DNA of 63,113 bases from Eubacteriales bacterium. GTDB lineage: Bacteria; Bacillota; Clostridia; Tissierellales; Dethiosulfatibacteraceae. This document shows positions 1 through 63,113 of this stretch, piece after piece. Location: positions 1 through 63,113 of the forward strand of contig JAUYTY010000075.1 in the NCBI GenBank assembly GCA_030694905.1, in the 5' to 3' direction. Each line of letters starts with the position of its first letter. Position 1 is the stretch's first letter. The notes under the pieces were generated by a model. It had not been told where the DNA came from and searched no databases. It worked only from the letters and a program-made list of their open reading frames with translations. Both the position numbers and the translations under genes were made by a program.

Positions 1-725
1 TGGATGTTGAGGCTGCCAAAGCGAGAGGCATAACTGTGACCAATATTCCGACCTACGGAACCTATGCCGTGGCACAGATGACTTTTGCATTGCTGCTGGA
101 GATATGCCATCACGTGGGTTCGCACAATGAGATGGTACAGAATGGCCTTTGGAATACTAACCCCGACTGGTGCTTCTGGAAGTATCCACTGATTGAACTG
201 GCAGACAAGACGTTGGGCATCATAGGTTATGGAAGAATAGGCAAGGCAGTCGGTAGAATTGGATTGGCAATGGGCATGAAAGTGCTGGTGCATGATCAAT
301 ATGCAACGGACACTGATGCCTTTTCGGATGTTCGCTTTATTGAACTAGATGAAATCTTTCAAGAATCAGATGTGATATCGCTTCATTGTCCTTTAACAGA
401 TAGCACAAGGGGAATCATCAATAAAACCTCAATTGATAAAATGAAAAAAAGCGCGATTATCATCAATACATCCAGGGGACCATTGATTGTCGAGCAGGAA
501 CTGGCAGATGCATTGAATGCGGGAAAGATATACGGAGCTGCAGTCGATGTGGTTTCCCAGGAGCCTATAGAAGAGGATAATCCGTTGCTGTCAGCAAACA
601 GATGCATTATAACGCCTCATATCTCATGGGCACCAAAGGAATCAAGGGAGAGATTGATGAAGGCTGCGGTTGAGAATCTCATTCAATATCTTGAAGGCAA
701 CCCTGTCAATGTTGTCAATCCATAG
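1..725 (+). CDS. D-2-hydroxyacid dehydrogenase, glycerate dehydrogenase-like (5' end outside window)
   Basis: The frame is open from base 3 and stops at 725, so about 240 C-terminal residues are visible and the true start lies before the window; the GTG at 36 is internal. A Rossmann motif GYGRIG is followed by the family's catalytic Arg in TSRG, Glu in SQEP and His in TPHIS. The WAPKESRERL stretch after that His resembles glycerate/hydroxypyruvate-type members. Such cytosolic enzymes interconvert 2-oxo acids and D-2-hydroxy acids with NAD(P)H. The exact substrate cannot be read from the fragment. The next gene starts 39 bp later on the same strand, so co-transcription is likely. Confidence 0.85.
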   Translation, partial: DVEAAKARGITVTNIPTYGTYAVAQMTFALLLEICHHVGSHNEMVQNGLWNTNPDWCFWKYPLIELADKTLGIIGYGRIGKAVGRIGLAMGMKVLVHDQYATDTDAFSDVRFIELDEIFQESDVISLHCPLTDSTRGIINKTSIDKMKKSAIIINTSRGPLIVEQELADALNAGKIYGAAVDVVSQEPIEEDNPLLSANRCIITPHISWAPKESRERLMKAAVENLIQYLEGNPVNVVNP

Positions 726-764
726 AAAAAGCAGTAAAATCAGTTTCAAAAGAGGTGATATTCA

Positions 765-1229
765 ATGAATAGATTTATGAAAATCGCAGTACAGGAAGCA
801 TTAAACGGAATTAAAAATATGGAAGGTGGACCTTTTGGCGCTGTTGTGGTTAAAGATGGCGAGGTGGTTGCTGTCGGGAACAACAAAGTGATTGCGACAA
901 ATGACCCTACCAACCATGCTGAAATCGTGGCTATCAGAAAAGCAGCTGAAAAGCTTGGCAGATTTGATCTGTCAGACTGCGAAATATACACGACCTGCGA
1001 ACCTTGCCCCATGTGCTATTCTGCGATCCATTGGGCGAAAATTCCCGTTATGTATTACGGTGCTACAAGGCAGGATGCCGAGAAAGTTGGTTTTGACGAC
1101 AAATATCTTTATGATGTATTAAAAGGACTTCAAAAGGATGAGAAACTAAGAAGCAAACAGATCGAGAGGGATGAGTGTCTGGTACCATTTGAAATCTACG
1201 ATAAGGATCAGAACAAAACTTTATACTAA
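765..1229 (+). CDS. guaD: Guanine deaminase (CMP/dCMP deaminase fold)
   Basis: The 154-residue product has the zinc-dependent deaminase signature: HAE (zinc His and catalytic Glu) near residue 52 and PCPMC (two zinc Cys) near residue 80. The GGPFGAVVVKDG start, the NDPTNHAE and CEPCPMCYSAI blocks and the GFDDKYLY segment match the short bacterial GuaD type (B. subtilis GuaD-like) rather than cytidine or tRNA-adenosine deaminases. Family role: guanine to xanthine plus ammonia in purine salvage. An AGAGGTG ribosome site precedes ATG 765. It is 8 bp from the next gene, a probable tRNA thio-base enzyme, so both may act on nucleobases. Specificity for guanine is inferred from similarity. Confidence 0.85.
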   Translation: MNRFMKIAVQEALNGIKNMEGGPFGAVVVKDGEVVAVGNNKVIATNDPTNHAEIVAIRKAAEKLGRFDLSDCEIYTTCEPCPMCYSAIHWAKIPVMYYGATRQDAEKVGFDDKYLYDVLKGLQKDEKLRSKQIERDECLVPFEIYDKDQNKTLY

Positions 1230-1237
1230 GAGAGGTT

Positions 1238-2218
1238 ATGAATATGAATTTTCCAAGACCTAATATATTTATCAGCAAATGTCTGGAGCATGGGCATTGC
1301 AGATATGACGGATCACAGATTACAAGTCCCGAGATTACTAGGATGATGCCCTATGTGAACTTTGTTTTTGCGTGTCCCGAGATGGCTATCGGCTTGCCTT
1401 CACCAAGACAGGCTATAAGACTGATAATAAACGACAATAACGAGGAGAGGCTGGTTTATTCCATGACAGGTGAAGATGTGACCGAAGACATGCTGAGTTA
1501 TAGTATCTCAAAGGCGGAAGAGCTGGCAGAAATGGATCTTGATGGATTTATACTCAAGAGCAGGTCGCCAACCTGTGGTATAAAAGAAGTCAAGCTATAC
1601 AAAACACATGGAAAGACCCAATCAATATCAAATAAATCCAGGGGCTTGTTTGCTGAGACAATTATAGAAAAATTCCCGTTTTTACCAATAGAAGACGAGG
1701 GGAGAATTTCAAACTTTAATATCCGTGAGAATTTTTTGACCAATGTTTTTACAAAGGCAAAATTTCGAGAAGTGAAAAAGAATGGTGCGATGAAAGATCT
1801 TGTAAGATTTCAAAGCGACAATAAATATCTATTTATGGCCTATAACCAGACACAGTTAAAGAGCCTGGGAAGCTTGGTCGCCAATCATGAAAAGAGAAGA
1901 TTTGGCGCCTTGATAAAGGACTACGAGTATCATCTGTCTTTACTGCTAAAAACAGTTCCGCAGCAGAAGAGAAACGTTAATGTCATCATGCATATTTTGG
2001 GTTATTTCTCAAAACAGCTTACTGCCAAGGAAAAGGCCTATTTTCTAGATTTGCTGGAGCAATACAACAAACAGCAAATACCTGTTTCAGCCTTGACATC
2101 TGTCCTTAAGCTTTGGGCTGTCAGGTTTGAAACAGACTATCTGCTGGATCAGACCATTTTTGAGCCTTATCCTGTAAGTTTAATTACAGTTTCTGATTCC
2201 GGAAAAGGAAGAATATGA
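1238..2218 (+). CDS. rudS: TudS (DUF523)-DUF1722 fusion, RudS-like tRNA 4-thiouridine desulfidase
   Basis: The 326-residue protein has an N-terminal DUF523/TudS domain (about residues 8-145) and a C-terminal DUF1722/YbgA domain (about 185-310). Three Cys at the positions expected to hold a [4Fe-4S] cluster are present: C15 in SKCLEHG, C46 in ACPE and C113 in SPTCG. TudS proteins remove sulfur from thiouracil; the TudS-DUF1722 fusion (RudS) is known as a desulfidase acting on 4-thiouridine in tRNA. The assignment here rests on this architecture. Two close ATGs exist (1238, 1244). The gene sits 8 bp after guanine deaminase, probably in one operon. A role on free thiobases instead of tRNA remains possible. 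Confidence 0.72.
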   Translation: MNMNFPRPNIFISKCLEHGHCRYDGSQITSPEITRMMPYVNFVFACPEMAIGLPSPRQAIRLIINDNNEERLVYSMTGEDVTEDMLSYSISKAEELAEMDLDGFILKSRSPTCGIKEVKLYKTHGKTQSISNKSRGLFAETIIEKFPFLPIEDEGRISNFNIRENFLTNVFTKAKFREVKKNGAMKDLVRFQSDNKYLFMAYNQTQLKSLGSLVANHEKRRFGALIKDYEYHLSLLLKTVPQQKRNVNVIMHILGYFSKQLTAKEKAYFLDLLEQYNKQQIPVSALTSVLKLWAVRFETDYLLDQTIFEPYPVSLITVSDSGKGRI

Positions 2219-2259
2219 TATAATAGGTCAAAATACATAAAATCAACTGGAGGTAAGGA

Positions 2260-3282
2260 ATGCCAAAAACATTTGAAGAGTTCAAAATTAAAGACCTTAC
2301 GTTACGAAATAGAATCGTTATGCCGGCTATGTGCATGTACTCAGCCGGTCAGGATGGATACGCCAACGACTGGCATTTCACACATTATACGGCAAGGGCC
2401 ATAGGTGGTGTAGGTCTTATTATCCTTGAAGCCACAGGCATAGAACCGAAGGGACGAATATTAGACAGTGATCTAGGCATATGGGATGATTCACACATTG
2501 AAGGGCTCAAAAAAATAGTCGATCTGGGTCATAAATATGGCGCGAAGATGGGTATTCAATTGGCGCATGCCGGCAGAAAATCGACAGTAGAAGCTATGGA
2601 ATGTCTAGCACCCAGTGCGATTGCTTTCAGTGATAGGATGAAAAAACCAAGAGAAATGACACATGATGACATCCAGGATGTCGTCAGGAAGTTTGGGGAG
2701 GCAACCAGAAGAGCTCTGAAAGCCGGATTTGATATCGTGGAGGTTCACGGTGCCCATGGTTATCTGATCAATGAATTTCTATCCCCATTATCAAACGAAA
2801 GAAATGATGAATACGGAGGCTCTCTGGAAAACAGGACAAGGTTTTTGGGACAAGTCATAGCATCCGTCAGAAAAGAATGGCCCCAAAACAAACCATTGCA
2901 GCTTAGGATTTCCGCCCATGAATATGTGGAGGGTGGCAATGAAGCTGAGACACTTGCCGAGATGATAAATCTTGTAAAGGATATTGGTGTGGATATCATA
3001 GACGTCAGCACAGGCGGCGTGGTATTATGTGAAATGGATGTTTATCCTGGATATCAGGTCAGACATGCGGAGATTATCAAAAGAAACACCGGACTTCCTG
3101 TCATAGCCGGAGGACTATTGACTTCTCCATTAATGATTGAAGAGATATTAAAAAATGAAAGGGCAGAGCTGGTTTTTCTGGGAAGAGAACTGCTCAGGGA
3201 ACCCAATTGGGTTTACAGGGCAGCAAGAGAGCTTCATACCGTTGCTGACTGGCCTGTTCAGTATGAGAGAGCATATAAGTAA
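2260..3282 (+). CDS. namA: NADPH dehydrogenase, old yellow enzyme family (NamA/YqjM-like)
   Basis: The 340-residue product matches the YqjM class of FMN ene-reductases in length and motifs: PAMCMYS (active-site Cys of this class), IQLAHAGRKS, the substrate-binding His pair in EVHGAHGYLINEFLSP and a C-terminal GREL FMN region. Members reduce activated C=C bonds of enals, enones and nitro compounds using NADPH. A GGAGG site lies ahead of ATG 2260. The gene is 41 bp after the RudS-like gene and 33 bp before a sigma-54 activator gene. The physiological substrate is unknown. Confidence 0.85.
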   Translation: MPKTFEEFKIKDLTLRNRIVMPAMCMYSAGQDGYANDWHFTHYTARAIGGVGLIILEATGIEPKGRILDSDLGIWDDSHIEGLKKIVDLGHKYGAKMGIQLAHAGRKSTVEAMECLAPSAIAFSDRMKKPREMTHDDIQDVVRKFGEATRRALKAGFDIVEVHGAHGYLINEFLSPLSNERNDEYGGSLENRTRFLGQVIASVRKEWPQNKPLQLRISAHEYVEGGNEAETLAEMINLVKDIGVDIIDVSTGGVVLCEMDVYPGYQVRHAEIIKRNTGLPVIAGGLLTSPLMIEEILKNERAELVFLGRELLREPNWVYRAARELHTVADWPVQYERAYK

Positions 3283-3315
3283 GCTTTGAATACAAGAGAA
3301 AGATGGTGATGATAC

Positions 3316-4698
3316 ATGTTTGATCAGAATATGGATTGGCTTGAGCTGTACAAGATTATTTTTGAACAATTCTATTATTGGCTTGTTGTGACAGATAAGG
3401 ATGGCATCATTGTACTGATGAACAAGTCTTATTGTGAATTCAATCATGTGACACAAGAAGAAGCTATCGGCAAGCATGTAACTGAGGTAATCGAAAATAC
3501 CCGGATGCATATAGTTGCAAAGACAGGAATCCCAGAGATCGGCCAGGTGCAGGAAATCAACGGCAGCCATATGCTCGCGGACAGAGTCCCCATCCACAAT
3601 AAGGACGGGGAGTTGATCGGTGTGGTTGGCTCGGTGGTTTTTAAGGACATCGCAGACCTAGATTCCTACGTGAAAAAAGTAGCTCTAATGGAAAAAGAAT
3701 TGGAATATTTCAAGAAAGAATTGAAAAAAGCGAGAGGATTTGAGAATACCTTTGACAACATCATTGGAGAAAGCCAAGTATTGAAGGAAACGAAAGACCT
3801 GGCGCTTAAGGTAGCGAAAAGCAAATCGAGTGTGTTGATACTGGGAGAGAGCGGAACAGGCAAGGAGCTTTATGCCAATGCGATCCATAATGCCAGCTAT
3901 AGAAGAGACTTTGAGATGGTGAGGTTGAACTGTGCCAGTATCCCCCATGACTTGCTGGAATCAGAGCTTTTCGGATATGAGTATGGCGCGTTCACCGGTG
4001 CAAAAAGAGAAGGCAAATTAGGTAAAATAGAGATTGCTGACAAAAGCACCCTATTTCTTGACGAGATTGGAGATTTACCTCTGACAATGCAGGCTAAATT
4101 ACTGCGTTTTTTACAGGAAAAAGAAATTGAGAAAATTGGTAGCACAACCATCAAGAAGGTTGATGTAAGGGTTATTGCAGCGACTAATAAGAACCTTGAG
4201 GAAATGATTCGGCATAAGACATTCAGAGAGGATCTTTATTACCGTCTGAATATATTTAAGATTGAAATACCGCCTCTTAGAGAAAGAAAATCAGACATCC
4301 CTATTCTTGCCAAGTTTCTACTGAGAAGCAAAGCCAACGAGATGGATAGATACGTGACAGAATTCAACGATGATGCCATGAGGCTTTTAATAGACTATGA
4401 CTGGCCGGGGAATGTTAGAGAGCTTGAGAACACAATTGAAAGAGCGATTAATCTGGTAGGCAAGGAGGCGGCTATCACCAAGCATCATCTGCCCTATCAT
4501 ATCAGGGAACATAAGCTGGATCCTTATGGATATAGCAAGAGCGAGAGTTTAAAGGAAATGGTAGCCCAGCTTGAGATCAAAGAGATCAAGAATGCATTGG
4601 AGCTGAGCCTGGGAAACAAAATCCATGCCGCTAAAATTCTAAAAATCAGCAGAACAAGTCTTTATGAGAAAATGAATCGTTACCAGCTAGAGGTATGA
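3316..4698 (+). CDS. Sigma-54-dependent transcriptional activator with PAS domain
   Basis: The 460-residue protein has a PAS sensory domain (about 10-115), a charged linker, an AAA+ sigma-54 interaction domain (about 145-370) with Walker A GESGTGKE, the sigma-54 contact loop GAFTGA, Walker B FLDEIGD and the arginine-finger region, then a Fis-type helix-turn-helix ending in SRTSLYEKMNRYQL. Such proteins bind upstream sites and remodel sigma-54 RNA polymerase. Directly downstream lie three copies of a 17-bp site and a -24/-12 promoter ahead of a CoA-transferase operon, so that operon is its likely target. The PAS domain suggests a small-molecule or redox signal, not visible here. Confidence 0.92.
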   Translation: MFDQNMDWLELYKIIFEQFYYWLVVTDKDGIIVLMNKSYCEFNHVTQEEAIGKHVTEVIENTRMHIVAKTGIPEIGQVQEINGSHMLADRVPIHNKDGELIGVVGSVVFKDIADLDSYVKKVALMEKELEYFKKELKKARGFENTFDNIIGESQVLKETKDLALKVAKSKSSVLILGESGTGKELYANAIHNASYRRDFEMVRLNCASIPHDLLESELFGYEYGAFTGAKREGKLGKIEIADKSTLFLDEIGDLPLTMQAKLLRFLQEKEIEKIGSTTIKKVDVRVIAATNKNLEEMIRHKTFREDLYYRLNIFKIEIPPLRERKSDIPILAKFLLRSKANEMDRYVTEFNDDAMRLLIDYDWPGNVRELENTIERAINLVGKEAAITKHHLPYHIREHKLDPYGYSKSESLKEMVAQLEIKEIKNALELSLGNKIHAAKILKISRTSLYEKMNRYQLEV

Positions 4699-4719
4699 TA
4701 CCCAACATACAAATTAGTT

Positions 4720-4855
4720 TGTACGGAAAAATGACACTGTACGGAAAAATGACATTTTTGTTTAAATTTGCTTAAAATCTGTAAGCCATTGAAATATGGG
4801 GAAATTATTAAATTTTCTTAAAAAAACGTTTTCATAGATGTACGGAAAAATGACA
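4720..4855 (+). promoter_or_regulatory. Three copies of a 17-bp activator site (UAS)
   Basis: TGTACGGAAAAATGACA occurs without a mismatch at 4720-4736, 4738-4754 and 4839-4855. The first two are 18 bp apart and the third is 101 bp further on. Its ends (TGTAC and TGACA) form an imperfect inverted repeat typical of enhancer sites for sigma-54 activators. The copies lie about 105-240 bp upstream of the -24/-12 promoter at 4961, a normal enhancer distance, and right behind the activator gene. Confidence 0.8.
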
Positions 4856-4877
4856 TTCTTAAACACCCACAATGGAT

Positions 4878-4895
4878 TTGTTAATTGAATAACAA
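4878..4895 (+). promoter_or_regulatory. Rex-like redox operator
   Basis: TTGTTAATTGAATAACAA matches the clostridial Rex consensus TTGTTAA-N4-TTAACAA at 13 of 14 specified positions. Rex senses the NADH/NAD+ ratio and represses fermentation genes. The box sits between the enhancer sites and the sigma-54 promoter of the CoA-transferase operon. No rex gene is in the window; function is inferred from the motif. Confidence 0.55.
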
Positions 4896-4900
4896 AGATT

Positions 4901-4945
4901 AAAGCGATCAAATGTTGATAAATACACATTTTATCGCTTTTTTTA
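4901..4945 (+). terminator. Terminator behind the sigma-54 activator gene
   Basis: AAAGCGAT (4901-4908) pairs with ATCGCTTT (4933-4940) and a T-run follows. The 24-nt loop is long. It would end transcripts from 3316-4698 before the sigma-54 promoter. Confidence 0.55.
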
Positions 4946-4960
4946 TTGCCATGAAAAACA

Positions 4961-4976
4961 TGGCACGAAAATTGCT
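4961..4976 (+). promoter_or_regulatory. Sigma-54 (-24/-12) promoter of the CoA-transferase operon
   Basis: TGGCAC-GAAAA-TTGCT has the exact GG and GC spacing of the sigma-54 consensus TGGCAC-N5-TTGCW. The expected start is near 4988, about 40 bp before the ATG at 5029. Confidence 0.88.
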
Positions 4977-5028
4977 ATATCCTAGATAACGTTTGCAAAC
5001 CGTTATTATAAAAAGGAGGCTATTATAT

Positions 5029-6582
5029 ATGGCAGTTAAGTTTTTAAAAGCGAGTGAAGCTGTAAAACTAATTAAATCAGGCAGTACAGTCGCTACTGGA
5101 GGATTTGTCGGCAATGCTGTGCCTGAAGAACTCGAGATTGAAGTTGAAAAAAGATTTTTGGCAACTGGAGAACCAACTGATCTGACACTTTTTTATGCGG
5201 CAGGACAGGGAGACGGCAAGGAAAGAGGCTTGAATCATTTTGGACATGAAGGCTTATTAAAGAGAGTTATTGGAGGACATTGGGGTTTGGTTCCCAAGGT
5301 TCAGAAATTGGCTCTTGACAACAAGATTGAGGCTTATAATTTCCCTCAGGGTGTTATATCTCACATGTTCAGAGATATTGCCGCTAAAAAACCGGGCACA
5401 ATTACGAGAGTAGGATTGAAAACATTTGTTGACCCAAGAGTTGAAGGCGGAAAATTAAATACTTTCACAAAGGCAGACTTGGTCGATCTTATACATTTGG
5501 ATGGACACGAGTATTTATTTTATAAATCATTTCCGATAGACGTTGCTTTGATCAGAGGAACTTATGCTGATGAATTAGGAAACGTGACAATGGAAAAAGA
5601 GGCAGGCTCACTTGAGGTTCTTTCCATAGCGCAGGCATGCAAGAATTCTGGCGGTATCGTTATCGTTCAGGTGGAAAAAGTTGTAAAAGCAGGCACGTTA
5701 GATCCTAGATTGGTGAAAATACCAGGAATATATGTTGATACAATTGTTGAGACTGAAGATATGCACAATCATATGCAGACCTTTGCCGAGCAATACAACG
5801 CAAGCTATACAGGCATCACAAAGGTACCGGTAAGCTCTGTCAAGCCATTACCTCTTGATGAAAGAAAGGTTATCGCGAGAAGATCAGCTATGGAACTGGT
5901 TCCTCACGCTATCGTGAATCTTGGCATCGGAATGCCTGAAGGCGTTGCAATGGTAGCCAATGAGGAAGGTATAGGCGATCAAATGACAATAACAGTCGAG
6001 CCTGGACCGATCGGCGGTATCCCAGCCGGTGGATTGAGCTTTGGCGCATCAACAAATCCTCAAGCGATAATAGACCAGCCTTATCAATTTGACTTTTATG
6101 ACGGTGGTGGTTTGGATGTTGCATTCCTTGGACTTGCACAGTGTGACATAAAAGGCAACATCAACGTCAGCAAATTCGGGCCTAAGATTGCAGGTGCCGG
6201 TGGATTTATCAATATAACTCAAAATGCAAAAAAAGTTATTTACTGTGGAACCTTTACTGCAGGTGGACTTGATGTCGAGGCAAAAGATGGAAAACTGATC
6301 ATTCATCAGGAAGGAAAATCCAAGAAATTCATACCTCAGGTTGAACAGATTACATTTAGTGGAGAATATGCCCAGGAAGTAGGACAACCGGTGCTTTATG
6401 TTACGGAGAGATGTGTGTTTGAATTAAAAAAAGAGGGGGTGACCTTGATAGAAATCGCACCAGGTGTCGATCTGCAAAAAGATATTCTTGACCAGATGGA
6501 CTTCGCACCTGTTATAAGCCCAGATCTCAAATTAATGGATGAAGCTATTTTTAGACCGGAAAAGATAGGTATCAAAATCTGA
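5029..6582 (+). CDS. Acyl-CoA:acetate/3-ketoacid CoA-transferase (propionate CoA-transferase-like)
   Basis: The 517-residue protein is a fused alpha-beta class I CoA-transferase. The first half has [16 protein letters not shown] and the second half [16 protein letters not shown], followed by TVEPGPIGG, where the Glu is the expected covalent CoA-ester residue. Members move CoA between acyl-CoA and short-chain or 3-keto acids. ATG 5029 is chosen because AAAGGAGG lies 8-9 bp ahead; an upstream in-frame ATG at 4993 would overlap the predicted transcript start. It is the first gene of a sigma-54 operon with a GntP-type permease and an SDR, consistent with 3-hydroxybutyrate/acetoacetate use, though the acyl specificity is not resolvable. 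Confidence 0.9.
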
Positions 6583-6619
6583 AATAATAAAAACTAAATA
6601 AACTTGGAGGAGAAAAATT

Positions 6620-7903
6620 ATGTTAGGTATTATTATTGGTTTAGCATTACTGATGTTCCTTGCTTACAGAGGAATGTCAATTATATGGATCGCTCCTATA
6701 TGCGCGATGGTTGTCGCCGCATTTGGTGGTCTTGCATTATTGCCTGCTTATACAGATTCTTATATGACAGGATTCGTAGGATTCGCTAAGGCTTGGTTCC
6801 CTGTATTTATGCTGGGTGCTGTGTTTGGCAAGGTTATGGATGACTCAGGCGCTGCGAAATCTGTTGCGCATGCGGTTATTAAGCTTATCGGAACTAAATT
6901 TGCCATATTGGCAGTTGTACTGGCTTGTGCGGTATTGACCTATGGTGGCGTTTCATTGTTCGTTGTTGTTTTCGCCATCTATCCATTGGCGCTTGCTCTT
7001 TTCAGAGAAGCAAACATTACGCGTAAACTGATTCCTGGTACCATCGCTCTTGGATCCTTTACATTCACTATGACAGCTTTACCGGGATCACCTCAGATTC
7101 AGAACCTGATTCCAATCCAATACTTCAACACGACACCGACTGCCGCTCCGATTATGGGTATGGTTGGCGCTATCATCATGCTTGGTGGTGGTATGGTTTG
7201 GTTGACTTATCAAGAGAAAAAATACAAAGCCGCCAACGTTCACTTTGTAGAATTGGAAACAAAAAGTGCAGATATCGACACTTCCAAATTGCCGAATGCA
7301 TGGTTGTCAGCAGTGCCATTGGTATTGGTCATTGCAACCTTAAACATATTCAAACTGAATATCATTGTAGCATTGTTGATTGGTATTGTTGCAGCTATAG
7401 CGTTAAACTTCCAAAGATTGCCTGAGCTTGTTAAAACAATGAATGCCGGTGCGGCTGGTTCTGTTATCGCAATCATCAACACCAGTGCGGCTGTTGGATT
7501 TGGTGCAGTTGTTCGTGCGGTGCCTGGATTCCAGACATTGACTGACCTTGTACTTGGAATAAAAGGAAATCCATTGATTTCTGAAGCGGTTGCCGTTAAC
7601 ATCCTTGCTGGAGCAACCGGTTCGGCATCAGGCGGTATGGGTATTGCCCTTGCAGCTCTTGGCGAAAAATATGTTGAGCTTTCAGTATCATCGGGAATTC
7701 CATTAGAGGCGTTCCATAGAATAGCATCCATGTCCAGTGGTGGTCTTGATACATTGCCACATAACGGCGCTGTTCTGACATTGCTTGCTGTAACGCTTAT
7801 GACACATAAAGATTCCTACAAAGATATTTTTATGGTAGCAACAGCCATTCCAATTTTATCAGTAATTGTAGGTATCATTCTTGCTTCAATAGGATTGATC
7901 TAA
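6620..7903 (+). CDS. GntP-family organic acid permease
   Basis: The 427-residue protein is strongly hydrophobic with about a dozen membrane segments. It carries GntP-family blocks such as TYGGVSLFVVVFAIYPLA near residue 112 and TALPGSPQIQN near residue 155, plus a C-terminal SGGLDTLPHNGAV motif. The family takes up gluconate, related hydroxy acids and, in some members, beta-hydroxybutyrate. A TTGGAGGAG site precedes ATG 6620. Lying between a CoA-transferase and an SDR, it probably imports the acid that these enzymes convert. Confidence 0.88.
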   Translation: MLGIIIGLALLMFLAYRGMSIIWIAPICAMVVAAFGGLALLPAYTDSYMTGFVGFAKAWFPVFMLGAVFGKVMDDSGAAKSVAHAVIKLIGTKFAILAVVLACAVLTYGGVSLFVVVFAIYPLALALFREANITRKLIPGTIALGSFTFTMTALPGSPQIQNLIPIQYFNTTPTAAPIMGMVGAIIMLGGGMVWLTYQEKKYKAANVHFVELETKSADIDTSKLPNAWLSAVPLVLVIATLNIFKLNIIVALLIGIVAAIALNFQRLPELVKTMNAGAAGSVIAIINTSAAVGFGAVVRAVPGFQTLTDLVLGIKGNPLISEAVAVNILAGATGSASGGMGIALAALGEKYVELSVSSGIPLEAFHRIASMSSGGLDTLPHNGAVLTLLAVTLMTHKDSYKDIFMVATAIPILSVIVGIILASIGLI

Positions 7904-7951
7904 TTTGAATAGCATAACAAGTTTCAAAAAATCTAAAAACGGAGGTATTGT

Positions 7952-8671
7952 ATGAGATTAGAAGGAAAAGTAGCGGTTGTAACCGGGGGGGCCCGAGGAA
8001 TAGGACAAGCCATTGCAGAACTATTTGCCAAAGAAGGCGCGAAAGTTTTAGCAGTTGACATGGGAGCACCGGCTTATGAGAATGAAGGTGTTGAGCATTA
8101 TAGTTTAAACGTGACAGATGTTGCTGCCTGTGAGAAATTCGTAGCTTATGCCAAAGAGAAGTATGGCAAGATCGATGTATTGGTCAACAATGCAGGTATC
8201 ACTAGAGATTCTCTGACAAGAAAAATGACAGACGATATGTGGAATCTTGTACTTGATGTCAACCTGAAGGGTCCATTTAACCTGACCAGATTGATCGGAC
8301 CGATGATGCAGGAAGCAGGCATCGGATCTATCATCAGCATGTCATCAGTGGTCGGCGAATTCGGAAATATCGGACAAGCCAACTATGCAGCGACAAAAGC
8401 AGGCCTATACGGAATGTCCAAGACTTGGGCAAAAGAGTTTGCAATGAAAGGTGCGCAGGTTAGAAGCAACACCATATCACCTGGCTATACCATGACGGAT
8501 ATCGTCAAGACTGTTCCACAGGATCTATTGGACAAGTTTGCGGCACAGACTATGCTTGGCAGATTGGGAGAACCTGAAGATATTGCAAAAGCAGCCTTGT
8601 TCCTGGCTTCAGATGATTCGTCTTACATTACAGGTCACAACCTGAGTGTAAACGGAGGCATGAGACTTTAG
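7952..8671 (+). CDS. Short-chain dehydrogenase/reductase (FabG or 3-hydroxybutyrate dehydrogenase-like)
   Basis: The 239-residue SDR has the cofactor motif TGGARGIG near residue 11, NNAG near residue 81, catalytic Ser in ISMSSVVG and the YAATK Tyr-Lys pair near residue 146, and ends in the FabG-like SVNGGMRL. The early Asp in VLAVDMG suggests NAD preference. FabG-type sequence alone would suggest 3-oxoacyl-ACP reductase, but the location after a CoA-transferase and permease under sigma-54 control favours oxidation of an imported 3-hydroxy acid. SD CGGAGGT precedes ATG 7952. A strong terminator follows. Confidence 0.88.
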   Translation: MRLEGKVAVVTGGARGIGQAIAELFAKEGAKVLAVDMGAPAYENEGVEHYSLNVTDVAACEKFVAYAKEKYGKIDVLVNNAGITRDSLTRKMTDDMWNLVLDVNLKGPFNLTRLIGPMMQEAGIGSIISMSSVVGEFGNIGQANYAATKAGLYGMSKTWAKEFAMKGAQVRSNTISPGYTMTDIVKTVPQDLLDKFAAQTMLGRLGEPEDIAKAALFLASDDSSYITGHNLSVNGGMRL

Positions 8672-8701
8672 TCCATCCTATATTCACAATATAATAAATC
8701 A

Positions 8702-8740
8702 AGCAAAGACTCCTCTAAAAACAGAGGGGTCTTTGCTTTT
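8702..8740 (+). terminator. Terminator of the CoA-transferase/permease/SDR operon
   Basis: A 15-bp stem (8702-8716 with 8723-8737, one G-U pair) closes a 6-nt loop and runs into TTTT. Confidence 0.9.
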
Positions 8741-8782
8741 GCAAAATTGACATCATCAAAGTATACAATTCCAATAAATAAA

Positions 8783-8791
8783 TGTTATAAT
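8783..8791 (+). promoter_or_regulatory. Extended -10 promoter of the ThrE-like pair
   Basis: TGTTATAAT has the TG extension and a perfect TATAAT. No good -35 lies at 17 bp; TTGACA at 8747 is too far (33 bp). The start would be about 40 bp before ATG 8837. Confidence 0.4.
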
Positions 8792-8836
8792 TTGGTGATA
8801 CCATGTGATTACAAAACAAATAAGATGGGGAAATTT

Positions 8837-9625
8837 ATGGAAAAATCTGAAGTCAAGAGAGTCTTGAAATTGGCCTTAAATGCCGGGAAAATGCTATTGG
8901 AATACGGGGCTGAAACCTATCGGGTCGAGGAAACCATAAACAGCATATGCATAAACAAAGGATTGCATCAAGTGCAAAGCTTTGTTGTGCCAACAGGTAT
9001 TTTTTTGAATGTTGAATATGATGATGAATATTATTCCCTCATTCACAGAACTACCGTAAAGAGAATCGATCTGGAAATCATTTCAATGGTCAATGATTTT
9101 TCAAGAAAACTTTTAAAGGACAATATGAGTATTGAGGATGGGGAAAAAGAACTGGAAAAGATAGAAAATGCACCCGTGTTTTCATTGAGCTTAAGACTGA
9201 TGGCCGGTGGAATGGCAGGGGGATTTTTCACACTGCTTTTTGGAGGAAACGTTGTTGAATTCCTCATAGCATTCATCAATAGCATTCTAGTTGTGTTATT
9301 TACCACAATGGCTAGCCAATATAAGATCTCATTCTTTTTGAAAAATCTTTTGGGAGGCATGGTCAACATGGCGTTTGCTTTGGTGTTGGTAAAATCCATT
9401 GGCAATATGGTCATTGATATTCAAATTGATAGTGTCATCATCGGATCTTTGATGCCTCTAGTGCCTGGTGTCGCAATTGTCAATGCCATCAGAGATATCA
9501 TCTCAGGTGATTTCGTATCAGGGACATCGAGACTGACTGAGGCTGTTTTGATAGCGGTTGCTTTGGCTCTAGGTGTTGGTACCGTCCTGCAGGGCTATAT
9601 ATTCATTGTCGGAGGAAGCCTATGA
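8837..9625 (+). CDS. Threonine/serine exporter, ThrE N-terminal part (DUF1212)
   Basis: The 262-residue protein begins with a soluble region carrying ALNAGKMLLEYGAETYRVEET and FVVPTGIF, the DUF1212 hallmark, followed by about five membrane segments with MPLVPGVAIVNAIRDIISGD near residue 210. With the next gene it makes the two-gene form of the ThrE family, single-gene in Corynebacterium, which exports threonine and serine. ATG 8837 is preferred because GGGG lies 6 bp ahead. ATG 8825 and a frame open from 8747 exist, but the latter would overlap the promoter. It overlaps the following gene by four bases (ATGA). Confidence 0.85.
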   Translation: MEKSEVKRVLKLALNAGKMLLEYGAETYRVEETINSICINKGLHQVQSFVVPTGIFLNVEYDDEYYSLIHRTTVKRIDLEIISMVNDFSRKLLKDNMSIEDGEKELEKIENAPVFSLSLRLMAGGMAGGFFTLLFGGNVVEFLIAFINSILVVLFTTMASQYKISFFLKNLLGGMVNMAFALVLVKSIGNMVIDIQIDSVIIGSLMPLVPGVAIVNAIRDIISGDFVSGTSRLTEAVLIAVALALGVGTVLQGYIFIVGGSL

Positions 9626-10062
9626 TATTGATTGAATTTGTGTTTGCGGCAATTTGCACATTGGGCTTTGGAATACTTTTCAATATACCCAGAAAACAGC
9701 TTGCATATGCCTCGGTTACAGGAGCATTAGGATGGATTCTTTATTCTGAACTGATAGGGAGATTTGATTCACCAGTCATGGCAGCGTTTGCAGGTGCAAT
9801 GGCAGTTGGGTCGATTAGTGAGATACTAGCTAGGAAGAGAAAAATGCCTGCCACAGTTTTTATCATTCCAGGTTTGATCCCCTTGGTTCCAGGATATGGA
9901 CTCTACTATTCAATGCTTAAAATCATAGAGGCTGATTATACCGCAGCCACTGAAATCGGAGTCGAAACCATCTTGGTAGCTATTTCAATTTCCAGCGCTG
10001 TAATCGTCACTACTTCCATAGGCAGGAAATTTAAGAGGAATAAAGCCCAGTCAAGTGAATGA
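9622..10062 (+). CDS. Threonine/serine exporter, ThrE C-terminal part (DUF3815)
   Basis: The 146-residue membrane protein has four to five hydrophobic segments and the LIPLVPGYGLYYSM motif near residue 88, echoing the PLVPG motif of its partner. It starts in a four-base ATGA overlap with the previous gene, so the two are translationally coupled and presumably form one transporter. Substrate (Thr/Ser) is known for the family; here it is inferred. Confidence 0.85.
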   Translation: MILIEFVFAAICTLGFGILFNIPRKQLAYASVTGALGWILYSELIGRFDSPVMAAFAGAMAVGSISEILARKRKMPATVFIIPGLIPLVPGYGLYYSMLKIIEADYTAATEIGVETILVAISISSAVIVTTSIGRKFKRNKAQSSE

Positions 10063-10113
10063 TGAGATTAAGTGGATAATCACACGCTTTAGTGTTATTT
10101 TTTCACTTTTCAT
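10051..10113 (-). CDS. Possible 20-residue small ORF
   Basis: On the minus strand GGAGG stands 8 bp ahead of an ATG at 10113 that opens a 20-codon frame (MKSEKITLKRVIIHLISSFT) overlapping the 3' end of the ThrE-like gene. The ribosome site is better than for many real genes here. No relatives are recognised; it could be the stub of a lost gene. Confidence 0.2.
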   Translation of the reverse strand: MKSEKITLKRVIIHLISSFT

Positions 10114-10226
10114 AAAAAACACCTCCAAGTAGACAGCCTATTTTTCTAGTAAGAATGTCTATCTTGAAAGCGTTCTGTTATTATGATTTTTCTTGTTTAT
10201 TTATATTGTACCTTTTAATCTTATGT

Positions 10227-11015
10227 TTAATTAATGGGTTCTATTCTCTTTAATATTTCTACTTGTTTACCAACTTCTTTTAATGCATTAAGAAATATGG
10301 AATAATCAGATAGAAATCCTAAATATCGAGCACCTTTCTCAATATATATTTCCGCATCTTTTAAATTTCCAACCCAAGCGCCAACAATCTTGCCGCTATT
10401 TTTTGTTTTTTCAATAACAGCGTCTACAATTTTTATCACATCTGGATCATTTACCTGCATCGGTTTTCCAACAGACTGGCTTAAATCACCAGCTCCAATA
10501 AAAATGACATCTATTTCTGGAATCTTACATAATTCATCAATTTGATCTGCCATCTCAATATTCTCTACATGTACCACTACCAGAGTATTTTCATTCGCCA
10601 TCTTAAAATATTCTTGACTCCCGATAAAACCAAATTTTGCTGCGCGTTGATTTACGTTCATTCCTCTATTCCCATCTGGATAATATTTTGTAAATGGAAT
10701 AAATTGTTTAACATCATCTACGTTTCTCAGACTTGGGACTTGGATACCTGTAGCCCCGGAGTCTAAACTATGTAATATATTCTCTTCTGAACTTGAAGGA
10801 ATTCTAATGATTGTATCTAATCCAACACCATCTGCTGCTCTAATAATGTTTTCTAAATCAACATGATCAAAATTAGAGTGTTCATTATCTACAATTAAAA
10901 AATCAAACCCTGCATATCCCATCATTTCAACCATATTCTGATTGTTTGCCTTAAAAAACGATCCTACCATTACTTTTCCTTCCAAAAGTTGTTTCTTCAA
11001 ATTACTATCAATCAT
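10227..11015 (-). CDS. HpcH/HpaI-family aldolase
   Basis: The 262-residue protein is a class II pyruvate aldolase of the HpcH/HpaI type: DFLIVDNEHSNFD near residue 37, IRIPSSS, GATGIQVPSLRN near residue 92 with metal-site neighbours, HVENIEMADQID and FIGAGDLSQSVG. Members cleave 4-hydroxy-2-oxo acids to pyruvate and an aldehyde. ATG 11015 follows TGGGAGGAAT; the frame continues upstream to 11072 without a ribosome site. It is the second gene behind a sigma-54 promoter at 12202. A clear paralogue lies at 20268 (shared KYYP.G.RG, LVVVHVEN and DLSQS.GKP blocks). Substrate unknown. Confidence 0.88.
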   Translation of the reverse strand: MIDSNLKKQLLEGKVMVGSFFKANNQNMVEMMGYAGFDFLIVDNEHSNFDHVDLENIIRAADGVGLDTIIRIPSSSEENILHSLDSGATGIQVPSLRNVDDVKQFIPFTKYYPDGNRGMNVNQRAAKFGFIGSQEYFKMANENTLVVVHVENIEMADQIDELCKIPEIDVIFIGAGDLSQSVGKPMQVNDPDVIKIVDAVIEKTKNSGKIVGAWVGNLKDAEIYIEKGARYLGFLSDYSIFLNALKEVGKQVEILKRIEPIN

Positions 11016-11086
11016 TTTAATTCCTCCCAAAGATATTTTTATTAGTTGATCAACCAATTTATATGATTTCAAATACTTCCCACATG

Positions 11087-11851
11087 CTAAAATAATTTAT
11101 AACTATCCGGCATACCTGCCATAACATCTGTCGTCAGACTATATGGTGCAATCGGATAACGTAAGCCATTAGCATGAAGTTTTTCCATTCCTTCTATTGC
11201 TTTGATTAAGTCATGAGGTTTTATACTAAGCGCTACCTCATTATCCGCAACACCTCCAAATTTTCTTTCTGCAAAACTTGGAAGTCCTATGCATGGTTTT
11301 CCGGTGACCAATGTCCGTATCCATGTATCAGTGCAAGAGGATTCTCCAGAAAAAGTAAAATCCAATTTTCTATAGTCAGAATAGAGCAAGCCGCTTAATA
11401 ACATAAAAAGTTGTCCGGATGTTCCATATAGTAAACATACATCCACTCTTGTTAGACGGTTTGAACCTAAGGGCGATGCCACCAATGCAATATACCTGTT
11501 CGGTGCACACACCAAATTGCAGTGATGTTCCTTTGCACTCTCTTCATCATTCCAAATATTCGCAAACATTTTACCAGAGTAAAATTTTTCATCAGGTGAA
11601 ACCATACCATGTATTATCCTGCAATAGTCCGCATGAATATTTTTAGGTAGTATTCCTACTGTCCATCCTAATTGTATCGCCTGGCCTATTCCCTGACAGG
11701 CTGTAAACCTTACATCTGAGAACCTAACTTTAGGAATACTGTCTACTTCTTCTTCGCTTTCACAAAACTGCAGTCCTACCGGTGTAGGAACAATGCGAAT
11801 AAGTCTTGAAAGAGAGCTAGTAATATTCTTCCAATCATGTATAACTTCCAT
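11087..11851 (-). CDS. DUF169-family protein (COG2043)
   Basis: The 254-residue protein resembles DUF169: an N-terminal IRIVPTPVGLQF segment, Cys-containing RFTACQGIGQAIQLGW near residue 50, and a central LVASPLGSN/VDVCLLYGTSGQ region. No membrane segments or signal are seen. The family has no established function and often sits beside metabolic or redox genes in anaerobes. SD AGGAGAT precedes ATG 11851. It is promoter-proximal to the HpcH/HpaI aldolase gene, 71 bp away, and both are probably induced by the sigma-54 promoter at 12202. The DUF169 call is from remembered motifs. Confidence 0.65.
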   Translation of the reverse strand: MEVIHDWKNITSSLSRLIRIVPTPVGLQFCESEEEVDSIPKVRFSDVRFTACQGIGQAIQLGWTVGILPKNIHADYCRIIHGMVSPDEKFYSGKMFANIWNDEESAKEHHCNLVCAPNRYIALVASPLGSNRLTRVDVCLLYGTSGQLFMLLSGLLYSDYRKLDFTFSGESSCTDTWIRTLVTGKPCIGLPSFAERKFGGVADNEVALSIKPHDLIKAIEGMEKLHANGLRYPIAPYSLTTDVMAGMPDSYKLF

Positions 11852-12186
11852 TTTCTTATCTCCTAGAATAAAATTAAACTATTTGCCTTTTTATCAGAAA
11901 AATACCTGTAGTGAATATTAACTTTTAAAGCTTGGTGAATAGCTATCGAATCCATGAATATATGATAGAAAAACTAGTTGTTTAAAAATCAGTAATCTGT
12001 TTGAACTCTCTAAGATTTCCCATCTACATAGTTAGCCCAATCACAATATAGAATAGTGTCATATTTCTCTCCTGGATATTATGGATTTTGTTGCATTTAT
12101 ACTGGTATTAATTTCAGTAGAAATAAAGTTTTGCTTATAATCAGACCTCCTTTATCAAGATAGTACTAATAAGATATATTTAATAT

Positions 12187-12202
12187 AGCAATTTCTATGC
12201 CA
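12187..12202 (-). promoter_or_regulatory. Sigma-54 (-24/-12) promoter, leftward
   Basis: Minus-strand TGGCAT-AGAAA-TTGCT keeps the GG and GC elements at exact spacing. It points to the DUF169 and aldolase genes, about 325 bp away. An inverted repeat about 105 bp upstream is a candidate activator site. Confidence 0.72.
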
Positions 12203-12305
12203 ATTATTTAATAGATCTATAAATTTGTTTTTCGACCTTCATCTCAATACATTCAAACCTATTTAAGTTAAAATCGCATAAAAATAAAGACCAAAAGAAA
12301 ATTAA

Positions 12306-12330
12306 CTGAATACAACCTGTGAGTATTCAG
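12306..12330. promoter_or_regulatory. Perfect inverted repeat, candidate activator site
   Basis: CTGAATAC (12306-12313) and GTATTCAG (12323-12330) are perfect inverse copies separated by 9 bp. The site is 104-128 bp upstream of the leftward sigma-54 promoter. It shares an AATACAA half-site with the repeats at 15000-15055 near the activator gene, so the same activator may bind both. Confidence 0.5.
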
Positions 12331-12466
12331 CATCAATCCGCAAGATGAATCATAGAGGTTAATAATTAATCATTAATTTTCAGAATGGTTCCATAATAAG
12401 GTTTACTATTTATTCCAAATATGATAAATTATTATAGTATCTATAAAATGAAAGGAGAATATAAAA

Positions 12467-12868
12467 ATGGATAAAGAAAATAACTGCTGTTGCGGTGATG
12501 ATAGTTTGGAAAAACAAAATTGCTGTGAAGGTCAAGAAGACAATTGCTGTGATGATGAAGAGTGCTCAGACGATGAATGTGGTGGATGTGGATGCGGATG
12601 TGGACATGACCACGATCATGATGATTTAGAACCTGACACTATGATGGTCACGTTTGATGATGGTGAGGAAAAGGAATGTCTGGTTCTCGCTGTTGTTGAA
12701 TTTGAGAACAAGGAATACATTGCGTTGTTGCCTGAAGGAACAGAGGAGTATTTCATATACGGTTATCAGGAAGACGAAGATGGTGTTGAATTAATCGCGA
12801 TTGAATCTGACGATGAGTTCAATAAAGTCGGTGCTGTATTTGAAGAATTGTTTGATCAGGAATTCTAA
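12467..12868 (+). CDS. DUF1292 protein with Cys/His-rich N-terminal tail
   Basis: The 133-residue acidic protein has a DUF1292 domain (about 56-130; TFDDGEEKECLVLAVVEFENKEYIAL). The first 53 residues carry 12 Cys (7-9, 19, 20, 27, 28, 33, 38, 41, 43, 45) and a GHDHDHDD run. Ordinary DUF1292 proteins lack such a tail, which looks like a binding site for several metal ions. SD AAAGGAG precedes ATG 12467. A terminator follows directly. DUF1292 has no established function; metal sequestration or sensing is only an inference. Confidence 0.8.
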   Translation: MDKENNCCCGDDSLEKQNCCEGQEDNCCDDEECSDDECGGCGCGCGHDHDHDDLEPDTMMVTFDDGEEKECLVLAVVEFENKEYIALLPEGTEEYFIYGYQEDEDGVELIAIESDDEFNKVGAVFEELFDQEF

Positions 12869-12892
12869 AAAGCTCATATTGAGCTTTTTTTT
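12867..12892 (+). terminator. Terminator after the DUF1292 gene
   Basis: AGCTCA (12871-12876) pairs with TGAGCT (12880-12885), extended by flanking A/T pairs, followed by a run of T. The next gene's ribosome site begins only about 10 bp later, so readthrough may feed it. Confidence 0.75.
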
Positions 12893-12913
12893 GATTGTTG
12901 GAGGTAATAATAT

Positions 12914-13441
12914 ATGGACTACATTTTAGAAGAGGTAAAAGGTTTATACCGTATTATTCTTTTGAAAGAATTCAGAAGAACACCAGGTGTTGTATTTGAT
13001 GTCATGGAGAAGGCAACGATTCCGAAAATTGATGCTATCGATCGGGTCTTACATACTGGCAGTGCTGTATCTCCGGGACCGGTTGATAATGTCGAGCGAC
13101 CTTGGTACATGCATCCTCATCAGGCGGACAATCTCCTAGTGCTGGCCGGTGTGAGACATGTTGAGATATACACACCTGATCACGGGAGAATAGAAAGGTT
13201 CACAGTTGCTCCGGACCGAATCGAGCATAATGGGGTAAAAGTCTGTGACGGCAATGCTGTACTGGTATGGCCAACCGGTGTTTTTCACAGGATTACGAGT
13301 GGAGCTGAAGGTTCTGCTTCTCTCAATCTAGCAACGCATTTTGACGGATTTGATATCAGAACAAACTTCAATATTTATGACGTTAACACCGAAACTGGTG
13401 ATTATAAGGTTATAAGAGAAGGTTATAAGGATCAAAAATAA
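12914..13441 (+). CDS. Cupin-domain protein
   Basis: The 175-residue protein is a single cupin barrel. The metal-site-like WYMHPHQADNLLVLAG begins near residue 65 and GNAVLVWPTGVFHRITSG carries the second-motif His near residue 122. No catalytic family is recognised. SD TTGGAGGT precedes ATG 12914. It ends tail-to-tail with the sigma-54 activator gene, sharing a bidirectional terminator. No promoter fits between the preceding terminator and its start, so expression by readthrough from the DUF1292 gene is likely. Confidence 0.75.
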   Translation: MDYILEEVKGLYRIILLKEFRRTPGVVFDVMEKATIPKIDAIDRVLHTGSAVSPGPVDNVERPWYMHPHQADNLLVLAGVRHVEIYTPDHGRIERFTVAPDRIEHNGVKVCDGNAVLVWPTGVFHRITSGAEGSASLNLATHFDGFDIRTNFNIYDVNTETGDYKVIREGYKDQK

Positions 13442-13466
13442 GATTGGGTTAATCCCAATCTTTTAT
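13440..13466. terminator. Bidirectional terminator between cupin and activator genes
   Basis: AGATTGGG (13441-13448) pairs with CCCAATCT (13454-13461); T-rich tails exist on both strands. The hairpin overlaps the stop codon of the cupin gene and abuts that of the activator gene. Confidence 0.8.
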
Positions 13467-14945
13467 TATACCATAAGCTTTTGCCTTTCTAGCTATGGTA
13501 GGTTGAGTAGATTTAAGTGCTTCAGCTGCATTGTAAGTTGTTTTATATTTTTTCAGCGCATTATAAATGATTTTCCTTTCAAATGCATTGACAGCCTCCT
13601 TTAAAGGCATTTCATCATTTATTTCGTCTGGAATAACATCATTCTCAAATGAGTTGTTAATGTCATTGGGTTGTGTGATGTATTGGACCTGAATACTTGT
13701 AATCACGTTCTGATCGCCAATGATCACTAAACGTTCTATTGCATTTTTAAGTTCACGTACGTTTCCTGGCCAATTATGATGCTCAAGAGCCAACAAAGCC
13801 TTTTCATCTAGTGTCTTATTCTTTCCGTATTTTTCATTATACTTATCCAAAAATTCAACGGCCAGTAGTTTAATATCTTCAATACGATCTTTTAGTGGCG
13901 GTATTTTGATTGGGATGACATTCAGACGATAGAATAAATCAGATCTGAACTTACCGGATTTGACCATAGTCAGTAGATTTTCGTTTGTTGCGGATATGAT
14001 TCTGACATCCAGGGGTATTTTTCTTGTTCCGCCGACTCTCATAAATTCATTTTCTTGTAAAACTCTTAGTATTTTCGGTTGAAGCTGAAGCGGCATTGAT
14101 CCTATTTCATCTAACAATAATGTTCCGCCATTAGCTACCTCGAATAAACCTTCTTTGCTTTTAACTGCGCCTGTAAAAGCACCTTTTTCATAACCAAACA
14201 TTTCCGACTCAAGCAGACTTTCAGGAATGGCGGAGCAATTCAATGTTACAAAGGGCTTGTCGCTTCTTTCGCTATTAGAATAGATTTCTTTTGCCACTAC
14301 TTCCTTTCCAACCCCACTGTCTCCTAAAATCAAAATAGATGCATCAGTTATTGCAACAACTGGAATTAAAGATCTGATGTCACGGATGCTTTTGGAATCT
14401 CCAATAAGCTTTGAGTCCCTTTTATTTTCCTTATAGTATTTAAGCTTACTTAGTAATGCTTTGTTTTTCTGAATCTCATTTTCTAGTTTTTCTTTTAATT
14501 CTGAAGTTTTGGTTAAATCTTGTATGAATGTAAATACAAATGAAATCTCATTATTAGCGTCAAAAATTGGCGTACTGGTTACAACAACATTCCTTTGATC
14601 AGGGGAAAGGGTTACCATCGATACCTTTTCTTTTTTTTGGAGAACTTCAGTGGCAGCAGATTTAGTTGAATAATTTCGGTAATAGGTGTAATCATATTCA
14701 GATTTATTATTTAAAAGATTATTTTTGTTATTGATTGACATGAAATACTTGAGTTGATTTTTCATTAGCTCTTCTATAGGTTTGCCAATAGCTTCAACTT
14801 TTTCTAATTTATACGCATTTACCCAGGCATGATTGACAAAGACAACAATGCCTTTATTGTCCACTATGTGGATAGGTGTATCGATAAAATCAGAAATGGT
14901 GCATGCACTTAGATCCTCACATCTTAATAGTTGAATATTATCCAT
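13449..14945 (-). CDS. Sigma-54-dependent activator with PAS domain and TyrR-type DNA-binding end
   Basis: The 498-residue protein has a PAS region (about 15-160; [16 protein letters not shown]), a coiled linker, an AAA+ domain (about 185-420) with [14 protein letters not shown] and LLLDEIG, and a C-terminal helix-turn-helix resembling the TyrR type ([21 protein letters not shown]) instead of the Fis type. ATG 14945 has AGGAGG 7 bp ahead; the ATG at 14948 is nearly as good. It is divergent from a sigma-54-driven TRAP/aldolase operon at 15243, and a second sigma-54 promoter lies at 12202. It probably controls both, with a catabolic ligand read by the PAS domain. Confidence 0.92.
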
Positions 14946-14999
14946 CATTACACCTCCTTTAGCAATAATTCTAACATATATTGTTCGAAGAAACAAACT

Positions 15000-15055
15000 A
15001 AATAATACAAATAGTTATTATTAATACAAAATTGAATTACATATTTGTATTATTT
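15000..15055. promoter_or_regulatory. 14-bp inverted repeat, candidate activator site
   Basis: AAATAATACAAATA (15000-15013) and TATTTGTATTATTT (15042-15055) are perfect inverse copies. A further AATACAA lies between them at 15023. The site lies in the divergent region, 120-180 bp upstream of the sigma-54 promoter at 15177 and just outside the activator gene, as expected for an enhancer that may also control the activator itself. Confidence 0.6.
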
Positions 15056-15176
15056 GAAATATAGTTATAGTACTTTTTTTATTTAGAATCATTCTATTAA
15101 ATTGGATAAATTTGGGAATCTAGTTTTTGAAGTGGGTAGAGGTTATTAGATTCAATTTTGTAAGATAAGAATAATT

Positions 15177-15192
15177 TGGCATGCAACTTGCA
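15177..15192 (+). promoter_or_regulatory. Sigma-54 (-24/-12) promoter of the TRAP/aldolase operon
   Basis: TGGCAT-GCAAC-TTGCA matches the sigma-54 consensus with exact spacing. Predicted start is near 15203, 40 bp before ATG 15243. Confidence 0.87.
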
Positions 15193-15242
15193 CTAGGTTG
15201 TGTAGGAACAAAATGAATAGGAAAGTGAAATAGGGATATGAT

Positions 15243-15812
15243 ATGAAGATGATACTAGCTTTCAACGGCAGTCCAAATCCAATCGGCAATACATCCATAG
15301 CTTTAAACATTGTAACCAATGAACTGAACAAAATGAATATATTAACTGAGAATATTCAAATTGGTGGAAAAATTATCAAGCCATGCAAGGGATGCAGGAA
15401 ATGTTGGGAATTGAAGAACAAGCAGTGCATAATTAAAAATGATATTGTGAATGATTTAATCTATAAGATGTACAGATCTGACGGTTTTATTATTGGGAGT
15501 CCTGTTTACACATCAAATGTTACAGCAGAAGTAAAAGCTTTTATTGATCGTACTAATTTTGTGGCTAAGGCAAACGATTCGATGTTCAAGGGTAAGATTG
15601 GAGCCCCTGTAGTTGTGGCAACAAAGACCGGTGCCACATTTGCATATGCCGCAATCAACTTTATGTTCGGCATATCCGAAATGGTAACAGTAGGGTCAAC
15701 ATATTGGAATTCAGCTTTTGGCAAAATGCCAGGTGATATTCTAAGCGATGAAGAAGGAATCAGAAGCTTCGTCAATCTTGGTAAGAACATGGCAGAGATG
15801 CTTAATAAATAA
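15243..15812 (+). CDS. Iron-sulfur flavoprotein / NAD(P)H-dependent oxidoreductase (Isf-like)
   Basis: The 189-residue flavodoxin-fold protein starts with the FMN phosphate loop FNGSPNPIGNTS and has GSPVYTSNVTAEVKAFIDR near residue 85. Cys 48, 51, 54 and 62 form C-x2-C-x2-C-x7-C, the compact motif that binds [4Fe-4S] in archaeal Isf proteins. It is the first gene of the sigma-54 operon. Family members pass electrons between ferredoxin or NAD(P)H and acceptors, including quinones. Its role in this pathway is unknown; reduction of the imported compound is possible. Confidence 0.85.
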   Translation: MKMILAFNGSPNPIGNTSIALNIVTNELNKMNILTENIQIGGKIIKPCKGCRKCWELKNKQCIIKNDIVNDLIYKMYRSDGFIIGSPVYTSNVTAEVKAFIDRTNFVAKANDSMFKGKIGAPVVVATKTGATFAYAAINFMFGISEMVTVGSTYWNSAFGKMPGDILSDEEGIRSFVNLGKNMAEMLNK

Positions 15813-15832
15813 GAGTTCAGGGAGGTAGTATC

Positions 15833-16708
15833 ATGAGCAAAGAAATTTTAAAAGGGGTTATAGACATTCATATTCACGCTGGTCCGTCTGTTGCGGATAG
15901 AGAAGTTGATGCAGGTGATATGCTGATAAGGGCACAAGAGGCTGGTTATGCTGGATTTTTGGTAAAAGACCATTACTTTCCCAGTATGTTGGGAACAAAA
16001 ATGGTGGAGAAACATATGGGCAATGGAAGCTGTAAAGTATATGGCTCGATGGCTTTGAATAATTCCATAGGCCTCTTTAATCTAAAAGCAGTTGATACAG
16101 CTAGACAGATGGATGCTAAGATCATTTATTTTCCAACTGTTTCAACACTTAAGCACATTTCAGACCATGCTAAAGCTGCATTTGTAGGAGCGGGTAAAGC
16201 ATCTGTGAATGAAAACCCGGTAGTTTATGTGGATCAATCAGGTGTCTTTGATCCTGAAGCAATAGAAGTTCTAAAGTATATGGCCTATCATGATATGGTT
16301 CTTGGAACCGGTCATGGATCATTGTGGGAGGTTGAACACTTAGTTGAAAAAGCATTTGAAATCGGATTAAAAAGAGTGTTGGTGAATCATCCTCATTATA
16401 ATGTAAACGCTTCTTATGAGCAGATGGCGACGTGGGCTAGAATGGGTGCGTATATTGAATTGAATGCATGCGTATTCAAGGGAGGTTCGAAATTAGGTAC
16501 CATTGAAGACGATGTGGCAAGAGAAATGATTGAAGCATGCGGTGTTGATCAGATTATTTTAGACTCAGACTTGGGACAAAAGGGAAATGGTTGCCCTGTA
16601 GAGGGATTATACAATTTTATCAATCTACTGATGGATAAGTTTGGTATAACAGAAACAGAAATAAACAAAATGGCAAAAGACAATCCTAAAAAATTATTAA
16701 ATCTCTAA
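15833..16708 (+). CDS. DUF6282-family amidohydrolase-like protein
   Basis: The 291-residue protein has metallohydrolase hallmarks: DIHIHAGPS near residue 11, VKDHYFPS near residue 45, TGHGSLWE near residue 164, NHPHYN near residue 184 and the late Asp in ILDSDLGQKG near residue 243. The GFLVKDH and VYGSMALN segments fit DUF6282. SD GGGAGGT precedes ATG 15833. The family is not characterised; an amidohydrolase-type hydrolysis or decarboxylation of the TRAP substrate is inferred. It lies 20 bp after the Isf-like gene. Confidence 0.72.
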   Translation: MSKEILKGVIDIHIHAGPSVADREVDAGDMLIRAQEAGYAGFLVKDHYFPSMLGTKMVEKHMGNGSCKVYGSMALNNSIGLFNLKAVDTARQMDAKIIYFPTVSTLKHISDHAKAAFVGAGKASVNENPVVYVDQSGVFDPEAIEVLKYMAYHDMVLGTGHGSLWEVEHLVEKAFEIGLKRVLVNHPHYNVNASYEQMATWARMGAYIELNACVFKGGSKLGTIEDDVAREMIEACGVDQIILDSDLGQKGNGCPVEGLYNFINLLMDKFGITETEINKMAKDNPKKLLNL

Positions 16709-16765
16709 AAATTAAAATTAAATTGATAGGTATAACCTATTAAAATAAGAATTGGGAGGATTAGA

Positions 16766-17155
16766 ATGACTACAATAGCATCAGGTAATTGGAATACTGC
16801 ACCTTGGGAACCTGTAAGGGAGGGAATTACAAGAGTTGTATTCGCGATGGAGGCGGACAGCGTATGTTGTACAATTGGTAGAGTTGAGAATGGCAATGAG
16901 GTGAAACCTCATAGACATCCGAACGAACAAGTTGCTTTGGTTATAGAAGGTGAATGTGATTACTATGTTGATGGTGTTCCATACAGATTGACACCGGGCT
17001 CGTGGGTTACTGTGCCGTCAAACGTTGAGCATTATATACATGTTCATGACAGCCCTGTACCATGTATGCAGATGGATATATTCACACCGGATAGGCCAGA
17101 ATATACTGAAGCATACTCGAAATTCCTTGCCTCGTTGAAAAAGACAGAAGAATAA
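16766..17155 (+). CDS. Small cupin-domain protein
   Basis: The 129-residue single-domain cupin has the first motif HRHPNEQVALVIEGECDYYVDG near residue 52 with His and Glu metal ligands, and the second motif PGSWVTVPSNVEHYIHV near residue 78. SD TGGGAGGA precedes ATG 16766. It is in the sigma-54 operon between the DUF6282 gene and the TRAP genes. Such cupins can be isomerases, lyases or ligand sensors; none can be chosen here. It does not resemble the longer cupin at 12914 closely. Confidence 0.82.
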   Translation: MTTIASGNWNTAPWEPVREGITRVVFAMEADSVCCTIGRVENGNEVKPHRHPNEQVALVIEGECDYYVDGVPYRLTPGSWVTVPSNVEHYIHVHDSPVPCMQMDIFTPDRPEYTEAYSKFLASLKKTEE

Positions 17156-17227
17156 ATATCAATATTCACTTAGTTGTTTTCGTGATAAAATTAGTTTAAT
17201 GATCTTGAAACAGAAAGGATGGGAAAA

Positions 17228-18298
17228 ATGAGTAGAAAAATTACCATATTAATTGTTTTAACACTGATTTTCAGTTTATTGCTATCCGGTTGCGGAGGCA
17301 GCACAACACCAACACAAGCAAATCCAACAACTCAAGCAAATCCAACAACACAAGAAAGTCAATCAACTGAAGCGCCAGCAGAACCTATCAACATCACCTT
17401 TGCCGATTATGGCAATAGTGCCATGGCACCAGCAGACGCATATAGGTTTGCAGTAGACTATATCAGTGAAAAAAGCGAAGGAAGAATCACCATAGAATAT
17501 GTACCAAATGCTGTACTTGGTAATGAAACAGAGATGATTCAGCAATTGATGGATGGAACAACAAAGATGGCTACATTGGGGACGAGCACATTTAGTCTTT
17601 ATACTGATAAAATGGAAGCTTTTCAAATTCCATTCCTGATTACTGATTATGAAATATGGCAAAAGGCTTTTAATAGTCCAGAAGGGCAAGCTTTATTGGC
17701 AGAATCAGAAACTTATGGTATTAAAGTTATCGGATTTGCCGAGAATGGCATCAGACATTTTGCCAATAATATCCGTCCTATTAACACACCTGCAGATTTA
17801 AATGGTTTGAAACTCAGAATCGTACCAAGCCAGATGCTGCGCCAATCTATGGAACTGCTGGGAGCTAATCCAACGCCGTTGAATTATGGAGAGATTTATA
17901 CAGCTCTTCAGAACAAGGTAATAGACGGTATGGAGATTAATATCACTTCTATGTATGCGATGAAGCATTATGAAGTAATCAAGTATGTTTCCGAAATAGG
18001 CATGTATCCATTTCCAGCCATTGTATGCCTTAACCTTGATTTCTGGAATTCATTGAGTAAAGCAGATCAAGATCTGATCACAGAAGGATTTTCCGAAGGG
18101 ACCAAAAAACTGTTCGAAGAGTATCTACCTAATTTCGAAGAAGTGGCAAGAAAGGCATGTGATGATATAGGGATAGAGTTCAATGTCATTGAAGACAGAG
18201 AAGCTTTCCGACAATTGATTCTGCCGGTTTATGACGACTATAGGTCAAGAGATCCAAAAATTGCAGCTTTTATTGATGCAGTGCTTGGATTCCAGTGA
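17228..18298 (+). CDS. dctP: TRAP transporter substrate-binding lipoprotein DctP
   Basis: The 356-residue protein begins with a lipoprotein signal (hydrophobic stretch then LLLSGC) and a Thr/Gln/Asn/Pro-rich linker with repeated NPTTQ. The DctP domain follows, with LNGLKLRIVPSQMLRQSMELLGANPTPLNYGEIYTALQ-type family features around residues 195-235, including the Arg that binds a ligand carboxylate. ATG 17228 is preferred because AAAGGA lies 8 bp ahead. The protein captures an organic acid outside the cell for the DctQM permease. A long hairpin follows the gene and probably sets its level above that of the permease. Confidence 0.92.
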   Translation: MSRKITILIVLTLIFSLLLSGCGGSTTPTQANPTTQANPTTQESQSTEAPAEPINITFADYGNSAMAPADAYRFAVDYISEKSEGRITIEYVPNAVLGNETEMIQQLMDGTTKMATLGTSTFSLYTDKMEAFQIPFLITDYEIWQKAFNSPEGQALLAESETYGIKVIGFAENGIRHFANNIRPINTPADLNGLKLRIVPSQMLRQSMELLGANPTPLNYGEIYTALQNKVIDGMEINITSMYAMKHYEVIKYVSEIGMYPFPAIVCLNLDFWNSLSKADQDLITEGFSEGTKKLFEEYLPNFEEVARKACDDIGIEFNVIEDREAFRQLILPVYDDYRSRDPKIAAFIDAVLGFQ

Positions 18299-18302
18299 TA
18301 TA

Positions 18303-18352
18303 AAGTATTTGGTCTTAACCAATTTTATTAGGTTAGGATCAAATACTTCTTT
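18303..18352 (+). terminator. Intercistronic hairpin between dctP and dctQ
   Basis: Bases 18303-18320 pair with 18331-18348 over 18 positions with only wobble imperfections, 10-nt loop, followed by CTTTT. It can act as a partial terminator or 3'-end stabiliser, giving excess binding protein. Confidence 0.7.
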
Positions 18353-18418
18353 TAAAGGTATCTGTTGAGAATAAAAGTAATGAAACAAGTAACTGCTAAG
18401 TTAGAAAGGAGAATATAT

Positions 18419-18919
18419 ATGGAAGTTGTTAAAAAAATACTAGATAAAATAGCGGAAGTGATTAAATATTTGCTTGGCATATTACTTGCGGTCATGTTGA
18501 TAACTGCGCTTCTAGAGGTTTTTAGACGTTATTTTATCGGCAAATCATTTGCTTGGTCTGAAGAATTGATCAGATATTTGATCATTTGGATTTCATTCCT
18601 TGGAGGAGCGATCGGTTATAAATACCAAAATCTGGTCTTCTTTGACATGGTATTGGGTAAATTAAAAGGAAAAGTTAAGTGTGTTGTTGCGCTAATGGTT
18701 AACACAATCAGTCTTGGATTTGTATCATATATTTTTGTAAATTCTATTCAGACACTATTGAAACCATCCATACTGCATCAAAAAAGTGTAGGATTGCAAC
18801 TGCCTATGATTGTTCCATTCTTAGCAGCACCCATAGGATTAGGATTAATGATTCTTTTTGCTTTGTATCATTACAAAGTAATAATTGATCACAACAAGGA
18901 AGGAGGATTCGATCAATGA
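18419..18919 (+). CDS. dctQ: TRAP transporter small permease DctQ
   Basis: The 166-residue protein has four membrane segments and the DctQ motif EVFRRYFIGKSFAWSEELIRYLIIWISFLGG split across helices 1-2. ATG 18419 follows AGAAAGGAGA; the frame also continues upstream to 18365 without a ribosome site. It overlaps dctM by four bases (ATGA), so the two are translated together. It forms the membrane part of the carrier with DctM. Confidence 0.9.
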   Translation: MEVVKKILDKIAEVIKYLLGILLAVMLITALLEVFRRYFIGKSFAWSEELIRYLIIWISFLGGAIGYKYQNLVFFDMVLGKLKGKVKCVVALMVNTISLGFVSYIFVNSIQTLLKPSILHQKSVGLQLPMIVPFLAAPIGLGLMILFALYHYKVIIDHNKEGGFDQ

Positions 18920-20193
18920 CTTTAGCAATAATAGCATTTCTATTCACATTATTGGCAGGCGTTCCAATTGCCATGGTGTTAGGTATTTCAGGGCTCTTTC
19001 ATATAATAGAGATTGGCAATCCTCAATACTTCAGTGTTATAACCCAAAGGATTTTCACAGGTATGGACGTAGTTGGATTGACAACAATTCCATTTTTTAT
19101 AGTTGCGGGCGAGGTCATGAATGCTAGTGGGGTAACGAACAAGCTTCTGGATTTCACAAGGAGCCTGATTGGCCATTTTAAAGGTGGATTAGCTTACGCG
19201 ACAGTTGTTATTGCGATGATTCTATCTGCAATTCTGGGTTCAGCCAATGCTGTTGCATCAATACTTTGCGCAGTTTTGATTCCAGAGATGAAAAAGGACA
19301 ATTATCCCGAGGAGTTCAGCGGTGCTTTGATAGCTTCATCAGGTATACTCGGTCCTGTTATTCCCCCGAGTGTTACATTTGTATATTTCAGTGTTATCAG
19401 CAATATATCAGTCAACGGACTTTTTATGGGTGGAATAATTCCAGGTCTTCTGCTAGGGATTGGATTCATGGTTATCATTGGTATAAGTGTAAAAGCCTTG
19501 AATTTGGCAAAAGGCGATCCTTTCCAACTGAAAAGACTTTTTTCATCATTTATCCATGCTTTGCCTGCTTTGATTGTACCATTCATCATGGTAGGTGGCA
19601 TAATGTCTGGAATATTCACCCCGACTGAATCAGGAGCTGTATCTGTATTAGCTGCAATCCTTGCGGGGTTGTTTTATCGCAAATTCAAGTTTTCTTATCT
19701 ACCTGGAATATTTACCAGGGCAGCAATAACGACCGCAGGGATATTCTTGATTATTGGTTTTGGGAATATTATAGGTTGGTCTATGGCAATCGATAAAATA
19801 CCACAAGCCATTTCTGCCGCAATATTAGGCGTGACCACCAGTAAAACCCTTATCATACTTATGATGCTAGGCATGCTGGTATTGATTGGTTGCGTAATGG
19901 AAGCAACTGCTGCATTACTTATCTTTACACCAGTTATGCTTCCTATAGCCTTGGCCATTGGTATGCATCCAATACATTTTGGAATCGTGTTCTGTATTAT
20001 GCTTACTATAGCTCTCGTTACACCGCCTGTTGGCATGGTATTGTTTGTCACTTCCAATATAACTAAAATATCTCTGAATAAACTGAGCAGGGCGGTCATA
20101 CCCTTTGTCATAATGGCTTTTATTATCACCACTATTTTGGCATTTGTCCCTGGTCTGACTCTGTGGATACCAAAAATGCTTGGCATAATATAA
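18916..20193 (+). CDS. dctM: TRAP transporter large permease DctM
   Basis: The 425-residue protein has the usual length and about 12 membrane segments, with DctM motifs SGILGPVIPPSVTFVYF near residue 140, FTPTESGAVSVL near residue 234 and LVTPPVGMVLFV near residue 368. It uses a sodium or proton gradient to move the acid delivered by DctP. It starts inside the end of dctQ. Confidence 0.93.
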   Translation: MTLAIIAFLFTLLAGVPIAMVLGISGLFHIIEIGNPQYFSVITQRIFTGMDVVGLTTIPFFIVAGEVMNASGVTNKLLDFTRSLIGHFKGGLAYATVVIAMILSAILGSANAVASILCAVLIPEMKKDNYPEEFSGALIASSGILGPVIPPSVTFVYFSVISNISVNGLFMGGIIPGLLLGIGFMVIIGISVKALNLAKGDPFQLKRLFSSFIHALPALIVPFIMVGGIMSGIFTPTESGAVSVLAAILAGLFYRKFKFSYLPGIFTRAAITTAGIFLIIGFGNIIGWSMAIDKIPQAISAAILGVTTSKTLIILMMLGMLVLIGCVMEATAALLIFTPVMLPIALAIGMHPIHFGIVFCIMLTIALVTPPVGMVLFVTSNITKISLNKLSRAVIPFVIMAFIITTILAFVPGLTLWIPKMLGII

Positions 20194-20267
20194 TTGCTAC
20201 ATTATTAGGGTATGTCTTGTTAGTGTAACATTACGAATTCTTTTATAAAGAAAATGGAGGATCTATA

Positions 20268-21047
20268 ATGAATAAACAATTTTCGCTTAGAGAAAGAATT
20301 CTCAATAAAGAAATAGTATTGGGATTGTTCTATAAGTTTAATAGTCAAGCTGTTGTTGAGATGGTTGGGCATGCTGGGTTTGATTTCATAATAGTAGATA
20401 CTGAGCATGCAAATTTCTCAAGCTATGATGTTGAAGGGCTGATTAGGGCAGCCGACTCAGTAGGAATGAGCAGTGTTGTCAGGGTGCGTGAAGCTAAATC
20501 TGAAGATGTTCTCCACGCACTTGATTCGGGTGCTGATGGTGTTCAGATTCCAAGTATAACGTCTGCGAACCAAGCTATGGAGGTATGTGCTTCTACTAAG
20601 TATTATCCCCAAGGAATAAGAGGGTTATCTATGACACAAAGATCGGGTATGTACAGTAATTGGTTGAAGGAAGAGAACTATTTCAACTATTCCAACAACA
20701 ACTCATTGGTAGTGGTACACGTTGAAAATAAGGAAATGGCTGATAATGTTGAAGAACTGTTAAAAATACCTCAACTGGATGTAGTCTTTATTGGACCCGG
20801 TGACTTAAGTCAATCTTTGGGAAAACCTGGACAGTTGAATGCACCTGAAGTAGTTGCGGTTATTGAGGAAATAATAAAAAAAGTATTAGCTAAAGGCAAA
20901 GCTGTTGGTATATATTGCGGTACACCCGCAGCCATAAAACAATATGTCGACTTGGGTGTAACATATATTGCTTATGGATCAGATGTTACAGCAATGGCTA
21001 AAGCGCTTAAGGACTTGAAGCTTTCAGCTGAAAACGTATTAAAATAG
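20268..21047 (+). CDS. HpcH/HpaI-family aldolase (second copy)
   Basis: The 259-residue protein is a paralogue of the enzyme at 10227: FDFIIVDTEHANF near residue 39, GADGVQIPSI near residue 89, HVENKEMADNVEELL and FIGPGDLSQSLGKPGQ. The metal-binding Glu and Asp and the pyruvate-binding Arg region (RVREAKS) fit the family. SD ATGGAGGA precedes ATG 20268. It closes the sigma-54 operon and is followed by a strong terminator. It probably cleaves a 4-hydroxy-2-oxo acid made from the imported substrate into pyruvate and an aldehyde. Confidence 0.88.
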   Translation: MNKQFSLRERILNKEIVLGLFYKFNSQAVVEMVGHAGFDFIIVDTEHANFSSYDVEGLIRAADSVGMSSVVRVREAKSEDVLHALDSGADGVQIPSITSANQAMEVCASTKYYPQGIRGLSMTQRSGMYSNWLKEENYFNYSNNNSLVVVHVENKEMADNVEELLKIPQLDVVFIGPGDLSQSLGKPGQLNAPEVVAVIEEIIKKVLAKGKAVGIYCGTPAAIKQYVDLGVTYIAYGSDVTAMAKALKDLKLSAENVLK

Positions 21048-21058
21048 AAAAACATAAA

Positions 21059-21085
21059 AAAGAGCTCTGATCAAAGAGCTCTTTT
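21059..21085. terminator. Terminator of the TRAP/aldolase operon
   Basis: AAAGAGCTCT (21059-21068) pairs with AGAGCTCTTT (21075-21084), loop of 6, T-run after it and A-run before it. It may also serve livF on the other strand. Confidence 0.88.
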
Positions 21086-21104
21086 GCTATCATTACCAAA
21101 TGTA

Positions 21105-21809
21105 TCATCCACCCAGATAAGCCATTCTGACTGAATCGTCTTCAAGCAAGTCAGAGGCTTTTCCTTCTGCTATGATTTTCCCAGTTTCCAAAACATATCC
21201 CCTGTCCGCTACTTTCAAAGCTTTATGAGCGTTTTGCTCGACGAGGAGAATGGTTGTTCCAGCCTGATTAAGTTTTTCAATAATATCAAATATCTCATCA
21301 ACCAGTAATGGGGCTAGGCCCATTGACGGTTCATCCATCAACAGAATTTTAGGCCTGGACATCAAGGCTCGCCCCATAGCGAGCATTTGTTGCTCTCCAC
21401 CGCTTAGTGTGCCTGCAGGTTGTTTAAGCCTCTCTTTGAGCCTTGGAAAGCGTTTATAGACCATTTCAAGATCTTCCAGGATCTCTCTTTTGTCTTTTCT
21501 GATATAAGCACCCATTTCGAGGTTTTCATAAACAGTCATTTTAGAAAAGACCCTTCTTCCTTCGGGAACATGTGCCATACCCATGTCGATGATCTGATGA
21601 GGAGGAACCTTTTTGATATCCTCACCTCTGAATTTGATAATGCCGCTGGAAGGATCCATAAGCCTTGAAATTGTTTTTAAAATAGTTGATTTTCCTGCTC
21701 CATTGGCACCGATGAGAGTTACTATCTCACCTTCCTTAACATGAAAACTCAAGTCGTGAATGGCATGAATTTTTCCATAAAACACATTGATATCTTCAAC
21801 TCTTAGCAT
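21105..21809 (-). CDS. livF: Branched-chain amino acid ABC transporter ATPase LivF
   Basis: The 234-residue ATPase has Walker A GANGAGKST near residue 34, signature LSGGEQQML near residue 135 and Walker B ILLMDEPSMGLAP, the last typical of LivF. It is the last gene of livKHMGF, 8 bp after livG. Together with LivG it powers uptake through LivHM. Confidence 0.95.
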   Translation of the reverse strand: MLRVEDINVFYGKIHAIHDLSFHVKEGEIVTLIGANGAGKSTILKTISRLMDPSSGIIKFRGEDIKKVPPHQIIDMGMAHVPEGRRVFSKMTVYENLEMGAYIRKDKREILEDLEMVYKRFPRLKERLKQPAGTLSGGEQQMLAMGRALMSRPKILLMDEPSMGLAPLLVDEIFDIIEKLNQAGTTILLVEQNAHKALKVADRGYVLETGKIIAEGKASDLLEDDSVRMAYLGG

Positions 21810-21817
21810 GTATTCAC

Positions 21818-22576
21818 CTACTCTCCTAAATAGACTCTGATAACATCAGGATTATTCTTAATTTCGTCAGGTTTACCTTTAGCGATTATTTTTCCGTAAT
21901 CAACGACAATAATTCTTTCGCAAATTCCCATGACCAAGCTCATATCATGCTCTTTGAGTAGAATGGCAATATCAAATTTATCCTTGATAAAATGGATTGT
22001 TTCCATCAGTTCTTTAGTTTCGTGAGGGTTCATACCGGCTGCAGGTTCATCCAAGAGCAATATTCTCGGATTTGTGGCTAACGCCCTTGCGATTTCAAGC
22101 TTTCTCTGTTTACCGTAAGGTAGATTCTTGGCCAAGGTATCTGCGTAGGCCTGCATATCAAATATTTTAAGAAAATCCAAGCTTTCCTGGTGGGCTTTCT
22201 CTTCCTCCGCCCAATATCTCTTTGTACGGAATATCCCTTCTACTGTGGTGTACTTCATTTCATTATGGTAGGCTATTTTTATATTATCTATAACCGAAAG
22301 ATCTTTAAATAATCTAATATTCTGAAAGGTTCTAGCAGCACCCATATTGACAATCTGATAAGGTTTTTTGCCGACGATGCTCAAACCATCCAGCATTATA
22401 TCGCCTTCAGTCGGTAAATAGACCCCGGTCAGCATATTGAAGATAGTTGTTTTACCCGCACCATTGGGACCGATAAGACCTACCAGTTCATGCTCATCCA
22501 CGGATATGTCGAAATTATCAACTGCTTTCAAACCTCCAAAATACATGCCTAGTCCTTTAGTTTCCAATAAAGCCAT
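21818..22576 (-). CDS. livG: Branched-chain amino acid ABC transporter ATPase LivG
   Basis: The 252-residue ATPase has GPNGAGKTT near residue 36, the AARTFQNIRLF segment of LivG, NLPYGKQRKLEIARAL as signature and LLLDEPAAGMNPHE as Walker B. ATG 22576 has AGGAGG 9 bp ahead; the in-frame GTG at 22585 directly abuts the ribosome site. Its start is next to the livM stop. Confidence 0.94.
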   Translation of the reverse strand: MALLETKGLGMYFGGLKAVDNFDISVDEHELVGLIGPNGAGKTTIFNMLTGVYLPTEGDIMLDGLSIVGKKPYQIVNMGAARTFQNIRLFKDLSVIDNIKIAYHNEMKYTTVEGIFRTKRYWAEEEKAHQESLDFLKIFDMQAYADTLAKNLPYGKQRKLEIARALATNPRILLLDEPAAGMNPHETKELMETIHFIKDKFDIAILLKEHDMSLVMGICERIIVVDYGKIIAKGKPDEIKNNPDVIRVYLGE

Positions 22577-22577
22577 A

Positions 22578-23579
22578 TCAGTCACCCTCCTCTATTTTCT
22601 TACGTGAAGAAAAGATTTGATTATGTCTCAATTTATACAGAAAGCCTGATAGCGAAAACTCTGTTGTTCCAAATAAACCTTGAGGCCTGAAAATCATCAT
22701 AATAACCAATAAACCGGAGTAGATCAACAATCGATAATTTGCGAAATCCCTTAAAGCCTCCGGGAGAATAGTCAATACAATAGCGGCTATAACTGAGCCT
22801 GTCAAGCTTCCCATACCGCCTAGCACAACTATTACCAGAATCTCTACAGATCTCATGAAATTGAAGGTATTAGGGTCTAGAAAAGCAATATAATGGGCAT
22901 ACATGCCTCCGCCTATTCCTGCAAAAAATGCCGCTATAGCGAAGCCCATGACCTTATATTTTGTTGTCTGAATACCGACTGCCTCAGCGGCTATCTCATC
23001 CTCGCGGATTGATTTGATTGCCCTGCCATGCCTTGAATTGGTCAATGTATATAGTATGGTTACTACAACAACTGTTATCCAGAATATATTATCAATATTA
23101 GATATCCTCGGAATGCCCGTCAAGCCTTGCGCACCACCTGTCATTTTTATATTGTTGATGAATACTCTGATAACCTCGCCAAAGCCTAAGGTTATTATAC
23201 CAAGATAATCACCTTTCAGACGTAAAGCGGGAATACCGATTAAAATACCGATTACACCGGCAAATATTGCAGCCAAAAGCAATGAAATTATCAGCATGAC
23301 TGTGTTTGGCAGGCCAGATCCTTTGAGTGAGATAGCAGTAATAGCCGAAACATACGCACCGATAGCCATAAATCCTGCATGACCTAAAGCAAGTTGCCCC
23401 AGGAAACCTGTAGCAAGATTAAGGCTTGTGGCTAGGACTATATTAATGCAGATAAATATTATTATGCCGAGGTAATATCGACTGATAACGCCATTCCAAA
23501 TTAAAAATTTTAACAAGGCATACAGTATAACGATAGCTAAAACATTCATTATGTAATTCTTTATTGATATTTTCGCCAT
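22578..23579 (-). CDS. livM: Branched-chain amino acid ABC transporter permease LivM
   Basis: The 333-residue membrane protein has about ten hydrophobic segments and the LivM motif NLATGFLGQLALGHAGFMAIGAY split near residue 55-75, with GDYLGIITLGFGEVIRV near residue 128 and VLGGMGSLTGSVIAA near residue 255. It begins 2 bp after livH. It pairs with LivH as membrane channel. Confidence 0.94.
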   Translation of the reverse strand: MAKISIKNYIMNVLAIVILYALLKFLIWNGVISRYYLGIIIFICINIVLATSLNLATGFLGQLALGHAGFMAIGAYVSAITAISLKGSGLPNTVMLIISLLLAAIFAGVIGILIGIPALRLKGDYLGIITLGFGEVIRVFINNIKMTGGAQGLTGIPRISNIDNIFWITVVVVTILYTLTNSRHGRAIKSIREDEIAAEAVGIQTTKYKVMGFAIAAFFAGIGGGMYAHYIAFLDPNTFNFMRSVEILVIVVLGGMGSLTGSVIAAIVLTILPEALRDFANYRLLIYSGLLVIMMIFRPQGLFGTTEFSLSGFLYKLRHNQIFSSRKKIEEGD

Positions 23580-23581
23580 AT

Positions 23582-24460
23582 TTACACCTTCTCTCTTTCG
23601 TTCTTACCGAGTATACCGGTTGGCTTGATTAGAAGCACTATGATCAATATGCCAAATACGATGGCATCTGACCACTGACTCGATATATAGGCTTTGGTAA
23701 TGGTTTCTATCATACCAATCACAAAACCGCCCAACATAGCTCCAGGAATAAGGCCTATGCCTCCAAATACTGCTGCAACGAAGGCTTTAAGACCGGGCAT
23801 AACACCCATTGTCGGGAAAACCTGCGTGTAGGCGACACTATACAAAACACCGCCAAGAGCTCCCAAAGCTGAACCGATGGCAAAGGTAATGCTGATAGTC
23901 TTGTTTACATTGATTCCCATCAGAATAGAAGCCTCTTTATCTTCGGAAACAGCTCTCATTGATTTTCCGGGCTTTGTCTTCTTGACGAAAAAATCCAACA
24001 ATACCATAAAGAATATAGAAAGTGCTATTGTGGTTATAGTAACTGTTCCTATTTGAATAGGTCCAATCATGATAGGACGCTTTGGTATGATTGCCGGCAT
24101 GATTTTAGGATCCGCTCGGAATATGACCAAAGCCAGATTCTGAAGAAATAGACTCATCCCGATAGCAGTTATTAGGGCTGAGATTCTGGGCGCTTTACGT
24201 AGAGGCTTGTAGGCTAATGATTCAATTGTGACGCCCAATACCGCTGCAAGTACCATTGAGACAATCAGAACCATATAAAAGGGCATTCCTGTGGCAAAAA
24301 CTGTTATAAACGCAAAATATGCACCCATCATCATAATATCACCATGGGCAAAATTAATAAGCCTGATAATGCCATATACCATTGTGTAACCCAAAGCAAT
24401 TACAGCGTAAATGCTGCCGACAGAGAGACCGTTTATTAATTGCTGTAAAAATATATTCAA
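23582..24460 (-). CDS. livH: Branched-chain amino acid ABC transporter permease LivH
   Basis: The 292-residue protein has the LivH motifs GLSVGSIYAVIALGYTMVYG near residue 10, INFAHGDIMMMGAY near residue 35 and FGGIGLIPGAMLGGF near residue 227, with about eight membrane segments. SD AGAGGAGG lies ahead. A terminator-like hairpin separates it from livK. Confidence 0.94.
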   Translation of the reverse strand: MNIFLQQLINGLSVGSIYAVIALGYTMVYGIIRLINFAHGDIMMMGAYFAFITVFATGMPFYMVLIVSMVLAAVLGVTIESLAYKPLRKAPRISALITAIGMSLFLQNLALVIFRADPKIMPAIIPKRPIMIGPIQIGTVTITTIALSIFFMVLLDFFVKKTKPGKSMRAVSEDKEASILMGINVNKTISITFAIGSALGALGGVLYSVAYTQVFPTMGVMPGLKAFVAAVFGGIGLIPGAMLGGFVIGMIETITKAYISSQWSDAIVFGILIIVLLIKPTGILGKNEREKV

Positions 24461-24510
24461 TCGAAATCCTCCTCTCGTAAATTTAAAATAACTCTAATTG
24501 ATTATTTCAG

Positions 24511-24545
24511 AAAAAATTGTAGGAGAGAAATCCTCTCTCCTACAA
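24511..24545 (-). terminator. Attenuating terminator between livK and livH
   Basis: On the minus strand the 12-bp perfect stem (24517-24528 with 24534-24545, 5-nt loop) ends in six T. It likely stops most transcripts after the binding-protein gene, giving more LivK than LivHMGF. Confidence 0.85.
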
Positions 24546-24567
24546 AGATATTCGTTTAAGCGGATTA

Positions 24568-25722
24568 TTAATTTCCTCCAACCTTGCCGGCGACTACGTG
24601 CTCACCATTTATAACTTGAATGATTGTGATACTCTTGTTCGGATCACCATTCTCATCGAATGTTACGTGTCCGGCTACGCCATCCATATCTGTAGCTGCC
24701 AATGCTGTAACAACAGCTGCTGATTCGGTTGTTCCTGCTCTTCTTATAGCATCTGCCATAATTTTGGTTGAATCATAACCTAGAGCAGCAAGTGCATTAG
24801 GACTTTTGCTCCATTTAGCTTCATAGGCTACAATGAAGTCCTGAACGATTTCAGCGGGGTCTGTTTTTGCATAATGATTGACAAAGTAGTGTCCTTCGGC
24901 GACATCGGCATAATCATACTCTATACCATCCCAACCGTCTCCACCCATTGCAATAACTTCTATACCCATTTCTTGAATCTGTGCAAGTATGACACCGACT
25001 TTTGCGATATAATCAGGTAGCCATATTACGTCTGGATCAAGAGCTTGTATTTTTGTTAATACAGATTTGAAATCAGCATCATTTTTTGTATAGCCTTCAT
25101 AGTTGGTAATTGTTCCAGTGGTTGCAAACTGGTCTCTAAAGGCGACTGCAAGACCTTCTGAGTATGGGTCTTCAATATTGTATAGAACAGCTGCTTTTTT
25201 AGCGCCAAGTTCTTCCGCAGCAAATATTGCCGCTGTGGATCCTTGTTGTGGGTCTGTGTAACAAGCCCTGAATACGTTTGGTGCATTTAGAGTAACTTCA
25301 AGATTTGTAGCTGTTGGTGTTAATACAGGCATACCATCTTCCACAGCTATTTCTTTAATGGCAAGCGTAACACCACTAAATGTACCACCAACGAGTCCAA
25401 CTATTTTATCCTGGTCTCTCAATCTGTTGTATGCGTTGACGCCTTCAGTCTTATCACCTTTTGAGTCGTAAGCGATGATTTCAACCATTGCGCCATTTAT
25501 GCCGCCAGCTGCATTGATTTCTTCAGCTGCCAGTTTAGCGCCTTCTTCAACTGCTACGCCGTATTGACTGTAGTCACCTGTTAAAGGTCCGATGACACCA
25601 ATCTTGATGACTGCTGCTGGTGCTGCTGTTGTAGCTGTAGTGCCGCCTGCATTGCAGCCTGCCAATACTGTAGATAAAACTAAAATAGTTATTATCATTA
25701 AAACAGTAATTCTTTTCTTCAT
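24568..25722 (-). CDS. livK: Branched-chain amino acid-binding lipoprotein LivK
   Basis: The 384-residue protein starts with a lipoprotein signal (STVLAGC) and continues as a type I periplasmic-binding fold: IKIGVIGPLTGDYSQYG near residue 40, AAEEINAAGGINGA, VGLVGGTFSGVT near residue 110 and a C-terminal HVTFDENGDPNKSI block. It delivers Leu/Ile/Val or related ligands to LivHMGF. SD TGGGAGGA lies ahead of ATG 25722. Confidence 0.93.
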   Translation of the reverse strand: MKKRITVLMIITILVLSTVLAGCNAGGTTATTAAPAAVIKIGVIGPLTGDYSQYGVAVEEGAKLAAEEINAAGGINGAMVEIIAYDSKGDKTEGVNAYNRLRDQDKIVGLVGGTFSGVTLAIKEIAVEDGMPVLTPTATNLEVTLNAPNVFRACYTDPQQGSTAAIFAAEELGAKKAAVLYNIEDPYSEGLAVAFRDQFATTGTITNYEGYTKNDADFKSVLTKIQALDPDVIWLPDYIAKVGVILAQIQEMGIEVIAMGGDGWDGIEYDYADVAEGHYFVNHYAKTDPAEIVQDFIVAYEAKWSKSPNALAALGYDSTKIMADAIRRAGTTESAAVVTALAATDMDGVAGHVTFDENGDPNKSITIIQVINGEHVVAGKVGGN

Positions 25723-25762
25723 TTAATAGTTCCTCCCAGAGTTTTTGTAAAATTTATTTTTT

Positions 25763-25791
25763 ATTGTATAGCATTACTAATAAATATGCAA
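25763..25791 (-). promoter_or_regulatory. Candidate livK promoter
   Basis: Minus-strand TTGCAT (25791-25786), 17-bp spacer and TACAAT (25768-25763), about 40 bp before the livK ATG. Confidence 0.4.
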
Positions 25792-25944
25792 GATATTTTT
25801 ATCTATTTTGGAAATATAATTACAGAATGTAAACAAATTGATTGCATGAAAACGAAAAGTGTATCCAATATAGAGACACTATTATAAGTGCACAAATATC
25901 CGTTATTGTGTACATCTTAAAGCGAGACCAATATATTACAAATA

Positions 25945-26026
25945 CTTAACAATGATATGTCAATTCGTTCAATAATAAATATATCTCGTAAATATATAAT
26001 AATATAATGACATATCAACTGTTAAG
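25945..26026. repeat. Imperfect 17-bp inverted repeat
   Basis: CTTAACA-a-TGATATGTCA (25945-25962) mirrors TGACATATCA-ac-TGTTAAG (26008-26026): 17 paired bases with one small bulge, separated by 45 bp of AT-rich DNA. It could be an operator pair, a large cruciform or the trace of a small element. No T-run follows on either strand. Confidence 0.55.
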
Positions 26027-26289
26027 CAATCAGCAAATATTTCTGGAATGATATGAATTAATATAATATTATATGATAAATATACATTATTGTTTACTCA
26101 TAAAAAACGATGTCAGGAATGGATAGATGTAATATCAGATAAGCGAAGATTTTATAGACTAAAAAGCTTAAAGTTCGTTAAAAATCAAGTAATTGTTGAT
26201 TTTCAGTCATAATATAGTTTTTTATTCCCTGATAATAAAATTATAAGCGAATAAAATATAAAAAAAACTAAAATACATTCGCTGTTTTA

Positions 26290-26318
26290 TTGACTATAAG
26301 TCACGATTCTGTTAATAT
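26290..26318 (+). promoter_or_regulatory. Candidate purA promoter
   Basis: TTGACT (26290-26295), 17-bp spacer, TAATAT (26313-26318). It leaves a leader of about 165 bases before ATG 26492 in which no known riboswitch was recognised. Confidence 0.45.
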
Positions 26319-26491
26319 ATAATGGGCTTTGAGGCAGACCTGAGCAATAGATTTTTAGTGAATTTTAGATGTGATAAAATCATTATTAAGACAGATTCTT
26401 CAGATGCTCACTTAATGCTGGGAAGTATTGAAGAAGGTTAAGATATATTAAAGATAGAATAGCAGCGAAAAATGTTTAGGAGGAAATCATC

Positions 26492-27778
26492 ATGTCAAAT
26501 TTAGTAATATTGGGAGCTCAATGGGGAGATGAGGGCAAGGGAAAGATTACTGACTTTCTTGCTAAGAAAGCAGATTATGTTGTGAGATATCAGGGTGGAG
26601 ACAATGCGGGACATACTGTGGAATTGGGAAACCAGCAGTATAAGCTGCATCTGGTGCCGTCAGGCATTCTCAACCCGGGAAAACCTTGCGTCATAGGCAA
26701 TGGAGTTGTTGTGAATCCGGCCTCTCTTGTGAATGAAATCAAATATTTGAATGATCTGGGTGTATCGACTGATAGTCTGATCATATCTGACAGGGCGCAT
26801 ATTATTTTTCCGTATCACATCGTGATTGACAGATTGGAAGAAGAGGATAGAGGAGATTTAAATATCGGCACTACAATCAAAGGAATAGGACCTTGCTATA
26901 GAGACAAAATTGAAAGAAGTGGCATCAGAATGTGCGATTTTGAAAACCGTACAGCTTTTGAAAAAACCTTCAGACATAATATAAGGAAGAAAAATGATCT
27001 GATAGTGAAGTATTATGGAAGCGATCCGCTCGATGAAGACAGCATGGTTGAAGAATACATGTCCCATATGGAATCAATCTATGGCTATGTCAGAGATACA
27101 AATGTTGTAATGAGAGAAGCATTTAAGAATGATGCCAAGATATTGTTTGAAGGAGCACAGGGGACGTTGCTGGATATAGACTATGGAACCTATCCGTTCG
27201 TTACCTCATCCCACCCCACAACCTGTGGCATTTCAGCAGGTTCAGGCGTAAATCCTTATAGATTGGAGAAGGCGCTTGGTGTTGTGAAGGCCTATACCAC
27301 AAGAGTGGGTAAAGGTCCCTTTGTAACAGAACTGGACAATGAAATAGGGGTCTGGATCAGGGAAAGAGGCTTTGAGTACGGCACAACCACAGGCAGAGCT
27401 AGAAGATGCGGGTGGCTGGATATGGTGATGCTCAACTACTCAGCTGAAATCAACGGATTCTCATCCATCGCCTTGACTAAACTGGATACCTTGTCAGATC
27501 TTGAATTGCTAAAGATTTGTGTAGCATATAAGTTGGATGGCGAAATCATCGACTATTTTCCCGCCAGTCTGGAAACCCTGTCAAGGTGCGAGCCCATCTA
27601 CATTGAGATGGATGGCTGGAAATTGCATGACGTTGTAAAGGCTAAGACCTACAATCAGCTTCCTAAAAATGCAAGACTATATGTTGAAAAGATTGAGGAA
27701 TTGCTGGGATTACCAGCTGATATCGTATCTGTAGGACCAAAAAGAAGTGAGACCTTTACGAGAAAAGAACTATTTTAG
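26492..27778 (+). CDS. purA: Adenylosuccinate synthetase
   Basis: The 428-residue protein matches PurA throughout: GAQWGDEGKGK with catalytic Asp near residue 8, GGDNAGHTV near residue 36, GTTIKGIGPCYRDK near residue 126, QGTLLDIDYGTYPFVTSS near residue 224 and TTTGRARRCGW near residue 300. It makes adenylosuccinate from IMP, GTP and aspartate, the first committed step to AMP. SD TAGGAGGA precedes ATG 26492. The stop codon directly touches a copy of the interspersed repeat (27779). Confidence 0.97.
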   Translation: MSNLVILGAQWGDEGKGKITDFLAKKADYVVRYQGGDNAGHTVELGNQQYKLHLVPSGILNPGKPCVIGNGVVVNPASLVNEIKYLNDLGVSTDSLIISDRAHIIFPYHIVIDRLEEEDRGDLNIGTTIKGIGPCYRDKIERSGIRMCDFENRTAFEKTFRHNIRKKNDLIVKYYGSDPLDEDSMVEEYMSHMESIYGYVRDTNVVMREAFKNDAKILFEGAQGTLLDIDYGTYPFVTSSHPTTCGISAGSGVNPYRLEKALGVVKAYTTRVGKGPFVTELDNEIGVWIRERGFEYGTTTGRARRCGWLDMVMLNYSAEINGFSSIALTKLDTLSDLELLKICVAYKLDGEIIDYFPASLETLSRCEPIYIEMDGWKLHDVVKAKTYNQLPKNARLYVEKIEELLGLPADIVSVGPKRSETFTRKELF

Positions 27779-27848
27779 TCCCTGGATAACGGTTTCTACG
27801 GTTCAGGTGGCGTTTCAAACGCCATCTGAACCCAAGAACCCTGTTGAT
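27779..27848 (+). repeat. Interspersed structured repeat, copy A (70 bp, lacks left end)
   Basis: Starts TCCCTGGATAACGG right after the purA stop codon and ends CTGTTGAT. It contains the conserved hairpin GGTTCAGGTGGCG/CGCCATCTGAACC. It matches the right-hand 70 bp of copies C and E; the left hairpin is missing. Confidence 0.85.
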
Positions 27849-27860
27849 CAAGATATTTCC

Positions 27861-27889
27861 TTGACATGAAAAAACACATGTAGTATTAT
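27861..27889 (+). promoter_or_regulatory. tRNA-Lys promoter
   Basis: Perfect TTGACA (27861-27866), 17-bp spacer, TATTAT (27884-27889); start expected near 27896, 22 bp before the tRNA. Confidence 0.8.
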
Positions 27890-27917
27890 ATCTAAGCGGT
27901 CACTAGATGACCACTTT

Positions 27918-27993
27918 GACTCATTAGCTCAGTCGGTAGAGCATCTGACTTTTAATCAGGGTGTCCCGCGTTCGAGTCGCGGATGGGTCACCA
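27918..27993 (+). tRNA. tRNA-Lys (anticodon TTT)
   Basis: A 76-nt cloverleaf: acceptor GACTCAT/ATGGGTC, D-arm with AGCTCAGTCGGTAGAGC, anticodon stem CTGAC-loop-ATCAG with TTT, T-arm GTTCGAGTC, encoded CCA at the end. A terminator follows within 10 bp, so it is a single-gene unit. Confidence 0.97.
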
Positions 27994-27998
27994 TACAT

Positions 27999-28034
27999 AA
28001 AAAACCACCAACATCAATAGTTGGTGGTTTTTTG
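27999..28034. terminator. Bidirectional terminator between tRNA-Lys and the antiporter gene
   Basis: AAAAAACCACCAAC pairs with GTTGGTGGTTTTTT around a 7-nt loop, with T-runs in both directions. Confidence 0.92.
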
Positions 28035-28037
28035 CCA

Positions 28038-29045
28038 TTAAATCCATGTATAGTTGAGAATAATATAGATGACATATATCCCTGCTAAAAAGATGCCTTC
28101 TTTTGTAGAAATGACATGATCCTTGCTCTTTGCGAATATCCTGAAAGCCGCTAGAATTATCATCATAGTCGGGAATTGGAGCTTGTAGAACTCAACGGGA
28201 ACCAGTAAACCACCTTTTGTTACAGAGGCGGATAGCCCAACAACGAACAGCACATTCAGTATGTCAGCTCCGATGATGTTACCGACTGCCAGCTCTCCAT
28301 GGCCTTTTCTAACGGCTGTGATAGCGGTAATCAGCTCAGGTAGGCTAGTACCGAATGCAACCAGTGTGGCTGCAATGACGCTTTGGGGAATACCTACTCT
28401 AAATGCTGAAATCTCTACTGTCGGTATCAGTATTTTAGAGGATAGGATTACAATGCCAATACCTATAAGAAGCATGATGATTTGTTTGTACACAGGCTCC
28501 GAAGCACCTACTGCAATCTTGTCAAACTCACTAGGGGCTTGCCTTGCCCATTTGATGGAGTAATAGATATAAAAGATCAGCAACAGAACAAGTGCCCACC
28601 CCATCCACTGATGAATGACGCCATTGACAGCCCTTGAGAAAAATGGCAAACTGACGATTACCAATAATAGACCGGAATAAAACTGGACTTTGCCTTGTCT
28701 GTCAATGGCATTCTGATCGACAGGCAGCTTTCCTAGAATTGCAGCTATTCCGATAATAAGACCGGTATTGGCAATGATTGAGCCGACAGCATTTCCAAGA
28801 GCTAGGTCAGGATTGCCTTTGAGGGCTGCAAATACGGATACAGTCGCTTCGGGCAATGTTGTTCCCAGAGATACGATTGTGGCTCCTATGATGAGTTTTG
28901 GAACACCCCATTGAATTGATAACGCAACTGCTTGGTCAATCAGTATATCCGCGCCTTTGCTTAATGTCACAAGGGACAGTGCAAATATAAAAACCAGAGC
29001 TAGCGTCGATAAATTCTCTAAAAATCCAACAATCATTTGATCCAT
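28038..29045 (-). CDS. CaCA-family cation antiporter (YrbG-like), under a Mn-type riboswitch
   Basis: The 335-residue membrane protein has the two inverted alpha-repeats of the calcium/cation antiporter family: GATIVSLGTTLPEATVS near residue 55 with GNAVGSIIANTG, and AATLVAFGTSLPELITA near residue 225 with GNIIGADILN. About ten membrane segments. Most relatives exchange Ca2+ for Na+ or K+. A yybP-ykoY element lies in its leader, so Mn2+ export is a good alternative. ATG 29045 is chosen for GGAGGAG 6 bp ahead; the frame continues upstream to 29060. Confidence 0.9.
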   Translation of the reverse strand: MDQMIVGFLENLSTLALVFIFALSLVTLSKGADILIDQAVALSIQWGVPKLIIGATIVSLGTTLPEATVSVFAALKGNPDLALGNAVGSIIANTGLIIGIAAILGKLPVDQNAIDRQGKVQFYSGLLLVIVSLPFFSRAVNGVIHQWMGWALVLLLIFYIYYSIKWARQAPSEFDKIAVGASEPVYKQIIMLLIGIGIVILSSKILIPTVEISAFRVGIPQSVIAATLVAFGTSLPELITAITAVRKGHGELAVGNIIGADILNVLFVVGLSASVTKGGLLVPVEFYKLQFPTMMIILAAFRIFAKSKDHVISTKEGIFLAGIYVIYIILNYTWI

Positions 29046-29069
29046 TAAATACTCCTCCATCTGTTGATC

Positions 29070-29115
29070 AAAAAAGACTTTACATCAATCCACAACTGTG
29101 GAAATTGTAAAGTCT
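29070..29115 (-). terminator. Riboswitch expression-platform terminator
   Basis: On the minus strand AGACTTTACA (29115-29106) pairs with TGTAAAGTCT (29084-29075), enclosing a small inner hairpin, followed by six T. Its 5' arm overlaps the 3' end of the aptamer, so folding of the aptamer would prevent termination. Confidence 0.85.
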
Positions 29116-29203
29116 CACCAAGCATAAATATGCCATCAAAACCGGGAAATGATTTCCGTATTGACGGTTTTGATTCCTATCAAAGGCGGTTACTCCCTTT
29201 CAA
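29107..29203 (-). ncRNA. yybP-ykoY (Mn2+) riboswitch aptamer
   Basis: The minus strand carries the family landmarks in order: AAAGGGAGTAACC, paired AAAACCGTCAATACGG and CCGGTTTTGATGGCATA, then TGCTTGGTGAGACTTTA closing with the 5' part. These match the yybP-ykoY consensus (GGGGAGTA, CCGTCAA, CATA, GAGACCTTT). The class senses Mn2+ and switches genes on when it binds. It lies between a good promoter and the antiporter gene. Confidence 0.88.
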
Positions 29204-29209
29204 GAGTAC

Positions 29210-29238
29210 ATTCTATTCCTAAGAAAATATTTTGTCAA
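29210..29238 (-). promoter_or_regulatory. Promoter of the riboswitch-antiporter unit
   Basis: Minus-strand TTGACA (29238-29233), 17-bp spacer, TAGAAT (29215-29210); start expected a few bases before the aptamer. Confidence 0.8.
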
Positions 29239-29335
29239 TAGAATCAATGAAAATAAATAAAATTAATATGGTTGATTTATTGGTGTAAATATGAAAAAAT
29301 AAGGTGGGTGGAAATAACAGAATTAATGAGGACAA

Positions 29336-30733
29336 ATGGATACTATTGCCAGTAAAACAGATATGACGAAAGTGACATTTAAGTTAGCTTTGCCTTCAAT
29401 AATGGAAATGTTGATGCAAACCCTTTTAGGAGTAGCTGACACCGCTATGGTGGGTACTCTTGGAGGCGTCGCCATTGCAGCTGTCGGATTGTCAGATAAT
29501 CCTCTGATGGTGATGATGGCTTTTTTTGCAGCCATAAGTGTAGGAACAACAGCACTTGTAGCGAGATTCATCGGGGCTAGAAACTATAGGGACGCAGAGG
29601 AGACAATCAAGCAATCCCTCATTATCAGTCTGATAGCATCAGTTGTCTTTACTGCTGTCATGCTGATTTTATCAGAGAGAATTACCTTGTGGATGGGAGC
29701 TGAGCCTGACGTGCTGCCCTATGCCACACAATACCTGTCTATAGCGCTGATAGGCTTGCCGGGTATGATTATCACCATGATCATGTCAGGCGCTTTGAGA
29801 GGAGCGGGAGATACAAAGACACCTATGCTTGTCAATGGCTTCTCAAATGTGATAAACATTATAGGGAACTTTATTTTGATTTTTCCTACAAGATTTGTGC
29901 ATTTTGATTTTCCTGGTATCACTGACGGTTTTACTGTCAAAATTCTTGGTGCTGGATTGGGTGTCGGCGGAGCTGCTGCGTCTACAAGTTTTAGCAGATT
30001 ACTGGCAGGTGTATTGATATTATATGTCATTTTTAGAAAAAAAGGCAAATATGGCATTAGTGTAAACCGGAAGACCTGCTTCAATAAAGAAATCATCATG
30101 AGGATTTTGAGAATTGGATTTCCTGCCGCAGCTGAACAGATGCTGATGCGATTGGCACAGCTTACGTTTTTTAGAATTATAGCAACATTGGGAACGGTTA
30201 TGATAGCAGCGCATAAAATCACTATGACAGCTGAATCCATATCATTTATGCCAGGTTGGGGATTTGCCTTGGCAGCAACCACACTAGTCGGTCAATATTT
30301 GGGTGGAGAAGACCCGGATAAAGCAAAACTGGGTGGTTTCACAGCTGCTAAGATGGCTATTACAGTCATGACAGTATTTGGTGTGTTATTCTTCTTATTT
30401 CCAAGATATTTTGTATTGATATTCACAAGGGATGAGGAAATCATAAGATATGCTTCTACATGCCTTCGAATTATAGCTTTCTCCCAACCTTCCCTGGCAG
30501 CTACCATGGTATTTGCCGGCGCTCTCAGAGGAGCAGGTGATACAAAGACCGTGCTTTGGGTTACGGCTGTGGGCACTTGGGTGGTAAGAGTCGGTGGCGG
30601 TTATATTCTGGCAATCACCTTGGGATACGGATTGGCTGGGGCATGGGCTGCAATGGTTGCGGATTTCACATTGCGAGGTTTGGTTTTCTTCTATATTTTT
30701 AACAAGGGAAAATGGAAACATATAAAAGTATAA
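29336..30733 (+). CDS. MATE-family efflux transporter
   Basis: The 465-residue protein has 12 predicted membrane segments in two homologous halves; both halves contain SGALRGAGDTKTP-like blocks (near 138 and near 390). Family members expel drugs and cationic compounds with Na+ or H+. The start has only a weak ribosome site (TGAGGA, close to ATG 29336). A terminator follows at once. It is divergent from the antiporter unit; specificity cannot be told. Confidence 0.93.
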   Translation: MDTIASKTDMTKVTFKLALPSIMEMLMQTLLGVADTAMVGTLGGVAIAAVGLSDNPLMVMMAFFAAISVGTTALVARFIGARNYRDAEETIKQSLIISLIASVVFTAVMLILSERITLWMGAEPDVLPYATQYLSIALIGLPGMIITMIMSGALRGAGDTKTPMLVNGFSNVINIIGNFILIFPTRFVHFDFPGITDGFTVKILGAGLGVGGAAASTSFSRLLAGVLILYVIFRKKGKYGISVNRKTCFNKEIIMRILRIGFPAAAEQMLMRLAQLTFFRIIATLGTVMIAAHKITMTAESISFMPGWGFALAATTLVGQYLGGEDPDKAKLGGFTAAKMAITVMTVFGVLFFLFPRYFVLIFTRDEEIIRYASTCLRIIAFSQPSLAATMVFAGALRGAGDTKTVLWVTAVGTWVVRVGGGYILAITLGYGLAGAWAAMVADFTLRGLVFFYIFNKGKWKHIKV

Positions 30734-30734
30734 A

Positions 30735-30763
30735 CAAAAAAACTGCAGAGTCTGCAGTTTTTT
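30735..30763. terminator. Terminator after the MATE gene
   Basis: AAAAAACTGCAGA pairs with TCTGCAGTTTTTT, T-runs in both directions. It may also end the tRNA-Val transcript. Repeat copy B begins right behind it. Confidence 0.92.
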
Positions 30764-30764
30764 A

Positions 30765-30844
30765 TCCGATGATTAATCCCTGGATAACGGTTTCTAAGGT
30801 TCAGATGGCGTTTCAAGCCACCTGAATCCAAGAATCCTGTTGAT
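30765..30844 (+). repeat. Interspersed structured repeat, copy B (80 bp, internal hairpin deleted)
   Basis: Begins TCCGATGATTAA, joins directly to TCCCTGGATAACGG and ends CCTGTTGAT. The left hairpin of copies C and E is missing although both outer ends are present. It is preceded by TTTA behind a terminator and ends 1 bp from tRNA-Val. Confidence 0.85.
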
Positions 30845-30845
30845 C

Positions 30846-30921
30846 TGGTGGGCGTAACAGGGCTCGAACCTATGACCCTCTGCTTGTAAGGCAGATGCTC
30901 TCCCAGCTGAGCTATACGCCC
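30846..30921 (-). tRNA. tRNA-Val (anticodon TAC)
   Basis: 76-nt cloverleaf on the minus strand: acceptor GGGCGTA/TACGCCC, D-arm AGCTCAGCTGGGAGAGC, anticodon loop CTTACAA with TAC, T-arm GTTCGAGCC, encoded CCA. Confidence 0.97.
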
Positions 30922-30934
30922 TCAATGTATTACA

Positions 30935-30963
30935 ATCATAACAAATGGCGGATAACCTGTCAA
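30935..30963 (-). promoter_or_regulatory. tRNA-Val promoter
   Basis: Minus-strand TTGACA (30963-30958), 17-bp spacer, TATGAT (30940-30935). Confidence 0.8.
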
Positions 30964-31025
30964 TAAGAATAATGCATTCCGGTTCAAAAAAGGAGCTTCC
31001 AATTACTCAAAATAGTCAAAAAGGG

Positions 31026-31054
31026 TTGCAACACAAAGGGTTTGCATATATAAT
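31026..31054 (+). promoter_or_regulatory. Cold-shock gene promoter with long leader
   Basis: TTGCAA (31026-31031), 17-bp spacer, TATAAT (31049-31054). The leader to ATG 31185 would be about 125 bases, as in cspA-type genes whose leader RNA changes fold with temperature. Confidence 0.7.
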
Positions 31055-31184
31055 AATAAATGTACCTTTATAGAATATGCTTGTATTCAGTTAAAAATTA
31101 AGTTCATTAAGCTTAAATAGTGGAGTTATTTTATGCAGTACGAACATTGATTAAAGGAATAATTATTTCGGAGGATACACTTAA

Positions 31185-31385
31185 ATGACAAAGGGAACAG
31201 TAAAATGGTTTGACTCACAAAAGGGATTTGGATTTATCACCAGCGAAGACGGAACAGATGTTTTTGTACACTATTCAAAGATTGATAAGCCAAACTTCAA
31301 GACATTGGAAGAAGGCGAAAAAGTAGAATTCAAAGTAGTAGATGGCGCTAAAGGACCTCAAGCAGAAGATGTAAGACCACTTTAA
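31185..31385 (+). CDS. Cold-shock protein (CspA family)
   Basis: The 66-residue OB-fold protein has both RNA-binding motifs, KGFGFI near residue 16 and VFVHYS near residue 28, plus the opening GTVKWFD. It binds single-stranded nucleic acid and acts as RNA chaperone. Single gene between its own promoter and a strong terminator. SD CGGAGGA precedes ATG 31185. Confidence 0.97.
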
Positions 31386-31389
31386 TAAT

Positions 31390-31424
31390 CAAAACCTGGA
31401 TTGTACCAATCCAGGTTTTTTCTT
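31390..31424. terminator. Terminator between the cold-shock gene and ilvA
   Basis: AAAACCTGGATTG pairs with AATCCAGGTTTTTT with a 4-nt loop. Confidence 0.92.
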
Positions 31425-31433
31425 ATTGATTGC

Positions 31434-32675
31434 TTAATAGACCCTATGAACCTTGAATCCGTTACGGTCAAGAGAAGCTATTATCTCGCCAATATGATTA
31501 TGTCCATTGGTTTCAGCAGTCACCTCGAGTTGGACATTTTCATAACGATCCATTGCTTTGAACTGATTGTGATCCAATTTGATGACATTTGCCTTTTGCT
31601 CTGCCAATATCTGTGATATTTTTAGCAGTTGACCGGGTACATCCGGCAAATCCACCGTGAAACAAAAGATTCTTCCCCTGGAGATCAATCCTTTATTGAT
31701 CATAGACGAGATGGTCACAACATCTATGTTGCCGCCACTGATAAGGCAAACGATATTTTTATTGGTTACAGTCAGTTTTTTAAGTGCCGCAAGCGTCAAT
31801 ACACCAGCGGTTTCGGCGATTAACTTATGCTTTTCAATCAGCATGAGCAAGGCCTCCATGATGTCTTGCTCCGACACGGTTATGATGCCATCTACAAAGC
31901 ATTTAGCTATCTCAAATGTAAGATCCCCAGGTTTTTTTACCGCCACGCCCTCTGCTGAAGTTCTGACATGGCTTAGCTCACAAACCCTATTGTTATCCAG
32001 AGAGTTTTTCATGGTCAACGCCCCTTCCGGCTCGACGCCTATGACTCTGATGTTGGGATTGATTGCTTTGACAGCCAGCGCTATTCCGGCTATCAGCCCG
32101 CCACCGCCTATGGGAACCAGAATCTCATCTACATTTTTCAAGTCCTGAAGTATTTCATAACCAATAGTACCCTGGCCGCATATGACATCGTAATCATTGA
32201 AAGGATGAATAAATTCCCTTCCCTCTTCTTTAGCTATCTCTAGGGCTTTGCTGTAGGCATCGTCGTAGATATCACCATGGATAATCACTTCAGAACCGTG
32301 ATTTCTGGTTGCTTCCACTTTAATCAAAGGGGTCACCACAGGCATGACAATCTTTGATGATATTCCCAGTTTTTTTGCCGAGTAAGCCACACCCTGGGCA
32401 TGATTGCCTGCTGATGATGCTACGATGCCATTTTTCTTCAATGATTCAGGAAGATTGACAATTTTGTTGTATGCCCCCCTGATTTTGAAGGATCCTGTAA
32501 ACTGAAGATTTTCGGGTTTAAGATAGACTTTGTTTTTACATTCACTGCTGAAGAAATCACTGTAAATCAAATCCGTTTTCTTAATAATCCCCTCGAGATT
32601 CTTGCTTGCCCTTTGTATGTCCTCAATGATGACCTCAGGATTATAAGTATCTGCTTTTGTTTCCAATACGCTCAT
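31434..32675 (-). CDS. ilvA: Threonine ammonia-lyase (threonine deaminase) with ACT domain
   Basis: The 413-residue protein has the PLP lysine in TGSFKIRGAYNK near residue 60, SSAGNHAQGVAYSAK near residue 85, the glycine-rich PIGGGGLIAG near residue 190 and a single C-terminal ACT domain (about 338-413; VDLPDVPGQLLKI). It turns threonine into 2-oxobutyrate. An Ile T-box in the leader supports the biosynthetic role; the short single-ACT form is also found in catabolic enzymes. ATG 32675 follows TAGGAGGA; the frame extends upstream into the T-box terminator. Confidence 0.93.
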   Translation of the reverse strand: MSVLETKADTYNPEVIIEDIQRASKNLEGIIKKTDLIYSDFFSSECKNKVYLKPENLQFTGSFKIRGAYNKIVNLPESLKKNGIVASSAGNHAQGVAYSAKKLGISSKIVMPVVTPLIKVEATRNHGSEVIIHGDIYDDAYSKALEIAKEEGREFIHPFNDYDVICGQGTIGYEILQDLKNVDEILVPIGGGGLIAGIALAVKAINPNIRVIGVEPEGALTMKNSLDNNRVCELSHVRTSAEGVAVKKPGDLTFEIAKCFVDGIITVSEQDIMEALLMLIEKHKLIAETAGVLTLAALKKLTVTNKNIVCLISGGNIDVVTISSMINKGLISRGRIFCFTVDLPDVPGQLLKISQILAEQKANVIKLDHNQFKAMDRYENVQLEVTAETNGHNHIGEIIASLDRNGFKVHRVY

Positions 32676-32689
32676 AGTATTCCTCCTAT

Positions 32690-32945
32690 AAAATAAAAAA
32701 ACCGTCTCCATAAACACAGAGACGGAAAATCCGCGGTACCACTCTAATTGCCTTGAAAGGCCACTTTTCAGGTTCTAGCAAACCTTGATCAATAACGAGA
32801 TCAAACGGTGCTACTTACTGTTTTCAGAAGCACTTCTCAGGAGTGATTTGTACTTTGATCTTGCTGACGACTTACACCAAACGCCGTCTCTCTGGGAGCA
32901 ATGTTATCAAAGCAACTGTCTCCGTCAATGAATTTAGTTGATATT
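32690..32945 (-). ncRNA. T-box leader (isoleucine) of ilvA
   Basis: The minus strand shows a stem I with AGAGAGACGG/TTTGGTG distal loops, the specifier-side segment ATC-A-CTCCTGAG (ATC at 32847-32845), the T-box AGAGTGGTACCGCGGA (32745-32730) and a terminator. The base of stem I pairs GGAG with CTCC, placing ATC (Ile) as specifier. Uncharged tRNA-Ile should favour antitermination. Confidence 0.88.
32695..32725 (-). terminator. T-box terminator of ilvA
   Basis: Minus-strand CCGTCTC (32725-32719 side) pairs with GAGACGG (32708-32702 side), followed by seven T; it competes with the T-box antiterminator. Confidence 0.88.
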
Positions 32946-32951
32946 GTACAT

Positions 32952-32980
32952 ATTCTAAGGGCAAGTGTATGAAATGTCAA
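32952..32980 (-). promoter_or_regulatory. ilvA T-box promoter
   Basis: Minus-strand TTGACA (32980-32975), 17-bp spacer, TAGAAT (32957-32952). Confidence 0.8.
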
Positions 32981-33000
32981 GATTAATTTTCAAAAATCTA

Positions 33001-33029
33001 TTGACATCGTTTTACTAAATGGTTATAAT
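33001..33029 (+). promoter_or_regulatory. ilv operon T-box promoter
   Basis: TTGACA (33001-33006), 17-bp spacer, TATAAT (33024-33029), both consensus. It is 20 bp from the -35 of the divergent ilvA promoter. Confidence 0.9.
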
Positions 33030-33039
33030 TCTATTCAAG

Positions 33040-33328
33040 TATAAAAGCTGCGACAGAGACAAAAACGTCATATATGTGGATAAAGAGAGCCGGTGTTTGG
33101 TGAAAACCGGTGAAGCATGGATGTTATGATCACTCTTGAGCTGCCGAATCGAAAGCTATTGCCAGTAGATGAGGACGTTTGCCTACGTTACAGGGATAGG
33201 GTTCAAAGACCATGTGGCCTTCTGACCTGATAAGAGGTAGTTTTACAACTACAAATAGGGTGGTACCGCGAAAGACCTTTCGTCCCTATACACATCAGTT
33301 TATGTGTATAGAGATGAGAGGTTTTTTT
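33040..33328 (+). ncRNA. T-box leader (isoleucine) of the ilv operon
   Basis: Contains stem I features AGAGAGCCGG and TTTGGTG, the specifier-side ATC-A-CTCTTGAG (ATC at 33129-33131) with base pairing AGAG (33055-33058) to CTCT (33133-33136), the T-box AGGGTGGTACCGCG (33257-33270) and a terminator ending in seven T at about 33321-33327. Same ATC (Ile) specifier as the divergent ilvA leader. Confidence 0.9.
33275..33328 (+). terminator. T-box terminator of the ilv operon
   Basis: A long stem: ACCTTTCGTC region with CTATACACA pairs with TGTGTATAG and GATGAGAGGT, followed by seven T. It competes with the antiterminator that includes the T-box sequence. Confidence 0.85.
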
Positions 33329-33367
33329 AATACAGAGCGATAGAAGAAAATTTTAGGGAGGAAAAAA

Positions 33368-33598
33368 ATGAGTAGAACGGTATGTTTTAAGGTATCAAGT
33401 GGAATGGACTCAGTAATCAGGGTATTAACGACATTGCGCAGGAAAAATTTCAATGTGACAGAATTGTCCATGAGAGAGGTTGATGGCGCTATAGAACTGA
33501 CTGTATCAGTTGATGATCTTGCAAATACAGGGTTTGACCGAGCGGTGCTGCATGTGAAAAGACTGGTGGATGTGTTTGACATCGCAGAAGTGCAATAA
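33368..33598 (+). CDS. Single ACT-domain protein, probable acetolactate synthase small subunit
   Basis: The 76-residue protein is one ACT domain: CFKVSSGMDSVIRVLTTLRRKNFNVTEL is the beta-alpha-beta start of AHAS regulatory subunits. Full IlvN/IlvH proteins are about twice as long with a second domain; this resembles the short IlvM type. SD TAGGGAGGA precedes ATG 33368. As first gene of the T-box controlled ilv operon, it probably regulates IlvB, encoded 3 kb downstream. Feedback response to valine may be reduced by the missing domain (inference). Confidence 0.78.
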   Translation: MSRTVCFKVSSGMDSVIRVLTTLRRKNFNVTELSMREVDGAIELTVSVDDLANTGFDRAVLHVKRLVDVFDIAEVQ

Positions 33599-33612
33599 AA
33601 ATCGAGTTTTTG

Positions 33613-33641
33613 TTGACTAATAAATAATCGGATTATATAAT
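33613..33641 (+). promoter_or_regulatory. Internal promoter ahead of ilvC
   Basis: TTGACT (33613-33618), 17-bp spacer, perfect TATAAT (33636-33641). It would transcribe ilvCD without passing the T-box. Confidence 0.65.
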
Positions 33642-33657
33642 GTATACAAAATACAAT

Positions 33658-33675
33658 GTACTGATATTTTAGTAC
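33658..33675 (+). promoter_or_regulatory. Inverted repeat between the ilvC promoter and its ribosome site
   Basis: GTACT (33658-33662) and AGTAC (33671-33675), 8-bp spacer, just downstream of the predicted start. It may be an operator for an unidentified repressor or a small leader hairpin. Confidence 0.35.
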
Positions 33676-33691
33676 AATACATGGAGGATAA

Positions 33692-34684
<993 letters not shown>

Positions 34685-34693
34685 GAGGGTTTA

Positions 34694-36346
34694 ATGGGTA
34701 GCGACTTAGTAAAATCAGGATTATCAAAAGCACCGCATAGATCACTCTGGAAAGCTTCAGGCCTGACAGACCAAGAGATAGAAAGACCGTTTATTGGTGT
34801 TGTGAATATGTTCAATGAAATTGTTCCCGGTCATGTCGGGTTGAAAGAGATAACAGAAGCCGCCAAAAGAGGTGTTTTGATGGCTGGCGGAACACCGTTG
34901 GAATTCCCCGGGATAGCTGTATGTGATGGTATAGCTATGAATCATGAGGGTATGAAATATTCATTGGCCAGCAGAGAATTGATCACAGACAGTATAGAGA
35001 CGATGACAGTTGCCCACGGACTTGACGGACTGGTAATCATACCAAATTGCGATAAAACTGTACCTGCTGCACTGATGGCTGCGGCCAGAATCAATGTTCC
35101 TGCCATTATTGTAAGTGGAGGCCCCATGCTTGCCGGAAGGCATAAAAACGCCAATGTGGATTTGATAACTGTATTTGAAGCTGTTGGAGCTGTGACCGCC
35201 AACAAGATGGATTACGATGAGCTAGAGATACTGGAAAATAACGCCTGTCCCACTTGTGGGTCTTGTGCGGGAATGTTTACGGCAAATTCCATGAACTGCA
35301 TGACTGAGGCTTTGGGGCTTGCACTACCGGGAAATGGAACGATCCCTGCGGTATACTCCGAGAGAAAGAGATTGGCTAAGCTATCAGGCATGAGAATAAT
35401 GGATCTTGTAAGAGAAAATCTCAGACCAAGAGATATCTTAACTAAGGAAGCTTTTCAAAATGCGCTGGCTGTGGACATGGCCCTGGGCTGTTCAACCAAT
35501 ACAGTTCTTCACTTAACAGCTATAGCAAATGAGGCTGAGGTGGGAATAGATCTTAAAATCATAAATGAAATCAGCCAAAAGACACCCAATCTATGCAAGC
35601 TAAGCCCAGCAGGCATATATCATATCGAAGATCTTGACGCCGTGGGCGGTATATCAGCGGTGATGAAAGAGCTTGACAGAAAGGGGCTGATTGACAAGAC
35701 TGTCATGACAGTTTCAGGCACTGTGGGAGATAAGATTGACAAAGTAGTGAGAAACGAGACCAAAATCATAGCCTCGGTTGACAATCCGTACTCCAAAACC
35801 GGAGGCATTCAAGTCCTATTCGGATCCCTGGCACCTGATGGCGCTGTTGTGAAGAAGGCGGCTGTCGCGGAGGAAATGATGAATGTTGTCGCGGTAGCTA
35901 AGGTCTATGAGTCAGAAGAAGAGGCTGTAGATGCCATCCTGGGGAATAGGATAAATCCCGGAGATTGTATTGTGATCAAATACGAGGGACCTAAAGGCGG
36001 ACCGGGAATGAGAGAAATGCTGATGCCGACATCAGCCCTTGCTGGAATGGGACTTGACAGGCAGGTATCATTGATCACTGATGGCAGATTCTCAGGAGGC
36101 ACAAGAGGTGCTGCAATAGGCCATGTTTCTCCAGAAGCTTGTGAGGGTGGACCGATAGCTTATGTAAAGAATGGCGACAGAATAATAATCAATATAGTAG
36201 ATGGCATCCTTGACTTGGATGTTTCTCCAGAAGAGATGGCGGATAGGAAAGTAAAGACTGTAATAAAAAAAGTGACATATAAAGGCTACCTTGGCAAATA
36301 TGCCAGAAGCGTAACCTCAGCTTCGACAGGAGCTGTCTGTAGATAA
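34694..36346 (+). CDS. ilvD: Dihydroxy-acid dehydratase
   Basis: The 550-residue enzyme has Fe-S ligands in NCDKTVPA and [20 protein letters not shown] near residue 175, and [14 protein letters not shown] near residue 455. It dehydrates dihydroxy acids to 2-oxoisovalerate and 2-oxo-3-methylvalerate. The Fe-S cluster is oxygen-sensitive in many relatives, fitting an anaerobe. SD AGGAGGG precedes ATG 34694. A palindromic hairpin and repeat copy C separate it from ilvB. Confidence 0.97.
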
Positions 36347-36351
36347 TAAGG

Positions 36352-36370
36352 GAGAGGACCTGGTCCTCTC
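36352..36370 (+). terminator. Hairpin behind ilvD, T-tract missing
   Basis: GAGAGGACC (36352-36360) and GGTCCTCTC (36362-36370) form a perfect palindrome. Instead of a T-run, TGTTAA and the left end of repeat copy C follow, so it is probably a weak or inactive terminator. Confidence 0.5.
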
Positions 36371-36376
36371 TGTTAA

Positions 36377-36506
36377 TCCGATGACTAACAGTGCTAAGAC
36401 CCCCACTTCTAAAAGTGGGAGATAAGCACTGTAGAGTCCCTGGATAACGGTTTCTAAGGTTCAGATGGCGTATAAAACGCCAACTGAATCCAAGAACCCT
36501 GTTAAT
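36377..36506 (+). repeat. Interspersed structured repeat, copy C (130 bp, full length)
   Basis: Full element: TCCGATGACTAACAGTGCT, an inner hairpin CCCCCACTTCT/AAAAGTGGGAG closed by ACAGTGCT/AGCACTGT, then GAGTCCCTGGATAACGG, the second hairpin GGTTCAGATGGCG/CGCCAACTGAATCC and the right end CCCTGTTAAT. It sits inside the ilv operon between ilvD and ilvB. Confidence 0.9.
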
Positions 36507-36541
36507 TAAAAGAAATATTGCAACTGAAAGGAGACCCTACA

Positions 36542-38197
36542 TTGAAATTATCGGGATCAAGGATAATATTGGAATGTTTTAAGGAAAAAAAAGTTGATAC
36601 TCTTTTTGGATATCCTGGTGGAGCGGTTATTCCATTTTATGATGCGCTTTATGACGAGCTTGATTATTTCACTCATATCAGGACCGCACATGAGCAGCAT
36701 ATGATTCACGCAGCCGATGCCTATGCCAGAACAACCGGTAAGGTTGGTGTCGCCATAGCAACATCCGGTCCCGGCGCGACAAATACAATCACAGGCATTG
36801 CAACAGCTTATATGGATTCAGTTCCCCTTGTGGTCATAACGGGACAGGTACCCAATATGCTCATTGGTAAAGATTCTTTTCAAGAAGTTGATATAACCGG
36901 TATTACATTGTCTATTACAAAACACAATTATCTGGTGAGAGATGTAAAAAATTTAGCCAATGTTGTCAGAGAAGCCATCGAGGTGGCCATGTCCGGAAGA
37001 CCGGGACCTGTACTGATAGATGTGCCGAAGGATGTCTTTCTAGCCGAATACGATTTTGAACCATCCAATGGTCCTGTCTATAAAGATAGGTTGGAATTTG
37101 CTGAATTATCCCGTATAAAAGAAGCCGCGGAACTGATCAATCAGTCAAGAAAACCGGTAATCTACGCCGGTGGTGGTGTCAGAATATCTAAGAATGACTC
37201 TTTACTGATTGAATTGGCTGAAAAAGCTCAAATACCAACTGCAAATTCGTTTATGGGTTTTGGCACATTGCCCAGAGACCATGAGCTATCATTAGGTCTG
37301 GTAGGCATGCATGGACAGGTTTATACAAACATGGCCGTATCCAATTGCGATCTGCTTATAGCTATCGGTGCGAGATTTAGTGATAGGGTTATAGGAAAAC
37401 CGGATGAGTTCGCTAGTGGGGCTAGAATTATTCATATCGATATCGATCAAACTGAAATTGATAAAAACACCTATGATTGCTTACCCCTCATAGGTGATAT
37501 GAAACATATATTATCTAATTTGCTGACTGACGTGAAATCGGCCACCAGACCGGATTGGATTGAAGAAATCAATGCCTATAGGGAACCGGAACCGGATAGG
37601 TCCACATTCACACCAAAGAACATACTGGAAAAAGCCAATTCCTATTTTTCGGAAAATACCATTGTGACAACGGACGTTGGGCAACACCAGATGTGGACAG
37701 GACAATACTGGAAATTCAAGAAATCAACAGAGTTCTGCACATCCGGCGGACTTGGAACCATGGGTTATGGCCTTGGCGCTGCAATAGGTGCACAGGTTGG
37801 AAATCCAGGAAAAAATGTAGTCCTCATCACAGGGGATGGCAGTTTCCGAATGAACAATAATGAGTTGATAACCGTAAAAAGATACGGTCTTCCAATCAAG
37901 ATTCTACAGCTTAACAACCATTCCTTGGGGATGGTGCGACAGTGGCAAAGAATGTTCAGCAGAGCAAGATATTCCGAGACGGAAATCTTTGATGATGTCA
38001 ACATGAAGATGTTTATTGAAGCTTATGGAATCAAGTATTACAGATGCCATTCAGTGGTGGATTTGGAAAATGCCCTGGAGGAAACCAAGGATTTGAATGA
38101 GGCGGTATTTTATGAATGCATCATAGATAAGGATGATTCTGTCTACCCAATAGTACCACCAGGCAGACCAATCAACGAGTTGTTGTTAAATGGCTAA
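36542..38197 (+). CDS. ilvB: Acetolactate synthase large subunit
   Basis: The 551-residue thiamine-diphosphate enzyme has GYPGGAVIPFYDAL near residue 20, the catalytic Glu in RTAHEQHMIHAADAYAR near residue 47, GPGATNT near residue 75 and the ThDP-binding GDGSFRMNNNELITV near residue 440 ending in NNHSLGMVRQWQ. It condenses pyruvate with pyruvate or 2-oxobutyrate. A TTG at 36542 is the likely start, with AAAGGAG 8 bp ahead; a TTG at 36518 is less well placed. It lies after repeat copy C, so expression may depend on readthrough of the element. Confidence 0.95.
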   Translation: MKLSGSRIILECFKEKKVDTLFGYPGGAVIPFYDALYDELDYFTHIRTAHEQHMIHAADAYARTTGKVGVAIATSGPGATNTITGIATAYMDSVPLVVITGQVPNMLIGKDSFQEVDITGITLSITKHNYLVRDVKNLANVVREAIEVAMSGRPGPVLIDVPKDVFLAEYDFEPSNGPVYKDRLEFAELSRIKEAAELINQSRKPVIYAGGGVRISKNDSLLIELAEKAQIPTANSFMGFGTLPRDHELSLGLVGMHGQVYTNMAVSNCDLLIAIGARFSDRVIGKPDEFASGARIIHIDIDQTEIDKNTYDCLPLIGDMKHILSNLLTDVKSATRPDWIEEINAYREPEPDRSTFTPKNILEKANSYFSENTIVTTDVGQHQMWTGQYWKFKKSTEFCTSGGLGTMGYGLGAAIGAQVGNPGKNVVLITGDGSFRMNNNELITVKRYGLPIKILQLNNHSLGMVRQWQRMFSRARYSETEIFDDVNMKMFIEAYGIKYYRCHSVVDLENALEETKDLNEAVFYECIIDKDDSVYPIVPPGRPINELLLNG

Positions 38198-38221
38198 AAA
38201 GCAGGATTTCCTGCTTTTTTT
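38196..38221. terminator. Bidirectional terminator at the end of the ilv operon
   Basis: AAAAAGCAGGA pairs with TCCTGCTTTTTT, A-run before and T-run after. Confidence 0.9.
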
Positions 38222-38663
38222 AGTTTAATTCCTTAATGAACCTTGAGGCGACTATTGCGACAAAGAATGCGGCAATGATTCGAACAAGCAAGACAATCAA
38301 AAGGTTGGCTCCTATTGGAAGAAAAACAACTGTATCCTCAAAAACCGCATGGCAAAGCGCTAAAAAAATGGAAACAATCACCAAGCTTCGCTTGTCTAGG
38401 TTGCCATCATCCACGGATTTAACCAGTACGCCAGCACCCAAAAAAAGACCAAGAACAACACCGATAACCAAAGGAAGTGAAGAATCCTTGTGAATTTTCA
38501 AAGCATTGGTTAAGGGAGACATCAGATTGGTCAGTTTCTCCATCATTTTTAGGTCTTTTAGCACTTCTATGACAATCATCAAAGGAAAAATTATGACAGC
38601 CAGATCGAGAATGGCTAATATACCGTTTTTTACTGCTTCTATCAACGTTATAATCAATGTCAT
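38220..38663 (-). CDS. Nucleoside-recognition (Gate) domain membrane protein, SpmB-like
   Basis: The 147-residue membrane protein has four to five hydrophobic segments and the Gate-domain pattern LPLVIGVVLGLFLGAGVLVKS and CHAVFEDTVVFLPIGAN near residue 108. It is shorter than spore maturation protein SpmB (about 180) but similar in type. It follows its partner by 11 bp. Spore-core dehydration is the role known for SpmAB; transport of an unknown solute is equally possible. Confidence 0.72.
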   Translation of the reverse strand: MTLIITLIEAVKNGILAILDLAVIIFPLMIVIEVLKDLKMMEKLTNLMSPLTNALKIHKDSSLPLVIGVVLGLFLGAGVLVKSVDDGNLDKRSLVIVSIFLALCHAVFEDTVVFLPIGANLLIVLLVRIIAAFFVAIVASRFIKELN

Positions 38664-38674
38664 GGTTAACCTGC

Positions 38675-39094
38675 CTATAGCACCAGATTCAAGATTGTTC
38701 CCACAGAAAAAGCGGCCACAATTCTCAAACCGGTAATAAAATAAGGATTGACACCAATCCTTCTGATGACGACTGTCTCACCGATAAGATTATGGGCGAT
38801 GGACAAGACCACTGCAATGATAGTGGCTTGCTTGGCAGTGAGAGTCATAGCGACCAACACCCCCAATGCGGCATAAGTGTTTACTGCAGCGCCTATTATC
38901 AAAGCAAAAGCCGCTTCTCCGGGCAGACCGAGCAGCGACATGAAAGGGATAAATAATCTGGATATAGTTTCTAAGAGTCCTGAATACTTCAAAAGCTCAA
39001 CGACCACATAAATCGGAAGCATTATCTTTCCTAACAATATAAGGACATCAAATCCTCTTCTCAGACCTCTCTTGAAAGTGTCGATTGAAATCAT
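38675..39094 (-). CDS. Nucleoside-recognition (Gate) domain membrane protein, SpmA-like
   Basis: The 139-residue membrane protein has Gate-type motifs LPGEAAFALIIGAAVNTYAAL near residue 62 and AHNLIGETVVIRRIG near residue 106, the latter parallel to CHAVFEDTVVFLPIG in the next gene. The two probably form a heteromeric membrane unit. ATG 39094 follows AGAGAGGT by 6 bp; the frame is open to 39145 but that part overlaps dnaI. Confidence 0.72.
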   Translation of the reverse strand: MISIDTFKRGLRRGFDVLILLGKIMLPIYVVVELLKYSGLLETISRLFIPFMSLLGLPGEAAFALIIGAAVNTYAALGVLVAMTLTAKQATIIAVVLSIAHNLIGETVVIRRIGVNPYFITGLRIVAAFSVGTILNLVL

Positions 39095-39095
39095 T

Positions 39096-40082
39096 TTAAC
39101 CTCTCTTGGTTCTAATGTCTTTGCCGTAGAATTTGAATATATCATATTGACTCATCAATCTGGAGAAAATCCTGTCTGAATAAGCCTCAGATAATTTTTC
39201 CAATGACAGGTTGGTCGATATGATTGTTTTCTTGTCTGTTATCAAACGGGTGTTGATAATATTAAACAGCTCGGTAATAGTAAAAGAATTGATGGATTCC
39301 GCACCCAGATCATCAATAATGAGAAGATCCGACTCATAAATCAGGCCAAAATTGTCCTTGTTGTCATAGGATTCCAGATTTCTGTTGAACTTATGCTCGC
39401 TTATGGTCTCAAACATCTTGAATGAGGACTGATATAGCACAATTATTCCCTTATCCATCAGGTCCTTTGCGATGCAGTTGCACATAAAAGTCTTGCCAAG
39501 ACCGGTACCGCCATAAAAAAGCAGATTTCTGTCTCTTTTATGGAAAGTGTCGACAAATTCCAACGCGTGTTTAAGAATGACTTTTATGTTTTCCTTTGGT
39601 GTCAGTTTTTCTTTGCCATAAGCGATATCATCAAATTTACTCAGATCGAATGTATCAAAATTTTCCTTTTGCAACAGATTGCCCAGGCTGGAGATGTTGT
39701 ACAATTCATTGATCAGGCTTTGCTTGTAGCAGGAGCACATATTTCCCCCGGCGGTATATCCTGTATCATTGCATTGATGGCAGTAATAGACCTCTTGAAG
39801 ATAGATGTCAGGGACACCCCTTTTTTTCAGGATATATTTTTTCTCTTCTTTAAATATGTCTATTTTTTCCCTAATAACGTCTATTTGATCTTGCAGATGT
39901 TCTGGTTTGGTCAAAATGATTCTTGAAATTTTGATGCTGAGTCTGGCAATCTCCTGGTCTATTTCCTTGATTCTGGGCAGCATGTCATATATTTCGTTTT
40001 GTCGGATTTTCAAGTCTTCTGTGGCTTGCAGCCTTTTTCTGTTATAGTCTTTTTTAATCCCATTAACAATTTCCTGTCTCAT
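39096..40082 (-). CDS. dnaI: Replicative helicase loader, DnaI/DnaC-type ATPase
   Basis: The 328-residue protein has a basic N-terminal coiled region, a zinc-binding cluster (CHQCNDTGY...CSCYK, near 112-132) and an AAA+ domain with Walker A GGTGLGKTFMC near residue 196, Walker B LLIIDDLGAE near residue 258 and a sensor segment ISTNLSLEKL. It loads DnaB-type helicase onto DNA at the origin or at restarts. Its start overlaps the stop of the upstream DnaD-like gene by one base (TGATG type), so they are coupled. Confidence 0.9.
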   Translation of the reverse strand: MRQEIVNGIKKDYNRKRLQATEDLKIRQNEIYDMLPRIKEIDQEIARLSIKISRIILTKPEHLQDQIDVIREKIDIFKEEKKYILKKRGVPDIYLQEVYYCHQCNDTGYTAGGNMCSCYKQSLINELYNISSLGNLLQKENFDTFDLSKFDDIAYGKEKLTPKENIKVILKHALEFVDTFHKRDRNLLFYGGTGLGKTFMCNCIAKDLMDKGIIVLYQSSFKMFETISEHKFNRNLESYDNKDNFGLIYESDLLIIDDLGAESINSFTITELFNIINTRLITDKKTIISTNLSLEKLSEAYSDRIFSRLMSQYDIFKFYGKDIRTKRG

Positions 40083-41131
40083 CAGATATCCTCTTCATCT
40101 TTGATCAAGTCAAAATAGTTTTTTCTTGCCATGTCCTCTAGTTCTTCTTCTGATAGCTTATTGTACTGCTGTTCAAAATTATGAAGTGTTTTCGGGTTGT
40201 TCTTGTTGTATTTTGGCTGAGGCTTTTGCTGTCTGGCCACATCTTCGATTTTCTTGAAATCGCTTTTATACCAGTTCTCCAGGATTGTATTGAAATAATT
40301 CAGGTTTGGATTTGTGGTTTTGGATGAAAAGGATAGGGCATGAATAATCATCTCCATCGAGAAACCCCATTGATCCACCCATACATCGATGATTTTCTTC
40401 TCACTTAAGGTCAGTTGGCGTCCGTCAAAACCCAAATGCTTCTTGACTGTATTGTAATATTTGAAATTTCTCTTTTTGTCGTCCAAGTATTTGGACAGCT
40501 CTTCCTTATCATGTATATTATTGTCAAACCAAGCTGCCAGAAGTGTTTCCACGTACTTCATGCTTTTTATACTCTTTTTTTCCACCGAATATTTAAATGT
40601 CTCGACTATAATTTCAGGTGTTGCTGAATAGTTTGCTATCCAATCAAGAATGTTTCTTTTTTCGTTGGGCGTGACAAGCCTGCCCAATGTCAATTCCACC
40701 TCTCTGAACATATCCTTTATGGGTTGTGACTTGTTTGCCTCAATCAGCATATCAAAATCCGTCTTTTGTTCGTGCCTGTCGTTATGCAATGTTGAATCCT
40801 TTGGAAGATAGCGATAGATATTCTCCACATAGAACTGCTTGAGGTTGACAAACTCAATTTCAAGATTGCCTTGAGTATTGGTGTTAATATTGACGATTCC
40901 TTGATCTTTCCAGTATTTCCAGGCTTCATTGACTTCTTCCAGCGAGAGTCCCATGTTTTTCGAGATGGTTTCGTTGGAAAAATTACTCTCGCCATCCATA
41001 GCATACTTAAAGCCCAACAGATAGACTTTTACGAAGTCACCTTTTGCAACTGGCATGAAATCGTTTATAAAAATGTTCTCTATCGATGTATTTCCGAAAT
41101 CTATCTTCTCCTGTTGCAGTTTAAACATCAT
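40082..41131 (-). CDS. DnaD/DnaB-domain replication initiation protein
   Basis: The 349-residue protein has an N-terminal winged-helix part and two DnaD-type (DDBH2) domains, each ending in the YxxxILxxW-like signature: YVETLLAAWFDNNI near residue 206 and YFNTILENWYKSDF near residue 288. The C-terminus is basic and polar. In Firmicutes such proteins act with DnaI in primosome assembly, and here dnaI follows directly. SD GAGGTG precedes the double ATG at 41131. Confidence 0.87.
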   Translation of the reverse strand: MMFKLQQEKIDFGNTSIENIFINDFMPVAKGDFVKVYLLGFKYAMDGESNFSNETISKNMGLSLEEVNEAWKYWKDQGIVNINTNTQGNLEIEFVNLKQFYVENIYRYLPKDSTLHNDRHEQKTDFDMLIEANKSQPIKDMFREVELTLGRLVTPNEKRNILDWIANYSATPEIIVETFKYSVEKKSIKSMKYVETLLAAWFDNNIHDKEELSKYLDDKKRNFKYYNTVKKHLGFDGRQLTLSEKKIIDVWVDQWGFSMEMIIHALSFSSKTTNPNLNYFNTILENWYKSDFKKIEDVARQQKPQPKYNKNNPKTLHNFEQQYNKLSEEELEDMARKNYFDLIKDEEDI

Positions 41132-41279
41132 CAGGTTTCACCTCAGGTTATTTTTTAATATTATATCACAAAAAAATCGAACAGAATGTTAAAGTTGACC
41201 CAAAAAGAAATTTTAACTTTTCGTACGGTCCATATTGTGCTATACTGAGAAAGTAAATCACACTATGGAGAAAACGTCT

Positions 41280-42758
41280 ATGGATAAAGCCAGATTATTG
41301 ATTATCAACATCAAGAAGAATCAGCTCGTACAGAAGATAGTATCCAAAGGTAATGTCAAAAAGTTTATTTCCAGTCACTATTCGACTAGTTTAACTATTC
41401 TTTTAGTCTTAACTTTAACAGTGCTAACTTATTCCCATGTATTGAATTTTATAAATGTCCAGGCAATGATGATTGAGGAGCAGGAATTGGCCACTCGATC
41501 ATTTGAGGTGTATTTCGATGGCAATCATGTCGGCGATGTGAGAGACAAGCAAGCGATAGAAGACATCCTTTCCGAATTGAAAGCTTCCATACAGCGATCA
41601 AGCCATTCTGAGATAGCGATATCAAACACCATCGAATATGTTGCTTCCCATACAGAAGATAAGGATCTGGATAGCCATTATGAGATTATGACCAGAATCA
41701 GGTCACAGATTGAATACAATATACTTGCTTACTGCATTAAAGTTGACGGCGAGGTTATTGGACGGCTTCAAACATTAGAGGAAGCGAAAAAAATACTTGA
41801 AGATATCAAAGCGCCTTATGCGGAGTTGCTTGAGAACGGCAGTATCCTGGATCTTAGCTTTGCTGAAGAGGTTGAGATTGTCCAGGAAGAGGTTTCAAAA
41901 TACCAGATAGATGAATACGAGCAGCTGCTGATGTACCTGCAAAAAGGAACCACTGAAGAAAAGACACACATTGTGGAATCAGGTGAGAATGTTTGGTCAA
42001 TAGCAAGCAAATACGGCATAACAGTGGAAGAACTTAGAGCCGCAAACAACGGATCTACTCTTAGTTTGATATATCCGGGCGACAAGTTGTCACTGACAGT
42101 GCCAAAACCTTTCATCGCTGTTCAGACAATAGAAATGGCAGTATTCGAAGAAAGAATCCCTTTTGAAACGGAATATGAGTTGGTGTCATGGATGTATAAT
42201 GACGAGTATTCAACAAAAAATTCTGGGGAAAATGGTGTCAAGCAAGTTGAAGCCTATGTCATCAAGGAAAATGGGTTAGAGGTTTCAAGGGAAGTATTGG
42301 CAGAGACGGTAATAAAGGAACCCATCACGAAAGTGATGTATAATGGAATACAGGAACCACCGCCAAAAAAAGGAACTGGATCTTTTATAAATCCACTACC
42401 GGCTGGTACAGTCACTTCAAGATATGGAGCCAGATGGGGCGGTTTTCATCAAGGATTGGACATCGGTGCTAGAGTTGGAGCCCCGATAAAAGCGGCGGAT
42501 GGCGGTTCTGTGATCTATGCTGGATGGTTCGGTGATTATGGCTATATGGTTGAGATAGACCATGGTGGCGGATTCACGACCAGGTATGCTCATTGCTCAC
42601 AGTTGTATGTGTCAGTTGGAGAGAATGTCTATCAGGGAAAAACCATTGCAGCTGTAGGAAACACAGGCTGGAGCACTGGACCTCATGTGCATTTCGAGGT
42701 CAGAAAATACGGATCCACAGTCAATCCCCAATCATATATAGGCATACAATACAGATAG
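41280..42758 (+). CDS. Membrane-anchored LysM-G5-M23 peptidoglycan endopeptidase
   Basis: The 492-residue protein has a basic N-terminus, one membrane segment (about 40-60), a long extracellular region, a LysM domain (about 235-280; HIVESGENVWSIASKYGI), a G5 domain (about 285-360) and a C-terminal M23 peptidase with HQGLDIG near residue 390 and the HVHFE zinc motif near residue 470. It should cut peptide bridges in the cell wall. ATG 41280 has GGAG 9 bp ahead; ATG 41265 and a frame open from 41235 lack one. Domain order resembles SpoIIQ-like or general wall hydrolases. Confidence 0.9.
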   Translation: MDKARLLIINIKKNQLVQKIVSKGNVKKFISSHYSTSLTILLVLTLTVLTYSHVLNFINVQAMMIEEQELATRSFEVYFDGNHVGDVRDKQAIEDILSELKASIQRSSHSEIAISNTIEYVASHTEDKDLDSHYEIMTRIRSQIEYNILAYCIKVDGEVIGRLQTLEEAKKILEDIKAPYAELLENGSILDLSFAEEVEIVQEEVSKYQIDEYEQLLMYLQKGTTEEKTHIVESGENVWSIASKYGITVEELRAANNGSTLSLIYPGDKLSLTVPKPFIAVQTIEMAVFEERIPFETEYELVSWMYNDEYSTKNSGENGVKQVEAYVIKENGLEVSREVLAETVIKEPITKVMYNGIQEPPPKKGTGSFINPLPAGTVTSRYGARWGGFHQGLDIGARVGAPIKAADGGSVIYAGWFGDYGYMVEIDHGGGFTTRYAHCSQLYVSVGENVYQGKTIAAVGNTGWSTGPHVHFEVRKYGSTVNPQSYIGIQYR

Positions 42759-42769
42759 TTTAAAAAAAG

Positions 42770-42797
42770 AAGTCCGCTGGTATCCAGCGGACTTTGT
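42770..42797. terminator. Terminator after the M23 peptidase gene
   Basis: AAGTCCGCTGG pairs with CCAGCGGACTT around TAT; A-rich before, T-rich (TTTGTTGTT) after. It also faces the small gene of the opposite strand. Confidence 0.8.
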
Positions 42798-42817
42798 TGT
42801 TATTGAGGTGTTTTTTA

Positions 42818-43024
42818 TCACTTAGATAAAAGCCATATACCCAGAACAACAGCTAATAGCGCAAATACATAGAAAAAGATTACGGTGCCTTTTTCTCCAA
42901 GAACCTTCCTGAACATTCTGATTTTTGCCATCTCCCAGAGCTTAGGCGGTTTTTTTGCGGCTATATAGGCAACAAATATTGCATATATAATAGCCAACAA
43001 TCCTAATAAAGCAAGTCCGTTCAT
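42818..43024 (-). CDS. Small two-helix membrane protein
   Basis: The 68-residue protein has two hydrophobic segments (about 3-24 and 49-66) joined by a basic loop with AAKKPPKLWEMAKIRMFRK. ATG 43024 follows a strong AAAGGAGG; the same frame is open to 43219 but that part lies inside the permease gene. No family is recognised. As last gene of the TetR-ABC exporter operon, 20 bp after the permease, it may be an accessory of the exporter. Confidence 0.65.
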   Translation of the reverse strand: MNGLALLGLLAIIYAIFVAYIAAKKPPKLWEMAKIRMFRKVLGEKGTVIFFYVFALLAVVLGIWLLSK

Positions 43025-43044
43025 GATTAACCTCCTTTTTGTGT

Positions 43045-44046
43045 TTAATTTAAACCATGTTTGATGCGATTCTTCAGCAGAAAGAATACGAAGGATGTCA
43101 GGATGATAATAAAAAACGAGTTCAATAAAATACCATTCCAGTTGGCTGTTTGGAGTATGATCGAATCTATCGACCTGAAAGCCCAGTAAAATGGTGACCA
43201 ATAAAGTAAGAACTGCCATTTGTCAGCTAAAAATATCCCACCGAAAACTGAAGCCATGATAGGCAAGAAAATCATCTTCATACCCGCTATGGCACCGATT
43301 GGCTCTGTGCTGACAACACCAATGCTAAAGCCAATCACAACACTGATCAATGAAATGCATAAAACTGTCAAGATGGTCATGCCAAAATTGATCTGAGTAA
43401 ATCCCAAAATAATCAACGTGCCTATGGTGCCTATGACTGGGATGATGAATCCCAACAGTCCTTTACCTATGACAAACTCAAACTTTGCTATCGGTGCTAC
43501 ATTTATGGCTGAAAGTGTGTTGCTCATTTTTTCCTCAACGATTGAGAGCAATATGATCATGCTGCCGAAAACAGAGCCGAAAACGATTAGAAAATTTGCA
43601 CCGTATTGCTTTAGAGGTGATAGCTGCCATCCTATGTCTGATACCTTGACGATGACAGGCAGCTGTGTCGTTTCGTTTCCTCTGGCGTTGACAATATACT
43701 TTATCAGTTCAATGCCTTCGCCAGCTTCATTTCCCTGATTTATAACCTCATAGCCGGTGTCTGTTCTGATCAGGCCATAAATGTCGTCTGTTTTACCTAT
43801 GCGGTCAATAATCTGGTCCCTATTGGAAAATGTTTCAACGTAACTATAGCTTTCAAGATAGGATATCATATCTTGATCCATAGTCTCGAGGACAGCAATA
43901 TTGATTGTGGTTGAGCTGACACTAGGAATCAGAGCCCTTAGTATAAACGCCAGCAGGAATGGTGCTATGAGTATGTAGACAACCATAAAGTCCCTTATGC
44001 CACTTTTGAAATCTCTTGACATTACGGATAAAATTCTTCTTAGCAT
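43045..44046 (-). CDS. ABC-2 type transporter permease (second)
   Basis: The 333-residue protein has the ABC-2 layout: one membrane helix (about 20-38), a large extracellular segment to about residue 165, then five helices with IVEEKMSNTLSAINVAPI near residue 175. It is paired with the permease at 44058, 11 bp upstream, as a heterodimer. Substrate unknown; drug or lipid export is typical. Confidence 0.85.
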   Translation of the reverse strand: MLRRILSVMSRDFKSGIRDFMVVYILIAPFLLAFILRALIPSVSSTTINIAVLETMDQDMISYLESYSYVETFSNRDQIIDRIGKTDDIYGLIRTDTGYEVINQGNEAGEGIELIKYIVNARGNETTQLPVIVKVSDIGWQLSPLKQYGANFLIVFGSVFGSMIILLSIVEEKMSNTLSAINVAPIAKFEFVIGKGLLGFIIPVIGTIGTLIILGFTQINFGMTILTVLCISLISVVIGFSIGVVSTEPIGAIAGMKMIFLPIMASVFGGIFLADKWQFLLYWSPFYWAFRSIDSIILQTANWNGILLNSFFIIILTSFVFFLLKNRIKHGLN

Positions 44047-44057
44047 ATTGTCACCTC

Positions 44058-45095
44058 CTAAATAGTAAGTGTTTTCCTGAATCTATAATTTGCTGCGATA
44101 AAGAGAACAATTGTAGCGACTCCAAATCCTAGGGCAGTCATATAGATATAATTGATATCAGGGTTATTTAACAAGACTTCCCTGAAAGCAAACATTATTG
44201 GATATGAAGGTAAAAATTTGATAATCATAGGTGAAAATGAGGGCGAGAAGTAAGATGTGGCTGCAAGGGCAAATATAATGATAATCATAAACAACCATCC
44301 CATAGCCTTGGTCATTGTATCGAAAAAACTGGATACGAATAATCCCAGTGCAGATCCAAAAAGACTTGTGGTAATGAGCAGAACGCTGAAATGAAGATAG
44401 TTCGCTTTGGAACCTACCATTATAGCCATGAGAAGGAATCCGGATATGATTCCTGATACCAAAAGCACACCCATTTTGCCCAGGAGATACTCCCACATAC
44501 GATTGGGGGTAACAGCCAATGCCCTGATGGTGCCTTCCTCCTTGTCTAGAAATATATAGGAAGCTATTATGAACAAGCCCATAAATGAGACATTCATCGT
44601 CAATATTATGGGTATCATATTAATCCTGTCGGATAGCTTTTCAACTCCTTGGTTGAGTGTTATTACAGTGATATTGTCTGTGTCACCGAACATTTCATTG
44701 GCAAATGCTGTTTCTACAGTCGTTTTTATAATATTCTTGAATTTTTCTTCTTCGTACCCCTGCAACACAAAATTGTAGACAGTTTGATTGTTTTCTCGAT
44801 AGATGGACAACCCTACACTGCTCCTGTTTTCAGACATGGCCTCCTCCAGAGCTTCCCTTGAATCGACTATGGTTATCTCGTCAGTGCTGTTGTCTCCCAA
44901 GGTTCCCATTATCTCCCCATACAAAGCATCGTCTACGTCGAGATGCAGATAGATTGATAAATTGTTTTCGAAATTCTCAGGAACGACGAATAACAGAACA
45001 GCAATTATAATCACAGTAAAGCCGATTTCAAGATAAAAATAAAAGCTTTTCGAAGATAAACGCATATCTTTCAAAAAATTATATAGAAGTCTCAT
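44058..45095 (-). CDS. ABC-2 type transporter permease (first)
   Basis: The 345-residue protein has the same topology as its partner, with the coupling-helix motif DKEEGTIRALAVTPNRMWEYLLGK near residue 185 and late membrane helices. ATG 45095 lies inside the end of the ATPase gene (17-bp overlap), indicating coupled translation; the frame is open further upstream to 45140. Confidence 0.84.
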   Translation of the reverse strand: MRLLYNFLKDMRLSSKSFYFYLEIGFTVIIIAVLLFVVPENFENNLSIYLHLDVDDALYGEIMGTLGDNSTDEITIVDSREALEEAMSENRSSVGLSIYRENNQTVYNFVLQGYEEEKFKNIIKTTVETAFANEMFGDTDNITVITLNQGVEKLSDRINMIPIILTMNVSFMGLFIIASYIFLDKEEGTIRALAVTPNRMWEYLLGKMGVLLVSGIISGFLLMAIMVGSKANYLHFSVLLITTSLFGSALGLFVSSFFDTMTKAMGWLFMIIIIFALAATSYFSPSFSPMIIKFLPSYPIMFAFREVLLNNPDINYIYMTALGFGVATIVLFIAANYRFRKTLTI

Positions 45096-45951
45096 TGTAT
45101 TGCAGCCCCCTACCTGTAACCTTGATGAATATCTCCTCAAGTGTTGCTTCTTTGGTATGCATCAGTTCTATATTTCCGTTATTGATTATGTCGTTGAGTT
45201 TCAATCTATCCATCTCATCGATGAGTGAGAAAGACTCTTTCTTAAGTTCATCTCCAAGCTTATATTCCACGCCAACCAGCTTCTCTCCGTATTGAAGCTT
45301 AAGGTTTCTTGGCGAGTCTACCAATTTGATTTCCCCGTCGATGATAAATGCGACACGGTGGCATAACTCGTCAGCCACATACATGTTGTGTGTAGACAAA
45401 AATACAGTGGTTCCTGCCTGGTTTTTTTCCTTTATGATGTCTTTTATCTGGCTGGCGATTGCAGGGTCTAGTCCTGTTGTTGGCTCGTCTAAAAACCAAG
45501 CCTCAGGATTGTTGAGCATGCTTCTGACAAAGGTCAGCCGATGCTTCATACCTTTTGAGAATTCGGAGGTCTTCTTATTCGCAACATGATCTAGGCCGGC
45601 AATTTTCAATAGAAACATAGGATCCAGAGTAGGAACATCAAAGAGTTTTTTGTAAAACTCCAGATTCTCGAGTGCCGAGAGCTTGTTGTAAACATTGGAC
45701 TGCTCAAAGGATACACCTATCTTGTTGAACATTTCCCTTGATGGTTTCCTCATATCATATCCGACAACATTAACTTCTCCTTGCTGCAGCTGTAGAAGAC
45801 CGGTCAGAATTCCCTGGGTTGTGGATTTACCTGCGCCGCTAGGTCCCAAAAAACCAAAAACCTCGCCTTTTTCTATCTCGAAGGTCACATTCTTGACTGC
45901 ATAGCGATCATCCTTGGTGTAAGAGTGATAAAGATTTTTGACTGTTATCAT
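45079..45951 (-). CDS. ABC transporter ATPase (multidrug/ABC-2 exporter)
   Basis: The 290-residue ATPase has Walker A GPSGAGKST near residue 37, the non-standard signature FSKGMKHRL near residue 132 (instead of LSGGQ) and Walker B AWFLDEPTTGLDPA near residue 155. The C-terminal extension is typical of DrrA-like export ATPases. SD AGGGAGGA precedes ATG 45951. It is the first transporter gene after the TetR regulator. Confidence 0.92.
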   Translation of the reverse strand: MITVKNLYHSYTKDDRYAVKNVTFEIEKGEVFGFLGPSGAGKSTTQGILTGLLQLQQGEVNVVGYDMRKPSREMFNKIGVSFEQSNVYNKLSALENLEFYKKLFDVPTLDPMFLLKIAGLDHVANKKTSEFSKGMKHRLTFVRSMLNNPEAWFLDEPTTGLDPAIASQIKDIIKEKNQAGTTVFLSTHNMYVADELCHRVAFIIDGEIKLVDSPRNLKLQYGEKLVGVEYKLGDELKKESFSLIDEMDRLKLNDIINNGNIELMHTKEATLEEIFIKVTGRGLQYNETSI

Positions 45952-45975
45952 ATTTTCCTCCCTATTACCTTATCG

Positions 45976-46599
45976 TTATTGAACTGTCTTGATGCCATTT
46001 TTTATCAAATCAATAATTGAATTGGAAAACGCTTCATAGCTTTTATAAAAATCATCATCAAAGGTTTTACTCTTCAGGTACTCCGTTGAAGCCAGATTGA
46101 GTTTGTTGATGATAAAAGCTACAAAATCAGCGCTGATATCTTGCCTGATACTGCCATTTTCCTGACCCTTTAGGATCATGTTCTTGACAAAGTCCTCACC
46201 GCTTGACATGAGGTCACCAAAAATTAGCTTTTGCGTTTTCTCATCTTCTTTTAGCAAGAATATGCCAATTTTGGCGTAAACGGGATGGTCAATAGCAAAG
46301 GCAATACCTGATGAGTAAGTGGCTTTTAAATAGTCAAAAAAGTCGCCGCTGGAGAGTTCTTCAGTATACTTTTGGATATAGATGATTTTTTCTTCAGAAA
46401 TGCACTGTAAAATGTATCGATATAAATCCAGCTTGTCCTCAAAATACTGATAAAAACTGCCCTTAGCGATGCCGGTATTTTCAACAATTCTGTTAATGCT
46501 GCTCTTGGAGAATGAATGCTCTGAGAATTCATCCAGCGCAACGCTTTTTATCTTATTTCTTTTTTCTTCCGAAAGGTTGAAAAAGGTTTGCTTTGGCAT
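45976..46599 (-). CDS. TetR-family transcriptional regulator
   Basis: The 207-residue protein has an N-terminal TetR helix-turn-helix (about 10-55; IKSVALDEFSEHSFSKSSINRIVENTGIAKGSFYQYF, cited by ends) and a ligand-binding C-terminal part. It heads the ABC exporter operon and an inverted repeat overlaps its -10 box, so it likely represses itself and the exporter until a ligand binds. Confidence 0.93.
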   Translation of the reverse strand: MPKQTFFNLSEEKRNKIKSVALDEFSEHSFSKSSINRIVENTGIAKGSFYQYFEDKLDLYRYILQCISEEKIIYIQKYTEELSSGDFFDYLKATYSSGIAFAIDHPVYAKIGIFLLKEDEKTQKLIFGDLMSSGEDFVKNMILKGQENGSIRQDISADFVAFIINKLNLASTEYLKSKTFDDDFYKSYEAFSNSIIDLIKNGIKTVQ

Positions 46600-46612
46600 T
46601 TGTCACCTCCAT

Positions 46613-46655
46613 ATGACTCTAAGGTCATAATATCACTTTGGCAGACTTTAGTCAA
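46613..46655 (-). promoter_or_regulatory. Promoter and operator of the TetR-ABC exporter operon
   Basis: Minus-strand TTGACT (46655-46650), 17-bp spacer, TATTAT (46632-46627). ATGAC (46613-46617) and GTCAT (46624-46628) form an inverted repeat touching the -10 box, a fitting TetR operator. Confidence 0.68.
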
Positions 46656-46729
46656 TTGGAAAAATTTGCCGTATATTTAACAGTCTTTGGGGTATATAAT
46701 GACATATAAGATTTTAAATGAGGTGTAGG

Positions 46730-47311
46730 ATGAATGTTTTGGACAATGTACCGACTTTGATATCGAACAAGGTTCTGCTGAGAGAAATCAATGTGCCTGT
46801 CGATGCTCCCGAGTGGTATATGCACATGAAGGACCCTGAGATACACCTATGGATGGGCAACGATATTCCGGCCAACATAACGGAAACCAGGAGCAATCTC
46901 CAAAAGTATAAAGAGATACCACACATTATTTCCTGGGCAGTCATCAATAACGAAACCGGTAAAATAATTGGTACCTATTGGATATGGAAACCCATAGAGA
47001 ATGAAGACGGACTGTTGGTCATACCATCAGAGGTGGAAAGAATCAGCAAGCAATACTGGAGAAAAGGGTTTACAAAAGAAGCGAGAAAGCTTGTCTATCA
47101 GTATTGCTTTAATACCCTTAAAGCAAGTGAGATCCACGCCCAGGTTTGGAAGGATAACGTGAATTCTATCAAGTCATTGGAGCATGCGGGGCACATTTGC
47201 TACAAGGAGGAGTTGAAGATGATTGAGAAGTATAAGTCAATACATATAGAATGCCACTTCAAGCTCACTAGGGAATCTTGGATGAAAAGCAAACTGATGC
47301 ATTCAAAATAA
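46730..47311 (+). CDS. GNAT-family N-acetyltransferase (RimJ/RimL-like)
   Basis: The 193-residue protein has a GNAT fold of the RimJ/RimL class: LISNKVLLREINVPVD near the start, GKIIGTYWIW near residue 80, the acetyl-CoA region YWRKGFTKEARKLVYQY near residue 112 and the final HAQVWKDNVNSIKSLEHAGH. It acetylates an unknown amine. ATG 46730 has GAGGTG just ahead; ATG 46718 is an in-frame alternative. Confidence 0.85.
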   Translation: MNVLDNVPTLISNKVLLREINVPVDAPEWYMHMKDPEIHLWMGNDIPANITETRSNLQKYKEIPHIISWAVINNETGKIIGTYWIWKPIENEDGLLVIPSEVERISKQYWRKGFTKEARKLVYQYCFNTLKASEIHAQVWKDNVNSIKSLEHAGHICYKEELKMIEKYKSIHIECHFKLTRESWMKSKLMHSK

Positions 47312-47420
47312 TCAATTAATGTAATAATTAATTGATTTCTAATACCTGACTAATTTATAATTAATACAGGTAGTGTATAAATGGTATATAGCAAAAAATA
47401 AATTTAGGATGGTGAATGAA

Positions 47421-47657
47421 ATGAACAAAAAGCTTTATAAAAACCCCGATAAAAAGAAAATTGCTGGTGTATGCCAGGGAGTAGCGGAATACTTTGATAT
47501 AGATCCAACTTTAGTGAGGGTTTTATGGTTTGTGGTTTCTTGGGCTTGGGGAGCTGGTGTCGCAGCGTATATCCTTCTGTGGATCATATTGCCTGATAAA
47601 TCGGAAGTAGCGGATGTGCTCCATAAGGATGAAATGCCGGATGATGAGGAGTTCTAA
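47421..47657 (+). CDS. PspC-domain membrane protein
   Basis: The 78-residue protein is a single PspC domain: KKLYKNPDKKKIAGVCQGVAEYFDIDPTLVRVLW (by ends) followed by one membrane helix (about 38-58) and an acidic tail. PspC proteins respond to membrane stress. ATG 47421 fits the domain start; the frame continues to 47373. Its stop overlaps the convergent DUF3842 gene end by four bases. Confidence 0.88.
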   Translation: MNKKLYKNPDKKKIAGVCQGVAEYFDIDPTLVRVLWFVVSWAWGAGVAAYILLWIILPDKSEVADVLHKDEMPDDEEF

Positions 47658-48067
47658 ACCAACTCCTCACCAACCCGATCAACCAGTTCTTTGATGAGAT
47701 CAGTCATATTCAATGATCTTGGCGTAGATACAACATCTATATTGCACCTGTCAGAGGGTAGCAATATTTTTTTTGCATCGCTTAGAGCTATGGCCTCAGC
47801 CATCCGTGGTGTGATCTCTCCCATAAGACCATCTGGTGTTATTATTGCGATTGGACCTAGGATGAGTGTGGCTTTTTTACAATTGACAACCACCGGGTTT
47901 TCACCGGTGGCTGCAAAATCTGCACCGGCTTTTTTCATAGCGGCAGTTGCAGTGGAATTGGTTCCAAGAGCCAGAATCTTAATTTTTTCAGCATAACGCT
48001 TTTTCAGTTCTGAAACAATTTTGACACCCAATCCTCCACCCATGCCATCAATTACAGTTACCATCAT
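47654..48067 (-). CDS. DUF3842-family protein
   Basis: The 137-residue protein begins with VTVIDGMGGGLG, a nucleotide-binding-like loop, and has ALGTNSTATAAMKKAGAD near residue 33 and GPIAIITPDGLMGEITPRMAEAI (by ends) near residue 70. These match DUF3842, a small Clostridia family without known function. SD GGCAGGG precedes the double ATG at 48067. Repeat copy D lies upstream; its end may contribute to the promoter. Confidence 0.78.
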   Translation of the reverse strand: MMVTVIDGMGGGLGVKIVSELKKRYAEKIKILALGTNSTATAAMKKAGADFAATGENPVVVNCKKATLILGPIAIITPDGLMGEITPRMAEAIALSDAKKILLPSDRCNIDVVSTPRSLNMTDLIKELVDRVGEELV

Positions 48068-48213
48068 TATCTACCCTGCCTTTCATTATCTTCTTTTTGG
48101 CATTACTTGACTCATATTGTTTATACCATATATTGATGGGATCATCAAATAAAAGTTCTATAGCTTTCCATTCAGTTTTGTTATGCTGTTTATCATTAAT
48201 TTGATATAATGGT

Positions 48214-48265
48214 ATCAATAGGGTTCTTGGGTTCAGGTGGCGTCTTAGCACTGTTACTCATCGGA
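48214..48265 (-). repeat. Interspersed structured repeat, copy D (52 bp, internal deletion)
   Basis: Read on the minus strand it is TCCGATGAGTAACAGTGCTAAG joined to ACGCCACCTGAACCCAAGAACCCTATTGAT: the left 22 bp of the element fused to its right 30 bp. TTTA precedes its left end as in copies B and E. It lies between the divergent DUF3842 and FGGY kinase genes. Confidence 0.85.
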
Positions 48266-48292
48266 TAAAATAAAGCTAAGCTGGAGTGAATA

Positions 48293-49846
48293 GTGGATAA
48301 TAAAGCTTATTTCATGTCAATTGACTGCGGTACTCAAAGTGTGCGCATATTGGTTTTTGATTCAACTGGCAATCTGGTGCTGAAAGCAAAGCACATGATT
48401 ACGGATTACAAGTCACTTAAACCGGGTTGGAAAGAAATCCATCCTGATATCTTGTGGCGTAAAATTTGCCAGGGTATTCAAGAGATAAAAGCAGAGAATA
48501 AGGATATAACAGATAGTATAAAAGGAATAACACTGTCCTGCCAAAGAGACTCTATTGTTGTGGTTGATAAGGAAGGCAAGCCGTTAAGAGACTGCATAAT
48601 ATGGGCTGATTCCAGAAAAACCGAAAAGGTAAGACCGATGGCGCTATGGGCAAATATTGCCCTGGTCATGGTCAGATTCAAGAGAATAGGAGAAACATTC
48701 AACAGGGAATTCAGAGCAAACTGGCTGAGAGAAAACGAGCCTGACATATGGGAAAAAACCGATAAGTATCTGTTGCTCTCCGCATATCTAAACAGCAAAC
48801 TAACTGGGAAATTTTTGGATAGCACAGCTTCGACCATAGGTCATCTCCCCTTTGATTACAAACGATTCAAATGGACGGGTAAAAATGACATTAAAAGACA
48901 AATACTCCAAATCGAGGATAAATATCTTTATGACCTGATTGAGCCCTGTAAAATAATGGGTTATCTCACTCCTGAAGCCTCCCTTGAGACAGGGCTTAGA
49001 GAAGGATTGGCGGTTGCGTCATCCGGATCGGACAAAGGGTGTGAAACCATAGGTGTAGGTTGCAATAATCTTGACAAGGGAAGCATATCTCTTGGGTCAC
49101 AGGCCACAATCCAGACCACATCCAATCGATATTTCGAGCTTGTTCCTTTGTTTCCTCCTTTTCCATCGGTGAAATTCGGATGGTATAATCCAGAGATCAC
49201 CATCAGCAGAGGATACTGGATGATTAAATGGTTTGAGGAGGAGTTTGCGCACGAGGAGCTGGCAGAAGCCAATGGAGACAGCAACCTGGCTATTGGAATA
49301 CTGGAAAAGAAGCTTGAAAAAATACCTGCGGGATGTGAGGGTCTTATACTTCAGCCATTTTGGGGACAGGAACTGTTAAGACCCGAGGCTAGAGGATCCA
49401 TAATAGGATTCAGTGATGTTCATGGCAAGGTCCATTTTTACAGGGCCATTATTGAAGGTATTGGTTTCGCCTTGAGAGAGGGAATAGAAAAGCTTGAGAA
49501 AAAGTCGGGTGTAAGGATGGAGAAAATTGCACTTTCCGGGGGAGGATCCCAAAGTGATGTCATATGTCAGATTACAGCCAATCTGATCAATAGAGAGGTA
49601 TTTAAGGTGCAGACATATGAGACAACAGGACTCGGTGCGGCCATAGCCGGATTCGTGGCAGTAGGTCTTTATCGCGATGTAGACGAAGGGGTTGAGAAGA
49701 TGGTGCATGTCAGTAAGGTCTTCAAACCGGAGAAAGAGGCAGTCGAATTATATGACATTTTATACCGTCGTGTGTATAACAGAATTTATAGAAGAGTCAA
49801 AGTGCTATTTGAAGAAATGACAAAAATTGATCAAGATATGATATAA
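48293..49846 (+). CDS. FGGY-family carbohydrate kinase
   Basis: The 517-residue protein has the FGGY ATPase fold: SIDCGTQSVRILVFD near residue 5, CIIWADSRKTEK near residue 100, GSGSDKG-like loop near 242 and the C-terminal SGGGSQSDVICQITANLINREV (by ends) with TTGLGAAIAG. It phosphorylates a sugar or polyol; xylulokinase-like but unassigned. A GTG at 48293 is the start, with GGAG 7 bp ahead. It lies directly upstream of walR, 30 bp apart. Confidence 0.9.
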   Translation: MDNKAYFMSIDCGTQSVRILVFDSTGNLVLKAKHMITDYKSLKPGWKEIHPDILWRKICQGIQEIKAENKDITDSIKGITLSCQRDSIVVVDKEGKPLRDCIIWADSRKTEKVRPMALWANIALVMVRFKRIGETFNREFRANWLRENEPDIWEKTDKYLLLSAYLNSKLTGKFLDSTASTIGHLPFDYKRFKWTGKNDIKRQILQIEDKYLYDLIEPCKIMGYLTPEASLETGLREGLAVASSGSDKGCETIGVGCNNLDKGSISLGSQATIQTTSNRYFELVPLFPPFPSVKFGWYNPEITISRGYWMIKWFEEEFAHEELAEANGDSNLAIGILEKKLEKIPAGCEGLILQPFWGQELLRPEARGSIIGFSDVHGKVHFYRAIIEGIGFALREGIEKLEKKSGVRMEKIALSGGGSQSDVICQITANLINREVFKVQTYETTGLGAAIAGFVAVGLYRDVDEGVEKMVHVSKVFKPEKEAVELYDILYRRVYNRIYRRVKVLFEEMTKIDQDMI

Positions 49847-49876
49847 TAAGTAAAATTTTGTTAAGAAGGTATTGCT

Positions 49877-50563
49877 ATGAGTGAAAAAATATTAGTTGTA
49901 GATGACGAGAGGCCTATTGCCAATATTCTTAAATACAATCTTGAAAAGGAAGGCTTTGAAGTATACACAGCCTTTGATGGAGAAGAAGCCATCCACACAG
50001 CATTGGATGTCAAGCCGGATTTGATTTTACTTGATATCATGCTCCCGTTGAAAAATGGATTTGACGTGCTAAAGGAATTGCGAACACAGATGACCATGCC
50101 CGTAATCATGCTGACAGCTAAAGAAGAGGAATCAGACAAGATAATGGGACTGGATTATGGTGCGGATGATTATATTACAAAGCCTTTCAGCATGAAGGAA
50201 GTCATCGCACGTATAAAAGCCAATATCAGAAGAGAAAAATACAAGGATCCTGATGAAGAAAAAAAATCCAAAATGGTACAGTATGGAAATCTCAAGATTG
50301 ATTTCAATAAGCTGGAAGTCTTCAGAGAGGGAGAAATAATAGATTTGACACACAGGGAATTTGAACTCATCAAATATCTGGTCCTTAATCCGGACAAGGT
50401 ATTCGATAGGGAGCATTTGTTGAAGATGGTCTGGGGATATGAATACGGGGATTTGAGAACGGTAGATGTTACAGTCAGAAGATTGAGAGAGAAGATAGAG
50501 ACGATTGACGATAAATACATCATCACAAAACGAGGGGTAGGATATTACTTCAGGAGGATCTAG
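49877..50563 (+). CDS. walR: Response regulator WalR (YycF)
   Basis: The 228-residue OmpR-type regulator has a receiver domain with phospho-Asp in LILLDIMLPLK near residue 53, KPFSMKEV near residue 104 and a winged-helix domain with LTHREFELIKYLV near residue 158 and RTVDVTVRRLREKIE. It controls cell-wall genes with WalK. A TATAAT at 49841-49846 may be its -10. The gene order that follows confirms the identity. Confidence 0.95.
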   Translation: MSEKILVVDDERPIANILKYNLEKEGFEVYTAFDGEEAIHTALDVKPDLILLDIMLPLKNGFDVLKELRTQMTMPVIMLTAKEEESDKIMGLDYGADDYITKPFSMKEVIARIKANIRREKYKDPDEEKKSKMVQYGNLKIDFNKLEVFREGEIIDLTHREFELIKYLVLNPDKVFDREHLLKMVWGYEYGDLRTVDVTVRRLREKIETIDDKYIITKRGVGYYFRRI

Positions 50564-50565
50564 CA

Positions 50566-52377
50566 ATGTTCAGAAGCATAAGGTGGCGGTTCATCATCAT
50601 CTATTTTCTATTGGTTTTTCTTGCCATGTCAATAGTTGGATTTTTCATTACTGATCAATTGGAAAAAATACAGCTTGAATCCATAACCCAGTCAATGAGA
50701 AGCCATATCTTTTCTATCTTAGCAAGCTCGACACTCTTGCAGGATGATGATTGGGTGGGTAATCAAGACGAGATATCAGAACTGATTGATAAGAATGTGC
50801 AAATCGGATATGATGAGAATCTTTATATCGTTTTAAACACTGATGAAAAACCAATCATTGGCAGCACTGTCAGCAGTGTGGTTTCTTTAAGCGCCTTTGA
50901 AACCAGAAGAATCAACAATCTCCTTATATTGGAAGCTATGAGGGGTGAAATGGTGGAGGCCATACCGACTGAAAGCTTCGATGGAACGGAGAGCAAGGTC
51001 AAGCATATGGCTTATCCTGTTAAAAATGAGAATGGCAACATTGAAGGTATCATTTATCTGACCTATAGGCTTGACTCGGTTTACGAAACCATGGATAACA
51101 CGACAAAAATGTTGACAAGAGCCACATTGCTCGCATTGGCGATTACGATAGTTTTGGGTTTTTTTCTGGCTAAAAGCATTACGGGCCCTATCAAGGATCT
51201 GACCATGAAGGCCAAGGAAATGTCAAAGGGAGATTTTGAGCAGATAGTCGTAGTCAAATCCAACGATGAATTGGGTCAATTGGCAATGATGTTCAACTAT
51301 CTGACCAAGGAGCTTAAGAAGAACATATCCCAGGTTTATCAGGAAAAAAGCAAAATGGAGACAACATTCAACTATATGGCTGATGGCGTCATAACATTTG
51401 ATTTGGATGGCAATATAATATACGCCAATCCGGTTGCAAAGAAGATAATGGATATTGAGGACGAGAAAAACATTGACGGCGATCAGCTTCTGTCAGAGAT
51501 TGACTATCAGCTTTCTTTTGTTTTTTTGAAGGAAAGCAATTATACAAATAATGTAATTGTCAATATCAATGACTATATTTATAAAATCAATTACGCGCCA
51601 TTCAAAAACGAGATTGAAGAAGTCGGAGGCGTGATATTTGTCATCCAGGACATAACGGAACAGCAGAAGCTTGAAAACATGAGAAAGGAGTTTGTTGCGA
51701 ATGTATCCCACGAACTTAAAACACCTATTACCACCATCAAAAGCTATGCTGAGACACTTTTGGAAGGTGCGCTGGATAATCAGGAAACAGCCAAATATTT
51801 TCTCAATGTCATAAACAATGAAAGTGACAGAATGTCAAGACTGGTAAGCGATCTGTTGAGACTCTCCAGAATGGAGTACAACCAGGCTGATTGGAACAAG
51901 ATTTATCTTAATCCTTGTGAACTGCTAACTGAAACTTTGGAAAAGCTGAGGCTTAGATGGGAAGCCAAAAGACAAAAGTTGGAGTACAATGGTTGTAAGG
52001 ATGATATAACAGTTTTGTTTGACAAAGACGGCCTTGAACAAATCTATCAAAACATCATAGGAAATGCTATAAAATACACACCTGAAGAAGGAAAAATCGA
52101 CATTAGCTGTAATCTTATCGATAATTTCTTTGTTATAAAAATCAAAGACAATGGCATTGGTATACCGGAAGAGTACAGAGAAAGGATTTTTGAACGATTC
52201 TATAGGATTGATAAGGCCAGATCAAGAGATTTTGGTGGAACAGGATTGGGATTGGCCATTGTCAAACATATTGCTGAAGCACATGATTCTAGAATTGAAG
52301 TGGATAGCACTCCAAATGATGGCACTGAGTTCAGAATTGTGATTCCAGCCATCAACAGAGGTGAACTGGATGTATAG
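50566..52377 (+). CDS. walK: Sensor histidine kinase WalK (YycG)
   Basis: The 603-residue kinase has two membrane helices (about 9-29 and 187-207) flanking an extracellular PAS-like sensor, then HAMP, PAS, a HisKA domain with NVSHELKTPI near residue 383 and an ATPase domain with NAIKYTPEEG, DNGIGIP and GGTGLGL. This is the WalK layout. It is 2 bp after walR and overlaps yycH. Confidence 0.95.
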   Translation: MFRSIRWRFIIIYFLLVFLAMSIVGFFITDQLEKIQLESITQSMRSHIFSILASSTLLQDDDWVGNQDEISELIDKNVQIGYDENLYIVLNTDEKPIIGSTVSSVVSLSAFETRRINNLLILEAMRGEMVEAIPTESFDGTESKVKHMAYPVKNENGNIEGIIYLTYRLDSVYETMDNTTKMLTRATLLALAITIVLGFFLAKSITGPIKDLTMKAKEMSKGDFEQIVVVKSNDELGQLAMMFNYLTKELKKNISQVYQEKSKMETTFNYMADGVITFDLDGNIIYANPVAKKIMDIEDEKNIDGDQLLSEIDYQLSFVFLKESNYTNNVIVNINDYIYKINYAPFKNEIEEVGGVIFVIQDITEQQKLENMRKEFVANVSHELKTPITTIKSYAETLLEGALDNQETAKYFLNVINNESDRMSRLVSDLLRLSRMEYNQADWNKIYLNPCELLTETLEKLRLRWEAKRQKLEYNGCKDDITVLFDKDGLEQIYQNIIGNAIKYTPEEGKIDISCNLIDNFFVIKIKDNGIGIPEEYRERIFERFYRIDKARSRDFGGTGLGLAIVKHIAEAHDSRIEVDSTPNDGTEFRIVIPAINRGELDV

Positions 52378-53785
52378 GGAAAAAATCAAGAATCTTGTCC
52401 TTATCATGCTTGTTTCCATGGCAATATACTCCTCATCGTTCATATGGCTGGATTTATCCTTTGATTTAACAAGATTCAATCCTGTGGATAGCGAAATAGA
52501 GGAGGTCTATCTTTGGAATAAGATAAAACCATCCAAGGTTTCTGTGACAAACCAGTATGAATATATCATATACGATTCAGACATCAATGAATCTGTATGG
52601 AGAGTTTATAGGGACACTATGTTTGATGTGTTTCGATTTGCTTACTCGGATGGCGATATTCAGGAGGCTTCAGCGGCGGGTCGAACTATAAGGATATACT
52701 TTGACAGCCCAATGCCTTCTGAGCTTTTGATAGAGAGTTTTGGCACAAGCAACAACAGGTTTCAAAACGTTGTGGACAAGATAATCTGGATTGGCTACAG
52801 CTTAGATAGCGGAAAGCTTTATATTGATGATGGCATTAAGACCTATGGTCTTGAAATAACAACAAACCAACAGGAACTGACAGACGCATATGACAACACA
52901 ATGGCTTATGCATCAAATAAATATGACACGCTGTTTAATTATGGATCAAACGCGCCTTATATACCTGTCTCAACAGATGAAACGGCATTGAACCCGGTAT
53001 TTATTAGATCAGAAATAGATATAGAGGATTCGGTAAACATAGAAAATATTGCCAAGAACTATTTTCGAGACACGTTTGATTATGTGAGAACAACCATAGA
53101 CAGTTCTAGAACCATCAATTATATATATCGCAACGAAAAAGTGTTGCGGTTATATGAAGAAGGATTGCTGGAATTTTATGATTCCATAGAAAGCACTATG
53201 GATGACAGTTCCATGTACAGATCATTTCTTACTGCACTCAATTTCATAGATGATTTTCTGGGTTTCCCTGAGAATGCCTACTTGAGTCAAGTAACCACAT
53301 TCATTGAAGATGGCAAATATGGGTATCGTTTTCTATTCAACCATGGTCTGCTTGAAAGACCGGTTGTATTCAGCCAGGTAAGGGATGAAAAAGCCATACA
53401 GATAGATATTGTAGGCAGCAAGGTGGTTTTTTACCAGCGATTTATTCGTGTGGTGGATGAACTGATGGAAACTGAGATGATTGAAGTGAATGTGCTTTCG
53501 CCGCAAGAAATCATTGAGAACAATATTGATTTTATAGCGGAACTCTATCTGGAAAGTCCGGAAAACCAGTATTTGGAGATTGATGAAGCGAAAGAAAGGA
53601 TTCTCAACGGAATTCATGAAATATATCTGGCATATTTTGATCCATCCAGAAGGTCAAGGGATCAGCTCATGAGGAGTGTATGGGTGATCAAAACCACTGA
53701 CAGAAATTATGTCTTCAATGCCATAACAGGTGCGATTATTGAAGAGCAAAAGGTTGCGCAGGGGGTTGACGATGGATTGGAATAA
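52370..53785 (+). CDS. yycH: WalRK accessory protein YycH
   Basis: The 471-residue protein has one N-terminal membrane helix and a long extracytoplasmic part with low sequence conservation, including the YAYRFLF-like GYRFLFNHGLLERPVVF near residue 325. Position between walK and yycI defines it as YycH, which restrains WalK. ATG 52370 has AGAGGTG 7 bp ahead; a GTG at 52361 is in frame. It overlaps the end of walK. Confidence 0.85.
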   Translation: MYREKIKNLVLIMLVSMAIYSSSFIWLDLSFDLTRFNPVDSEIEEVYLWNKIKPSKVSVTNQYEYIIYDSDINESVWRVYRDTMFDVFRFAYSDGDIQEASAAGRTIRIYFDSPMPSELLIESFGTSNNRFQNVVDKIIWIGYSLDSGKLYIDDGIKTYGLEITTNQQELTDAYDNTMAYASNKYDTLFNYGSNAPYIPVSTDETALNPVFIRSEIDIEDSVNIENIAKNYFRDTFDYVRTTIDSSRTINYIYRNEKVLRLYEEGLLEFYDSIESTMDDSSMYRSFLTALNFIDDFLGFPENAYLSQVTTFIEDGKYGYRFLFNHGLLERPVVFSQVRDEKAIQIDIVGSKVVFYQRFIRVVDELMETEMIEVNVLSPQEIIENNIDFIAELYLESPENQYLEIDEAKERILNGIHEIYLAYFDPSRRSRDQLMRSVWVIKTTDRNYVFNAITGAIIEEQKVAQGVDDGLE

Positions 53786-54593
53786 GGCTAAAACCATACT
53801 GATTGTTGCTTTTGTCATATTGGATATTTTTCTGGTCAGCCAGGTCATGAGCATTAAAAATGATTCCAGACAAGCAGTATCATTTGATATAATCAAAGAA
53901 AATCTGTCGGAGCATGATATAACTGTGTCAATTGATGTGATAGGGGAAGAAATGATTCTACCGTTGCTTGAGGTGGAATACATGATTTTTGATAGTGACA
54001 GCAGTGAGATTAGTGCATTTTTAGGTGATGAGTATAGCGAGCTTATTGAAGATGAGTATTACATCAACAGTGATGGACAGTCAATTCAAATCAATCAGGG
54101 CAAAAAACTGATCTTTATGACAAGAGATATTGAATCTGGCGTAAAACCCGATATATCCGATGCTGCCGATCAGATCGCGTCATTTGTCAGCCAGTTTAAA
54201 ATAGACATGGCGGGATTCTACCAGACAAGGGTTTATAACTTTAATAACGCAAACCATATTGTTTACAGTGAAATCCACCAGGGGTATACATTGGAGAATT
54301 CATATTATGTTTTTATACAGGACGGATCCGGTGTGGTTGGTTTTGAGATGCAACGCATCAAAAATCTCAGGGAAACTCAGGCAAATATTATATTGTCAAG
54401 ACCTGAAGAGGCCCTCTTAAGATTATTGAAATACCAAGATATTAAAGGTGATACAGTGATCGGAATGGATATAAGCTACTATAGAGATGAAGAACTGATT
54501 ATCTGGAGTGAGATTGTGGTGGACAATCTGGAGCCAACCTGGAAGGTGGAATTCGAAAGTGGGATTATAAAATATTTGTTAGAATTCGAATAA
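53772..54593 (+). CDS. yycI: WalRK accessory protein YycI
   Basis: The 273-residue protein opens MDWNKAKTILIVAFVILDIF, a typical YycI start with one membrane helix, followed by an extracytoplasmic beta-rich domain. ATG 53772 has GGGGG 7 bp ahead and lies inside the yycH end (14-bp overlap). With YycH it modulates WalK at the membrane. Confidence 0.87.
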   Translation: MDWNKAKTILIVAFVILDIFLVSQVMSIKNDSRQAVSFDIIKENLSEHDITVSIDVIGEEMILPLLEVEYMIFDSDSSEISAFLGDEYSELIEDEYYINSDGQSIQINQGKKLIFMTRDIESGVKPDISDAADQIASFVSQFKIDMAGFYQTRVYNFNNANHIVYSEIHQGYTLENSYYVFIQDGSGVVGFEMQRIKNLRETQANIILSRPEEALLRLLKYQDIKGDTVIGMDISYYRDEELIIWSEIVVDNLEPTWKVEFESGIIKYLLEFE

Positions 54594-54600
54594 AGGTTGA

Positions 54601-54628
54601 TTACATTGGAATTTTATTATAATATAAT
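54601..54628 (+). promoter_or_regulatory. murA promoter
   Basis: TTACAT (54601-54606), 16-bp spacer, TATAAT (54623-54628), eight bases behind yycI. The predicted start falls in the adjacent hexanucleotide repeat. Confidence 0.5.
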
Positions 54629-54633
54629 CCTGG

Positions 54634-54665
54634 TATAAATATAAATATAAATATAAATATAAATA
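54634..54665 (+). repeat. Hexanucleotide tandem repeat (TATAAA x5)
   Basis: Five uninterrupted TATAAA units lie between the murA -10 box and its ribosome site. Such tracts can change length by slippage. Confidence 0.9.
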
Positions 54666-54697
54666 AGCGAAAAGCTAAAAATAGAAGGATGGATATA

Positions 54698-55984
54698 ATG
54701 GCAAAACTAGTTATAGAAGGTGGAAACAGATTAAGGGGAAAGGTCAATATCAGTGGATTCAAGAATGCCGCCCTGGCTATTCTACCCGCTACAATACTGA
54801 TAGGTGGCAGTTGTACAATTGAGAATTTGCCGATGATTCAAGATGTTTTTGTTTACAGGGACATTTTGCTTAAATTGGGTGCGGATGTAAATATAAGTGA
54901 TTCAGGCGTAATGCGTGTTGATACAAGTAAAATTGAAAAGTGCTTTATACCCAATGGCCTCACAAAAAAACTGAGGGCTTCTTATTATTTGCTTGGTGCA
55001 GGACTTGGTAGATTCAAAGATGTGACGATATCTTATCCGGGAGGGTGTGATATTGGATTAAGGCCCATAGATCAGCATATTAAAGGCCTGGAAGCGCTAG
55101 GAGGTGTGTTTGAAGTCAAGGACGATGTCATAAGAGTCAGCGCGGAGAAGTTGAAGGGCAGTAAAATCTATCTTGACGTTGTCAGTGTAGGCGCCACAAT
55201 CAATATTATGATGGCGGCTGTATTTGCTGAAGGCAAGACCGTTATCGAGAACGCGGCTAAAGAGCCTCATGTTGTTGATACTGCAAACTTCCTCAATGCC
55301 ATGGGAGCATCTATAAGAGGCGCCGGAACGGATGTCATCAGAATCACAGGTGTGGAAGAATTGCATGGCGGTACTTATAGTGTCATACCAGACCAGATAG
55401 AGGCTGGAACCTATATGATAGCCGCTGCGGTAACCAAAGGAGATCTGATTATCAACAATATTATTCCAAAGCATTTGGAGCCTGTGACTGCAAAGCTTAA
55501 AGAAATGGGAATGAATATAGAAGAATATGGTGATTCCATGAGAGTCCACTATGAGAAGGAATTGGTTCCAGTCAATATCAAAACCCTTCCATATCCTGGA
55601 TTCCCAACAGATTTGCAGCAACCTATGACGGTGTTGCTGGCAATGACCAATGGAGACAGCATTGTTATTGAAAGTATTTTTGAAAATCGTTTCAAATACA
55701 TAGATGAGCTTGTGAAAATGGGCGCTAGGATAAAAGTGGAAGGCAGAGCAGCCACCATCAAGGGTGTGGATAAACTGAGCGCGACTGAAGTTAAGGCTAC
55801 TGACCTGAGAGCAGGTGCGGCTATGGTTGTGGCTTGCCTTGCAGCTGAAGGTGTCTCAACAGTCAATGATATCTACCATATAGATAGAGGATATGAGTTC
55901 ATTGAAAATAAATTTATGAATCTAGGCGCTAAAATCCGAAGAGTTGAAGACGAGGAATCCTTGATAAAAGATATTTTAACGTAA
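54698..55984 (+). CDS. murA: UDP-N-acetylglucosamine 1-carboxyvinyltransferase
   Basis: The 428-residue enzyme has [14 protein letters not shown] near residue 16 with the catalytic Lys-Asn, and the active-site Cys in [14 protein letters not shown] near residue 115, the fosfomycin target. It transfers enolpyruvate to UDP-GlcNAc in the first step of peptidoglycan synthesis. ATG 54698 has AGAAGGA 8 bp ahead; ATG 54689 is in frame but overlaps that site. It lies between yycI and yycJ, so wall synthesis and its regulator are linked. Confidence 0.95.
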
Positions 55985-56008
55985 TAGTCATATGGAGGAT
56001 CAATAAAT

Positions 56009-56797
56009 ATGAAATTTTGCTCTTTATTCAGCGGAAGTAGCGGAAACTGCAATTATATTGGGACAGACAACGCCGGACTTTTGGTGGATGTAGGTTTGAG
56101 CGGTGTAAGAATACAAAATGAAATGAAAAAAATCAACATCAACCCCATTGACATTGATGGTATTATTGTAACCCACGAACACATAGATCATGTGCAAGGG
56201 GTTGGCGTTTTTTCGAGAAGATTTGATATACCGGTCTATGCTTCGGTAAAAACATGGGAAGCTATGGCCTGTAAGGTTGGCAAAATCAAAGAAGACAATA
56301 TAAGATTTTTGGAAGCCGATAAAGAGCTATTGATAAAAGATTTGGTTATCACACCTTTTAATATATCCCACGACGCAGTTGAACCGTTTGGTTTCAATAT
56401 ATCAAATGGCGTTAAAAAAATAAGTCTGCTGACAGATACCGGATGCACCAATGATTATATCAGGAACAAGATTTTCGGATTTGACTTGCTGCTGCTTGAA
56501 TCCAACCATGATGAGGAGCTTTTGAAAGTAGGCTCTTATCCATGGGTTTTAAAAAAAAGAATCATGAGCGAAATAGGCCATTTATCCAATGAAACAGCGG
56601 CTTATTTTTTGCTTGATGTATTGAGTAAAGGTGGCGAACATGTTTTTCTAGGCCATCTGAGCAAAGAAAATAATTTCCCTGAGTTAGCCCAAAAAACGGT
56701 AGAAAACATACTACTTAGCAATAATATCAAGATTGGCCGTGATGTGATGATCAACATGACATTTAGAGACAAATCCAGTATGATACAGGAAATCTAG
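56009..56797 (+). CDS. yycJ: Metallo-beta-lactamase-fold exonuclease YycJ (WalJ)
   Basis: The 262-residue protein starts CSLFSGSSGNCNYI, typical of YycJ, with the metal motif THEHIDHVQG near residue 53, SHDAVEPFG near residue 121 and LLLESNHDEELL near residue 162. B. subtilis YycJ is a DNA 5'-exonuclease linked to repair. SD TGGAGGA precedes ATG 56009. Confidence 0.93.
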   Translation: MKFCSLFSGSSGNCNYIGTDNAGLLVDVGLSGVRIQNEMKKININPIDIDGIIVTHEHIDHVQGVGVFSRRFDIPVYASVKTWEAMACKVGKIKEDNIRFLEADKELLIKDLVITPFNISHDAVEPFGFNISNGVKKISLLTDTGCTNDYIRNKIFGFDLLLLESNHDEELLKVGSYPWVLKKRIMSEIGHLSNETAAYFLLDVLSKGGEHVFLGHLSKENNFPELAQKTVENILLSNNIKIGRDVMINMTFRDKSSMIQEI

Positions 56798-56854
56798 CAA
56801 ATTCAGATGAAATTAAGATAGCATTTATAACATGTAGCTTAAGGAGGTAATGTT

Positions 56855-58090
56855 ATGGATAGCGAAGAATTAAATGAAGAATTAGACGAAGAATTAAATG
56901 AAGAGTTAAGTGAAGAAACTTATGAGGCAACGAGTGACTTGGAAAATGAAAAGACAGACAATCCATATAAGGGAATCAAAAAAGAAAGAAGAAGCCTTAA
57001 ATATTTTTTATCAGGGTTTGCAGGTGCCTTGCTGGGAATTCTAATAGGGGCCGGTGGACTGTATTATTATTTCGATGCAAACTTCATGCCTTTACTTAAT
57101 AATCCAACAGGAAATCCCAGGGAAATCAACATCAATACCACAGATGATATTTACTATGCCGTTGCCGTTGCTGAAAAAGCCATGGATTCCGTTGTCGGAA
57201 TTGTAACCAGATCACCAAACAGAAATTCTCTGTTTGGCTCTCAGTACTCTGAAGGTATGGGATCAGGGGTTATTGTCAGTTCTGATGGTTATATATTGAC
57301 AAATTCACATGTAATTGCTGATGGTGTGGCAGAGTCCGTTATTGTGAAATTTATAGACGGGACGGAAGCCCCCGGAGAAGTTCTTTGGAACAATGTAACG
57401 CTGGATCTAGCTGTTGTAAAAGTCGATAAAAATGGACTGCAGGCTGCTGAGTTCGGTGATAGCGATAACTTGGTAATTGGAGAACCTGTAATCGCCATAG
57501 GCAATCCTCTAAATTTTGAATTGGACAGAACAGTCACCAATGGAATCATAAGCGGACTGAATAGGTCTATAACAATTGAGAACAACGCTGTCATGAAACC
57601 TTTGATACAAACCAATGCATCTATAAATCCGGGTAATAGCGGCGGACCTTTATTAAATGCTCAAGGTATGGTTATCGGTATTAATACAGCTAAAATAATT
57701 TCAGCTGAAGGACTGGGTTTCTCGATTCCTATCAATGTAGCCAAAGACATCGTGGAGGAGGTCATAAGGGATGGTACTTTCTCCGACGTTTATATAGGGA
57801 TTAGAGGTGTGGCAATAGATGTATATGAGAGGCAGCTGAATGTCAGCTTGTCTGTGGCATACGGTGTTGTTGTCATTGAAACATTAACGGATTCACCTGC
57901 TCAAGATGTAGGGCTAAACTCTGGAGATGTCATCCAAAAAATAGACGGACTGCAGCTAAAGGACATGGGAGATTTGCAAAGAGCTCTATTCAAGTATAAA
58001 CCCGGTGACAGGGCTACCTTGGAAATTGTCAGAAATGGTCAAATGATGGAGATAGAGATAACCTTTGAAAAGAAACCCTCAGGGTTTTAA
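56855..58090 (+). CDS. htrA: HtrA/DegP-type membrane serine protease
   Basis: The 411-residue protein has a highly acidic Glu/Leu/Asn-repeat cytoplasmic tail (about 1-40), one membrane helix (about 48-70), a trypsin-like domain with His in TNSHVI near residue 150, Asp in LDLAVVK near residue 183 and Ser in NPGNSGGPLL near residue 261, and a PDZ domain (about 310-405). It degrades or refolds exported proteins. It takes the YycK/HtrC place at the end of the wal cluster. SD AAGGAGGT precedes ATG 56855. Confidence 0.94.
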   Translation: MDSEELNEELDEELNEELSEETYEATSDLENEKTDNPYKGIKKERRSLKYFLSGFAGALLGILIGAGGLYYYFDANFMPLLNNPTGNPREININTTDDIYYAVAVAEKAMDSVVGIVTRSPNRNSLFGSQYSEGMGSGVIVSSDGYILTNSHVIADGVAESVIVKFIDGTEAPGEVLWNNVTLDLAVVKVDKNGLQAAEFGDSDNLVIGEPVIAIGNPLNFELDRTVTNGIISGLNRSITIENNAVMKPLIQTNASINPGNSGGPLLNAQGMVIGINTAKIISAEGLGFSIPINVAKDIVEEVIRDGTFSDVYIGIRGVAIDVYERQLNVSLSVAYGVVVIETLTDSPAQDVGLNSGDVIQKIDGLQLKDMGDLQRALFKYKPGDRATLEIVRNGQMMEIEITFEKKPSGF

Positions 58091-58152
58091 TAGATCTATT
58101 ACAGGATGGAAGATTGAACTGGCAGTCTTCTATTCTTGTTGGGAGGACATTA

Positions 58153-58647
58153 ATGAGTGGCGTACTGGTAGTTTTTTACACACGGAACAATCATTGCAGA
58201 CAAATAGCCCATGAGATAGCTACCAAGCTACACGGGCAGATTGATCAGATAACGGATTCTAACCGTTACATTGCAAACATGGGCAGTCTTTTTGCTGTAT
58301 GGGATTCATATTTTGAAAAGTCGATAAGCATAAAGTATCAAATGAATCCTGGGGATTATACTGCAGTGATTGTTGTTTCACCTGTTTGGGCCGGTAAGAT
58401 TCCACCACCAGTCAGGGCGTACCTAAATGAAAACATAACGAAAATGAAAAATTACGGCTTTATACTTGCGGACAACAAACCGATCCATAAAAAAACGACA
58501 AAACGTTTCAATCAGCTTATGCCTAAAGCACTCGCTGAATTCACAACACTTAATCAAGATATTGATCAAGAAATTTTCCAAAAGTACCTGGAAGATTTTG
58601 CCGATAGAATTCGAATAGTGATTGAAAAGGAAGATTATTATGGATAA
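58153..58647 (+). CDS. Flavodoxin-family protein
   Basis: The 164-residue protein starts LVVFYTRNNHCRQIAHEIA, a flavodoxin-type FMN loop, and has VVSPVWAGKIPPPVRAYL near residue 77. Flavodoxins carry electrons. ATG 58153 has GGGAGGA ahead; the frame is open from 58114. It overlaps the following small gene by 8 bp. Confidence 0.82.
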   Translation: MSGVLVVFYTRNNHCRQIAHEIATKLHGQIDQITDSNRYIANMGSLFAVWDSYFEKSISIKYQMNPGDYTAVIVVSPVWAGKIPPPVRAYLNENITKMKNYGFILADNKPIHKKTTKRFNQLMPKALAEFTTLNQDIDQEIFQKYLEDFADRIRIVIEKEDYYG

Positions 58648-58807
58648 AATGATATTCGCCTGTGAAGAACACGTTGACATGGCTATAGATGATTATGTCA
58701 ATGAGTTCGAAGAGGCGCCAGAGGTGTTGAAGGAAGAAATCGAACAATGCCGGTACTGTCAACTTAAGGCGGCTTACGTCATAAGGAGACCCGAAGAATT
58801 TTGCTGA
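58640..58807 (+). CDS. CxxH/CxxC small zinc-type protein
   Basis: The 55-residue acidic protein has CEEH near residue 8 and CRYC near residue 37, a pair that likely binds one metal ion. This matches the CxxH/CxxC (BA_5709-like) family found near the wal cluster in Firmicutes, function unknown. It starts inside the flavodoxin gene, so the two are coupled. Confidence 0.75.
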   Translation: MDKMIFACEEHVDMAIDDYVNEFEEAPEVLKEEIEQCRYCQLKAAYVIRRPEEFC

Positions 58808-58822
58808 TTTTGCACTAACACC

Positions 58823-58851
58823 TTGATTATTGTTTGACATAGTGATATAAT
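58823..58851 (+). promoter_or_regulatory. rpsF operon promoter
   Basis: TTGATT (58823-58828), 17-bp spacer, TATAAT (58846-58851). A leader hairpin GCTCTCA/TGAGAGC (about 58870-58886) follows, in the place of known S6:S18 leader structures; the diagnostic bulge was not confirmed. Confidence 0.65.
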
Positions 58852-58912
58852 ATCAAAGCTTATATCCTTGCTCTCAATATGAGAGCCTTAAGTCCAAAAG
58901 GAGGTGAATACA

Positions 58913-59200
58913 TTGAAGAAGTACGAAGGAGTTTTTATTTTCATACCCAATTTAGAAGAAGAAGTCAGAAAAGCAGAGATGGACAAATTGAAGTCCATTG
59001 TGGAAAGCTACAAAGGCACGGTTGAGAAATTTGAAGAATGGGGCCAAAGAAGACTAGCCTACGAGATTAAGAAAACTAAAGAAGGCTATTACACTCTTAT
59101 GAATTTTACATCAGAAGCAGACGCTGTTAATGAACTTGATCGAATCTGCAAGATTAGTGAGAAAGTACTGAGACATATGATCACAAAAGACGAAAAATAA
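58913..59200 (+). CDS. rpsF: Small ribosomal subunit protein bS6
   Basis: The 95-residue protein opens KKYEGVFIFIPN and has EEWGQRRLAYEIKK near residue 40, the bS6 core. A TTG at 58913 is the likely start, 8 bp after AAAGGAGG; GTG 58904 overlaps the ribosome site. bS6 binds 16S rRNA with bS18, encoded two genes on. Confidence 0.95.
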   Translation: MKKYEGVFIFIPNLEEEVRKAEMDKLKSIVESYKGTVEKFEEWGQRRLAYEIKKTKEGYYTLMNFTSEADAVNELDRICKISEKVLRHMITKDEK

Positions 59201-59212
59201 CAGGAGAGTATA

Positions 59213-59671
59213 ATGAATAATGTTGTATTAATAGGAAGGCTAGTAAGAGATCCTGAACTTAAATTTATCCCATCAAGCGGCATGGCGGTAACGAATTTTA
59301 CCTTAGCTGTTGACAAGGATTTATCGAGAGATAAAAAAGCGGAATTCACTGCCCAGGGAAAACCGACTGCGGATTTTATTCCGGTTGTTGTTTTCGGTAA
59401 GATGGCTGAAGTATGCGCTAATTATCTAGCTAAAGGTAGGATGACTAGTGTAATCGGACGAATCCAAACAGGTTCATATACTACCAATTCAGGAGAAAAA
59501 AGATATACGACCGACGTGTTAGCTAGTAAAGTTGAGTTTATCGAATGGGGAGACAAAAATACATCGGGAAATAAGATCCAGTCCAAGCAATATGACGGTG
59601 GAGATAGTTTCCCTGATTTTTCAGACGATGATATTTTCCAACCTGCTGACGATGACGATATTCCATTTTAA
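59213..59671 (+). CDS. ssb: Single-stranded DNA-binding protein
   Basis: The 152-residue protein has the SSB OB-fold ([17 protein letters not shown] at the start, [21 protein letters not shown] near residue 62) and ends in the acidic DDDDIPF tail that recruits repair and replication proteins. It sits in the conserved rpsF-ssb-rpsR order. Confidence 0.97.
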
Positions 59672-59685
59672 AGGAGGTTCAAAAG

Positions 59686-59922
59686 ATGTCTGCATTTAAC
59701 AACAAAAGAAGACGACCACGTAAAAAAGTGTGTAATTTCTGTAAAGATAAAGTTGATTATATTGACTATAAAGATATAAACAGATTAAGAAAATATACCA
59801 CTGAAAGAGGCAAGATATTGCCTAAAAGGATTACTGGAACATGTGCAAAGCATCAAAGAATGGTTACTTCAGCTATTAAAAGAGCAAGAAGTATCGCACT
59901 TCTTCCATATTCAATAGACTAA
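59686..59922 (+). CDS. rpsR: Small ribosomal subunit protein bS18
   Basis: The 78-residue basic protein has [17 protein letters not shown] near residue 13 and [14 protein letters not shown] near residue 47. Four Cys/His positions (CNFC, C, H) indicate the zinc-binding (C+) form of bS18. SD AAGGAGGT precedes ATG 59686. Confidence 0.97.
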
Positions 59923-59929
59923 ACACCAA

Positions 59930-59953
59930 AGCCGCAGTTATTGCGGCTTTAGT
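59930..59953 (+). terminator. Terminator of the rpsF-ssb-rpsR operon
   Basis: AAAGCCGCA pairs with TGCGGCTTT around GTTAT; the tail AGTTTA is short, directly followed by repeat copy E. Confidence 0.8.
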
Positions 59954-59956
59954 TTA

Positions 59957-60086
59957 TCCGATGACTAACAGTGCTAAAGCTCCCACTTCTAGAAGTGGGA
60001 GATAAGCACTGTAGAGTCCCTGGATAACGGTTTCTAAGGTTCAGATGGCGTTTGAAACGCCACCTGGACCCAAGAATCCTGTTGAT
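59957..60086 (+). repeat. Interspersed structured repeat, copy E (130 bp, full length)
   Basis: Same layout as copy C: TCCGATGACTAACAGTGCT, hairpin CTCCCACTTCT/AGAAGTGGGAG, AGCACTGTAGAG, TCCCTGGATAACGG, hairpin GGTTCAGATGGCG/CGCCACCTGGACC, end CCTGTTGAT. TTTA precedes its left end. An ATG at 60045 inside it opens the transporter frame but is not the likely start. Confidence 0.9.
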
Positions 60087-60107
60087 CCTAATAGCGGGGA
60101 TATACAA

Positions 60108-60995
60108 ATGAAGAATGAAACTAAAATGACCTTATTGATGCTGATGGCAACTGTATTCTGGGCAGGTGCCTTTATAACGGGGAAAATGGGGGTTTATGCA
60201 CTGAGCCCGCTCGTTCTCACGTTTTTAAGAATGTTCTTTGCAGCTGTAATCATATTTCCAATTATGGTGTTAACTGAAAAAGACAACTGGCGCATCAAAG
60301 CATCAAGCATCAAGTATGCCGTTCTGACAGCAGGCGTAGGAATGATTGGCTATCATATGTTTTTTTTCTATGCCTTAAGATATACGGATGCGTCAAAGGC
60401 TTCAATGATCAATGCAATCAATCCATTACTCACAGCATTGTTGGCTGTGGTATTCCTTGGAGAAAAACTGACATCAAGAAAAGTGCTATTCATTCTAACT
60501 GCATTCATAGGGGTTGTGTTAACATTATCCAACTGGAATCTTGGAAGAATTTTAAGTTTTGATCTCAACATTGGTGATCTGCTGATGCTATGCGGCGCTA
60601 TGATGTGGGCTACATATGGCATCATCGTCAAGCGGATCATGCCCTTTTTCACACCCTTGAAACTGACAACATATACATTCCTGTTTTCTTCCATGATGCT
60701 GTTTCCATTTACAGCTAAGGAGCTTCTATACCTTGATTATATGCAGATAGGATGGAAACCGTTTCTGGCGGTTATCTACATGGCAATATTTCCATCTGTC
60801 ATAGGCTATACAATACAGCAGACGGCCATAAAGGAGCTTGGCGCAGGGAAGACGGCACTGTTCATAAACCTTGTTCCTGTCATCTCAACAATATTCGCTG
60901 TGATCTTTCTTGGGGAAAAGCTCTTCAAACTCAATATTGTAAGCGGTGCGATCATAATTGTTTCGGTCATCTTATTCAGAAAGCAGAAAGTCTAA
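60108..60995 (+). CDS. EamA (DMT)-family transporter
   Basis: The 295-residue protein has ten membrane segments in two EamA repeats, with FWAGAFITGKMGVYALSPLVL near the start and TAFIGVVLTLSNW / GAIIIVSVILF in the halves. Family members export metabolites or amino acids. ATG 60108 has GCGGGGA ahead. The frame is open back to 60045, but those 21 codons are translated repeat copy E and not part of the family. Confidence 0.9.
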   Translation: MKNETKMTLLMLMATVFWAGAFITGKMGVYALSPLVLTFLRMFFAAVIIFPIMVLTEKDNWRIKASSIKYAVLTAGVGMIGYHMFFFYALRYTDASKASMINAINPLLTALLAVVFLGEKLTSRKVLFILTAFIGVVLTLSNWNLGRILSFDLNIGDLLMLCGAMMWATYGIIVKRIMPFFTPLKLTTYTFLFSSMMLFPFTAKELLYLDYMQIGWKPFLAVIYMAIFPSVIGYTIQQTAIKELGAGKTALFINLVPVISTIFAVIFLGEKLFKLNIVSGAIIIVSVILFRKQKV

Positions 60996-61059
60996 AGAAT
61001 AAACGGGAAATTAAATGACAGGAAAACGTTAATATATTCACAAATAATGACAAATATAT

Positions 61060-61109
61060 AGGCTTTATACTAATGTATTTTATAAATACATTGATATGAA
61101 GCCTTTTTT
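61060..61109 (+). terminator. Long-stem terminator after the EamA transporter gene
   Basis: Bases 61060-61080 pair with 61084-61104 over 21 positions with few mismatches, then TTTTT. Confidence 0.82.
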
Positions 61110-61120
61110 AATGTTATAAT
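61091..61120 (+). promoter_or_regulatory. Promoter of the hydrogenase-sensor operon
   Basis: TTGATA (61091-61096), 18-bp spacer, TGTTATAAT with perfect -10 at 61115-61120. The -35 lies within the preceding terminator stem. Confidence 0.6.
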
Positions 61121-61138
61121 AAGTTAATAAATTAACAA
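61121..61138 (+). promoter_or_regulatory. Rex-like redox operator
   Basis: AAGTTAATAAATTAACAA matches TTGTTAA-N4-TTAACAA at 12 of 14 positions and directly follows the -10 box, so a bound repressor would block transcription start. A second inverted repeat TAGTTC/GAACTA lies at 61141-61161. Confidence 0.5.
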
Positions 61139-61193
61139 TATAGTTCAATATATTAGAACTAAATTTATATCATTGTAAAAGGAGTTAGGATAG

Positions 61194-61433
61194 ATGAAAG
61201 ATATTTATGTATGTGTTGGAAGCGCTTGCCATCTTAAAGGTTCTTATGATGTGATTGAAGCAATCAGAAATTGGATAGATGAGAATGATCTTAAGCCTGA
61301 TTTGACTGTAAAGGCATCGTTTTGTCTGGGGCAATGCACAAGCGCGGTATCGATTAAAATAGATGATCAAATCTATTCGGTTTTGGCTAAAGATATACCC
61401 GACTTATTAAGTAAAACAATATGCTGGAGCTAA
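61194..61433 (+). CDS. Small [2Fe-2S] ferredoxin-like protein (NuoE-like fold)
   Basis: The 79-residue protein has Cys pairs in VCVGSACHLKG near residue 6 and SFCLGQCTSAV near residue 43, the spacing of thioredoxin-like [2Fe-2S] domains. Such small proteins accompany [FeFe] hydrogenases. It ends 2 bp before the hydrogenase-like gene, so they are one operon. SD AAAGGAG precedes ATG 61194. Confidence 0.85.
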   Translation: MKDIYVCVGSACHLKGSYDVIEAIRNWIDENDLKPDLTVKASFCLGQCTSAVSIKIDDQIYSVLAKDIPDLLSKTICWS

Positions 61434-61435
61434 GC

Positions 61436-63113
61436 ATGAAAATTTTGGATTTTTACCCCGCGAATTGTAAAAATTGCTATAAATGTGTCAGGAATTGCCC
61501 CGTTAAAGCAGTCAAGATTGTCAATGACCAGGCTGAAATCATGGAAGAAAAATGTATAGCCTGTGGTAAATGTTTCTTGGTATGTCCCCAAAATGCCCGA
61601 AATATTCATAGTGATCTGGCAAACGTTAGAAATGCCCTTAAGTACAAAAAGGTTGTTGTCAGCATAGCCCCATCTTATACAGGCATCTATCCTGAGCCCG
61701 AAAGATTGGTTGGCGCACTTTATGGCATTGGATTCGAATCTGTTGAAGAGACAGCAGTGGCAGCAGAGATGGTAACAGACTTGTATAACCGGCATATTGA
61801 ATCAACTGAATGCAAAAACTATATAACATCTTGTTGCCCATCAGTGAATATGATGATACGAAAGTTTTATCCGAAATTGGCAGAATATCTTATGGCGATT
61901 GATTCTCCTATGATTTTGCATAGCAAAGTGCTTAGAAGAAAACATGGCAAGGATGCTTACATCGTTTTTTTGGGGCCATGCATCTCGAAAAAATGTGAGG
62001 CTACAGGATACCAGAAAGGAGGAATTATTGACGCGGTCATATCCTTCGAGGAACTGGATCTTTTGTTTAGGGAACTAGATATTGAAATTCATAACTACGA
62101 ACCCAGAAAACCTGAGACAAGAGCTGGCAGACTGGGATTCAAGTATCCAGGAGAAGGCGGTATTTTGCCAGGCATCAAGGAAACAGCCTTAAAGAGTGGC
62201 CTGACACCTATTAAGGTCAGCGGAGCCTCAGATTGTATGGAGCTGTTTCACTCTTTGGTAGAAGATGATATAGAAGGAACATGCATCGAGGCAAATATCT
62301 GTATGGGTGGATGTCTTGGTGGACCTGCGATTCCTAAAAACACAGGCAATATTTTTAAAAGGACAATAAGGGCAAATCATATGTTGTCGCAGATTGACAA
62401 TGAAAGGATATTCATACCTTTAGGATTTGATTGGAATAGCTTTAACCCTTGGAGCAGGGAGTTTAGCGACAGCCGCTATGAACAACCAACACACTCCGAG
62501 GCAAGCATAAAAGAGGTTTTAAAGAAAATGGGAAAAATAAACAAGGAAGATGAGTTGAATTGCGGCGCGTGCGGTTATGACACCTGTAGGGAAAAATCGA
62601 AGGCAGTCCTTGAAGGCATATCTCATTTGGAAATGTGCATCCCTCATATGCGAATGAAAGCTGAGAGACTTTCCAACATCATTTTCGAGGTTTCTCCAAA
62701 TATTCTCATGTTACTGGATGAAGAAATGAAAGTTGTCGATATCAATCCGCAGGGTGAAAAAACCTTTCACACAACTTTGAATCAGATTAAGGGAAAGGGT
62801 ATTGGGATGATTATGACCCCTGAAGACTTTGAACAGGTAATCAACAAAAAAGAGAATATTTTAGGCAAGAAGATCAGTGTTCCACATTACAATCTAAAGC
62901 TGAAAGAGTACCTGATTTATATTGAGGAGCATAAGCTGGTGTTTGGACTTTTCTCAAACGTCACGGACGAAGAACGCAGAAACGAGGAACTCTCAGAATT
63001 GAAATTCAACACGTTAAGCACAGTCAATAATGTAATCGACAGACAGATGAGGGTTGCTCAGGAGATAGCCGGGCTTTTGGGAGAGACCACCGCAGAGGCG
63101 AAAATAGCGCTAT
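61436..63113 (+). CDS. [FeFe]-hydrogenase-like PAS sensor protein (3' end outside window)
   Basis: The visible 559 residues start with two [4Fe-4S] motifs (CKNCYKCVRNCP near residue 11, CIACGKCFLVCP near residue 41), then an H-cluster domain with TSCCPS near 131, GPCISKKCEA near 180 and NICMGGCLGGP near 285, a further FeS motif CGACGYDTCREK near residue 377 and a PAS domain (about 415-500). The L1 motif is TSCCPSVN instead of TSCCPxW, and the L3 motif lacks the usual Met. This is the layout of the HsfB/HydS-like sensory group, not of catalytic hydrogenases. The frame is still open at the window end; a phosphatase or kinase gene may follow. ATG 61436 follows CTGGAG. Confidence 0.88.
   Translation, partial: MKILDFYPANCKNCYKCVRNCPVKAVKIVNDQAEIMEEKCIACGKCFLVCPQNARNIHSDLANVRNALKYKKVVVSIAPSYTGIYPEPERLVGALYGIGFESVEETAVAAEMVTDLYNRHIESTECKNYITSCCPSVNMMIRKFYPKLAEYLMAIDSPMILHSKVLRRKHGKDAYIVFLGPCISKKCEATGYQKGGIIDAVISFEELDLLFRELDIEIHNYEPRKPETRAGRLGFKYPGEGGILPGIKETALKSGLTPIKVSGASDCMELFHSLVEDDIEGTCIEANICMGGCLGGPAIPKNTGNIFKRTIRANHMLSQIDNERIFIPLGFDWNSFNPWSREFSDSRYEQPTHSEASIKEVLKKMGKINKEDELNCGACGYDTCREKSKAVLEGISHLEMCIPHMRMKAERLSNIIFEVSPNILMLLDEEMKVVDINPQGEKTFHTTLNQIKGKGIGMIMTPEDFEQVINKKENILGKKISVPHYNLKLKEYLIYIEEHKLVFGLFSNVTDEERRNEELSELKFNTLSTVNNVIDRQMRVAQEIAGLLGETTAEAKIAL

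Follow-up and report, generated by a model that had tools for sequence, protein, structure and literature searches.

The window, meaning the whole stretch of 63,113 nt that was analysed (contig JAUYTY010000075.1 of the Eubacteriales bacterium assembly GCA_030694905.1), carries an antiporter gene on its reverse strand, called as an open reading frame of 340 amino acids at 28038–29060 (−). Translation likely starts at the second ATG of this frame, at 29045, which would give a protein of 335 amino acids, because the putative Shine-Dalgarno sequence GGAGGAG, read from the sequence at 29052–29058 (−), falls within the opening codons of the longer frame. Upstream lies a promoter-like site, TTGACA-17 nt-TAGAAT, at 29210–29238 (−), with 11 of 12 consensus matches. 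The span that the earlier note gave for riboswitch and gene, 28038–29238, agrees with these limits, as the reading frame occupies 28038–29060 (−) and the −35 box TTGACA begins at 29238. The promoter scan, which reports consensus matches only, returned nine matches vs. 4.5 in shuffled sequences, and similar −35 and −10 boxes are seen by eye, uncounted, at the equivalent position in many leaders of relatives. Beyond the 3′ end of the antiporter gene lies a tRNA-Lys, separated from it by a two-way terminator-like hairpin at 28000–28033 (no strand assigned), which was recognized by eye and is absent from the consensus terminator scan with loops of 3–8. A divergent gene on the forward strand appears MatE-like, a family named from the reading frame only.

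Further elements were observed elsewhere in the window. Two divergent T-box leaders lie at 32937–32715 (−) and 33041–33290 (+), scoring 124 and 120 bits; one precedes a threonine dehydratase-like reading frame and the other lies towards a ketol-acid reductoisomerase-like reading frame, the families of these neighbours being named from their reading frames. A dispersed short repeat, GGTTCARRTGGCGTTTNAA, occurs at 27800–27832, 30798, 36458, 48230, and 60038–60070 (seven matches with at most two mismatches, none in shuffled sequences), two of these sites being inverted pairs. By eye, a similar copy precedes the P-type ATPase gene of the same genome (L224), and a tandem unit of ~36 bases (CAGTGCTAAGACTCCCACTTCTATC...) is seen at ~3540–3640 (−) of L224, at the contig end.

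Antiporter loci for comparison were drawn from the order (249 genomes, of which 62 gave a match, with loci for 30 places), from the family (eight genomes, six with a match) and from named genomes (80 loci, the best of 203). A regular expression applied to 111 leaders picked 53 of them, comprising 43 distinct aptamers, and missed 58. The model R1, built from the 43 distinct leaders with the window sequence included, finds the aptamer at 29205–29104 (−) with 96.9 bits and an E-value of 1.1e-22 in a search of the whole genome to which the window belongs. In a DNA search with the leader against the eight genomes of the family, clear matches were obtained in four only (G000, G001, G002, and G007; E ≤ 3e-15), the remaining ones being short, with weak E-values of 0.009 or higher. 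The leader also folds more stably than its shuffled versions (−47.8 vs. −33.4 ± 3.8 kcal/mol; z −3.8), none of 200 shuffles reaching as low a value. The R1 match, this excess of structure and the covariation over the 43 leaders described below support the earlier claim that a complete yybP-ykoY aptamer precedes the antiporter gene.

The whole yybP-ykoY (Mn2+) riboswitch aptamer, assigned by the R1 match and covariation, spans 29104–29205 (−) and exhibits a four-way junction of P1, P2, P3, and P4 with the loops L1 and L3. All its parts lie on the reverse strand: the 5′ strand of P1.1, AAAG, at 29197–29200, forms four pairs followed by a G-A mismatch; the 5′ strand of L1, GGAGUAAC, at 29189–29196, holds G8, G9, A10 ... 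A14, and C15; L3, UCAAUAC, at 29158–29164, places A41, the N7 ligand, at 29162; the 3′ strand of L1, GUGAGAC, at 29112–29118, corresponds to G90, U91, G92, A93, G94, A95, and C96; and the 3′ strand of P1.1, CUUU, which is shared with a terminator, lies at 29109–29112. This numbering is that of the Lactococcus lactis yoaB aptamer, compared in what we take to be its full sequence, and its register on the window is that of our own alignment.

A structure of 29 pairs was drafted from the L. lactis scheme and scored on the 43 leaders. Here, 88.5% of cells are paired and double changes occur in 22 of the 29 pairs, vs. a shuffled mean of 15.1, while the covariation score of 0.355 compares with 0.171 for shuffled and at most 0.113 for slid versions of the structure; further pair types are no more numerous than expected by chance, 86 of 500 shuffles being as high. 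Helix 1 (P1.1) is paired in 96.7% of cells, with double changes in four of its five pairs, and P2 in only 57.1%; P4 appears absent in seven of the 43 relatives (L040, L042–L046, and L112). In the window itself, P1.1 is short (AAAG/CUUU). The minimum free energy (MFE) fold of the isolated aptamer contains P1.2, P2, P3, and P4, with the outer helix in a register other than P1.1, and its stability is little above that of shuffled sequences (z −1.29; 21 of 200 as low).

The Rfam 15 model of the class, RF00080, does not recognize the aptamer: nothing in the window exceeds its cut-off, and even at E ≤ 10 both 28900–29400 and the whole genome stay without a match. Leaders of the relatives’ antiporter gene were scanned at 14 loci, and nine of these gave a match with E-values from 6e-11 to 0.012, one of them over the cut-off; L027, L048, and three spirochaete loci (L079, L084, and L089) among these 14 give no match. 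On the genome level, RF00080 exceeds its cut-off in one of the 249 genomes of the order and in two of 14 control genomes, and at E ≤ 0.01 it matches 38 of the 249 genomes as opposed to 188 for R1, a model favoured there by its origin in leaders of this order. At 20 loci with other downstream genes, six matches reach E ≤ 0.1, none of them over the cut-off. As RF00080 is thus weak across the order, yet matches leaders of relatives, its failure in the window was not taken as exclusion and reflects the model more than it does the window; membership of the class rests on the comparison with relatives. Regulon surveys run at the RF00080 cut-off would miss these elements in this order. Among other RNA families, RF02617 (Streptococcus sRNA 10) overlaps the elements in L043, L168, L172, L185, and L187, and a RAGATH-18 RNA was found in L051 at 4124–4052 (−) with 70.5 bits.

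An overlapping terminator, also proposed by the earlier note, can be traced at the 3′ end of the aptamer. In the MFE fold, the stem GAGACUUUACA/UGUAAAGUCUU, of 11 pairs and followed by a T run, occupies 29070–29116 (−), the stretch 29116–29070 reaching −19.5 kcal/mol; a consensus scan with loops limited to 3–8 listed no terminator in 27800–29500. The 3′ strand of P1.1 (29112–29109) falls within the 5′ arm of the terminator (29116–29106), so that one strand of the closing helix is common to both structures, the layout expected of a transcriptional ON riboswitch. The same layout is found in 41 of the 43 leaders, in which at least four of the five P1.1 bases pair in a hairpin ending at a T run; the exceptions are L067, with three bases, and L041, with none within the ~80 bases examined. 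Due to this shared strand, the ligand should turn the gene on, a direction which fits the presence of an exporter gene downstream.

The metal site of the class is known from L. lactis, where Mn2+ is bound by the phosphates of G9, U39, C40, U44, and C45 and by the N7 of A41 (accessible part of PMC9190785), and where A10 of L1 docks on P3.1 (accessible part of PMC6754395). In the window, G9 corresponds to 29195, A10 to 29194, U39-C40-A41 to 29164–29162, and C45 to 29158, and all residues of the site are kept except position 44, which is A and not U. The window carries L1 GGAGUA together with A41 after C40 in L3, and the C40 and A41 columns are invariant in 43 of 43 leaders; the invariance of L1 is not independent, since its letters belonged to the pattern that picked the 43. 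Since the metal contacts are mostly phosphates, the sequence alone cannot fix the ion.

L1 of the window departs from that of L. lactis by A14-U91 for G14-C91 and by G92 for A92. Over 82 sequences (the 43 antiporter leaders and 39 others chosen from R1 matches), the 14-91 pair is A-U in 41, G-U in six, and G-C in 35; the patterns permitted only A or G at position 14 and, in the 43, only U or C at position 91, so that A-C was the sole non-standard pair able to appear in the 43, where it was not seen. G92, which may form a sheared pair in a sarcin-ricin-like L1, precedes antiporter, MntP, GDT1, OAD_beta, and P-type ATPase genes among the 82 sequences, and the window’s variant L1 letters are likewise found before genes for MntP manganese pumps and P-type ATPases. 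These gene classes were assigned by short motifs, with Pfam confirming one P-type ATPase, one GDT1, two MntP, and one OAD_beta. A new ligand class, suggested by the unusual L1 (GUAA/GUGAGA) and by the failure of the Rfam model, was considered and rejected as the leading view, because the 14-91 pair covaries, because the variant letters also occur before MntP and P-type ATPase genes and because RF00080 also misses the three canonical-looking spirochaete leaders. The L1 departures thus do not seem to mark another ligand.

The antiporter belongs to the CaCA superfamily, as indicated by two alpha repeats, a PF01699 match at E 1.3e-61 and a score for the TIGR00367 calcium/sodium antiporter of 181.4 bits, above the cut-off of 179.65. 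The expectation that it would usually be annotated as a Ca2+/Na+ antiporter is therefore correct, as the family models give that name. Its description as YrbG-like is looser: the assignment as a calcium/sodium antiporter stands, but the protein scores only 162.7 bits against a cut-off of 432 with PRK10734, which we take to be the YrbG model. Among solved structures, the relatives are chains of the Methanocaldococcus jannaschii exchanger NCX_Mj (PDB sequence match, E 6.5e-30), a Na+/Ca2+ exchanger (PDB 5jdf and others) of the same family. Judged by alignment against what we take to be the list of NCX_Mj ligand residues, T50, E54, S77, N81, A206, T209, S210, and E213 are kept in the window antiporter, and the changes are A47S, S51T, S236A, N237D, and D240N. 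With the core of the Ca2+ site intact, transport of Ca2+ is possible, and the protein sequence does not choose between Mn2+ and Ca2+. The motif GAD(I/V)LN in the second alpha repeat marks the clade, paralogues having GANILN, GSNIFN, and the like; exceptions among the printed rows are L038, L048, and L049 (L002, L004, L005, L006, L035, and L050 lie outside these rows). As a mark of Mn specificity the motif was discarded, given that clade members without the element have it and four element-bearing paralogues do not; it is only a lead in that direction.

Within the order, 29 clade loci have a readable leader, and R1 matches upstream of the gene in 27 of them, the misses being L038 and L047; L004 and L006, at contig ends, and L049, 41% identical and without an element, are excluded from the 29. 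Because R1 was built from these leaders, its scores are not independent, and the pattern search found the same loci. Other CaCA paralogues of the order bear an upstream element in four of 40 loci (L226, L228, L230, and L235), for which ~350–450 upstream bases were covered vs. up to 1500 in the clade loci; a fifth clear match, in L242, follows the antiporter rather than preceding it and serves a P-type ATPase. Of the 80 clade loci taken from named genomes as the best of 203, only 26 carry the element, in Bacillota and three spirochaetes; it is absent from those of Poribacteria, Latescibacterota, and Verrucomicrobiota, and a few of the 80, such as L076 and L057, are too short upstream to judge. 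The protein is therefore not tied to Mn regulation everywhere. A tree of 107 rows was computed after dropping nine duplicates, 29 of the 39 loci L091–L129 and translations of <280 amino acids (L002, L004, L005, L006, L035, L237, and L239). Elements occur in 41 of its 69 clade rows and in four of its 38 other rows, with 14 changes of the element label vs. a shuffled mean of 34.6, at least seven of them forced by starred branches; as long branches meet in the tree, counts of gains are unsure.

Like the window element, which lies upstream of a cation transporter gene, elements in related genomes also precede genes for MntP, GDT1, cation P-type ATPases, and OAD_beta. At E ≤ 0.001, neither MntP nor Nramp is matched in the genome of the window, and the GDT1 and P-type ATPase genes of this genome lack a convincing element, with ~150 bases covered before the ATPase gene. 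A weak R1 match near the latter (16.4 bits) lies inside a coding region and was dismissed as chance. A second yybP-ykoY element is present in the same genome (L131 1256–2603, G000:C119; R1 43.7 bits), followed by a terminator-like hairpin recognized by eye and preceding a Na+-transporting decarboxylase beta-subunit gene (OAD_beta, PF03977, E 1.2e-154); no alpha subunit was seen by eye within the ≤1.4 kb beyond this gene. Five more pairs of element and OAD_beta were identified by motif among 38 other loci (L168, L172, L173, L178, and L181), and a DtxR/MntR-type regulator follows the gene in L172 (by eye) and L173 (by Pfam). Stand-alone OAD_beta may act as a Mn2+ exporter. A literature search found no report linking OadB or oxaloacetate decarboxylase with yybP or a Mn2+ riboswitch, and this pairing may be newer than the antiporter finding.

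Taken together, it is highly likely that the locus holds a yybP-ykoY (Mn2+) transcriptional ON riboswitch controlling a CaCA antiporter that exports Mn2+. Judged by its sequence, the riboswitch is real and very probably Mn2+-sensing, and the antiporter very probably exports Mn2+. At low Mn2+, the polymerase would form the terminator at 29116–29070 and halt before the gene. In excess Mn2+, Mg2+ and Mn2+ would dock L1 onto L3, and this docking would hold P1.1 (AAAG/CUUU) and withhold its 3′ strand from the terminator, whereupon the CaCA antiporter would be made. The antiporter, driven most likely by Na+ or H+, would then export Mn2+, and perhaps Ca2+ too, thereby easing the stress. The basis by sequence comprises the aptamer, its covariation, the terminator overlap and the gene family; we infer which ligand the aptamer binds, which way the switch works in cells, and which ions the antiporter transports and couples to. 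The earlier proposal of Mn2+-induced Mn2+ export is favoured by the architecture, the Mn2+-site residues, the ON-type overlap and the occurrence of the same element before MntP, GDT1, and P-type ATPase genes, and, by analogy, by a CaCA precedent in Bordetella pertussis (accessible part of PMC8546581).

The alternative that survives best, though improbable, is that the aptamer responds to Ca2+, or equally to Ca2+ and Mn2+, and that the antiporter is a true Ca2+/Na+ exchanger for Ca2+ export, as the gene family name and the intact core of the Ca2+ site would suggest. Variants of yybP for other divalent ions were expected by Sherlock and Breaker, Ca2+ being a strong candidate ligand for undiscovered classes (accessible parts of PMC7266159 and PMC10043782), and, according to a review, the streptococcal mgtA aptamer has a higher affinity for Ca2+ than for Mn2+, although Mn2+ is the stronger activator (accessible part of PMC9495176). 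However, A41 with its N7 is kept, the departing L1 letters also precede MntP genes, and canonical-looking GUAGC/GCAAGAC elements precede the same clade in the three spirochaete loci (L079, L084, and L089); furthermore, added Ca was without effect on the B. pertussis CaCA gene (stated as data not shown in the accessible part of PMC8546581). In a narrower form, the A14-U91/G92 leaders of the clade (36 of 43) would form a subclass with Ca2+, or Ca2+ and Mn2+ in equal measure, as its ligand, which appears quite unlikely; if true, this subclass would be a Ca2+-responsive riboswitch before a true Ca2+/Na+ antiporter, and the literature search found no report of a calcium riboswitch.

It is similarly doubtful, and less probable than Ca2+ sensing with Ca2+ export, that a Mn2+ riboswitch controls an antiporter which mainly moves another ion, for example to keep Na+ and Ca2+ in balance during Mn stress. 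Proteins with this fold are known as Ca2+ antiporters, and no transport data for the clade were found among the literature matches listed, but the riboswitch class is tied to a Mn exporter (accessible part of PMC7266159), the Mn content of B. pertussis cells is ~5-fold lower where the CaCA copy works (accessible part of PMC8546581), and four distant CaCA loci also bear the element. Finally, a chance or decayed fold, as might be argued from the missing RF00080 call, the short P1.1 and the z of only −1.29 for the isolated aptamer, is very hard to reconcile with the conserved L3 core, the covariation across 43 leaders and the presence of both a promoter-like site and a terminator.

Read as a Mn2+ ON switch before a Mn2+ exporter, the locus would bring a group of CaCA antiporters, which family models name Ca2+/Na+ antiporters, into the likely Mn2+ efflux repertoire of Clostridia. 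Its closest functional precedent is BP3410, the CaCA antiporter that a yybP-ykoY riboswitch controls in B. pertussis; its induction by Mn is lost on changing two conserved G residues or the promoter (accessible part of PMC8546581). As this is the claim of the earlier note in another species, the pairing was already known, and the locus represents a new example of it, less new than first thought; no further report of a CaCA gene under yybP-ykoY was found among the literature matches listed. BP3410 and the window antiporter share the gene superfamily, with the M. jannaschii exchanger as the closest solved relative of both, and each has the same riboswitch class upstream and a promoter before it, whereas the host of BP3410 belongs to a different phylum and the likeness is drawn at the level of the superfamily.

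Among other Mn riboswitches, one listed in a review for C. difficile precedes a P-type ATPase (accessible part of PMC11477304). The streptococcal mgtA riboswitch, like that of the window, lies before a transporter linked to Ca2+, but controls a Mn2+/Ca2+ ATPase and has a three-way junction, in contrast to the antiporter and four-way junction of the window (accessible part of PMC9495176). The L. lactis yoaB riboswitch (PDB 4Y1I; accessible part of PMC9190785) resembles the window in L1 GGAGUA and L3 UCA41, its L3 letters being those given in the accessible part of PMC6754395. In both, P1.1 is common to the terminator, and as in this ON switch, the ligand should hold P1.1 in the window and switch transcription on; the window differs in A14-U91 for G14-C91, G92 for A92, a shorter P1.1 and the CaCA gene that it controls.
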